A DNA stretch of 43,659 nt from Tepidimonas sp. (GTDB lineage Bacteria > Pseudomonadota > Gammaproteobacteria > Burkholderiales > Burkholderiaceae_C): the NCBI RefSeq assembly GCF_029335975.1, contig NZ_JARJMT020000078.1, forward strand, positions 1-43,659, read 5' to 3'. Below are positions 1 to 43,659 of the stretch, piece by piece. The notes beneath the pieces are model-generated. The model was not told where the DNA came from. It did no database searches and was given only the letters and a program-made list of their open reading frames with translations. How positions within the stretch are numbered: position 1 is the stretch's first letter; every line of letters begins with the position of its first letter. The position numbers and the translations under genes were made by a program.

Positions 1-1221
1 CTGCAGCTGGCCGACGTGCAGGAACAGCTGGCCCACCTGGAAGATACTGCGGTGCAGGCCGAACGCCAGGTGGCGGCCGCGCGTGAGCAGCTGCGTGCGG
101 CCGAGCGCCAGGCGCAGGAGGCCGCATTCGCGCAACGATCGATGGCCGCGCGCCGGGCCGAACTGCAGCGCCAAGCCCACACCGCGCAGGAGCAGCAGTC
201 GCGTCTAATGGCCGAATCCGATCATTTGCAGACCGAGCTGCAGCGCTTGACCGACGACGCCGCGCGCACCGGCCTGCAGGATGCGTTGGCCGAGCGCCAG
301 CGGCGCGACGCAGCCCTGGCCGCTGAGCGCAGCCGCTACGACGAGCTGACCGCGCGGCTGCGCGCGGCGGACGAGCACCGGCTGCGTGGTGAGCGCGAAC
401 TCGACCCGCTGCGCGCGCGCATCACCGATTACCAACTCAAGGAGCAGGCGGCACAGCTGGCCCTGGACCAGTACAGCCAATGGCTGGCGGGGGCAGGGGT
501 CGATCTGGAGGCAGTCGGCCAGTCGGTCGAGACCGATGGCGTGCGCCTGCAAGGCCTGCCAGGAGAGATCGACCGTCTGCAGCGCGAGATCGCGGCTTTG
601 GGGGCGGTCAATCTTGCGGCCCTGGAGGAACTCAGCGCCGCGCGCGAGCGGCAGCGGTTTCTGGCCAGCCAGTCGCAGGACTTGCAGCAGGCTATCCAGA
701 CGCTGGAGGACGCCATCCGCAAAATCGACGCCGAGACGCGTGCGCTGCTTGCCCACACCTTCGAGACCGTCAACGGCCACTTCGGCCGCATGTTCCCTGA
801 ATTGTTCGGCGGCGGCCAGGCGCGCCTGATCATGACCGGTGAGGAGATACTGGATGCGGGCGTGCAGGTCATGGCCCAACCCCCGGGCAAGAAGAATCAG
901 ACCATCCACCTGCTGTCCGGCGGCGAAAAGGCGCTCACCGCCATCGCCCTGGTGTTTGCGATCTTTCAGCTCAATCCGGCGCCGTTTTGCTTGCTGGACG
1001 AGGTGGACGCCCCGCTGGACGACGCCAACACGGAACGCTACGCGCGGCTCGTGACCCAAATGAGCCGGGAGACCCAGTTCCTATTCATCAGCCACAATCG
1101 CATCGCCATGGAAATGGCCCAGCAGCTCGTGGGGGTGACCATGCAGGAGCAGGGCGTCTCGCGCATCGTCGCTGTCGATATCGCCAGCGCCGTGTCCATG
1201 ATGGAGAACCCCACACCATGA
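1..1221 (+). CDS. smc: Chromosome segregation protein SMC, C-terminal part (5' truncated by window edge)
   Basis: The reading frame is open from base 1, so the start lies outside the window; 406 residues are visible. SMC proteins are long coiled-coil ATPases that, with ScpA and ScpB, compact and segregate the chromosome. The first roughly 200 visible residues are rich in Glu, Gln, Arg and Ala with a heptad look, as expected for the returning coiled-coil arm. The C-terminal head follows, with the ABC signature [14 protein letters not shown] near residue 306 and Walker [13 protein letters not shown] near residue 331. The N-terminal Walker A half is not present. The stop codon overlaps the zipA start (ATGA), so the two are translationally coupled. 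Family assignment is firm; the first visible ATG at base 16 is not the real start. Confidence 0.95.
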
Positions 1222-2291
1222 CGCTGAGCCCCTTGCAAATCGGCTTGATCGCCGTCGGCGTGGCCGTGCTCTTGGGCGTTTGGGCTTACCACCGCTGGCA
1301 GGTGCGGCGGCTGGCACCGCGCCGCGCCCCTGCCGCCCAGGGTGCCCCTGCCGATTCGGAAGGAATGCCGGACAGCACCGATCGGCTTGAGCCCACCTTG
1401 GGCGCCGATGCCGCTGCCACCCCCAGCCCCGACCGCACCAGCGCCCCACCTGCGGCGAGGCCAGGGGGGGTGTCGCCGCGGCTGGACGTGATCGTGCCGC
1501 TGCAACTGGAAAAGCCGGTCTCGGGCGACGCCGTGCTGCAGTCCCTGCCGGGCACACGGCGCATTGGCAGCAAACCTTTCTTCATCGAGGGCCTGCCCGA
1601 GGACGCCACCGCCGGCGACGCCTGGGAGCCCCCGCATCTGGGACGGCGCTACCGCGCCCTGCGCGCCGGGCTGCAGCTGGCCAATCGGGCTGGCCCGCTT
1701 AACGAAATCGAGTATTCCGAATTCGTCCAAAAGCTGCAAGCCTGGGCCGAGCACCTGATGGGCGCGGCCGACTTCCCAGACATGATGGCCGTCGTGCAGC
1801 AAGCCCGCGCGCTGGATCAGTTCGCCGCCGCCCACGACGTCCAGCTCATCTTCACCCTGCGGGCCCAGCGCGCCGCTTGGAGTCCGGGTTATGTGACCCA
1901 GCACGCCAGCCGCTTGGGCTTCGTGCCCGGGCCGCTGCCCGGCCGCATGGTTTGGCCGTCCACGCAGCCGCGCGCAGCGCCGGTGCTGGTGCTGCAGTTC
2001 GAAACCCAGGCCGCGCTGGCCGATGACCCGGAACTCGCCGTGCTGCGCGAAGTCCGCCTAACCCTCGAAGCCACCCATGTGCCGCGCGAGGAGCGCCCTT
2101 ATGAGCGCTTGCGCGAACTGTCCGCAGCGCTGGCCGCGTCGATGGACGGTAGGGTGACGGATGAGGCCGGTCGGCTGCTGGATGCCGAGGCGCTGGATCG
2201 CATCGGCGCAGAGTTGGAATCGCTCTATCAAGCCTTGGAGGAGCGGGCATTTCCGGCGGGGTCGCCCGACGCCCGACGCTTGTTCAGTTAG
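1218..2291 (+). CDS. zipA: Cell division protein ZipA
   Basis: A 357-residue protein. ZipA anchors FtsZ to the inner membrane during assembly of the division ring. Residues 5-24 form one hydrophobic N-terminal membrane segment followed by a basic stretch ([12 protein letters not shown]). Residues 30-90 are a Pro/Ala-rich linker, and the remaining portion matches the FtsZ-binding domain in character (for example [10 protein letters not shown] near 118). The start is taken at 1218 because it gives the membrane segment at the very N-terminus and an ATGA overlap with smc. In many Burkholderiales ligA follows smc-zipA; here a convergent Nudix gene follows instead. The name rests on domain layout and the smc neighbour. 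Confidence 0.9.
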
Positions 2292-2316
2292 CGATGTGTG
2301 GATCGGCTGGCCGTAA

Positions 2317-2351
2317 CTGACCGAGGCGGCGCTGTCCGCCTGCTTGGTCAG
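2317..2351. terminator. Stem-loop between convergent zipA and Nudix gene
   Basis: Outer arms CTGACC (2317-2322) and GGTCAG (2346-2351) enclose inner arms AGGCGG (2324-2329) and CCGCCT (2336-2341) around a six-base loop. It sits between two convergent genes and overlaps the Nudix stop codon, which suits a shared transcription end. No T-run follows on either strand, so it is not a classical Rho-independent terminator. Confidence 0.45.
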
Positions 2352-2902
2352 TCGATATCGCTGGTGTGCACGCCAAACTGCCCACGGCGGCGGTCGTCGA
2401 AGTACAGGCGCAGCGTCTCGTGCACGGTGCGGAAGGCCAGTTCCTCCCACGGGACTTCGCGCTCGTGGAACAGCCGCGCCTCCAGCGTCTCGTGCCCTGG
2501 GGCGAAACGATCGCTCAACAGCCGCGCCCGGTAATAGATGTGCACCTGGCCCACGCGGGCCACATTGAGCAAGGTAAACAAGCCCTCAAGCGCGATCTGC
2601 GCACCGGCTTCCTCCACCGTCTCGCGCAGGGCGCCCTGTTCGGTCGTCTCCCCCAACTCCATGAAGCCTGCCGGCAGCGTCCACTTGCCCCGGCGCGGTT
2701 CGATGGCGCGCCGGCACAGCAACACCTGGGCACCATCCTGTCCCCAATACGGCACGGTCCCCACGACGTTGAGCGGGTTTTCGTAGTGGATGGTGCCACA
2801 CGAGGGGCAAACCGCCCGCACCCGGGTATCCCCGTCGTCGGGAATGCGGTACTCGACCGCGGTGGCGCAGACGCGACAAAACCGGATGGGGCTGCGGAAC
2901 AT
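2348..2902 (-). CDS. Nudix hydrolase with N-terminal zinc ribbon
   Basis: A 184-residue Nudix protein. Members hydrolyse nucleoside diphosphates linked to another group; the substrate cannot be told here. The N-terminus has a CxxC pair (CRVC) and a second one (CPSC), as in zinc-ribbon Nudix proteins of the NudC-like type. The Nudix box fits GX5EX7REUXEEXGU exactly, beginning at GFMELGE with the catalytic helix RETVEEAGA. Zn-ribbon Nudix proteins usually begin just before the first CxxC, so I chose the ATG at 2902; an upstream ATG at 2932 would add ten residues. Neither has a strong ribosome binding site. It lies about 55 bases downstream of the TRAP binding-protein gene on the same strand and may be cotranscribed with it. 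Confidence 0.88.
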   Translation of the reverse strand: MFRSPIRFCRVCATAVEYRIPDDGDTRVRAVCPSCGTIHYENPLNVVGTVPYWGQDGAQVLLCRRAIEPRRGKWTLPAGFMELGETTEQGALRETVEEAGAQIALEGLFTLLNVARVGQVHIYYRARLLSDRFAPGHETLEARLFHEREVPWEELAFRTVHETLRLYFDDRRRGQFGVHTSDID

Positions 2903-2956
2903 GCCAGCAAGTGTAGTGCCGCCCCAACCCATCTGCTGGGGCAGGGCAGGGCGGGC

Positions 2957-4000
2957 TTAGGCCTGGGTGTGCTTCTCGATCAGCTTACGGGCCGTCTCCA
3001 GCAGCTCGCGGCCGTTGAGACCGCGCTTGTCCATGTCCCGTATCCATTCGACTTCCACCTGGCGCGCTTTGCGGCGGAACTCCTGCGCTTCGGCCAGCCC
3101 GATGGTGTGGATCTTGTTACCGCGGTCCACGGCCAGCTGGCGTGCCGGCGCATCGCCCGCCTGCTGGATACGCCCCAGAAGGGCAGACGTTTCGATGCCC
3201 GAGTTGGCGTCGATCACTTTCTTGAGGTCGGGCGGCAGCGAGGCGTAACGCGCCTTGTTCATGCCCATGACGAAGGTGGTCGTGTAGAGCGCACCGCCCT
3301 TGGGGTCGAACTCGCTGTGGTAGCCGACCAGCTCATGCACCTTGACCGAGGGTACCACCTCCCAGGGAATGACGCAGCCGTCGATGACGCCTTTGGATAG
3401 CGCATCGGGGATCTGCGGCAGCGGCATGCCGACTGGGGTGGCGCCCAGGTAGCCCAGCATTTTGGTGATCTGGCGCGTCGGGCCGCGCATCTTGAGGCCG
3501 CGCAAATCGTCCGGTTGCGTGATCAGGCGCGTTTTGACATGGAACATACCCGGGCCGTGCACCTGCAAGGCGATGGGATGAATGTCGCGGTACTCGTCGG
3601 CGCCCTTGGTCTGGATGTACTCCCAGAAGGCTTTGGAGGTGGCCTCTGCGTTCGTCATCATGAACGGCAGCTCGAACACCTCGGTGCGCGGGAAGCGCCC
3701 TGGGGTGTTGCCTGGCAGCGTCCAGACGATGTCCACCACGCCGTCCTTGGCCTGGTCGTAAAGCTGAACTGGCGAGCCGCCAAGTTGCATCGCGGGATAG
3801 GCCTCGAACTTGATGCGCCCGCCCGAGTCCTTTTCCACCTTGTCCATCCATGCCTTGTGCATCTTCAGCCACACGTTCGAGGCGGGCGACATGAAGGTGT
3901 GGAACTTGAGCGTGACGCTCTGCTGAGCAAAACCGATCAGGCCAGGGGCGCCCAGCACGGCGGCGGCACCCGATTTCAGCACGGTGCGGCGGTGGATCAT
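2957..4000 (-). CDS. TRAP-type transporter periplasmic substrate-binding protein (DctP family)
   Basis: A 347-residue protein of the TRAP solute receptor family, which captures organic acids in the periplasm for a separate membrane permease. The start at 4000 gives MIHRRTVLKSGAAAV, a twin-arginine-like signal with a likely cut after GFA near residue 25. A longer frame to 4165 opens with GTG and would bury this signal, so I reject it. Family features include the early LKFHTFMSP strand, the DIVWTLPG segment, and LRGLKMRGPTRQITKMLGYL, where the conserved Arg of the family binds the carboxylate. No DctQ or DctM membrane subunit is adjacent, so the receptor is an orphan here. The ligand is unknown. 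The gene is divergent from the maiA-like gene. Confidence 0.88.
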   Translation of the reverse strand: MIHRRTVLKSGAAAVLGAPGLIGFAQQSVTLKFHTFMSPASNVWLKMHKAWMDKVEKDSGGRIKFEAYPAMQLGGSPVQLYDQAKDGVVDIVWTLPGNTPGRFPRTEVFELPFMMTNAEATSKAFWEYIQTKGADEYRDIHPIALQVHGPGMFHVKTRLITQPDDLRGLKMRGPTRQITKMLGYLGATPVGMPLPQIPDALSKGVIDGCVIPWEVVPSVKVHELVGYHSEFDPKGGALYTTTFVMGMNKARYASLPPDLKKVIDANSGIETSALLGRIQQAGDAPARQLAVDRGNKIHTIGLAEAQEFRRKARQVEVEWIRDMDKRGLNGRELLETARKLIEKHTQA

Positions 4001-4209
4001 GGCATCGAATTCCAGACAATGTCGAAAAAGACCCCCCAAGCGCCACGCCCGCTGCATCAATAGGCGTTGGGGTGACGTTTGGGCGGCGACGGCACGCCGC
4101 GCAGTGTAGCCGAAAGAGACGGCGGTCCAGGCGCGCTGCATCGGGAAGTGCCGGTGCTGCGACACAGCCGCTAGACTGCGGGGTTGTCCCGTTTCCCGCT
4201 GTGGATGTG

Positions 4210-4884
4210 ATGAAGCTTTACAACTACTTCCGCTCCGGCACCTCGTTTCGGGTGCGCATTGCCCTGCACCTCAAAGGCCTCGATTACGAATACATCCCCG
4301 TGCACCTGGTCAAAGGGGAGCAGCATGGCGATGCCTACCGGGCACTCAGCCCCGATTCGCTCGTTCCGCTGCTCGATGTCGAGGGTAATCCCGACCGTGC
4401 GCACCTGAGCCAATCGATGGCCATCATCGAATACCTGGATGAAACCCACCCCGAGCCACCGCTGCTGCCGCGCGATCCGCTTGGCCGCGCGCGGGTGCGG
4501 GCGCTGGCCCAGACCGTGGCCTGCGACATCCACCCGATCAACAACCTGCGTATCCTCAAATACCTGGCGGGACCGCTGGGCCTGTCGGAGCAGCAGCGCA
4601 CCGACTGGTACAACCATTGGGTGATGGAGGGCCTGCGCGCCTACGAGCGCCGCCTGAACGATCTGGCCCAAGAGCGTGCCCGCTTGGGCCTGCCGCCCTC
4701 GGTCTATTCTTATGGCGATACCCCCACACTGGCCGACTGCTGCCTGGTGCCGCAGATCGTCAATGGGCAGCGCTTTGGCTTGGAGTACGAGGGCATCCCG
4801 TTGACGCTGGCGGTGTTCGAGCGTTGCATGCAACTCGACGCTTTCCAGCGTGCGCACCCGTCGCGCTGCCCTGATGCCGAATGA
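4210..4884 (+). CDS. maiA: Maleylacetoacetate isomerase / zeta-class glutathione S-transferase
   Basis: A 224-residue zeta-class GST. Maleylacetoacetate isomerase converts maleylacetoacetate to fumarylacetoacetate in tyrosine or homogentisate breakdown, using glutathione. The N-terminus MKLYNYFRSGTSFRVRIAL is the thioredoxin-fold start. The usual SSCS/SSAS active-site motif reads SGTS here (residues 9-12). QSMAIIEYLDE is the conserved glutathione-binding helix, and YSYGDTPTLADCCLVPQ is the typical C-terminal GST motif. The start at 4210 is chosen from this N-terminus; the frame is open upstream to 4072. A TAGACT sequence at 4172-4177 could be a -10 element. No homogentisate genes are nearby, so another zeta-GST role, such as gentisate-pathway isomerase, is possible. 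Its stop overlaps the pgeF start (ATGA). Confidence 0.82.
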   Translation: MKLYNYFRSGTSFRVRIALHLKGLDYEYIPVHLVKGEQHGDAYRALSPDSLVPLLDVEGNPDRAHLSQSMAIIEYLDETHPEPPLLPRDPLGRARVRALAQTVACDIHPINNLRILKYLAGPLGLSEQQRTDWYNHWVMEGLRAYERRLNDLAQERARLGLPPSVYSYGDTPTLADCCLVPQIVNGQRFGLEYEGIPLTLAVFERCMQLDAFQRAHPSRCPDAE

Positions 4885-5711
4885 TGCCGAACGATGCCGA
4901 TTTTGCCCCGCCCATCGAGGGGGTTCGCGGGGGAATGGTCGGGCTCCTGGCCGACGTCGGCCCAGGGGCGCACGGTTGGATGAGTACCCGTGTCGGCGGG
5001 GTGTCGGGCGGGCCGTGGGCGTCGCTGAATCTGGGCGATCATGTGGGCGATGCCCCCGCCGCCGTGGCATGCAACCGCCAGCGATGGGCGCAGGCCCTTG
5101 GAGTACGACCGATTTTTTTGCGGCAGGTCCACGGTGCGGCCGTGGTGCAGCTCGATCGGACGACGCCGGACGGCATCGAGGCCGACGCCTGCTGGACCGA
5201 CGCGTTTGGGCTGGCCTGCACTGTCTTGGTTGCCGACTGCTTGCCGATCTTGATGGCTGCAGCGGATGGGCGATCGGTCGCGGCGGCCCATGCGGGCTGG
5301 CGGGGGCTGGTGGGGCGCGACGGTTACGGCGTGCTCGAAGCCCTATGCGCCCAGTGGCCCGCCGCCCAGGATCCCGAGCGCCGGCACTCGATTCGGGTCT
5401 GGATCGGCGCAGCGATCGGCCCACAGGCCTTCGAGGTGGGCGACGATGTGCGCGACGCCTTCGCGGCGGCATGCCCCAGCGATGTCGAGGCCTTTTGTCC
5501 CTCGCACCAAACCCCGGGCCGCTGGCTGGCCGATCTGCCCGGCCTGGCGCGGCGGCGCTTGGCGCGCTTGGGCTTTGGCCTGGTCAAAGGCAACGACGGT
5601 ACCCCCGCATGGTGCACGGTCGGCAACCCCTCACGGTTTTTCTCCCACCGGCGCGATGCGGGATTCCTGGGCAGCAGCGGCAGGCTCGCTGCGGCCATCT
5701 GGCGCGCTTGA
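4881..5711 (+). CDS. pgeF: Peptidoglycan editing factor PgeF (YfiH / multicopper polyphenol oxidase family)
   Basis: A 276-residue member of the YfiH family. These zinc-containing proteins, long called laccase-like polyphenol oxidases, are now linked to removing misincorporated residues from peptidoglycan precursors. Family motifs seen are MSTRVGGVSGGPWASLNLG near residue 34, the VADCLPIL segment with its conserved Cys, HAGWRGL with the metal-binding His, and CTVGNPSRFFSHRRD near the C-terminus. The start is the first of two adjacent ATG codons, overlapping the maiA stop by four bases, so the two are probably one transcript. The 3' end overlaps a minus-strand gene by 81 bases. Confidence 0.9.
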   Translation: MMPNDADFAPPIEGVRGGMVGLLADVGPGAHGWMSTRVGGVSGGPWASLNLGDHVGDAPAAVACNRQRWAQALGVRPIFLRQVHGAAVVQLDRTTPDGIEADACWTDAFGLACTVLVADCLPILMAAADGRSVAAAHAGWRGLVGRDGYGVLEALCAQWPAAQDPERRHSIRVWIGAAIGPQAFEVGDDVRDAFAAACPSDVEAFCPSHQTPGRWLADLPGLARRRLARLGFGLVKGNDGTPAWCTVGNPSRFFSHRRDAGFLGSSGRLAAAIWRA

Positions 5712-5912
5712 CTCCAGCGCCGCGATCGCCTGCCGGCGACGCGCTTTGCGCCGCAATGGCGTTCCCATCAGGTAGATGGCCAGCCCCATCGGACCCACGC
5801 CGTACAGCAGCAGGGTGAAAAAGGCGCCCAGCACGGAGCCCTGTGGACTGAGGGCCTCAGCGATCGTCATCATCACAACCACATAACCCCAGGCAAGGAG
5901 GACGAGGTACAT
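5631..5912 (-). CDS. Small two-helix inner-membrane protein of unknown function
   Basis: A 93-residue protein if translated from the ATG at 5912 (MYLVLLAWGY). Two hydrophobic segments, about residues 3-20 and 27-49, are followed by an Arg-rich patch (TPLRRKARRRQ) and a polar tail, suggesting a membrane hairpin with its tail in the cytoplasm. I do not recognise a function; my impression, unchecked, is that small proteins of this kind occur between pgeF and phaC in related bacteria. The start is chosen because it opens directly into a membrane helix; the frame continues upstream to 6008 and no clear ribosome binding site is seen. Its last 81 bases lie antisense to the end of pgeF. Confidence 0.6.
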   Translation of the reverse strand: MYLVLLAWGYVVVMMTIAEALSPQGSVLGAFFTLLLYGVGPMGLAIYLMGTPLRRKARRRQAIAALESSAPDGRSEPAAAAQESRIAPVGEKP

Positions 5913-6012
5913 TGGCGGAGGTCTCGAGAAGGGGGACGAGCGTTCGATCTCAATGGCAAAGCAGACCGCCCTGTCAGCCTCATGGAAGGCATTCCTGCGA
6001 GACTGCATCCAT

Positions 6013-6051
6013 CCTGCGCAGCTTGCGACGCGTGACGCGGCGTTGCGCAGG
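6013..6051. repeat. Inverted repeat upstream of phaC
   Basis: CCTGCGCA (6013-6020) and TGCGCAGG (6044-6051) are perfect eight-base inverted arms 23 bases apart. They lie in the 229-base gap between the small membrane-protein gene and phaC, about 90 bases before the phaC start. This could be an operator or a hairpin; in GC-rich DNA an arm of this length may also be chance. I see no convincing -35/-10 pair for phaC in the gap. Confidence 0.35.
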
Positions 6052-6141
6052 TGAGCGCGGACACGGCATGACTCGCATTGTCATTCAAACGACGGCCGAG
6101 CGCGATACCATGATGGTCAAAACCCGACAGGAGACAAGCGC

Positions 6142-7974
6142 ATGACGCAATCCCGCACCGACGGCCAACCGTCCTGGATCGAAGGGTCGCAGCAAGCCTT
6201 TGCGCAATGGACTCAGGCGGTGCGGGCGGCGCTGCACGGAATGGGATGGACGGGTCCTGCAGCCTCTGCTGGGCCCGCCGGATCGGGTGGGGGGCGGATT
6301 GAGGGCCTGACAGAGCTGCTGGGCCGACTCGGGGGGACGGCGTTGCAGTTGGACCCTGGCGTGTGGGCCGAAATTCAACGGGATTATCTGCGCGAGGTCG
6401 CTGAGCTGTGGCAGCAGGGCTTGCAAGTCCAGCCACCGCGGCAGGATCGCCGCTTTGCGGCCGACGCCTGGGCGCGCAATCCCGTGGCGTCCTACAGTGC
6501 GGCGTTGTATCTGCTCAACGCCCGCACGCTCATGCGCATGGCCGAGGCCGTGCAGGCCGACGCCAAGACCCAGGCGCGCATCCGCTTCGCGGTGCAGCAG
6601 TGGATCGACGCCACCGCGCCGAGCAACTTTCTCGCCTTTAACGCCGAGGCCCAGCAAAAAGCCCTGGACACCCAGGGCGAGAGTATCGCCAAGGGCGTGC
6701 AAAACCTGCTCAACGATATGAAGCAGGGGTTCGTTTCCACGACGGATCACAAGGCCTTTGAAGTCGGGCGCAATGTCGCCACCACCGAGGGGCAGGTGGT
6801 ATTCGAAAACGAATACTTTCAGCTGATCGAGTACAAGCCGCTGACCGCGCGCGTGTACGAGCGGCCCTTCCTCGTCGTGCCGCCGTGCATCAACAAGTAT
6901 TACATCCTGGACCTGCAGCCGGACAACTCCTTCCTGCGCTATGCGGTCGAGCAAGGCCATCGTACCTTCGTCATCAGCTGGCGCAACCCGGACGCCACGC
7001 TGGCGCAGGCCACCTGGGACGACTACATCGAGCATGCCGTCATCCGCGCCATCGACGTGGTGCGTGAAATCGGCAAAGCCGACACCATCAACGCGCTGGG
7101 CTTTTGCGTCGGCGGCACCATGCTCGGCACGGCGCTGGCGGTGCTGGCTGCGCGCGGTGACCGCAAGGTCGAAAGCGTCACCTTCCTGACCACCCTGCTG
7201 GACTTCACCGACACCGGCGTGCTGGATGTCTTCATTGATGAGGCCTTCGTCGCGCTGCGCGAGCTGCAGTACGCGCACGGCGGTTTGCTGCCTGGGCGGG
7301 ATCTGGCCACCACATTCAGCTTCTTGCGCCCGAACGACTTGGTTTGGAACTACGTCGTTGGCAACTACCTCAAGGGTGAGACACCGCCGCCGTTCGACCT
7401 GCTGTACTGGAACAGCGACAGCACCAACCTGCCCGGCAAGTGGTACGCGTGGTATCTGCGTCACACCTACCTACAAAACGAACTGTGCCAGCCAGGCAAG
7501 CTGACCGTCTGCGGTGTGCCGGTGGACCTCGGCGCGATCGATATCCCGGCCTATGTCTACGGCTCGCGCGAGGACCACATCGTGCCGATCGGTGGCGCCT
7601 ATGCCACCACGCGCCATCTCGGTGGGCCGATGCGTTTCGTCATGGGCGCCTCGGGTCACATCGCCGGCGTCATCAACCCTGCGGCAAAGGGCAAGCGCAG
7701 CTTCTGGACTGGCCCCGAGGGGCACTTCCCCGAATCGGTGGACGACTGGATCGCCGCCGCCACCGAGCACAAGGGCAGTTGGTGGACCGACTGGACCCCG
7801 TGGCTGGCGGCGCACGGCGGCCGCCAGATCCCGGCCCCGCGCAGTCGCGGCAACCGTCGCTACCGCCCGATCGAGCCGGCGCCAGGCCGCTATGTGCGTG
7901 TCAAGGCCGACGAGGCCCTGGCCACGCTCCTCGCTACACCCATTTCCCCCGTTCCCTCCACACAAAAAGGATGA
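6142..7974 (+). CDS. phaC: Class I polyhydroxyalkanoate synthase PhaC
   Basis: A 610-residue enzyme that polymerises (R)-3-hydroxyacyl-CoA, chiefly 3-hydroxybutyryl-CoA, into PHA at the granule surface. The lipase-like box GFCVGG holds the nucleophile Cys322; Asp478 (SREDHIVP) and His506 (ASGHIAGV) complete the triad. Length and spacing match class I single-subunit synthases such as the Cupriavidus enzyme (Cys319, Asp480, His508). The N-terminal 110 residues are variable, with a Gly/Ala-rich stretch near 40-52. The start is supported by AGGAGA at about 6129-6134. It opens the phaC-phaA-phaB operon; the phaA start is five bases beyond its stop. Confidence 0.97.
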
Positions 7975-7979
7975 ATCCC

Positions 7980-9158
7980 ATGGATGAGATCGTCATCGTT
8001 GGCGCCGTGCGCACGGCCATTGGCAAGTTTGGTGGCACACTCGCCAAGACCCCCGCGACAGATTTGGGGGCCACCGTTATCCGTGCCCTGCTGGCGCGCA
8101 CCGGCGTGCCAGCCGAGCATGTCGGCGAAGTCATCATGGGACAGGTTCTGGCCGCCGGTTGCGGCCAGAATCCCGCGCGCCAGGCCGCCATGAAGGCCGG
8201 CGTACCCAAGGAAACCCCCGCTCTGACCATCAACGCCGTGTGCGGCTCGGGCCTGAAGGCCGTGATGCTGGCGGCGCAGGCGGTGGCCTGGGGCGACAGC
8301 GAAATCGTCATCGCCGGCGGTCAGGAGAACATGTCTCTGTCCCCACATGTGTTGCTGGGCAGCCGTGAGGGCCAACGCATGGGCGACTGGAAGATGATCG
8401 ACTCGATGATCGTCGATGGTCTATGGGATGTCTACAACCAATACCATATGGGCATCACCGCCGAAAACGTCGCCAAGGCGCACGGCATCACGCGCGAGAT
8501 GCAGGACGCCTTCGCGCTGGAAAGCCAGCGCCGCGCCGCCGCCGCACAGGACGCGGGCAAGTTCAAGGATGAAATCGTGCCGGTGACCATCCCGCAGCGC
8601 AAGGGCGATCCGGTCGTCTTCGATACCGACGAATACCTCAATCGAAAAACCAGCGCCGAGGCACTGGCGGGCTTGAAGCCTGCCTTTGACAAGGCGGGCA
8701 GCGTCACGGCAGGCAACGCCAGCGGCATCAACGATGGAGCCGCCGCGGTGATGGTCATGCGCGCGAGCAAGGCCGCCGCACTCGGACTCAAACCCATGGC
8801 ACGCATTGCCAGCTTCGGAACCAGCGGGCTGGACCCGGCCACGATGGGCATGGGCCCGGTCCCGGCATCGCAAAAAGCCTTGGCGCGCGCCGGCTGGTCG
8901 GTGGCCGACGTCGATCTGTTCGAGCTCAACGAAGCCTTCGCGGCCCAGGCCTGCGCGGTCAATCAGGCGCTGGGCGTCGATCCCGCCAAGGTCAACGTCA
9001 ATGGCGGTGCCATCGCGCTGGGCCACCCCATCGGTGCTTCGGGCTGCCGTATCCTGGTTACGCTGCTGCACGAAATGCAGCGCCGCGACGCCCACAAAGG
9101 GCTGGCTGCGTTGTGCATTGGCGGCGGCATGGGCGTTTCGCTCTGCGTCGAGCGTTGA
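7980..9158 (+). CDS. phaA: Acetyl-CoA acetyltransferase (beta-ketothiolase) PhaA
   Basis: A 392-residue biosynthetic thiolase that condenses two acetyl-CoA into acetoacetyl-CoA, the first step to PHB; some members also make beta-ketovaleryl-CoA with propionyl-CoA. The acyl-accepting Cys88 is in [13 protein letters not shown], His349 in [10 protein letters not shown], and the second Cys379 in CIGGGMG. Length matches the family (about 393). Two in-frame ATGs exist, at 7971 and 7980. AAAAAGG at 7964-7970 abuts the first but is well spaced for the second, so 7980 is preferred. It sits between phaC and phaB. Confidence 0.96.
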
Positions 9159-9214
9159 CCCCGCTGTCCCAGTTTTTGCTTTGTCACCCGTTCAACACAT
9201 CGAGGAGCAGTTTC

Positions 9215-9955
9215 ATGAGTCAACAACGCGTCGCCTACGTCACTGGCGGAATGGGCGGCATCGGCACCGCCATTTGTCAGGCACTCTACAGAGCCGGTCA
9301 CAAAGTTATTGCCGGCTGCGGCCCGACCCGCGACTACCAGAAGTGGTTGGACGAGCAAAAGGCGCTCGGCTATACCTTCTACGCCAGCGTGGGCAACGTA
9401 GGCGACTGGGACAGCGTCGTGCAGGCTTTCGCCAAGGCCAAGGCCGAGCACGGGCCGATCGATGTGCTGGTCAACAACGCCGGCATCACGCGCGACCGTC
9501 TGTTCGTCAAGATGACCAAGGAAGATTGGGATGCCGTCATCAACACCAACCTGACCTCCATGTTCAACGTCACCAAGCAGGTGGTGTCCGACATGATCGA
9601 GCGCGGTTGGGGGCGCATCATCCAAATCTCTTCGGTCAACGGCGAGAAGGGCCAGGCCGGCCAAACCAACTACTCGGCGGCCAAGGCCGGTATGCATGGC
9701 TTTACCATGGCCCTGGCGCAGGAACTGGCTTCCAAGGGGGTTACCGTCAACACCGTCAGCCCCGGTTACATCGCCACCGATATGGTCAAGGCCATCCGCC
9801 CCGACGTGCTGGAAAAAATCATTGCCACCATCCCCGTCAAGCGCCTGGGCGAGCCGCGTGAGATTGCCTCCATCGTCGCCTGGTTGGCCAGCGACGACGC
9901 GGGCTTTACCACAGGAGCGGACTTTTCCTGCAACGGCGGCCTGCACATGGGCTGA
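9215..9955 (+). CDS. phaB: NADPH-dependent acetoacetyl-CoA reductase PhaB
   Basis: A 246-residue short-chain dehydrogenase that reduces acetoacetyl-CoA to (R)-3-hydroxybutyryl-CoA for PhaC. The Rossmann motif TGGMGGIG is at residues 10-17, NNAG at 87-90, and the catalytic residues are Ser140, Tyr153 and Lys157 (ISSVNG and YSAAK). Length equals the Cupriavidus PhaB. The ribosome binding site GAGGAG lies about eight bases before the ATG. It ends the pha operon and is followed by a strong terminator. No phaR follows phaB, unlike the phaCAB-phaR order of some relatives. Confidence 0.96.
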   Translation: MSQQRVAYVTGGMGGIGTAICQALYRAGHKVIAGCGPTRDYQKWLDEQKALGYTFYASVGNVGDWDSVVQAFAKAKAEHGPIDVLVNNAGITRDRLFVKMTKEDWDAVINTNLTSMFNVTKQVVSDMIERGWGRIIQISSVNGEKGQAGQTNYSAAKAGMHGFTMALAQELASKGVTVNTVSPGYIATDMVKAIRPDVLEKIIATIPVKRLGEPREIASIVAWLASDDAGFTTGADFSCNGGLHMG

Positions 9956-9980
9956 TGATCCCCTGCCGCCTTCGCAGCGT

Positions 9981-10002
9981 GCCCGCCTTTGGCGGGCTTT
10001 TT
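9981..10002 (+). terminator. Rho-independent terminator of the phaCAB operon
   Basis: Perfect arms GCCCGCC (9981-9987) and GGCGGGC (9991-9997) enclose a TTT loop, and five T residues follow (9998-10002). It lies 26 bases after the phaB stop and 29 bases before dusA, and so separates the two units. Confidence 0.92.
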
Positions 10003-10030
10003 GCTGGGTGTCGGAGATAATCGCGGCCCC

Positions 10031-11044
<1,014 letters not shown>

Positions 11045-11072
11045 TGCGCGCACGGCGCCCACCGCCTGCCCG

Positions 11073-11720
11073 TCACACCGCTGCCTGCAAGCCGTTGGCA
11101 AAGTGCACCCGCACCGCTTGCGCGGCCCCAGCGGCATCGCGTCGGCGCACGGCGTCTAGGATGGCACGGTGCTCAGCCAGCGACTCAGCAATCCGCCCCT
11201 GCTTGAACAGCGAGCCGTGGCGATTGAGCTTCATGACCTTGCGCAGGTCGTTGACCACTTGCTTGCGCCAGCGGTTTTGCCCCAGATCGAGCAGGCGCAG
11301 GTGAAACGCCTCGTTGAGCTCGAAGAAACGCTCACGTGACCCCGTTTCGGGGTCGGCAGCGGCTTCTAGCTCGGCATGCAGCCGCTCCAGCGCGGCCAGA
11401 TCATCTTCGGTTGCGCGCCAGCACGCGGCCTCGGCTGCGTCGGCTTCCAGCAGAGCCAGCAGCTCGTACACCTCGCGCAGGTCCTGTTGCGACACCTCGG
11501 TGACGTAAGCGCCGCGGCGCACCTTCATGGTCACCAGCCCCTCGGCTGCCAGCACCTTGATCGCCTCGCGCAAGGGCGTGCGGCTGATGCCCAGCTCCTC
11601 GGCGATTTTGAGTTCGTCGATCCAGGCACCGGGGGGCAGCTCGCGGCGAAAAATGCGCTGGCGCAGCAGCTCGGCCACCTCTTCGTACAGTGCGCGCGAC
11701 AGCAGGGGAACGGCAGTCAT
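11073..11720 (-). CDS. GntR-family transcriptional regulator, FCD (FadR-type) subfamily
   Basis: A 215-residue regulator from the ATG at 11720; a TTG at 11756 would add twelve residues. The N-terminal winged helix has EELGISRTPLREAIKVLAAEGLV, the recognition region of GntR proteins. The C-terminal all-helical FCD ligand domain shows the expected acidic and histidine residues (FELNEAFHLRL and LAEHRAILDAV), which in related proteins bind a metal and a carboxylate ligand. It is divergent from the mcm-meaB-pccBA operon across a 168-base gap, so it is the natural candidate to control that operon, perhaps in response to a propionate-derived acid. That role is inference. Confidence 0.88.
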   Translation of the reverse strand: MTAVPLLSRALYEEVAELLRQRIFRRELPPGAWIDELKIAEELGISRTPLREAIKVLAAEGLVTMKVRRGAYVTEVSQQDLREVYELLALLEADAAEAACWRATEDDLAALERLHAELEAAADPETGSRERFFELNEAFHLRLLDLGQNRWRKQVVNDLRKVMKLNRHGSLFKQGRIAESLAEHRAILDAVRRRDAAGAAQAVRVHFANGLQAAV

Positions 11721-11888
11721 GGGGGCGATGATAGCGTCAGTCGGATTCTGTATCAATAATTATGAATGCGTTAAACTCAGCATTGAACACCGTTGTCGTC
11801 AACATCGCATGCGTTCGCTTGCGATGGGCGCTGTGCGGTTTGCCTGCCTTTACCGACCGTCATCCATCTGCCGATCCCAGGGGGTCAC
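11721..11888. promoter_or_regulatory. Divergent control region between GntR regulator and mcm operon
   Basis: An AT-rich island stands out in otherwise GC-rich DNA at about 11749-11768, including the palindrome ATAATTAT (11756-11763). Further on, ATCGCA (11804-11809) and TGCGAT (11820-11825) form an inverted pair. TTGAAC at 11783-11788 could be a -35 but lacks a good -10. GntR/FCD proteins often bind short dyads in such gaps, so this is the likely operator zone; the exact site is not resolved. Confidence 0.4.
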
Positions 11889-14042
11889 ATGTCCGATATC
11901 GAATTCCGCACCGCCACACTGGCCGATTGGGAGGCCGCCGCCCGCAAATCCCTCAAGGGCGGCTCGCTCGAGCAGCTCCATTGGCTGACACCCGAGGGCA
12001 TCACGGTCAAGCCGCTGTACACCGCTGCCGACCTGCAGGGCTTGCGGTATACGGACACGCTGCCGGGCTTCGAGCCTTTCATCCGCGGGCCGCAAGCGAC
12101 CATGTACACCGTGCGCCCCTGGACCATCCGCCAGTACGCGGGCTTTTCCACGGCCGAGGAATCCAACGCCTTCTACCGCAAGGCGCTGGCGGCAGGGGCG
12201 CAGGGGGTGAGCGTCGCCTTCGATTTGGCCACCCACCGCGGCTACGACAGCGACAACCCGCGCGTGGTCGGCGACGTGGGCAAGGCGGGCGTGGCCATCG
12301 ACAGCGTGGAGGACATGAAGATCCTGTTCGAGGGCATCCCGCTTGACCAGGTGAGCGTATCCATGACGATGAACGGCGCGGTGTTGCCGGTGCTGGCAGG
12401 CTATATCGTCGCGGCCGAGGAACAGGGGGTGGCGCAGGAGCAACTCTCTGGGACCATCCAGAACGACATCCTCAAGGAGTTCATGGTCCGCAACACCTAC
12501 ATCTACCCGCCAGAGCCCTCGATGCGCATCATCGGCGACATCATCGAGTACACGGCGCGGCACATGCCCAAGTTCAACTCGATCAGCATCTCCGGCTACC
12601 ACATGCAAGAAGCCGGCGCCAACCAGGCGCTGGAGCTGGCCTTTACGCTGGCCGACGGCAAGGAATACGTCAAGACGGCACTGGCGCGCGGCATGAATGT
12701 GGACGACTTTGCCGGGCGGCTGAGCTTCTTTTGGGCGATCGGAATGAATTTCTATCTCGAGATCGCCAAGATGCGCGCCGCGCGGCTGCTGTGGTGCCGC
12801 ATCATGAAAGGCTTTGGCGCCCAGAATCCCAAGAGTCTGATGCTGCGAACCCATTGTCAGACCAGCGGTTGGAGTCTGACTGAGCAGGATCCGTACAACA
12901 ACATCGTGCGCACCACCATCGAGGCGATGGCGGCGGTGTTTGGCGGCACGCAGAGCCTGCACACCAACAGCTTCGACGAGGCCATCGCGCTGCCGACTGA
13001 GTTCAGCGCCCGCATCGCGCGCAACACCCAACTCATCATTCAGGAAGAGACCCATATCTGCAACGTGATCGATCCCTGGGCCGGCAGTTACATGATGGAA
13101 AAACTCACCCAGGACATGGCGGACAAAGCCTGGGCCATCATCGAGGAAGTGGATGCCATGGGCGGCATGACGCAGGCCGTCTCCAGTGGTTGGGCCAAGC
13201 TCAAGATCGAGGCCAGCGCCGCCGAAAAGCAAGCGCGCATCGACAGCGGCAAGGACGTCATCGTCGGCGTGAACAAATACCGGCTGGCCAAGGAGGACCC
13301 GGTCGATATTCTGGAAGTGGACAATCTCAAGGTGCGCGAGGCGCAGATCGCGCGGCTGCAGCGCATCCGCGCCACGCGCGACGCCGCCGCAGTGCAGCGT
13401 GCGCTGGATGCGCTGACCGAGTGCGCGCGCTCGGGGCAGGGCAATCTGCTGGCGCTCAGCGTCGAGGCCATCCGCTTGCGGGCCACCGTTGGCGAGGTCT
13501 CCGACGCGCTGGAAAAAGTCTTTGGGCGCCACCGCGCCGATACACAAAAGGTGACCGGGGTGTATGCCGCTGCCTACGACTCAGCCGAAGGGTGGGAAAA
13601 GCTCCAGCAGGAGATCGCCGCCTTTGCCGAACAGCACGGCCGCCGCCCGCGCGTGATGATCGCCAAGCTCGGCCAGGACGGCCATGACCGCGGCGCCAAG
13701 GTGGTGGCCACCGCGTTTGCCGACCTGGGCTTCGACGTGGATATGGGGCCGCTGTTCCAGACGCCAGAAGAATGCGCCCGGCAGGCGATCGAAAACGACG
13801 TGCATGCCGTGGGCATCTCCACATTGGCTGCGGGTCACAAAACGCTGGTGCCGGCCATCATCCAGGCGCTGAAAGACCAAGGGGCGGATGACATCATCGT
13901 CTTTGTCGGCGGCGTCATCCCTCGGCAAGACTATGAATTCCTGTATGAGGCTGGCGTCAAAGGCATCTATGGCCCCGGCACCCCCATCCCTGCCAGCGCC
14001 AAGGATGTGCTGGAGAAGATCAAAGAAGTCTTGGCTCGATAA
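11889..14042 (+). CDS. Methylmalonyl-CoA mutase, single-chain form
   Basis: A 717-residue adenosylcobalamin enzyme that interconverts (R)-methylmalonyl-CoA and succinyl-CoA. The N-terminal TIM-barrel part includes [18 protein letters not shown] and the substrate-channel segments. The C-terminal cobalamin domain has the DxHxxG motif at residues 597-602 (DGHDRG), where His599 is the cobalt ligand, then [10 protein letters not shown] and VGGVIP. Length fits the one-chain enzyme or catalytic subunit (Sbm/McmA type). The start at 11889 gives [15 protein letters not shown]; the frame is open upstream to 11793. It leads the operon and its TAA shares one base with the meaB ATG. Known names include scpA, mcmA and mutB. 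Confidence 0.96.
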
Positions 14043-15118
14043 TGGATGAGGCCGTCACGCCCCCTCGATGGCTAGCTGAGGTGCTGCGGGGCTCGCCCCC
14101 GCAAAAGCGCCGGGCCATGGCCAAGGCCATCACGCTGCTGGAATCCACTCGGCCCGACCACCGGCGCGAGGCCGATGCGCTGCTCAACGCCTTGCTGCCG
14201 CATACAGGGCGGGCGTTTCGCCTGGGCATCAGCGGTGTGCCGGGGGTGGGCAAAAGCACCTTCATCGAGGCGCTGGGCCTGTACCTGATCGGGCACGGGC
14301 ACCGCGTGGCCGTGCTGGCGGTCGATCCGAGCAGCAGTGTCTCGGGCGGCTCCATCCTGGGCGACAAGACGCGCATGGAGCGTCTTAGCGTGCACGAGCA
14401 TGCCTACATCCGGCCCAGCCCGAGTGGGGGGAACCTGGGTGGCGTGGCGGCCAAGACGCGCGAAGCGATGCTGGTTTGCGAGGCGGCGGGCTACGACATC
14501 GTAATCGTCGAGACGGTCGGCGTCGGCCAGAGCGAGACGGCGGTAGCCGACATGACCGACATGTTCTGCGTACTGCAACTGCCCAATGCGGGCGACGACC
14601 TGCAGGCGATCAAAAAGGGCATCATGGAGTTGGCGGATCTGGTCGTCATCAACAAGGCCGATCTCGACCCCGACGCAGCCACGCGCGCCCAGGCCCAAAT
14701 CACGTCGGCGCTGCGCCTGCTCGGGCTGCATGGGCGACCAGACACGGCGCATCACGACTCGACGGTCTGGCATCCACGCGTCATCCAGCTCAGTGCCCTG
14801 CAGGGCCGGGGAGTGGATGGCTTTTGGCAGGCAGTCAGCGATTACCGGCGCTTGCAGCAGGCCAACGGACGGCTGGCCGCCCGCCGCCAGCGACAGGCCC
14901 GTGCCTGGATGTGGGAGCGCATCGACAGCGGCCTGCGCGAGGCGTTTGCCCACCATGCCGCCGTGCGCGAGCGCCTGCCCCAACTGACCGAAGAGGTGCT
15001 GGCCGGGCGCATGGTGGCCTCGGCTGCTGCGCGCGCCTTGCTGGCCGCCTTTTTCCGCGCCTTGCCGATGGGCGACGATGCGAGCCCTTCATCTTCCCTG
15101 AACGACAGGAGCCAGTGA
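14042..15118 (+). CDS. meaB: Methylmalonyl-CoA mutase-protecting GTPase MeaB (ArgK family)
   Basis: A 358-residue G3E-type GTPase that gates cobalamin loading and protects methylmalonyl-CoA mutase from inactivation. Walker A is GVPGVGKST near residues 65-73, followed by [21 protein letters not shown], the switch segment ETVGVGQSE and the guanine-specificity motif NKADLD. The gene starts within the mcm stop codon (TAATG), so production is coupled to its client. The last residues overlap the ribosome binding region of pccB (CAGGAG). The older name ArgK (arginine transport kinase) is considered a misannotation for such proteins. Confidence 0.95.
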
Positions 15119-15120
15119 CT

Positions 15121-16653
<1,533 letters not shown>

Positions 16654-16672
16654 GAGCAGGGGAGCACACACC

Positions 16673-18732
<2,060 letters not shown>

Positions 18733-18736
<4 letters not shown>

Positions 18737-19242
18737 CAGGCCGCGTGCGACCGTTCAACGTCCTGGGTGTCCAACAAATTGCCATCGGCGGGCCAGACAA
18801 GGCCCGGCTGCGCCGCTTGTGGGTGGACTTGTTCGGGCTGGAGGTGACCGGCACCTTCGTCAGCGAGCGCGAGAACGTGGACGAAGACATATGCGCCATC
18901 GGCGCCGGTGCGTTCAAAGTCGAGGTGGATCTGATGCAACCACTCGACCCGGACAAAAAGCCCGCTGTGCACGTCACGCCGTTGAACCATGTGGGCCTGT
19001 GGGTGGATGATCTGCCGGGCGCTGTCGAATGGCTCAGCGCCCAAGGCGTGCGCTTTGCGCCCGGTGGCATCCGCCGGGGGGCTGCAGGCTTTGACATCTG
19101 CTTCATTCATCCCAAGGGCAACGAGGAGTTTCCCGTGGGCGGGGAGGGCGTGTTGATCGAGCTGGTGCAAGCCCCGCCTGAAGTGATCCAGGCTTATCGA
19201 GCGCTGGCGGCCGACCCGTCGGCGGTGCGGGCGCTCGATTAG
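18733..19242 (+). CDS. VOC-family protein, candidate methylmalonyl-CoA epimerase
   Basis: A 169-residue vicinal-oxygen-chelate protein with two beta-alpha-beta-beta-beta modules (about residues 10-75 and 83-148). The pathway needs an epimerase between the PccAB product (S) and the Mcm substrate (R), and this gene is coupled to pccA by an ATGA overlap, so methylmalonyl-CoA epimerase is the obvious candidate. Metal-ligand positions inferred by alignment from memory are Gln15 (VQQIAI, where most members have His), Asp66 (VDLMQP), His86 (LNHVGLWV) and Glu143 (VLIELVQ). The Gln is unusual, so a glyoxalase-like or other role is possible. The stop codon interlocks with the convergent rnfB-like gene. 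Confidence 0.75.
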
Positions 19243-19925
19243 GGAGAGGTGGTGCGGGCTGCGCGCGCCTTCGCGATGGCTGCCTCGATCAAAGCGCGCT
19301 TGCGCTCGAGGACGGCCGGGTCGGTGTGCTTGGACTGGGCTGGCAGATCGGCCAGCTTGGCTTCGGCCTTGTGCAAACGGCGCTCGGCCTGCTCGTCGGC
19401 CTCGCGGGCGAGCCGGGCCAGGCGGGCTTCATAGCGGGTGCGCGCTTGCTTAGCCTGTTGGGGCGACCAGGCAGCCCAGCCCCGTCGCTCACCGCTGACG
19501 GGGACCATGGCAATGCAGTCTACCGGGCACACCGGGACGCACAGCTCGCACCCCGTGCAGTAGGGCTCGATGACGGTGTGCATGCGCTTGTGCGCACCGA
19601 CGATGGCATCGGTTGGGCAGGCTTTGATGCACAAGGTGCAGCCGATGCACCAGGTCTCATCGATGACGGCCACACCCAGCGGCCCCTCAGTGCCATAGGC
19701 AGGATTCAGGGGCTTTGGTGCGCGGCCGGTCAGTGCAGCCAGCCGGCGCACACCTTCTTCACCCCCCGGCGGACAGCGGTCGATATCGGCCTCGCCACGG
19801 GCAATGGCCTCGGCGTAGCGGCGGCAATCGGGATAGCCGCAGCGCGTGCACTGCGTCTGCGGCAGAGCGGCATCGATGCGGTCGGCCAGCGTCGCGGCGC
19901 TGGCGCATCGCCCCTCTGCGCTCAT
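19239..19925 (-). CDS. rnfB: RnfB-like electron-transfer ferredoxin (soluble)
   Basis: A 228-residue Fe-S protein. An N-terminal cluster motif has Cys26, Cys29, Cys34 and Cys51 (CTRCGYPDC ... CPPGG), as in RnfB/RsxB and related Fe-S domains. Two 4Fe-4S ferredoxin motifs follow: [12 protein letters not shown] (93-103) and [12 protein letters not shown] (123-133). Residues 155-225 are a charged Ala/Arg/Glu-rich helical tail. The N-terminal membrane helix of true RnfB is absent, and no rnfACDGE genes are adjacent, so it probably works in the cytoplasm as an orphan electron carrier. Its ATG overlaps the phaZ stop (ATGA). Its own stop overlaps that of the convergent VOC gene by four bases. Confidence 0.85.
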
Positions 19926-21307
19926 GCCCCCGGTTCGGTCTTGCGACGAGGGCCGCGCACCAGTGCCGGCTCGTCACGGCGGATGGCCGCGGCCATCAAA
20001 TCGGCCTCGGCCTGGGCGGCGGCCAGATCGGCCCCACCCGTCTGCGGTTGGTGCGCCAGGATGAAGTCCCGCACCACGGGGTAGACCTTCTCGCGCCAGC
20101 GCCGCCCACTGAAGATGCCGTAATGGCCGGCCCCCGCGACTTCGAAGTGCTGCTGCTCGCGGGGCTCGATCCCGGTACACAGGTCATGTGCCGCTCGCGT
20201 CTGACCGCTGCCCGAGATGTCGTCCAGTTCGCCTTCGACCGTCAGCAGGCCGGTGTTCCGAATGTCTTGCGGGCGCACACGCTCCAGTGTGCCGTCCGGC
20301 GCCCGCACGTCCCAGGTGCCGTGCACCAGTTTGAACTCTTGGAACACCGTGCGGATGGTCTCTAGGTAATAGTTGGCATCCATGTCCAACACCGCGTTGT
20401 ACTCGTCGTAAAACTGGCGGTGAGCTTCCGCGCTCTCGTTGTCACCCTGGACCAAGTGCTTGAAATAGTCGTAGTGGCTGTTGACATGGCGATCCGGGTT
20501 CATCGCAATGAAGCCGGCATGTTGCAAAAATCCCGGATAGACGCGCCGCCCCTCGCCCGGGAAGCCCGCAGGCACCCGGTAAATCACGTTATTTTCAAAC
20601 CACGAGTAGCTGCGCCGCAGCGCCAAATTGTTCACTGCAGTGGGAGATCGACGCGCGTCGATCGGTCCGCCCATCATGATCATGGACAGCGGGGTCTTCT
20701 CGCCACGGCTGGCCATCAGCGACACGGCCGCCAACACCGGCACCGTGGGCTGGCACACGCTCATCACATGGCAGTTGCCATATTGCCGTTGCAGGTAGCG
20801 GATAAACTCCTGCACATAGTTGACATAGTCGTCCAGGTGGAATTCGCCCTCACTCAGGGGTACGAGACGGGCGTTCTTCCAGTCGGTGATGTAGACCTTG
20901 TGGTCGCGCAGCATGGTGCGCACCGTATCGCGCAGCAGCGTCGCGTAGTGTCCCGATAGCGGCGCGACGATCAGCACCACCGGCTGCTCCTTGAGGCGCA
21001 GCAGCGTTTGGGGGTCGTCGCAGTATCGCTTGAAGCGGCGCAGCTCGCAAAAGGGTTTGTTGATCTCCACCCGCTCGTGGACCGCGACATGCACCCCGTC
21101 GATGTCCACGCTGCGGATGCTGAACTCAGGCTTTTCGTAGTCTTTGCCCAGGCGGTGCAGCAGGTCGTAGGCGGCTGCGACGCGCTGCGAAAACGGCGTC
21201 TGCGCCAAGGGCGAAGCGGGATTGGCAAACAGCTTGGCCGCCACCAGCGCGAAGGCGGAGAACGGCTCGATCAAAGCCCGCTGGGCCTCGTATAGGTGAT
21301 AGAGCAT
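19922..21307 (-). CDS. phaZ: Intracellular polyhydroxyalkanoate depolymerase PhaZ
   Basis: A 461-residue intracellular PHB depolymerase, which breaks down amorphous PHA granules. The nucleophile Cys185 lies in [13 protein letters not shown], matching the Cys183 of the Cupriavidus PhaZ1 type rather than a Ser lipase box. [14 protein letters not shown] and [14 protein letters not shown] give the Asp and His of the triad. [16 protein letters not shown] and [12 protein letters not shown] are family segments shared with PHA synthases. The protein has no signal peptide. The C-terminal 50 residues (about 415-461) are an Ala/Arg-rich tail. It is the first gene of a minus-strand unit with the rnfB-like gene and has a palindrome at its promoter. 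Confidence 0.94.
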
Positions 21308-21322
21308 GGCATCGGTGGTCTA

Positions 21323-21343
21323 TGTTGCAGTGCAACAAATATA
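21323..21343 (-). promoter_or_regulatory. phaZ promoter -10 element with palindromic operator
   Basis: TGTTGCAGTGCAACA at 21323-21337 is a perfect palindrome with seven-base arms around one base. Directly upstream on the minus strand is TATATT (21343-21338), a good -10, so the palindrome would cover the start of transcription. It lies 16 bases before the phaZ ATG. TGCA-rich dyads are the type of site reported for the PHA regulator PhaR, making PhaR repression a plausible reading; the protein that binds is not shown by the sequence. A clear -35 is not seen. Confidence 0.6.
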
Positions 21344-21377
21344 ACACGAAGCCACCTTTCACGCCATGCGGTCGAAT

Positions 21378-21399
21378 CCCGAGGCCGCGTCGCCTCGGG
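21378..21399 (-). terminator. Hairpin after the aminotransferase gene
   Basis: Perfect eight-base arms CCCGAGGC (21378-21385) and GCCTCGGG (21392-21399) flank a six-base loop, 14 bases after the aminotransferase stop on the minus strand. No T-run follows, so it may slow or end transcription only weakly before the phaZ promoter. Confidence 0.5.
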
Positions 21400-21413
21400 G
21401 ACAGCCATGCGGA

Positions 21414-22610
21414 TCAGAGGACGGCTGCGATCGACCGGCAGACGTCGTCGATGTTGCGGCTGTTGAGGGCAGCCACGCACATGCGGCCTGTGTCGGTGCC
21501 GTAGACGCCAAACTCGGTGCGCAAACGCACCATTTGTTCTTGGGTCAGCCCGGAGTAGCTGAACATACCAATCTGCTGAGTGATGAAAGACATATCCTGC
21601 CGCACGCCCGCGGCGCGCAATCCATCCACCAGCCGCTGGCGCATCGCCTTGATGCGGGTGCGCATGTCGCCCAGCTCCTGTTCCCATAACGCGCGCAGCT
21701 CAGGCGTGTTGAGCACCTGCGCCACCACGGCGGCGCCGTGTGTGGGGGGGTTGGAGTAGTTGGTGCGCACGACGATCTTCAGTTGCGACAGCACGCGGTC
21801 GGCCTCGTCCTTATTGGCACACACCACCGACAGCGCGCCGACGCGCTCGCCATACAGGCTAAAGCTCTTGGAGAACGACGTGGAGACGAACACATCCAGT
21901 CCAGCCGCGACGAACTTACCCACCGCCGCACCGTCTTCGACGATGCCGTGGCCAAAGCCCTGGTAGGCCATGTCGAGGAAGGGTACCAGGCCGCGCTCGC
22001 GCACCACGTCTACGATGGCGTCCCACTGCTCGGGCGTTAGGTCGTAGCCGGTGGGGTTGTGGCAGCAGGCGTGCAGCACGACGATGGTGCCCGCTTCAGC
22101 CGCGCGCAGGCTGGCCAGCATGCCTTCCATGTTCACGCCGCGCCTGGCCGCGTCGTAGTAGGCATAGGTATCCACTGCAAAGCCAGCGTGGGCAAACAGG
22201 GCCCGGTGGTTCTCCCAGCTCGGGTCGCTGATCAGCACCTTGGCAGCCGGGGTGAGCTTTTTCAAAAAGTCGGCGCCAATCTTCAGGCCGCCCGTGCCGC
22301 CCAGCGCTTGTACCGTGGCCACTCGGCCGCTGCGCACCGCCTCGCTATCGGCGCCAAATACCAGGGCCTTGACCGCGTTGACGTAAGCCGGCATGCCGTC
22401 GATGGGCAAATAGCCGCGGGGGCTGGGCTTTTCCATCAGGCGCTGCTCGGCCGCCCGCACACATTCCAGCAGCGGCAGCTTGCCGGCATCGTCGTAGTAC
22501 ACACCAACGCCCAAGTTGACCTTGTTGGGCCGGGTGTCCGCGGCAAACTGTTCGTTCAGGCCCAAGATGGGGTCGCGAGGAGCCATTTCGACGGCGGAGA
22601 AGAGCGACAT
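21414..22610 (-). CDS. tyrB: Aromatic / aspartate aminotransferase (class I, PLP)
   Basis: A 398-residue class I aminotransferase of the AspC/TyrB type, transferring amino groups between aspartate or aromatic amino acids and 2-oxo acids. The N-terminus MSLFSAVEMAPRDPILGLNE, the segment KVNLGVGVYYDDAGKLPLL and HACCHNPTGYDLT are typical of the subfamily. The PLP Lys248 is in STSFSKSFSLYGERVGAL, and the substrate-binding Arg near the C-terminus lies in the segment ending RMCVAALNSRNID. AspC and TyrB cannot be separated reliably by eye; aromatic preference is a guess. The ATG has no strong ribosome binding site. The gene is divergent from uvrB across 68 bases. Confidence 0.85.
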   Translation of the reverse strand: MSLFSAVEMAPRDPILGLNEQFAADTRPNKVNLGVGVYYDDAGKLPLLECVRAAEQRLMEKPSPRGYLPIDGMPAYVNAVKALVFGADSEAVRSGRVATVQALGGTGGLKIGADFLKKLTPAAKVLISDPSWENHRALFAHAGFAVDTYAYYDAARRGVNMEGMLASLRAAEAGTIVVLHACCHNPTGYDLTPEQWDAIVDVVRERGLVPFLDMAYQGFGHGIVEDGAAVGKFVAAGLDVFVSTSFSKSFSLYGERVGALSVVCANKDEADRVLSQLKIVVRTNYSNPPTHGAAVVAQVLNTPELRALWEQELGDMRTRIKAMRQRLVDGLRAAGVRQDMSFITQQIGMFSYSGLTQEQMVRLRTEFGVYGTDTGRMCVAALNSRNIDDVCRSIAAVL

Positions 22611-22678
22611 GTGCGATCCTTGAGAGGCAATTGGATAATGTGAAATTTTAGCCGGGGGCTCGCCCTCGATCCGCCGCC

Positions 22679-24781
22679 ATGACCACCGAGACGATCGTCG
22701 ATGCCGCCACGCGCGACAGCCATGCTACCCCTGGGACGTTTGTGACCTTTCCAGGTTCACCGTTCGAGCTGTATCAGCCCTATCCGCCAGCCGGCGATCA
22801 GCCACAAGCCATCGCCCGGCTGGTCGAGGGCGTGCAAGATGGTGAGGCCTTCCAGACCCTGCTGGGAGTGACGGGCTCAGGCAAAACCTTCACCATGGCC
22901 AATGTGATCGCGCGACTGGGGCGGCCAGCCATCGTATTCGCCCCCAACAAGACGCTCGCCGCGCAGCTCTACAGCGAATTCCGCGAGTTCTTTCCAAAAA
23001 ACGCGGTCGAATACTTTGTCAGCTATTACGACTACTACCAGCCCGAGGCCTATGTGCCGCAGCGCGATCTGTATATCGAAAAAGACAGCGCGATCAACGA
23101 GCACATCGAGCAGATGCGCCTGTCCTGCACCAAAAGTCTGCTGGAGCGGCGTGACGTCGTCATCGTTGCTACCGTTAGCGCCATCTACGGCATCGGCAAG
23201 CCGGAAAACTATCACCGAATGATCCTGACCCTGCGCACCGGCGACCGATTGGGGCAGCGCGACATCATCGCGCAGTTGGTGCGTATGCAGTATCAGCGCA
23301 ACGAGCAAGAGTTCGTGCGCGGCAAATTCCGCGTGCGCGGCGACACCATCGATGTCTTCCCCGCCGAGCATTCCGAGCTGGCGGTACGCATCGAGCTCTT
23401 CGATGACGAGGTGGAGTCGCTGGCGCTGTTCGATCCGCTGACCGGGCGTATCCGGCACAAGCTGCCGCGCTTTACCATCTACCCCAGCAGCCATTATGTG
23501 ACCCCGCGCGAGCAGGTTCTGCAGGCGGTGGAAGGCATCAAGCAAGAGCTTGACGCGCGACTTAAAGAGTTGGTCGGCCTGGGCAAGCTGCTCGAGGCCC
23601 AGCGGCTGGAGCAGCGCACCCGCTTTGATCTGGAGATGCTGGTCGAGGTGGGGCACTGCAAAGGCATCGAGAACTATACGCGCCATCTGTCGGGTGCGGC
23701 GCCGGGCGAGCCTCCGAGCACGCTCACCGACTATCTGCCGCGCGATGCGCTGATGTTCCTCGACGAAAGCCACGTAATGATCGGCCAGCTCGGTGGCATG
23801 TACAACGGCGACCGCTCGCGCAAGACCACCCTGGTGGAATACGGCTTTCGCCTGCCGAGCGCCTTGGACAACCGGCCCCTGAAGTTCGAGGAGTTCGAGC
23901 AGCGCATGCGGCAGGTGATCTTCGTCTCGGCCACGCCGGGGGAATATGAGCTGCGCCGTTCCTCCCAGGTGGTGGAGCAGGTGGTACGGCCCACCGGCCT
24001 CGTCGATCCGGTGGTGGAGGTGCGCCCCGCCACCCATCAGGTGGACGACGTGTTGCAGGAGATCCGCCTGCGCGTCGACCGCGACGAGCGCGTACTGGTG
24101 ACGACGCTGACCAAGCGCATGGCCGAGCAACTGACCGATTACCTGAGCGAAAACGGCGTGCGCGTGCGCTACCTGCACTCCGATGTGGACACCGTCGAGC
24201 GGGTGGAGATCATCCGCGACTTACGCCTGGGCGCCTTCGACGTGCTGGTGGGCATCAACCTGCTGCGCGAGGGGCTGGACATCCCGGAGGTGTCGCTGGT
24301 GGCGATTTTGGATGCAGACAAGGAGGGCTTTTTGCGCGCCGAGCGCAGCCTCATCCAAACCATCGGCCGCGCCGCCCGCCACCTCAACGGCATGGCCATT
24401 TTGTACGCCGACACCATCACCGACTCGATGCGCCGCGCCATCGACGAGACCGAGCGTCGCCGAGCCAAGCAACTCGCCCACAATGCCGCCCATGGGATAA
24501 GGCCGCGCGGCGTGAACAAGCGCATCAAAGACCTCATCGACGGTGTCGTCAGCGACAAAGCGGCCGAGCAGGCGCAGCGCCAGGCCGAGGTGCGCCAAGC
24601 CACGGCCTGGGTCCATGACATGGATGAAAAAGATCTGGCGCGCGAGATCAAGCGGCTGGAAAAGCAGATGCTGGAGCACGCGCGCAACCTGGAGTTCGAG
24701 GCGGCGGCGCGGGTGCGCGACCAGCTTGCTCAGCTCAAGGACCGGGTGCTGGGGGCGCATGGTGGGGAGGCCGCCCTGTGA
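22679..24781 (+). CDS. uvrB: Excinuclease ABC subunit UvrB
   Basis: A 700-residue helicase-like subunit of nucleotide excision repair that receives damaged DNA from UvrA and recruits UvrC. Walker A GVTGSGKT is at 63-70. The beta-hairpin region [20 protein letters not shown], the DEAD-box-like LMFLDESHV, the motif [10 protein letters not shown] and the helicase end QTIGRAARH are all present. A C-terminal UVR domain with coiled-coil character covers about residues 650-690. The N-terminus carries about 25 extra residues before the usual [13 protein letters not shown] see no obvious LexA box of the CTGT-N8-ACAG kind in the 68-base upstream gap. A GATAAT at 22634-22639 could be a -10. Confidence 0.97.
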
Positions 24782-24843
24782 GCGACAAGCCTCCCCTGTT
24801 TGGGGTAGGTCGGTGTGCGGATGGTTTCGCCACAATAGGGGTC

Positions 24844-25509
24844 ATGTCATCGGACATCGTGCGGATCTACCTCATCGAGGACGATCGGTCCATCCTGCGC
24901 TTCGTCGAAGAGGCATTGAAACAACGGCCCGAATGGCGTCTGGTCGGGTATTCGGATACCTTCGCCCATGCCGAAGTCATGGCCCCCAACAGTCTGGCCG
25001 ATGTATTTTTGGTCGATCTCGGCTTGCCCGATGGCTCCGGGGAAGACATGCTGCGGCTGCTGGCCAGTGCAAAGCCCGACGCCGAGCTTTTGGTCTTCAC
25101 CGTTTTCGGTGACGAATCTCGCCTGATTCGGGCTCTGCAGCGGGGAGCCACCGGCTATGTGCTCAAAGGCTGCACCGAGCGCGAGTTGATCGAGGCGATC
25201 GAGCAGATCCGCGAAGGGGGCGCGCCGATCTCCCCACTGCTGGCGCGCATGCTGCTCAAGCAGTTTCGCGCGGCTGAATCCAACGGAAGTGCCCGAGGCG
25301 GCCCCGAAGCTCGCGCGCCAGTGCTCTCGGAGCGCGAAACCGAGGTCCTGCGCCTCGTGGCGCAAGGCTATGTCAACAAAGAGATCGCCCAACGCCTGAA
25401 CATCGGCGTGGCAACGGTCAGCACCCACATCAAAAATCTCTACCGCAAGCTGGCGGTGCGCACCCGCGTGCAGGTGGTGCGGGCCGCGCAAGCGCGGGGA
25501 CTGCTGTGA
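24844..25509 (+). CDS. Response regulator, NarL/FixJ (LuxR-type HTH) family
   Basis: A 221-residue regulator. The receiver domain has the acidic pair Asp13/Asp14 (IEDDRS), the phosphoacceptor Asp58 (VFLVDLGLPDGSG), Thr86 and Lys108 (GYVLKGCTERELIEAI). A linker (about 140-158) leads to the LuxR-type helix-turn-helix LSERETEVLRLVAQGYVNKEIAQRL near 161-185. The ATG at 24844 directly precedes the first receiver strand; a GTG at 24778 would overlap uvrB by four bases and add 22 residues. The stop overlaps the following kinase gene (GTGA), which marks the pair as a two-component system. Target genes are unknown. Confidence 0.9.
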   Translation: MSSDIVRIYLIEDDRSILRFVEEALKQRPEWRLVGYSDTFAHAEVMAPNSLADVFLVDLGLPDGSGEDMLRLLASAKPDAELLVFTVFGDESRLIRALQRGATGYVLKGCTERELIEAIEQIREGGAPISPLLARMLLKQFRAAESNGSARGGPEARAPVLSERETEVLRLVAQGYVNKEIAQRLNIGVATVSTHIKNLYRKLAVRTRVQVVRAAQARGLL

Positions 25510-27449
25510 GCGGCTCGACCGAGCTGCCGCCGCGCCCACGCAGCCAACGCAGCGATCGAGTCTGGCTGTGGGTGGGGGGCGTGTTGCTGATTTTGCTGGT
25601 CGTCTTGTACCGCGTCTCGCTGCCCGCCACCCTGCCGGGGGTTGTCCATCTGTACCGCGCCACCGCCACCCTGCCGCTCGACCCTCAAACACCCGCACGC
25701 GCCGTCTCCCTGCCGCACGTGCTGGATGACGAGGCGCCGGCATGGTGGGGCCGCGTCGACTATGTTCTGCCCTGGCCGCAGGCGCTCGGCGAGACGGCGC
25801 CGTCGCCCCAGCGGCTGGCATTGCTGATCCCCCGGGTGGGCATGGGCATGCGGGTGCTTCTCAACGGGGAGGAGGTCTACCGCTTTGGCTGGGAGGCGCC
25901 GCAGCAGCGCAGCGTCAACGCAAGCTGGTTCCCGCACCTGGTGTTGCTGCCGCAGCGACTGTTGGCCGAACGTTCCTCCGACAACGAGTTGACGATCCAG
26001 GTGCAAGCCCAGGTGCTGGAGCGCAGCGGGCTGTGGCCAGTGTACATCGGCGACGCGGACCAGTTGGTGTCGCGCTACCAGACCCTGCACTTTTGGCAGG
26101 TCACCGGCACCTGGATGATGGCCATGGTGTCGTTGCTGACAGGCATCCTGGCCCTCGTCATGTGGCGATCATTGCGCGAGCGTCTGTTTCTGCTGGCAGG
26201 GATGGCGTCCTTGGCCCATGCAGTGCGGATGCTGTTGTCGGTCGTGCCGGACTTGCCGCTGCCTTACGACACCTATTTCTTCATCCACCGCGTGTCCTTT
26301 AGCGTCTACGCGGGGTTTTTCATTCTGACGGTGGAAGAGCTGTTTGGCGGGCGACTGCGTTGGGTGCGCTGGGCGGCCTGGTCACTGATCGCCGTGGCTC
26401 CGTTCTGGATGCTTGGGATTTTGTGGACGCAGGACTACACCTTGTACCGCGTGTGGGCGGGTGCCATGGCCACACTGGCGGGCGCCAGCTTGGTTTGGGC
26501 TGTCGTCGACAACAGGCGGCGGCAGCAGTTTTCTGCAGAGCACCGGCTGGTCGTCGTCGTCGCATCGTTTACTCTCATTACGGCGGTGCGCGATTTTCTG
26601 GTGGTGCAGCTCAACTTTCCGGGCGATGCCGACCTTCGTTGGACATCGATCGGCGGCTCCGCCCTCATGTTGACCATGGGTTGGGTGTTGGTGGACCGGG
26701 CAACGGCCTGGGCGCGCGCAGTGCACCGCCTCAACGATACGCTGGCGCAGACCGTGGCCCAGCGCGAGGCCGAGTTGCGAGCCGCCTTCCAGCGCCTGCA
26801 AGCGGTGGAACGGCAGCGGGCAGCCGAAGAGGAGCGCCGCCGCCTGATGCGCGATATGCACGACGGTCTGGGCAGTCAGTTGGTGCAGACCCTCAACATG
26901 GTCCGCAGCGCTGGTGCGACCTTGGAGCGAACTTGCGTCGAGGCCATGCTCACCCAGGCCCTGGACGAGCTGCGGCTGACGCTCGACTCGTTCGAACCCA
27001 TGGAAGGGGATTTGCCCGCCATTCTTGGGACGCTGCGCCGCCGGCTCGGGCCAGCCCTGGAAGCGGCGGGCATCGAGCTGCGCTGGGAGGTGCAAGACGT
27101 CCCCCCCGTTCAGGCGCTGGACTCGCGTGGCGTCATGCACCTGTTTCGCTGTCTGCAGGAGATTTTTGCCAACGTCGTCAAGCACGCCAGGGCCCGGCGC
27201 ATCACGGTGAGTACCCGGCTGCGCGATGAGCACATCGTTTTATCGATCGAGGACGACGGGGTCGGTATGCCGCCAGAAATCCGTCAGACCGAAGGACGCG
27301 GGCTGCGCAACGTGCTGACACGAGCGGCCAAGATCGGCGCCGATGTCCGCTTCTACGATGCCCATCCCGGCACAGGGGTCGAACTGGTGTTCTTCGTCCA
27401 CGGCCCGACGCTGGAGTCAGACAGCGATTGGCAGCAGTATGACGCTTGA
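25506..27449 (+). CDS. Membrane histidine kinase, NarX/DesK-like with 7TM (DISM-type) sensor
   Basis: A 647-residue kinase, partner of the preceding response regulator. One N-terminal membrane helix (about 19-38) is followed by a periplasmic domain (about 40-190, with a beta-rich look) and then seven membrane helices between about 197 and 396. This is the layout of 7TMR-DISM sensors, whose extracellular domain often resembles a carbohydrate-binding fold. A coiled coil (about 405-445) leads to the HisKA_3 dimerisation domain with phospho-acceptor His452 in MRDMHDGLGSQL. The ATPase domain has Asn556 (IFANVVKH), DDGVGM near 583 and GRGLRNV near 597. The signal is unknown. It starts with GTG in the regulator's stop and ends six bases before the iscR operator. 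Confidence 0.87.
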   Translation: MSGSTELPPRPRSQRSDRVWLWVGGVLLILLVVLYRVSLPATLPGVVHLYRATATLPLDPQTPARAVSLPHVLDDEAPAWWGRVDYVLPWPQALGETAPSPQRLALLIPRVGMGMRVLLNGEEVYRFGWEAPQQRSVNASWFPHLVLLPQRLLAERSSDNELTIQVQAQVLERSGLWPVYIGDADQLVSRYQTLHFWQVTGTWMMAMVSLLTGILALVMWRSLRERLFLLAGMASLAHAVRMLLSVVPDLPLPYDTYFFIHRVSFSVYAGFFILTVEELFGGRLRWVRWAAWSLIAVAPFWMLGILWTQDYTLYRVWAGAMATLAGASLVWAVVDNRRRQQFSAEHRLVVVVASFTLITAVRDFLVVQLNFPGDADLRWTSIGGSALMLTMGWVLVDRATAWARAVHRLNDTLAQTVAQREAELRAAFQRLQAVERQRAAEEERRRLMRDMHDGLGSQLVQTLNMVRSAGATLERTCVEAMLTQALDELRLTLDSFEPMEGDLPAILGTLRRRLGPALEAAGIELRWEVQDVPPVQALDSRGVMHLFRCLQEIFANVVKHARARRITVSTRLRDEHIVLSIEDDGVGMPPEIRQTEGRGLRNVLTRAAKIGADVRFYDAHPGTGVELVFFVHGPTLESDSDWQQYDA

Positions 27450-27455
27450 GGCGAT

Positions 27456-27489
27456 ATACCCGACAAAAAAACTCGACTTTTGGTATACT
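27456..27489 (+). promoter_or_regulatory. iscR promoter with type 1 IscR operator
   Basis: The 25 bases 27456-27480 fit the type 1 IscR consensus (ATASYYGACTRWWWYAGTCRRSTAT) at 21 of 25 positions by my count. They overlap a -35-like CCGACA (27460-27465), and a good -10, TATACT, lies at 27484-27489 with an 18-base spacer. The arrangement means [2Fe-2S]-IscR would block RNA polymerase and autoregulate the isc operon. The consensus is quoted from memory of E. coli work. Confidence 0.78.
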
Positions 27490-27550
27490 CTACTAAAATG
27501 CTCGGGAATCAAGGGTTCCCTGTGTCGTCAAGGTCCACCAGGAGTCTGCC

Positions 27551-28084
27551 ATGCGTCTGACCACCAAAGGCCGCTTCGCCGTCACGGCGATGATCGATCT
27601 GGCACTGCGCCAAGCCAGCGGTCCCGTTACCCTGGCAGCCATCAGCCAGCGCCAACACATTTCCCTGTCGTACTTGGAGCAATTGTTCGGCCGCTTGCGT
27701 CGTCATCATTTGGTCGAGTCCACGCGCGGCCCGGGCGGCGGCTATACCCTGGGTCGGCGTGCGTCCGAGATCACCGTAGCAGACATTATTTTGTCCGTGG
27801 ATGAACCCATCGATGCCACCCAATGCGGCGGTAAAAAAAACTGCCATGGCGACGGGCAACGCTGCATGACGCACGACTTGTGGTCGGAACTCAATGAGCG
27901 GATGGTGGAGTTCCTGCGTTCTGTGACCTTGCAAAAACTCGTGGACGATCAGCTGGCCAAGGGCGTGGCGGTCGAGCCACCGCCGTCCATCAAACGGGCT
28001 ATCTCGCCAACGCCGGTGGTGCAGCCGATCCGAGTCAATGCCCCCAATTCGGTGTTTGCGCTGGCCGCCGCCGTCGCCAAGTAA
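27551..28084 (+). CDS. iscR: Fe-S cluster-sensing transcription regulator IscR (Rrf2 family)
   Basis: A 177-residue Rrf2-family repressor that binds a [2Fe-2S] cluster and controls Fe-S assembly genes. The N-terminus [19 protein letters not shown] and the wing [15 protein letters not shown] are typical. Cluster ligands are Cys92, Cys98 and Cys105, with His108 in CMTHDLW. The spacing from the second to the third Cys is one residue longer than in E. coli (98 to 104). The C-terminal tail of about 35 residues after the core is longer than in the enterobacterial protein. AGGAG precedes the ATG by seven bases. It is the first gene of the isc operon. Confidence 0.95.
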
Positions 28085-28118
28085 TCATCGCCCCCGAGCC
28101 CATCTCCAGGAGCCCCTG

Positions 28119-29339
28119 ATGAGCCATACGCCCCATTTCCCGGTCTACATGGACTACAGCGCCACCACGCCTGTCGATCCCCGCGTGGTTGACAAGATGG
28201 TGCCCTGGCTGTACGAGCATTTTGGCAACCCCGCCTCACGCAGCCACGCTTGGGGGTGGGAGGCCGAGAAGGCGGTCGAAACCGCCCGCGAGCAGGTCGC
28301 CGACCTCATTGGCGCGGATCCGCGCGAGATCGTCTGGACCAGTGGCGCGACCGAGTCCAACAACCTTGCCCTGAAGGGGGCTGCCCACTTCTACCAAGGC
28401 AGAGGTCGTCACATCATCACCGTCAAGACCGAGCACAAGGCCGTGCTCGACACCTGCCGCCACCTGGAGCGCGAAGGCTTTGAGGTTACCTATTTGGATG
28501 TGAACCCGGATGGCCTGCTGGACCTGGATGCCTTGCGCGACGCCATCCGGCCCGACACGATTCTGGCCAGCGTCATGTTCGTGAACAACGAAATTGGCGT
28601 CATCCAAGACATCGATGCGATCGGGCGCATCTGCCGCGAAAAGGGGGTCATCTTCCATGTCGATGCGGCGCAGGCCACCGGCAAGCTGCCCATCGACCTG
28701 GCCACGCTGCCCGTGGATCTGATGAGCCTGGCCTCGCACAAGACATACGGCCCCAAGGGCATAGGCGCACTGTATGTGCGGCGCAAGCCTCGCGTGCGGC
28801 TGGAAGCCCAGATGCACGGCGGCGGCCACGAGCGCGGCCTGCGCTCAGGCACGCTCGCCACCCACCAGTGCGTGGGCATGGGCGAAGCCTTCGCGATCGC
28901 GAAGGCCGAAATGGCCACCGAGCTGCCGCGCATTCAGCGCCTGCACGACCGGCTGCTCGCCGGGCTGAGCCAGATCGAGCAGTCTTTCATCAACGGCCAT
29001 CCCACGCGGCGCGTGCCGCACAACCTGAACATGAGCTTCAACTTCGTCGAAGGCGAGTCGCTCATCATGGGCATCAAAGGCGTGGCAGTCTCCAGCGGGT
29101 CGGCCTGCACCTCCGCCAGCCTGGAGCCCAGCTATGTACTGCGTGCCCTGGGCCGCAGCGACGAGCTGGCCCACAGCAGCTTGCGCATGACGATCGGCCG
29201 CTGGACCACCGAGGAGCAGGTGGACTATGCCATCGCCGCCATCAAGGCCAATGTCGAGAAACTGCGCGAACTCTCCCCGCTGTGGGAAATGTACAAAGAA
29301 GGCATCGATCTCAACACCATCCAATGGGCCGCGCACTGA
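28119..29339 (+). CDS. iscS: Cysteine desulfurase IscS
   Basis: A 406-residue PLP enzyme that takes sulfur from cysteine and hands it as persulfide to IscU, and in many bacteria also to tRNA-thiolation partners. [13 protein letters not shown] opens the fold, [14 protein letters not shown] and TEHKAVLD bind PLP, and Lys208 in SHKTYGPKG is the Schiff-base lysine. The mobile catalytic Cys is in [17 protein letters not shown] (near residue 330), the class I IscS form. C-terminal [13 protein letters not shown] is the IscU-docking end. CCAGGAG lies upstream of the ATG. It is 34 bases after iscR. Confidence 0.97.
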
Positions 29340-29370
29340 CGCGATACTCAACTCTCCAGGAGAACGCACC

Positions 29371-29763
29371 ATGGCATACAGCAACAAGGTCATCGACCAC
29401 TATGAGAACCCGCGCAATGTCGGCAGTTTCGATAAAAGCGACGAAAACGTCGGCACAGGTATGGTCGGCGCACCTGCCTGCGGCGACGTCATGAAGCTGC
29501 AGATCAAGGTCAACCCTGCCACTGGCGTCATCGAGGACGCACGCTTCAAAACCTACGGCTGCGGCTCGGCCATTGCCTCCAGCTCGCTCGTGACCGAATG
29601 GGTCAAAGGCAAGACACTGGACGAAGCAGCGCAGATCAAGAACAGCCAGATCGCCGAAGAGCTGGCATTGCCGCCGGTGAAGATACACTGTTCCATCCTA
29701 GCGGAAGACGCCATCAAGGCAGCCGTCGAGGACTACAAAAAGAAGCAAACGGCGACAGCCTGA
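29371..29763 (+). CDS. iscU: Fe-S cluster assembly scaffold IscU
   Basis: A 130-residue scaffold on which IscS-derived sulfur and iron form the cluster. It has the three conserved cysteines: Cys37 (GAPACGD), Cys64 (TYGCGSA) and Cys107 (KIHCSIL), plus Asp39. The LPPVK motif recognised by HscA precedes the last Cys. One extra residue in the loop near 50 shifts numbering by one against E. coli. CCAGGAG lies upstream of the ATG, 31 bases after iscS. Confidence 0.98.
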   Translation: MAYSNKVIDHYENPRNVGSFDKSDENVGTGMVGAPACGDVMKLQIKVNPATGVIEDARFKTYGCGSAIASSSLVTEWVKGKTLDEAAQIKNSQIAEELALPPVKIHCSILAEDAIKAAVEDYKKKQTATA

Positions 29764-29805
29764 GCCGATTGTCTGCGCAACCCTCTGTTCTTTCGATCGC
29801 TCCCC

Positions 29806-30129
29806 ATGGCCGTGACCATCACTGAAGCTGCCGCACGGCATGTGACCAAATACCTGGCCCGCCGGGGCAAAGGGGTGGGCGTGCGTTTGGGCGTCAAAAC
29901 CACCGGTTGTTCGGGGTTGGCGTACAAGCTCGAGTACGCCGACGACGTCGCGCCGGAGGATGTGGTGTTCGAAGCCCACGGTGTCAAGGTACTGGTGGAC
30001 CCCAAGAGTCTGCCCTACATCGATGGCACCGAACTGGACTTCGTGCGCGAAGGGCTCAACGAAGGCTTTAAATTCAATAATCCGAAGGAGCGAGACCGCT
30101 GTGGCTGTGGCGAGTCGTTCCGTGTCTGA
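29806..30129 (+). CDS. iscA: A-type Fe-S carrier protein IscA
   Basis: A 107-residue A-type carrier that passes clusters, mainly [4Fe-4S], to target proteins. The invariant cysteines are Cys35 (KTTGCSG), Cys99 and Cys101 (RCGCGESF). Length is normal for IscA. A gap of 42 bases follows iscU. The 3' end overlaps the hscB start by 29 bases if the GTG at 30101 is used. Confidence 0.97.
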
Positions 30130-30646
30130 GGACGGGCCGTCGCTGCAGGACGACGATTTTGCGCTGTTCGGTCTGCCGCGGCGTTTTCAGCTGGATCGAT
30201 CAGAGCTGGATGCGCGCTGGAAGCAGTTGCAGCGGATGGCGCACCCGGACCGCTTTGCCCACCAGGGCACGGCAGCCCAGCGCATCGCCATGCAGTGGTC
30301 GGTTCGGATCAACGAGGCCTACCAGCGTCTGCGCGACCCATTGCGCCGAGCCGCGTACTGGTGCGAGCTGCAGGGGGCGCCCATCGAAGCCGAGTCCAAC
30401 ACCGCCATGCCAGCGAACTTTTTGCAGCAACAAATGCAGTGGCGAGAGGCCTTGGACGACGCCCACACACCCCAAGACATCGAGGCCCTGCTGCAAGCCG
30501 TTGAAGCCGAGCGGCGCGAACGTCTCGATGCCCTGGCCGAAGCCATCGATGTGCATGCAGATGCGCAGGCGGCGGTGGTACAGGTGCGTGCGTTGATGTT
30601 CATCGAGCGGTTTGCCGACACCCTGCAGGCACGGCTCGACGGCTGA
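30101..30646 (+). CDS. hscB: Fe-S co-chaperone HscB (J-domain)
   Basis: A 181-residue J-protein that brings IscU to HscA. The J-domain is at about residues 18-88 with the HPD motif at 48-50 (RMAHPDRFA) and [18 protein letters not shown]. The C-terminal three-helix part (about 100-175) is the IscU-binding domain. No ATG suits the start. GTG at 30101 has AAGGAG (30085-30090) ten bases upstream, while in-frame GTG codons at 30107 and 30122 are alternatives with poorer spacing. The chosen start overlaps iscA by 29 bases. Confidence 0.9.
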
Positions 30647-30664
30647 ACAACCCTTTCCGAATCC

Positions 30665-32560
30665 ATGGCCTTACTCCAGATTTCTGAGCCGGGCGCCTCG
30701 CCCGATCCCCATCAGCGGCGCATCGCCGTCGGCATCGACCTGGGTACCACCCACTCGCTGGTGGCCGCCGTGCGGCATGGCGTTGCCGAATGCTTACCCG
30801 ATGCGCAGGGGCGGGTGATTTTGCCCAGCGTGGTGCGTTATTTGCCGCAGGGCAGCCAGCCCTCGCGGCAGATCGGCCACGAAGCGCTGGCCGCGCAGGT
30901 GGGCGATCCCGCCAACACCATCAGCTCGGTAAAGCGGCTGATGGGGCGCTCGCTGGCCGACATTCAGTCGCAGGGGGTCGCCGCTCGGCTGCCTTATTCG
31001 GTGGTCGAAGGGCCAGGTGGGGTGGTGGTGCGCACCGTGGCAGGGGACAAAACCCCGGTCGAAGTCAGCGCTGAAATCCTCGCCGCCCTGCGCCAACGGG
31101 CCGAAGACACTTTTGATGCCGAGCTCTACGGCGCGGTCATCACGGTGCCGGCGTATTTCGACGATGCCCAGCGACAGGCCACCAAAGATGCAGCGCGCTT
31201 GGCCGGCCTCAACGTGCTGCGCCTGCTCAACGAGCCGACGGCGGCGGCCATCGCGTACGGCTTGGACAACGGCGCCGAGGGGCTCTACCTCGTGTACGAC
31301 CTTGGCGGCGGCACCTTCGACGTTTCCCTGCTGCGCCTGACGCGCGGCGTGTTCGAGGTCGTGGCCACGGGTGGCGACTCCGCCTTGGGGGGGGACGACT
31401 ACGACCGCGCCCTGGCCGACTGGGCGCTGGACCGTGTGGCAGCCGGGGCCCAGGTGGCGGCGCTGTCCGCATCTGACCGGGCCGGTTTGCTGGCCGAGTC
31501 CCGCCGGGCCAAAGAGGCCCTGAGCGACTGCGCCAACGACCAAACAGTGATACTGCAAGTGCCCACCGCCGCGGGGACCGTGCCGGTCTCGGTGTCGCCG
31601 GCGGAATTCGAGTCCGTGACCCGCCCGCTGACCGAGCGCACCTTGGCGGCCGTGCGCCGGGTGCTGCGCGATGCGCGCGTTGCTGCCGATGAGGTGCAGG
31701 GCATCGTTCTGGTGGGTGGCTCGACGCGCATGCCGGTGATCCGGCGGGCGGTCGCCCAGGCGTTCGGCCACGAGCCATTGACCAACCTCGACCCCGATCA
31801 GGTGGTGGCCCTGGGTGCGGCCATCCAGGCCAATCAACTGGCGGGCAACGACGCCAACGGCGAGCTGTTGCTGCTCGACGTCATTCCGCTGTCGCTGGGC
31901 ATCGAGACCATGGGCGGGCTGGTTGAGCGCATCGTGCCGCGCAACACCCCCATCCCCACCGCCCGAGCGCAGGATTTCACGACCTACCGGGATGGCCAGA
32001 CGGCGCTGGCGCTGCACGTGGTGCAGGGCGAACGCGATCTGGTGCAAGACTGTCGCAGCCTGGCGCGCTTCGAGTTGCGCGGCATCCCGCCCATGGCGGC
32101 CGGGGCCGCGCGCATCCGCGTTACCTTCACGGTGGACGCCGACGGCCTGCTGACCGTCAGTGCGCGCGAGCAAAGCACCGGTGTCGAAGCCCACACCGAT
32201 GTCAAGCCGTCGTACGGCCTGACCGACGAACAGATTGCCCGCATGCTGCAGGACAGCTTTGCCACGGCCCAGCAAGACATGCAGGCCCGGGCCCTGGTCG
32301 AGGCCCGTGTCGAAGCCGAACGGATGCTGGAGGCGACCCGCAGCGCCTTGGCTGCGGATGGCGACCTGCTGACCGACGAGGAGCGCACGGCCGTGTTAGC
32401 CCTTATGTCTGCCGTCGAATCCGCGCGCGCCGGATCGGATGCCGCCGCCATTGACGCCGCGACCGAGGCCTTGGCCAAAGGCACCGAAGATTTCGCCGCG
32501 CGCCGCATGAACCGCAGCATTGCCCAGGCCCTGGCGGGCCGGCATGTGGAGAATCTCTGA
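30665..32560 (+). CDS. hscA: Fe-S assembly chaperone HscA (Hsp70 family)
   Basis: A 631-residue Hsp70 homologue that drives cluster release from IscU, using the LPPVK motif. The nucleotide-binding domain has [12 protein letters not shown] near residue 23, [34 protein letters not shown] and [16 protein letters not shown]. The substrate-binding domain follows from about residue 395, with [19 protein letters not shown], and then a helical lid. Length and the early THSLVAAV rather than TNSCVAV mark HscA rather than DnaK. The ATG is 18 bases after hscB with a poor ribosome binding site. The stop abuts the fdx ATG directly. Confidence 0.97.
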
Positions 32561-32899
32561 ATGCCCACGATCACCGTTTTGCCCCACCCCGAGTACTGCC
32601 CGCAAGGCGCCACCCTCCATGCCCCCACCGGCACCAGCTTGTGCGAGGCGCTGCTCGATCACGATATTGAAATCGAGCATGCATGCGAAATGAGCTGTGC
32701 CTGTACCACTTGCCACGTCATCGTGCGCCAGGGCTTCGAGTCGCTGAGCGAAGCCACGGAAGAGGAAGAAGACATGCTCGACAAGGCCTGGGGGCTGGAG
32801 CCCCAATCGCGGCTCAGTTGTCAGGCGCGGCTGGGCACACACGACGTCACGGTCGAGATTCCGCGCTACTCCATCAACCACGCTCGCGAGCGGCACTGA
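32561..32899 (+). CDS. fdx: ISC-type [2Fe-2S] ferredoxin Fdx
   Basis: A 112-residue adrenodoxin-type ferredoxin that supplies electrons for cluster assembly. Cluster ligands are Cys42, Cys48, Cys51 and Cys87; Cys46 is the extra cysteine also known in E. coli Fdx. The acidic stretch ATEEEEDMLD is the partner-binding helix of the family. It begins immediately after the hscA stop. iscX, which follows fdx in E. coli, is not present; dnaQ comes next. Confidence 0.97.
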   Translation: MPTITVLPHPEYCPQGATLHAPTGTSLCEALLDHDIEIEHACEMSCACTTCHVIVRQGFESLSEATEEEEDMLDKAWGLEPQSRLSCQARLGTHDVTVEIPRYSINHARERH

Positions 32900-32910
32900 G
32901 GCTGGGGCCC

Positions 32911-33633
32911 ATGCGCCAAATCGTCCTCGACACCGAAACCACCGGCCTGTCTCCCCAGGATGGCGACCGCATCATCGAAATCGGCTGTGTGGAACTGGTC
33001 AACCGCCAGCGCACCGGCAACAACCGGCATTTCTACCTGAATCCGGAGCGCGACATCCACGAAGATGCCTTGCGCGTGCACGGCATCACGCTGGACTTTT
33101 TGGCAGACAAACCGCGGTTTGCCGACATCGCCGCCGAGCTGCTCGACTACTTGCAGGGGGCTGAGCTGATCATTCACAACGCCCCCTTCGATCTGGGTTT
33201 TTTGGATGCGGAATTTGGCCGCCTGGGGCTGGGGCCGACCCGAAGTCTGGTCAGCGGGGTGATCGATACCCTGGTCAAGGCCAAGGAGCTGTGGCCAGGC
33301 AAGCGCAACGGGCTGGACGCGCTGTGCGATCGGTTGGGCGTAGACAACTCCGGCCGCCAGCTCCACGGCGCTCTGCTCGACGCGCAGCTGCTCGCCGATG
33401 TGTACATCTACATGACCCGGGGGCAGGAGTCTCTGGTCATCGAGGTGCGTAACGACACAGCAGCCCCAGGCATGCTCGAGCAGCGCGACCTGGCGGCCTA
33501 TGATTTACCCGTGTTGCGTGCCAATGAGGCCGAACTGGCCGAGCACGCCGCAGTGCTGGCTGCACTGGACAAGGAATCCAAAGGCCGCACCGTCTGGCGC
33601 CTTCACGAGGGGACGCCGCAAACGGCAGGGTGA
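32911..33633 (+). CDS. dnaQ: DNA polymerase III epsilon subunit (3'-5' proofreading exonuclease)
   Basis: A 240-residue DEDDh exonuclease that proofreads replication. Exo I is LDTETTGL (Asp7, Glu9), Exo II is IIHNAPFDLGFLD, and Exo III is HGALLDAQLLADVY with the catalytic His and Asp. The C-terminal region (about 185-240) would bind the alpha subunit. The start ATG is 11 bases after fdx, so it may be read from the isc transcript as well as from its own promoter. The tRNA-Val gene follows 50 bases later. Confidence 0.94.
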   Translation: MRQIVLDTETTGLSPQDGDRIIEIGCVELVNRQRTGNNRHFYLNPERDIHEDALRVHGITLDFLADKPRFADIAAELLDYLQGAELIIHNAPFDLGFLDAEFGRLGLGPTRSLVSGVIDTLVKAKELWPGKRNGLDALCDRLGVDNSGRQLHGALLDAQLLADVYIYMTRGQESLVIEVRNDTAAPGMLEQRDLAAYDLPVLRANEAELAEHAAVLAALDKESKGRTVWRLHEGTPQTAG

Positions 33634-33663
33634 GCCTGAGCCAGAAAGCGTGAAAAATGAAGT

Positions 33664-33669
33664 TATAAT
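33664..33669 (+). promoter_or_regulatory. -10 element of the tRNA-Val promoter
   Basis: A perfect TATAAT lies 14 bases before the first base of the mature tRNA. The -35 region about 17 bases upstream (near 33641) is a poor match. Confidence 0.6.
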
Positions 33670-33683
33670 TCGTCTCATCGATT

Positions 33684-33758
33684 GGGTGATTAGCTCAGCG
33701 GTAGAGCACTGCCTTCACACGGCAGGGGTCGTAGGTTCGAACCCTGCATCACCCACCA
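33684..33758 (+). tRNA. tRNA-Val (anticodon CAC)
   Basis: A full cloverleaf can be drawn. The acceptor arms are GGGTGAT and ATCACCC (seven perfect pairs), the D-arm contains TAGCTCAGCGGTAGAGC, and the anticodon stem CTGCC/GGCAG encloses the loop TTCACAC with anticodon CAC, reading valine GTG codons. The T-arm GTAGG/CCTGC (one G-T pair) has the TTCGAAC loop. Discriminator A33755 and an encoded CCA end the gene. Confidence 0.98.
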
Positions 33759-33767
33759 AATATCACC

Positions 33768-33798
33768 GAAGCGCCTCTTGCAGAGGCGCTTCGTTTTT
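33768..33798 (+). terminator. Rho-independent terminator after tRNA-Val
   Basis: Perfect 11-base arms GAAGCGCCTCT (33768-33778) and AGAGGCGCTTC (33782-33792) flank a TGC loop, followed by GTTTTT (33793-33798). It begins nine bases after the CCA end. Confidence 0.93.
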
Positions 33799-33855
33799 GG
33801 TTCGCCGCATCCCGGCATACCCGCCCAAGGCAGCCGCAGCACCCGCGTGACGGCT

Positions 33856-34077
33856 TCATGCCATTGTGTTGACTTTTGTTCCCAAATGGCCACTGGTGGG
33901 CAGCGGCAAATCCCCTGCCGGTGCGGGCTGTGGCAGCGTATTGAGCAGGGCCAGCGCCCCTTGCTGCTGCAGTTGCAACGCTTTGCGCAACATCAAGATC
34001 TGGACGCTCCCAGGCCCCGTACTGGCCGACGCCGCGGCCATGGCGGCGGACGAACTGGTCAAGGTCAAGCTATTCAT
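33856..34077 (-). CDS. YjfB-like putative motility-family small protein
   Basis: A 73-residue protein. The pattern VQILMLRKALQLQQQGALALLNTLP followed by a Pro-rich spacer and the ending SGHLGTKVNTMA (the last 12 residues) resembles the YjfB family (putative motility protein), in which a helix of the VLKKALD type is followed by a G-x-x-(I/V)-N-T-x-A tail. Function is unknown in that family. It has no signal peptide. The ATG at 34077 has only a weak ribosome binding site (near TTGAG). It stands alone between the tRNA terminator and the divergent prpE, with no flagellar gene nearby. The assignment is from pattern memory only. Confidence 0.62.
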   Translation of the reverse strand: MNSLTLTSSSAAMAAASASTGPGSVQILMLRKALQLQQQGALALLNTLPQPAPAGDLPLPTSGHLGTKVNTMA

Positions 34078-34163
34078 AGCTCAAGGGTACGACAATGGCA
34101 GCCCGTGTGCAAGGGGAAGGATGGAGGAGGGCGCATCTGTCAGGCCAGCGAAAGCGGACTTTC

Positions 34164-34190
34164 CATAATCAACAAATGTTTTGCTGTTGA
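34164..34190 (+). promoter_or_regulatory. Candidate prpE promoter and dyad operator
   Basis: CATAAT (34164-34169) resembles a -10 element. Just after it, TCAACA (34169-34174) and TGTTGA (34185-34190) are perfect inverted arms ten bases apart, and AACA-AA-TGTT nests inside the left part. The dyad would cover the transcription start of prpE, whose ATG is at 34216. No convincing -35 is seen, which fits an activated or weak promoter. Confidence 0.4.
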
Positions 34191-34215
34191 GTCCCCTTCT
34201 CCAGGAGACGCGCCC

Positions 34216-36120
34216 ATGCGCAGCGCCGATTGCGATTCGTTTTACCGCCGTTCGATCGACAAGCGCGACGCCTTTTGGTCCGAACAGGCTCGCCTCATCG
34301 ATTGGCAAAGGCCATACGACCGCGTCTGCAACATGGACCGGCCACCCTTTGTGCGCTGGTTCGAGGGCGGGTTGACCAACCTGTGCCACAACGCGCTGGA
34401 TCGCCATCTGGCCGAGCGTGCGGAGCAGAACGCGCTGATCTACGTCTCCACCGAGACCGACACCGAGCGCGCCTACACCTTTCGCGAGCTGCACACCGAG
34501 GTGCAGCGGATGGCGGCGGTCTTGCGCTCGCTGGGTGTAGGCCAGGGTGACCGCGTGCTGATCTACATGCCGATGATCCCCGAGGCTGCCTTTGCCATGT
34601 TGGCCTGCGTGCGCATCGGCGCCATCCATTCCGTGGTCTTTGGCGGCTTTGCCAGCCACAGCCTCGCCAGCCGCATCGACGACGCCGCGCCCAAGGTCAT
34701 CGTCAGCGCCGATGCCGGCATGCGTGGCGGCAAAGTGGTGCCCTACAAGCACCTGCTGGATGAAGCGATCCGCCTGTCGGCCCACAAACCGGCACACGTG
34801 CTGATGGTCAACCGCGGACTGGCAGCGCTGGATCCGGTCGCAGGACGCGATGTGGACTACGCCACCCTGCGCGAAGCGCATCGGGATGCGCAAGTGCCGT
34901 GCGAGTGGGTGGACAGCACCCACCCGAGCTACATCCTGTACACCAGCGGCACCACCGGCCGCCCCAAGGGGGTGCAGCGCGACACCGGTGGCTATGCGGT
35001 GGCACTGGCCGCCTCGATGCGCCATATCTATATGGCCAACCCGGGCGAGACGTTTTTTTCTACCAGTGACATCGGCTGGGTGGTCGGGCACAGCTACATC
35101 ATCTACGGCCCACTGATCAACGGCATGGCCACCATCATGTACGAGGGCACACCGATCCGGCCCGACGCCGGCATCTGGTGGCGCCTGGTGCAGGATTACC
35201 GCGTCAGCATCATGTTTACCGCGCCCACCGCCGCGCGCGTGCTCAAAAAACAGGACCCGGCCTATTTGACCAAATACGATCTGAGCAGCTTGCGCGCGCT
35301 CTTCCTAGCTGGCGAGCCGCTGGATGAGCCCACCGCCACCTGGATCGCGCAGGCGCTGGGCAAACCGGTCATCGACAACTACTGGCAGACCGAGACCGGT
35401 TGGCCGATTTTGGCGATTTGCAATGGCATCGAGCGCACGCCGACCAAGTTTGGCTCGCCCGGCAAGGCCGTCTATGGCTACGACGTGCGCCTGATCGATG
35501 AGAATACCGGCGAGGAAATCCACGAGCCCGACCGCAAGGGTGTCATCGCGGTGCAGTACCCGCTGCCACCGGGCTGCTTGCAAACCGTCTGGGGCGACGA
35601 CGAGCGCTACGTCAAAACCTATTGGTCCAGCATTCCTGGGCGGCAGATGTACAGCACCTTCGATTGGGGGGTGCGCGACGCCGACGGTTACTACTACATC
35701 CTCGGCCGCACCGACGATGTCATCAACGTCGCCGGCCACCGCCTAGGCACACGCGAGATCGAGGAGAGCATCTCCAGCCACCCGGCGGTGGCCGAAGTGG
35801 CGGTGGTCGGCGTGGCCGACGCGCTCAAGGGCCAGGTCGCCGTCGCTTTTGCGGTCCTCAAGGATCCGTCGCTGGCGGCGACCGAGGCGGACGCGGCCCG
35901 GCTCGAGGCGGAGATCATGAAGGTGGCGGACGAACAGTTGGGCGCAGTGGCCCGTCCAGCGCGCGTGCGCTTCGTGCAGTTGCTGCCCAAGACCCGCAGT
36001 GGCAAGCTGCTGCGCCGCGCCATCCAGGCGGTTTGCGAGGGCCGCGATCCGGGTGACCTGACGACGCTGGACGATCCCAATGCTTTGCAGCAGATTCGAG
36101 ACCTGATGCGCACCGGCTGA
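34216..36120 (+). CDS. prpE: Propionate-CoA ligase PrpE (acyl-CoA synthetase)
   Basis: A 634-residue AMP-forming acyl-CoA synthetase that activates propionate (and often acetate) to the CoA ester. The signature YTSGTTGRPKGVQRDTGGY near residue 240 is the PrpE form. VFGGFASHSLASRIDD, the WQTETGWPI motif, YYYILGRTDDVINVAGHRLGT and the catalytic C-terminal lysine in PKTRSGKLLRR complete the set. The start at 34216 follows CAGGAG and gives the usual SFYRRSIDKRDAFWSEQ opening; the frame runs upstream to 33778. No prpBCD genes are adjacent; the propionyl-CoA product would feed the pcc-mcm operon elsewhere in the window or PHA synthesis. Acetyl-CoA synthetase is less likely given the RDTGGYA and ASHSLA segments. 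Confidence 0.9.
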   Translation: MRSADCDSFYRRSIDKRDAFWSEQARLIDWQRPYDRVCNMDRPPFVRWFEGGLTNLCHNALDRHLAERAEQNALIYVSTETDTERAYTFRELHTEVQRMAAVLRSLGVGQGDRVLIYMPMIPEAAFAMLACVRIGAIHSVVFGGFASHSLASRIDDAAPKVIVSADAGMRGGKVVPYKHLLDEAIRLSAHKPAHVLMVNRGLAALDPVAGRDVDYATLREAHRDAQVPCEWVDSTHPSYILYTSGTTGRPKGVQRDTGGYAVALAASMRHIYMANPGETFFSTSDIGWVVGHSYIIYGPLINGMATIMYEGTPIRPDAGIWWRLVQDYRVSIMFTAPTAARVLKKQDPAYLTKYDLSSLRALFLAGEPLDEPTATWIAQALGKPVIDNYWQTETGWPILAICNGIERTPTKFGSPGKAVYGYDVRLIDENTGEEIHEPDRKGVIAVQYPLPPGCLQTVWGDDERYVKTYWSSIPGRQMYSTFDWGVRDADGYYYILGRTDDVINVAGHRLGTREIEESISSHPAVAEVAVVGVADALKGQVAVAFAVLKDPSLAATEADAARLEAEIMKVADEQLGAVARPARVRFVQLLPKTRSGKLLRRAIQAVCEGRDPGDLTTLDDPNALQQIRDLMRTG

Positions 36121-36131
36121 GCTGCGTCCTG

Positions 36132-36165
36132 CGGTTTGGGTATCTGGCCGGTTTGTGGGTATGAT
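36132..36165 (+). promoter_or_regulatory. Direct repeat and -10 element before the ArsR regulator
   Basis: GGTTTGGGTAT (36132-36142) and GGTTTGTGGGTAT (36150-36162) are imperfect direct repeats. TATGAT (36160-36165) overlaps the second and can serve as the -10; the ATG is at 36193. ArsR proteins often autoregulate from such sites. The -35 is weak. Confidence 0.4.
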
Positions 36166-36192
36166 GGGGCTCGTTTTTCTGTCTCATCGCCC

Positions 36193-36564
36193 ATGCAACA
36201 ACTGACCGACACCGACGCCGACTTCGACAAAGATCGCGTTTTCGAGCTGGCGGCGGAGCTCTTCAGCATTCTCTCGACGCCTACCCGGTTGCGCATCCTC
36301 AACGCTCTGTGCGATAAAGAAAAGTCGGTGTCGGAACTGCTGGCCGAAATCGACACCACCCAGCCCAATCTTTCGCAGCACCTCAACCTGCTGTATCGGG
36401 CTGGGGTACTCGCCAAACGCAAGGAAGGCACACAGGTTTATTACCGTGTACAGAGCGAGCAGGCAGTCGCGCTGTGTCGGACGGTGTGCACGCAAATCGC
36501 CATCGAGCTCGACCAACCCGAGGGGGTTCCAAGCAGTCGCCGCCTCTCGCCGTGGCGCTCTTGA
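36193..36564 (+). CDS. ArsR-family winged-helix regulator with conserved cysteines
   Basis: A 123-residue ArsR/SmtB-type repressor. The helix-turn-helix is TTQPNLSQHLNLLYRAGVL (about 55-73), followed by the wing KRKEGTQVYYRV. Cys40 (LNALCDKEKSV), Cys95 and Cys99 (ALCRTVCTQ) could sense thiol-reactive sulfur species or a metal, as cysteine-bearing ArsR members such as BigR and SqrR do; the ligand here is unknown. The chosen ATG gives MQQLTDTDADF; the frame is open to 36136. The C-terminus (about 108-123) is short and polar. It lies between prpE and odhA with 168 bases before odhA, so it may be independent of both. Confidence 0.85.
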   Translation: MQQLTDTDADFDKDRVFELAAELFSILSTPTRLRILNALCDKEKSVSELLAEIDTTQPNLSQHLNLLYRAGVLAKRKEGTQVYYRVQSEQAVALCRTVCTQIAIELDQPEGVPSSRRLSPWRS

Positions 36565-36732
36565 CCGCCTGCGGCGCGTCATTTTCCACACCGCTGCGGC
36601 CTTTGGTGGCACAATGCGACCTGCACAGGCCCTTCCAGTGTCACTGTCGCATCCGCCAACCGGTTCAGCCGTGTCGCGGAAGGTTGTACCAACCATCAAG
36701 TCTCCTGCAGGGAGACGGAGGCCAGCGATTTC

Positions 36733-39615
36733 ATGAGCGTGACGACGAGCGTCTACCAAGCCTTCAACGGTAGTTCGTATCTCTTCGGCGGCAATGCGCC
36801 GTATGTCGAGGAGTTGTACGAAAAATATCTTACCGATCCCACCGGCGTCCCCGAGTCTTGGCGCGAATATTTCGACGCGCTGCAGCATGTTCCCGCGGTC
36901 GATGGCAGCGATGCTCGCGACATACCGCATATGCCAGTGGTTGCGGCTTTCGCCGAGATGGCCAAACAGGGCACCACTTCGGTGGTGGCCGCCTATGGTG
37001 CCGACTCCGACTTGGGCCGCAAGCGTGTGGCGACCCAGCAGCTCATCGCCGCCTACCGCAACATCGGAGTCCGCTGGGCCAATCTGGACCCACTCAAGCG
37101 CACCGAGCGCGAGGCCATTCCCGAGCTGGACCCGGCATTTTACGGGTTTACCGATGCCGATCTGGAGACGGTGTTCAATACCAGCAACACCTATTTCGGC
37201 AAAGAAACCATGTCACTGCGCGAGCTGCTCAACGCGCTGCGCGAGACCTACTGCGGCACGATCGGCGCCGAATACATGTACATCAGCGATCAGAAGCAAA
37301 AGCGCTGGTGGCAGGAAAAGTTGGAGAGCATTCGCAGCAAGCCCAATTTTACCGCCGAGCAGAAGAAGCACATTCTGGAAAATCTCACCGCGGCCGAAGG
37401 GCTGGAACGCTATCTGCACACCAAGTATGTCGGGCAAAAGCGCTTTTCCCTCGAAGGGGGGGAGAGCTTCATCGCTGCCATGGACGAGTTGATTCAGCGT
37501 GCCGGTGCCCATGGCGTGCAGGAAGTCGTCATCGGTATGGCCCACCGTGGGCGCCTGAATGTGCTGGTCAATGTGATGGGCAAAATGCCCAAGGACCTGT
37601 TTGCCGAGTTCGAGCACACGGCACCGGAGGATCTGCCCGCCGGTGATGTCAAATATCACCAGGGCTTCAGCTCCGATGTCTCCACCCCGGGAGGCCCGGT
37701 GCATTTGAGCTTGGCATTCAACCCGTCGCACCTGGAGATCGTCAACCCCGTGGTGGAGGGTTCGGTGCGCGCACGCATGGACCGGCGCGGTGACCGTGCT
37801 GGCGACCAGGTGCTGCCTGTGTTGGTGCACGGGGATGCGGCCTTTGCCGGCCAGGGCGTCGTGATGGAGACGCTTGCGCTGGCCCAGACGCGCGGGTACT
37901 ACACCGGCGGTACGGTGCACATCGTCATCAACAATCAAATCGGTTTTACCACTTCCGACCCGCGCGACAGCCGCTCGACGCTGTATTGCACCGACGTCGT
38001 CAAAATGATCGAGGCACCGGTGCTGCATGTCAACGGAGACGATCCCGAGGCGGTCGTGCTCGCCACTCAACTGGCGGTCGAATACCGCCAGACCTTCCGC
38101 AAGGATGTCGTCATCGACATCGTTTGCTTCCGTAAACTGGGTCACAACGAGCAAGACACGCCGTCACTGACCCAGCCGCTGATGTACAAAAAGATTGCGC
38201 AGCATCCCGGCACGCGCAAACTCTACGGCGACAAACTGGTGGCACAAGGCGTCTTGCCGCCAGACGGGCCCGACGCGGCGGTCAAGGCTTACCGGGCCAT
38301 GCTGGACGAAGGGCGCCGTACCGTCGATCCGGTGCTCACCAACTACAAGAGCCAGTACGCGGTCGATTGGGCGCCGTTCCTGGGCAAGAAATGGACGGAC
38401 GCGGCCGACACGGCCATCCCGCTGACAGAATGGAAACGCCTGGCCGAGCGCATCACCACTGTCCCAGATGACATCACCCCGCACCCCTTGGTCAAGAAGG
38501 TGCTGGCCGATCGTGCCGCGATGGGCCGGGGCGAGATCAATGTCGACTGGGGGATGGGTGAACACATGGCGTTTGCCTCGCTCGTGGCCAGCGGCTACGC
38601 CGTACGCCTGTCTGGCGAGGACTGCGGCCGTGGCACCTTTACCCACCGCCATGCCGTCATTCACGACCAAAACCGCGAGAAATGGGATGTTGGCACCTAC
38701 ATCCCACTGCAAAACGTCGCGGACAATCAGGCCCCGTTCACCGTCATCGACTCCATTCTGTCGGAGGAGGCGGTGTTGGGTTTTGAATATGGCTACGCGT
38801 CGAGCGACCCCAACACCCTGGTCATCTGGGAGGCGCAGTTCGGCGATTTTGCCAACGGCGCGCAGGTAGTCATCGACCAGTTCATTGCCTCGGGCGAGGT
38901 CAAATGGGGCCGCATCAACGGTATCACGCTGTTCCTGCCGCACGGCTACGAAGGACAAGGGCCGGAGCACAGCTCGGCACGCATCGAGCGCTTCTTGCAA
39001 CTGGCGGCCGACACCAACATGCAGGTGGTCCAGCCCACGACGGCCAGCCAAATCTTCCATGTGCTGCGCCGCCAGATGGTGCGCAACCTGCGCAAGCCGC
39101 TCGTCGTCTTCACGCCGAAATCGCTGCTGCGCAATAAGGATGCCGCCTCGCCGCTGTCCGAGTTCACCAAGGGCGGTTTCCAGACCGTGATTCCGGAGCA
39201 AAACACCGACGTCGTCAAGAACGCGCAGCGTGTCAAGCGGGTCATCGTCTGCTCGGGTAAGGTGTATTACGACCTGACGAAAAAACGCGAGGAAAAGGGC
39301 GCTGACGATGTCGCTATCGTGCGCGTCGAGCAGCTTTATCCGTTTCCGCACAAGGTCTTTGCGGCCGAGATGAGGCGCTATCCCAATGCCGTCGATGTTG
39401 TGTGGTGCCAGGACGAGCCGCAGAACCAGGGTCCATGGTTCTTCGTGCAACACAACATCCACGAGAACATGCTGGACGGCCAGCGCTTGGGTTATGCCGG
39501 TCGGGCGGCCTCAGCTTCGCCTGCGGTGGGATATGCCCACCTGCATCAAGAGCAACAAAAGGCGCTGGTCGAGGCCGCCTTCGGCCGGCTCAAGGGCCTC
39601 ATCCTGTCCAAGTAA
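36733..39615 (+). CDS. odhA: 2-oxoglutarate dehydrogenase E1 component
   Basis: A 960-residue thiamine-diphosphate decarboxylase (SucA/OdhA) of the TCA cycle, which makes the succinyl group passed to E2. The N-terminal segment SSYLFGGNAPYVEELYEKYL is the E2-binding tail. VIGMAHRGRLNVLVNV, the HGDAAFAGQGVV segment and FRKLGHNEQDTPSLTQP give the cofactor and substrate sites. LPHGYEGQGPEHSSARIERFLQL and WCQDEPQNQGPWFF are C-terminal family motifs. The ribosome binding site is loose (GGAGG at 36717-36721), and a small inverted pair TCTCC/GGAGA (36701-36715) sits before it. It heads the odhA-odhB-lpdA-zapE run. Confidence 0.98.
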   Translation: MSVTTSVYQAFNGSSYLFGGNAPYVEELYEKYLTDPTGVPESWREYFDALQHVPAVDGSDARDIPHMPVVAAFAEMAKQGTTSVVAAYGADSDLGRKRVATQQLIAAYRNIGVRWANLDPLKRTEREAIPELDPAFYGFTDADLETVFNTSNTYFGKETMSLRELLNALRETYCGTIGAEYMYISDQKQKRWWQEKLESIRSKPNFTAEQKKHILENLTAAEGLERYLHTKYVGQKRFSLEGGESFIAAMDELIQRAGAHGVQEVVIGMAHRGRLNVLVNVMGKMPKDLFAEFEHTAPEDLPAGDVKYHQGFSSDVSTPGGPVHLSLAFNPSHLEIVNPVVEGSVRARMDRRGDRAGDQVLPVLVHGDAAFAGQGVVMETLALAQTRGYYTGGTVHIVINNQIGFTTSDPRDSRSTLYCTDVVKMIEAPVLHVNGDDPEAVVLATQLAVEYRQTFRKDVVIDIVCFRKLGHNEQDTPSLTQPLMYKKIAQHPGTRKLYGDKLVAQGVLPPDGPDAAVKAYRAMLDEGRRTVDPVLTNYKSQYAVDWAPFLGKKWTDAADTAIPLTEWKRLAERITTVPDDITPHPLVKKVLADRAAMGRGEINVDWGMGEHMAFASLVASGYAVRLSGEDCGRGTFTHRHAVIHDQNREKWDVGTYIPLQNVADNQAPFTVIDSILSEEAVLGFEYGYASSDPNTLVIWEAQFGDFANGAQVVIDQFIASGEVKWGRINGITLFLPHGYEGQGPEHSSARIERFLQLAADTNMQVVQPTTASQIFHVLRRQMVRNLRKPLVVFTPKSLLRNKDAASPLSEFTKGGFQTVIPEQNTDVVKNAQRVKRVIVCSGKVYYDLTKKREEKGADDVAIVRVEQLYPFPHKVFAAEMRRYPNAVDVVWCQDEPQNQGPWFFVQHNIHENMLDGQRLGYAGRAASASPAVGYAHLHQEQQKALVEAAFGRLKGLILSK

Positions 39616-39621
39616 GAGAAA

Positions 39622-39671
39622 AGCCGCCCGTACGTTCGGCTGCGCCGCGCGCGGGCTCGGCTGCTCTTTTT
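39622..39671 (+). terminator. Hairpin with T-run between odhA and odhB
   Basis: AGCCG-CCCG (39622-39630) can pair with CGGG-CGGCT (39652-39655 and 39658-39662), leaving a two-base bulge, and GCTCTTTTT follows. The structure is imperfect with a long loop. It could reduce read-through from odhA to odhB, or protect the odhA 3' end, rather than end the transcript fully. Confidence 0.4.
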
Positions 39672-39699
39672 GTATGTATTTGCCGAGGAAGAATACGCC

Positions 39700-40983
39700 A
39701 TGTCCATCGTTGAAGTGAAAGTGCCGCAGTTGTCCGAATCGGTGGCGGAAGCCACGCTGCTGCAATGGAAGAAAAAAGTCGGCGAGCCGGTTGCGGCTGA
39801 TGAAATCCTGATCGAGATCGAGACCGACAAGGTCGTGCTCGAGGTGCCAGCCCCGGCGGCAGGCGTGCTGGCCGAAATCCTCGTTGGTGACGGCGGTACG
39901 GTGGCGTCCGATCAGGTCATCGCCAAAGTGGACACGCAAGGCAAGGCGGGGGCGGACGCCGCAGCGGCCCCAGCGCCCGTTGCAGCAGCTTCCGCGCCAC
40001 CGGCAGCCCCCGCGGTGAGTGCTGCACCGGCTGCCGCAGGCGCCATGGCTGGCGTTGCCATGCCCGCTGCCGCCAAGCTGATGGCCGACCATGGCCTGGC
40101 TCCCGGCTCGGTGGTCGGCACAGGCAAGGACGGTCGCGTCACCAAGGGGGACGTGCTGGCGGCCGTGGCCGCACCCAAACCCACCCCGTCCGTCGCCGCA
40201 CCAGTGTCGATTCCCACCGGAGCGCCCGCCACGGTGCTGCCGCAGGTCAGCGCACCGGTGGGGCTGACGGCCGATCTGGCCAATCGGCCCGAGCAGCGTG
40301 TGCCGATGACCCGCCTGCGCGCGCGCATCGCCGAACGCCTGCTGCAGTCCCAGGCCACCAACGCCATACTGACCACGTTCAACGAGGTCAACATGGCCCC
40401 GGTGATGGAGCTGCGCAAGAAATATCAGGAACGTTTCGAGAAAGAGCACGGCGTCAAGCTCGGCTTCATGAGCTTCTTTGTCAAAGCCGCGGTGCATGCG
40501 CTCAAAAAATACCCCATCCTCAATGCCAGCGTAGACGGCAACGATATCGTCTATCACGGCTATTTCGACATCGGTATTGCGGTCGGCTCGCCGCGCGGAC
40601 TGGTGGTGCCCATTCTGCGCAATGCCGACCAAATGGGCTTTGCCGACATCGAGAAAAAGATCGCTGACTTTGGCAAGCGCGCGGCGGAAGGCAAGCTGGG
40701 CATCGAGGAGATGACCGGTGGCACCTTCTCCATCTCCAACGGTGGCGTGTTCGGCTCCATGTTGTCCACCCCCATCATCAACCCGCCGCAGTCGGCTATT
40801 CTTGGCGTGCACGCGACCAAGGAACGCCCTGTGGTGGAAAACGGCCAGATCGTGATCCGCCCGATCAACTATCTGGCCATGTCATACGATCACCGCATCA
40901 TCGACGGGCGCGAGGCGGTGTTGGGGCTGGTGGCGATGAAAGAGGCGCTGGAGGACCCCGCGCGCCTGCTGTTCAACATCTGA
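39700..40983 (+). CDS. odhB: Dihydrolipoyllysine-residue succinyltransferase (E2 of 2-oxoglutarate dehydrogenase)
   Basis: A 427-residue E2 core protein. The lipoyl domain (about 1-77) carries lipoyl-Lys44 in [14 protein letters not shown] long Ala/Pro-rich hinge (about 90-125) leads to the E3-binding domain ([29 protein letters not shown], shown as a short part: [14 protein letters not shown]) and a second Ala/Pro hinge. The acyltransferase domain (about 205-427) ends with [15 protein letters not shown], holding the catalytic His and Asp. The start at 39700 follows GAGGAAG with good spacing; a GTG/TTG-type extension to 39670 is unlikely. It lies between odhA and lpdA. Confidence 0.97.
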
Positions 40984-41001
40984 CGCGACGGAGTGACCCC
41001 C

Positions 41002-42432
41002 ATGGCACAAGCATTTGACGTCGTCGTCATCGGCGCCGGACCCGGCGGCTACATCGCGGCCATCCGGGCTGCGCAGCTCGGCTTCAAGGTCGCTTGCATC
41101 GACGAATGGAAAAACACCGCAGGCGGCCCCGCACCGGGTGGCACCTGCACCAATGTCGGCTGCATTCCGTCCAAGGCGCTGCTGCAGTCGTCCGAGCACT
41201 TCGAGCACGCTCAACACCACTTCGCGGATCACGGCATCAGCACCGGCATCGTGAAGATGGACGTCGCCAAGATGATCGCCCGAAAAGATGCCATCGTGAA
41301 GCAAAACAACGACGGCATTCTGTACCTGTTCAAGAAGAACAAGGTGACGTTCTTCCACGGTCGTGGCTCATTCCTCAAGGCCGTGGACGGCGGCTACGAG
41401 ATCGCCGTCGCTGGCGACAAGCCCGAGATGCTGGTGGGCAGACAGGTGGTGGTGGCCACCGGGTCGATCGCCCGGGCGCTGCCCGGCGTGCCGTTCGATG
41501 AGGACAAGGTGCTGTCCAACGATGGTGCACTGCGCATGGGCGCGGTCCCCAAGAAGCTGGCGATCATCGGCTCCGGCGTGATCGGGCTGGAAATGGGCTC
41601 CGTCTGGCGCCGGTTGGGGGCCGAGGTGACCATCCTGGAAGGCATGCCCACCTTCCTGCCCGCGGTGGATGAGCAGATCGCCAAAGAGGCCAAAAAGGCT
41701 TTCGACAAGCAGGGCTTGAAAATCGAGCTGGGCGTCAAGGTCGGCGAGGTCAAGACGGGCAACAAGAAGGGCGTGAGCATCGCCTACACCACCGCCGCGG
41801 GCGAGGCCGCGACGCTGGATGCTGACCGGCTGATCGTCTCCATCGGGCGGGTGCCCAACACCGACGGCCTGAACGCCCAGGCAGTCGGCCTGCAGCTCGA
41901 CGAGCGCGGCGCGATCGTGGTGGACGACCAATGCCGCACCAACCTGCCCGGCGTGTGGGCGGTGGGCGATGTGGTGCGCGGCCCCATGCTGGCCCACAAG
42001 GCGGAGGAAGAGGGCGTCGCTGTGGCCGAGCGCATCGCGGGCCAACACGGGCATGTCAATTTCAACACCATCCCATGGGTGATTTACACCAGCCCTGAGA
42101 TTGCCTGGGTGGGCCAGACCGAGCAGCAGCTCAAGGCCGCCGGGCGCGCCTACAAAGCCGGAACCTTCCCGTTCCTGGCCAACGGCCGCGCGCGCGCTCT
42201 CGGGGACACCACAGGGATGGTCAAGTTTCTGGCCGATGCTGCCACAGATGAAATTCTGGGTGTGCACATCGTGGGGCCTATGGCCTCCGAGCTGATCGCC
42301 GAAGCGGTGGTGGCGATGGAATTCCGCGCCAGTGCTGAGGATATCGCCCGCATCTGCCACGCACACCCGTCGCTGTCCGAGGCAACCAAAGAAGCGGCGC
42401 TGGCGGTGGACAAGCGCACCCTCAACTTCTGA
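41002..42432 (+). CDS. lpdA: Dihydrolipoyl dehydrogenase (E3)
   Basis: A 476-residue FAD flavoenzyme that reoxidises the lipoyl groups of 2-oxoacid dehydrogenases and reduces NAD+. The FAD motif GAGPGGYIAAIRAA is at residue 11, the redox-active disulfide Cys49/Cys54 is in GGTCTNVGCIPSK, the NAD motif is IIGSGVIGLEMGSVWRRLG, and the catalytic pair is HAHPSLSE near 450. There is no N-terminal lipoyl domain, which separates this odhL type from the longer pdhL type. The ATG at 41002 is preferred over a GTG at 40993 because CGGAG lies about eight bases before it. It is 18 bases after odhB. Confidence 0.97.
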   Translation: MAQAFDVVVIGAGPGGYIAAIRAAQLGFKVACIDEWKNTAGGPAPGGTCTNVGCIPSKALLQSSEHFEHAQHHFADHGISTGIVKMDVAKMIARKDAIVKQNNDGILYLFKKNKVTFFHGRGSFLKAVDGGYEIAVAGDKPEMLVGRQVVVATGSIARALPGVPFDEDKVLSNDGALRMGAVPKKLAIIGSGVIGLEMGSVWRRLGAEVTILEGMPTFLPAVDEQIAKEAKKAFDKQGLKIELGVKVGEVKTGNKKGVSIAYTTAAGEAATLDADRLIVSIGRVPNTDGLNAQAVGLQLDERGAIVVDDQCRTNLPGVWAVGDVVRGPMLAHKAEEEGVAVAERIAGQHGHVNFNTIPWVIYTSPEIAWVGQTEQQLKAAGRAYKAGTFPFLANGRARALGDTTGMVKFLADAATDEILGVHIVGPMASELIAEAVVAMEFRASAEDIARICHAHPSLSEATKEAALAVDKRTLNF

Positions 42433-42438
42433 CGGGCG

Positions 42439-43578
42439 ATGCTGGCGCGTGCAAGCGTGCCCGCGCCGGACCCCGGCTGGGGGCCGGTGCGGCGCGCCTA
42501 CGAAGCCGAACTGGCGGCGCGGGGCTTTCATAGCGACCCCGCGCAACTGCGCGCGGTCGAAGCGCTGGAGCGCTGCGCAGCGGAGTGGGCGCATTTCAAG
42601 CAGCGTCGATCCAACGCGCTCAAAAAGCTCATCAACCGCTTGCCCATTCCGCGCGGCGTGTACATGTACGGCGGGGTCGGGCGCGGCAAAAGCTTTCTGA
42701 TGGACTGCTTCTACAGCGCCGTGCCGCTGCGGCGCAAAACCCGGCTGCACTTCCACGAGTTCATGCGCGAAGTGCACCGCGAACTGGCTGATCTGCAGGG
42801 CACGGTCAATCCGCTGGACGCACTGGCCAAACACATGGCCGTGCGGTTTCGGTTGATCTGCTTCGACGAATTTCACGTCGCCGACGTCACCGACGCCATG
42901 ATCCTGCACCGCCTGCTGGAGGCAATGCAAAAGTACGGCATCGGCATGGTGGCGACCAGCAACTTTCACCCCGACGGGTTGTACCCCGACGGTTTGCACC
43001 GCGATCGCATCTTGCCGGCCATCGAGCTGCTCAAGCGCACCATGCAGGTGGTCAATGTCGACCACGGAGTCGATTACCGCCGCCGTGCCCTGGAGCATGT
43101 CAGCCTGTACCTGATGCCCCTGGGAGAGTCGACTGAGCAGGAGATGGAGGCCATCTTCGATCGGCTGGCTGAGGCGCAGGATGAAAACCCGATACTGTGC
43201 ATCGAGGGGCGCGAGATCCGCGCGATCCGCCGCGCCGGCGGCCTCGTGTGGTTCGATTTCCGCACGCTGTGCGGCGGGCCGCGATCGCAAAACGATTATT
43301 TGGAGCTGGCCAGCCAGTTTCACACCGTGCTGCTCAGCAACGTCCCGCCGATGCCACCCAACATGGCTTCGGCGGCGCGGCGCTTCACTTGGTTGGTCGA
43401 TGTCCTGTACGACCGGCGGGTCAAGCTCATCATCTCGGCCGCTGTGCCGCCTGAACAGCTCTATACCGAAGGGCCGCTGGCCCATGAGTTTCCGCGTACC
43501 GTCTCCCGCCTGCACGAAATGCAGTCGCGCGAGTATTTGGCGTTGGGGCGGCGCGACGTCGACACGACATTGACGTGA
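42439..43578 (+). CDS. zapE: Cell division protein ZapE (AFG1-like ATPase)
   Basis: A 379-residue P-loop ATPase of the AFG1 family. E. coli ZapE acts on Z-ring constriction and is needed under low oxygen or heat. Walker A MYGGVGRGKSFLMD is at about 76-89, Walker B is LICFDEFHVADVTD, and the segment TSNFHPDGLYPDGLHRDRILPAI is a family hallmark. The C-terminal part has LASQFHTVLLSNVP and RFTWLVDVLYDRRVKLI. It begins six bases after lpdA, probably in the odh transcript. The remaining 81 bases of the window (43579-43659) hold no recognisable gene or signal. Confidence 0.93.
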   Translation: MLARASVPAPDPGWGPVRRAYEAELAARGFHSDPAQLRAVEALERCAAEWAHFKQRRSNALKKLINRLPIPRGVYMYGGVGRGKSFLMDCFYSAVPLRRKTRLHFHEFMREVHRELADLQGTVNPLDALAKHMAVRFRLICFDEFHVADVTDAMILHRLLEAMQKYGIGMVATSNFHPDGLYPDGLHRDRILPAIELLKRTMQVVNVDHGVDYRRRALEHVSLYLMPLGESTEQEMEAIFDRLAEAQDENPILCIEGREIRAIRRAGGLVWFDFRTLCGGPRSQNDYLELASQFHTVLLSNVPPMPPNMASAARRFTWLVDVLYDRRVKLIISAAVPPEQLYTEGPLAHEFPRTVSRLHEMQSREYLALGRRDVDTTLT

Positions 43579-43659
43579 CGAAGGGAAAAACGTCGGTCTG
43601 TGCGTAAGTCAGCGTGTCACGAGCTTCACACCAGGCTAGAAATGCACGATGCCTCGGCG

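Follow-up and report, generated by a model that had tools for sequence, protein, structure and literature searches.

A candidate PhaR-type operator at the presumed start point of the Tepidimonas phaZ gene

The intracellular PHA depolymerase gene phaZ of a Tepidimonas strain is preceded by a perfect 15-bp palindrome that very probably serves PhaR as the one operator at this promoter, with repression lifted once the protein is titrated away by PHA granules. Binding of PhaR at phaZ, repression there and its relief by titration would be expected from the behavior of PhaR in other species. The kind of switch is already known, and this member of it appears to be new as far as a literature search shows; the search found no published account of PhaR at phaZ in this family, which is taken here to be the Comamonadaceae. 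Within the genus, T. taiwanensis is reportedly a published PHB producer. The more novel part is a family-wide split of targets, in which phaZ and phasin genes have sites and phaC and phaR are mostly without them. The Tepidimonas site offers a clear and directly testable case of PhaR control of a depolymerase in a family related to that of R. eutropha: if the reading is right, altering one 15-bp operator should change PHA turnover with synthesis untouched, and such control could help account for depolymerase expression during accumulation.

The palindrome at the phaZ promoter

The window, i.e. the whole stretch of 43,659 nucleotides that was analysed, contains the following features:

6142 to 7974, plus strand: phaC, class I PHA synthase (TIGR01838), without the operator; no upstream site
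19239 to 19925, minus strand: gene of an rsxB-like Fe-S protein (NF005415 RsxB, 5.8e-95)
19922 to 21307, minus strand: phaZ, intracellular PHA depolymerase of 461 aa, the presumed target gene (PF06850, 1e-89; TIGR01849, 5.4e-172)
21323 to 21337, minus strand: candidate PhaR-type operator, perfect palindrome TGTTGCACTGCAACA in the minus-strand reading (from sequence, conservation and published motifs)
21338 to 21343, minus strand: -10 element TATATT, adjoining the operator (from sequence and a conserved -10-like hexamer)
21345 to 21346, minus strand: TG of the extended -10, TG-T-TATATT (TGnTAnnnT conserved)

The window reads TGTTGCAGTGCAACA at 21323-21337, a perfect 7+1+7 palindrome, and the minus strand ahead of the phaZ start codon reads GTGTTATATTTGTTGCACTGCAACATAGACCACCGATGCC. 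The first-pass annotation had pointed to a perfect 15-bp palindrome by the phaZ TATATT, and this is confirmed: the hexamer (21343 to 21338, minus strand) touches the palindrome with 0 bases between, and 15 nt separate the palindrome from the phaZ ATG at 21307. The phaZ start point would be expected about 7 nt past the -10, i.e. near the dyad centre at 21330, and a position over the -10 and the presumed start point suits repression. A scan of 21250-21450 for a sigma-70 two-hexamer promoter (-35 plus -10) found none.

As a palindrome the site does not stand out. The window has 5 perfect palindromes of the 7+1+7 form as compared to a mean of 5.85 over 60 dinucleotide shuffles, of which 40 have at least 5, and the core TTGCANTGCAA at up to 1 mismatch occurs as 1 copy vs 1.63 expected. 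Significance of the palindrome on its own was thus rejected, the window count being no higher than chance. Since size and number alone are at chance level, the weight of the argument rests on place and recurrence; it is these, and not the existence of the palindrome, that go beyond chance. The remaining four perfect palindromes lie at 10703, 15133, 21726 and 27576, a number as expected by chance.

The nearest named phaZ is that of T. fonticaldi (93%). The rsxB-like gene has an overlap of 4 bp with the phaZ stop, and of the 75 named relatives whose sequence reaches far enough, 74 have an rsxB homolog that starts -40 to +60 bp from the phaZ stop (starts in these relatives, L015-L094, being extrapolated from tblastn). 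The two genes probably share one transcription unit and, because of the overlap and of the pairing kept in relatives, the operator probably also controls this RsxB-like electron-transfer protein.

Recurrence of the site and the genes that carry it

Exact copies of TTGCANTGCAA number 3 in the genome (2,150,705 bases): at phaZ, at one phasin gene, and inside a pilX-like coding sequence. The last of these, on contig C8, is the one exact copy that is not at a PHA gene. At the Phasin_2 gene on contig C158 the exact-core 15-mer ends 30 bp ahead of the ATG of the called ORF, with a further copy of two mismatches 56 bp from the first; the second phasin gene, on C90, shows a pair of copies of 2 mismatches each, 58 bp apart. 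At phaR (C12) there are 0 copies at up to 4 mismatches near its start. An earlier expectation of extra copies at phasin and phaR genes is therefore borne out in its first part, in that both phasin genes of this genome carry copies, and fails in its second, and autoregulation of phaR through this site was rejected for the genus (0 of 11 Tepidimonas phaR genes). Against the PhaR reading counts that the 11 Tepidimonas genomes hold 25 copies of the exact core as compared to 10 of the reversed control pattern, and that only 11 of the 25 are at phaZ or phasin genes.

The position at phaZ is strongly conserved. Among 80 named relatives, the best of a longer list, 79 have enough upstream sequence, and in 75 of these a palindrome-like 15-mer (up to 3 mismatches) is found in the 60 bp before the phaZ ATG, vs 9 of 1580 shuffles; it lies 13-44 nt (median 19) ahead of the ATG. 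A -10-like TAnnnT accompanies 74 of the 75 sites (shuffles 16.5%), and the extended form TGnTAnnnT is found at or across the site edge in 62 of the 75 (shuffles 1.7%). Fifty of these 62 share one fixed phase in which the hexamer overlaps operator bases, and in 2 named relatives the extended -10 ends 2 nt ahead of the site. In Tepidimonas (11 of 11) it lies farther upstream than in the fixed-phase relatives and merely adjoins the site. When the Ralstonia consensus is applied to the 79 upstream regions, 44 reach only 3 mismatches and 32 reach 2 or fewer, as compared to random stretches, of which 274 of 1524 reach 3 or fewer and 37 of 1524 reach 2 or fewer; the poorer fit at phaZ probably reflects the loss of the left arm to the -10. 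In two relatives (L055 and L070) a second TGC-rich dyad is seen upstream of the phaZ operator.

Outside the family, 40 further phaZ genes (37 from the 80 genomes of the wider PhaR check described below, plus G310, G285 and G284) show a site within 250 bp in 7 cases, six of them at least 76 bp upstream and one near the start codon. Because sites at phaZ outside the family are patchy and, among these 40 genes, mostly far upstream, the operator at the start point looks like a family trait. Second phaZ paralogs have the site in 0 of 4 cases within the family and 1 of 2 outside, the latter (G040 C4:225595) with a site at -24.

The pattern of genes was followed with a weight matrix trained on the named phaZ sites alone and applied, at a minimum score of 12, to the sequence ahead of these genes in 60 relatives. 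Phasin genes, which are independent of the training, score in 22 of 22 cases in the genus, 26 of 31 in the other family members and 21 of 29 in the rest of the order, where about 0.3 would be expected in all; for the whole family this is 48 of 53, the five misses being the five weakest Phasin_2 matches scored there. The phaZ values (genus 11/11, other family 23/24, other order 4/8) are, within the family, not independent of the training. For phaR the matrix finds 0/11 in the genus, 3/24 in the other family members (3/35 for the family) and 8/17 in the rest of the order; for phaC it finds 0/10, 0/21 (0/31 for the family) and 9/23. Shuffled sequence gives almost no sites in any gene class. The family-wide difference in targets has Fisher p values of 0.00015 for phaC and 0.0029 for phaR, kinship being ignored. 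A cruder probe, the Herbaspirillum motif on either strand, gives a lower yield and the same trend in genus, other family and order: phaZ 10/11, 16/24 and 1/8; phasin 15/22, 26/31 and 13/29; phaR 0/11, 5/24 and 3/17; phaC 0/10, 1/21 and 3/23.

Scored in the matrix scan were 82 of 87 phasin genes (the other five being 3 weak matches and, in G019, 2 pieces at contig ends), 52 of 53 phaR genes (G018 left out for too little upstream sequence), 49 of 52 phaZ genes (3 partial or weak) and 54 of 83 phaC genes. Family genomes contributed a single phaC each and genomes outside the family one or two; left out within the family were G001 and G019 (contig-end pieces), G016 and further paralogs.

The synthase gene of the window conforms to this pattern. 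Between matches at 3706 and 6878, a span that includes the phaC upstream region, there are 0 copies at up to 4 mismatches, and over the 800 bp that precede the PhaC domain the matrix scores no higher than -7.1; the second phaC of the genome likewise has 0 copies at up to 4 mismatches in its available upstream stretch. The original observation that no such dyad stands ahead of phaC thus holds, and the suggestion drawn from it, that synthase and depolymerase are under different control, is supported by the family phaC counts (0/31 with the matrix, 1/31 with the Herbaspirillum motif).

Phasin and phaZ promoters differ in layout. Two sites are found at 51 of 82 phasin promoters across the order, 48 of these with the sites 53-61 bp apart (examples are L002 1499-1569 and L006 1906-1978); the matrix-scored phaZ genes have at most one site each. 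Where phasin sites are spaced by 50-70 bp, a -10-like hexamer lies between them in 50 of 50 promoters, a count that has no shuffle control, at 4-8 nt ahead of the proximal 17-mer.

No further targets are claimed. The pattern TGYTGCRMYGCARCA occurs at 83 places in the 11 Tepidimonas genomes vs 1 for its reversed form, a control that is taken as lenient because TGC and GCA words are common in such genomes. The 50 loci scanned (30 + 20) are 49 distinct places of the 83, L404 repeating L384; some are the phaZ and phasin sites again, and the recurrent non-PHA places scanned, i.e. the metH coding sequence, a gap between hpf and a ptsN-like gene, and a tRNA/integrase border, are not promoter-like (the ptsN-like gene and the tRNA are presumed identities, named by reading of the sequence). 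The motif at metH, with the coding sequence in L374, is seen in seven Tepidimonas genomes (L374, L384, L408, L413, L414, L418 and L420), and its recurrence is probably due to codon constraint. A PhaR-like dyad between hpf and the ptsN-like gene is seen in four (L388, L389, L403 and L405, at about position 1501); it directly adjoins a terminator-like hairpin and is possibly merely part of the terminator.

The regulator and alternative readings

The phaZ palindrome matches the H. seropedicae PhbF motif TGNTGCNNNGCAA exactly, with 0 mismatches (motif as given in PMC3206438), the R. eutropha PhaR motif YTKNTGCRNYGCANMAR with 1 mismatch, i.e. at 16 of 17 positions (as given in PMC12849132), the B. 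diazoefficiens motif TGCRNYGCASMA with 1 mismatch (as given in PMC6201568), and the R. sphaeroides motif CTGCNNNGCAG with 2. PhaR itself is encoded in this genome (PF07879/PF05233; equivalog match to TIGR01848, 5.6e-44). Among the 60 relatives PF07879 is present in all 44 genomes that have phaZ; the 7 genomes without it are also without phaZ, phasin and phaC matches, one of them at a completeness of just 68%. A wider check covered 80 of 101 further genomes with phaZ, 21 being left out, and finds the domain in 78 of 80. The two without it, G263 and G308, also miss the phaZ site, which is equally missing in their PhaR-containing sisters G206 and G197. The motif fit, the encoded PhaR, the phasin copies and the family-wide location together support the original proposal of a PhaR-type operator.

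The operator could be real and yet be read by another regulator shared by phaZ and the phasin genes, e.g. of XRE or TetR type. The bare 11-base core TTGCAMTGCAA is indeed not tied to PhaR: G050, which has no PF07879, phaZ, phasin or phaC match, holds 17 exact copies (1 for the reversed control), and the other six genomes without PhaR have between 1 and 4. In G050 the core may be used by some other regulator, or by a repeat. The absence of a site at phaR itself in Tepidimonas also leans toward another regulator, as do pull-downs with the R. eutropha phaP1, phaZ3 and phaZ5 promoters, which are described as giving non-PhaR regulators too (PMC11332829). However, the full site fits PhaR motifs derived from footprints and gel shifts in several proteobacteria, and among the 60 relatives the site-bearing phaZ and phasin genes are all in genomes that encode PhaR, so that a different reader of the site is unlikely. 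A copy at phaR is not a defining feature of PhaR operators: among the species described, phaR is autoregulated in several and not in B. diazoefficiens.

That PhaR binds here to activate or merely tune phaZ, with no repression, is still less probable. A precedent exists in R. eutropha phaP3, which is reported to be activated by PhaR, but the sites described there differ, lying about 200 bp and about 70 bp upstream as well as inside the gene (PMC12849132), whereas at phaZ the site touches the -10 or shares bases with it and takes in the presumed start point, so that a protein bound there should keep polymerase out. A chance palindrome, or a feature of the DNA or RNA such as a 5' leader hairpin that involves no regulator, is hardly credible: such palindromes are common enough in the window (5 vs 5.85 expected), but retention of one position in 75 of 79 relatives makes pure chance unlikely, and the site also precedes phasin genes that have other leaders.

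The proposed switch and its relation to known PhaR systems

In the PhaR operator reading the site would span the region from the -10 to beyond the presumed phaZ start point of an extended -10 promoter with no clear -35. With no PHA present, free PhaR would occupy the operator and block RNA polymerase at phaZ; as granules form, PhaR would be drawn to their surface and phaZ together with rsxB would be released. The phasin genes, most with two operators flanking the promoter, would be released alongside phaZ, and phaC, as well as phaR in Tepidimonas, would stand outside the switch, being without the operator. A broader proposal is that PhaR of the family has been rewired to a granule-surface switch, in which the phasin genes were kept with two operators, the phaZ-rsxB operator was gained or fixed, control of phaC and phaR, which carry sites in many Burkholderiales outside the family, was lost, and the one-site phaZ is released first; this we regard as about evenly balanced between right and wrong. 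If it is true, synthesis and breakdown would run together by design.

The scheme follows the published model, as outlined in the literature, in which PhaR sits on phasin promoters without PHA and is titrated onto nascent granules. In H. seropedicae, whose PhbF (PhaR) motif TGNTGCNNNGCAA is the one matched exactly, phasin genes are likewise targeted; PhbF is described as binding the promoter of its own gene as well as synthesis genes, and neither of these has the site in Tepidimonas; the main text of that paper mentions no phaZ, phbZ or depolymerase (PMC3206438). The R. eutropha phaP1 operators, as described in PMC12849132, are similar in being degenerate palindromes with one central base and a TGCR-N-YGCA core, and in having one site around the start point; the two-site layout of the phaP1 footprints resembles that of the phasin promoters here. 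The R. eutropha operators of that report are described for phasin genes, whereas in Tepidimonas the proposed target, phaZ, has a single site at an extended -10 promoter, and control of depolymerase genes by PhaR is left as speculation in the passages of this 2025 paper that concern it (PMC12849132).

Depolymerase genes are reported as PhaR targets in more distant bacteria. B. diazoefficiens PhaR is described as repressing and binding phaZ1 and phaZ3 at TGCRNYGCASMA-like sites but, unlike the system proposed here, it belongs to a distant class and has a large pleiotropic regulon (PMC6201568). S. meliloti is an alphaproteobacterium whose PhaR (AniA) regulon is said to reach exopolysaccharide and central metabolism, which are not among the motif copies examined here (PMC12542648). 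It is nevertheless a close parallel in design: a PhaR palindrome is reported in the promoters of the phaZ and SMa1961 depolymerase genes with positive gel shifts, repression of depolymerase genes by PhaR is reported, and SMa1961 as described has one site between the -10 and the start point, nearly the layout of Tepidimonas phaZ (PMC12542648).
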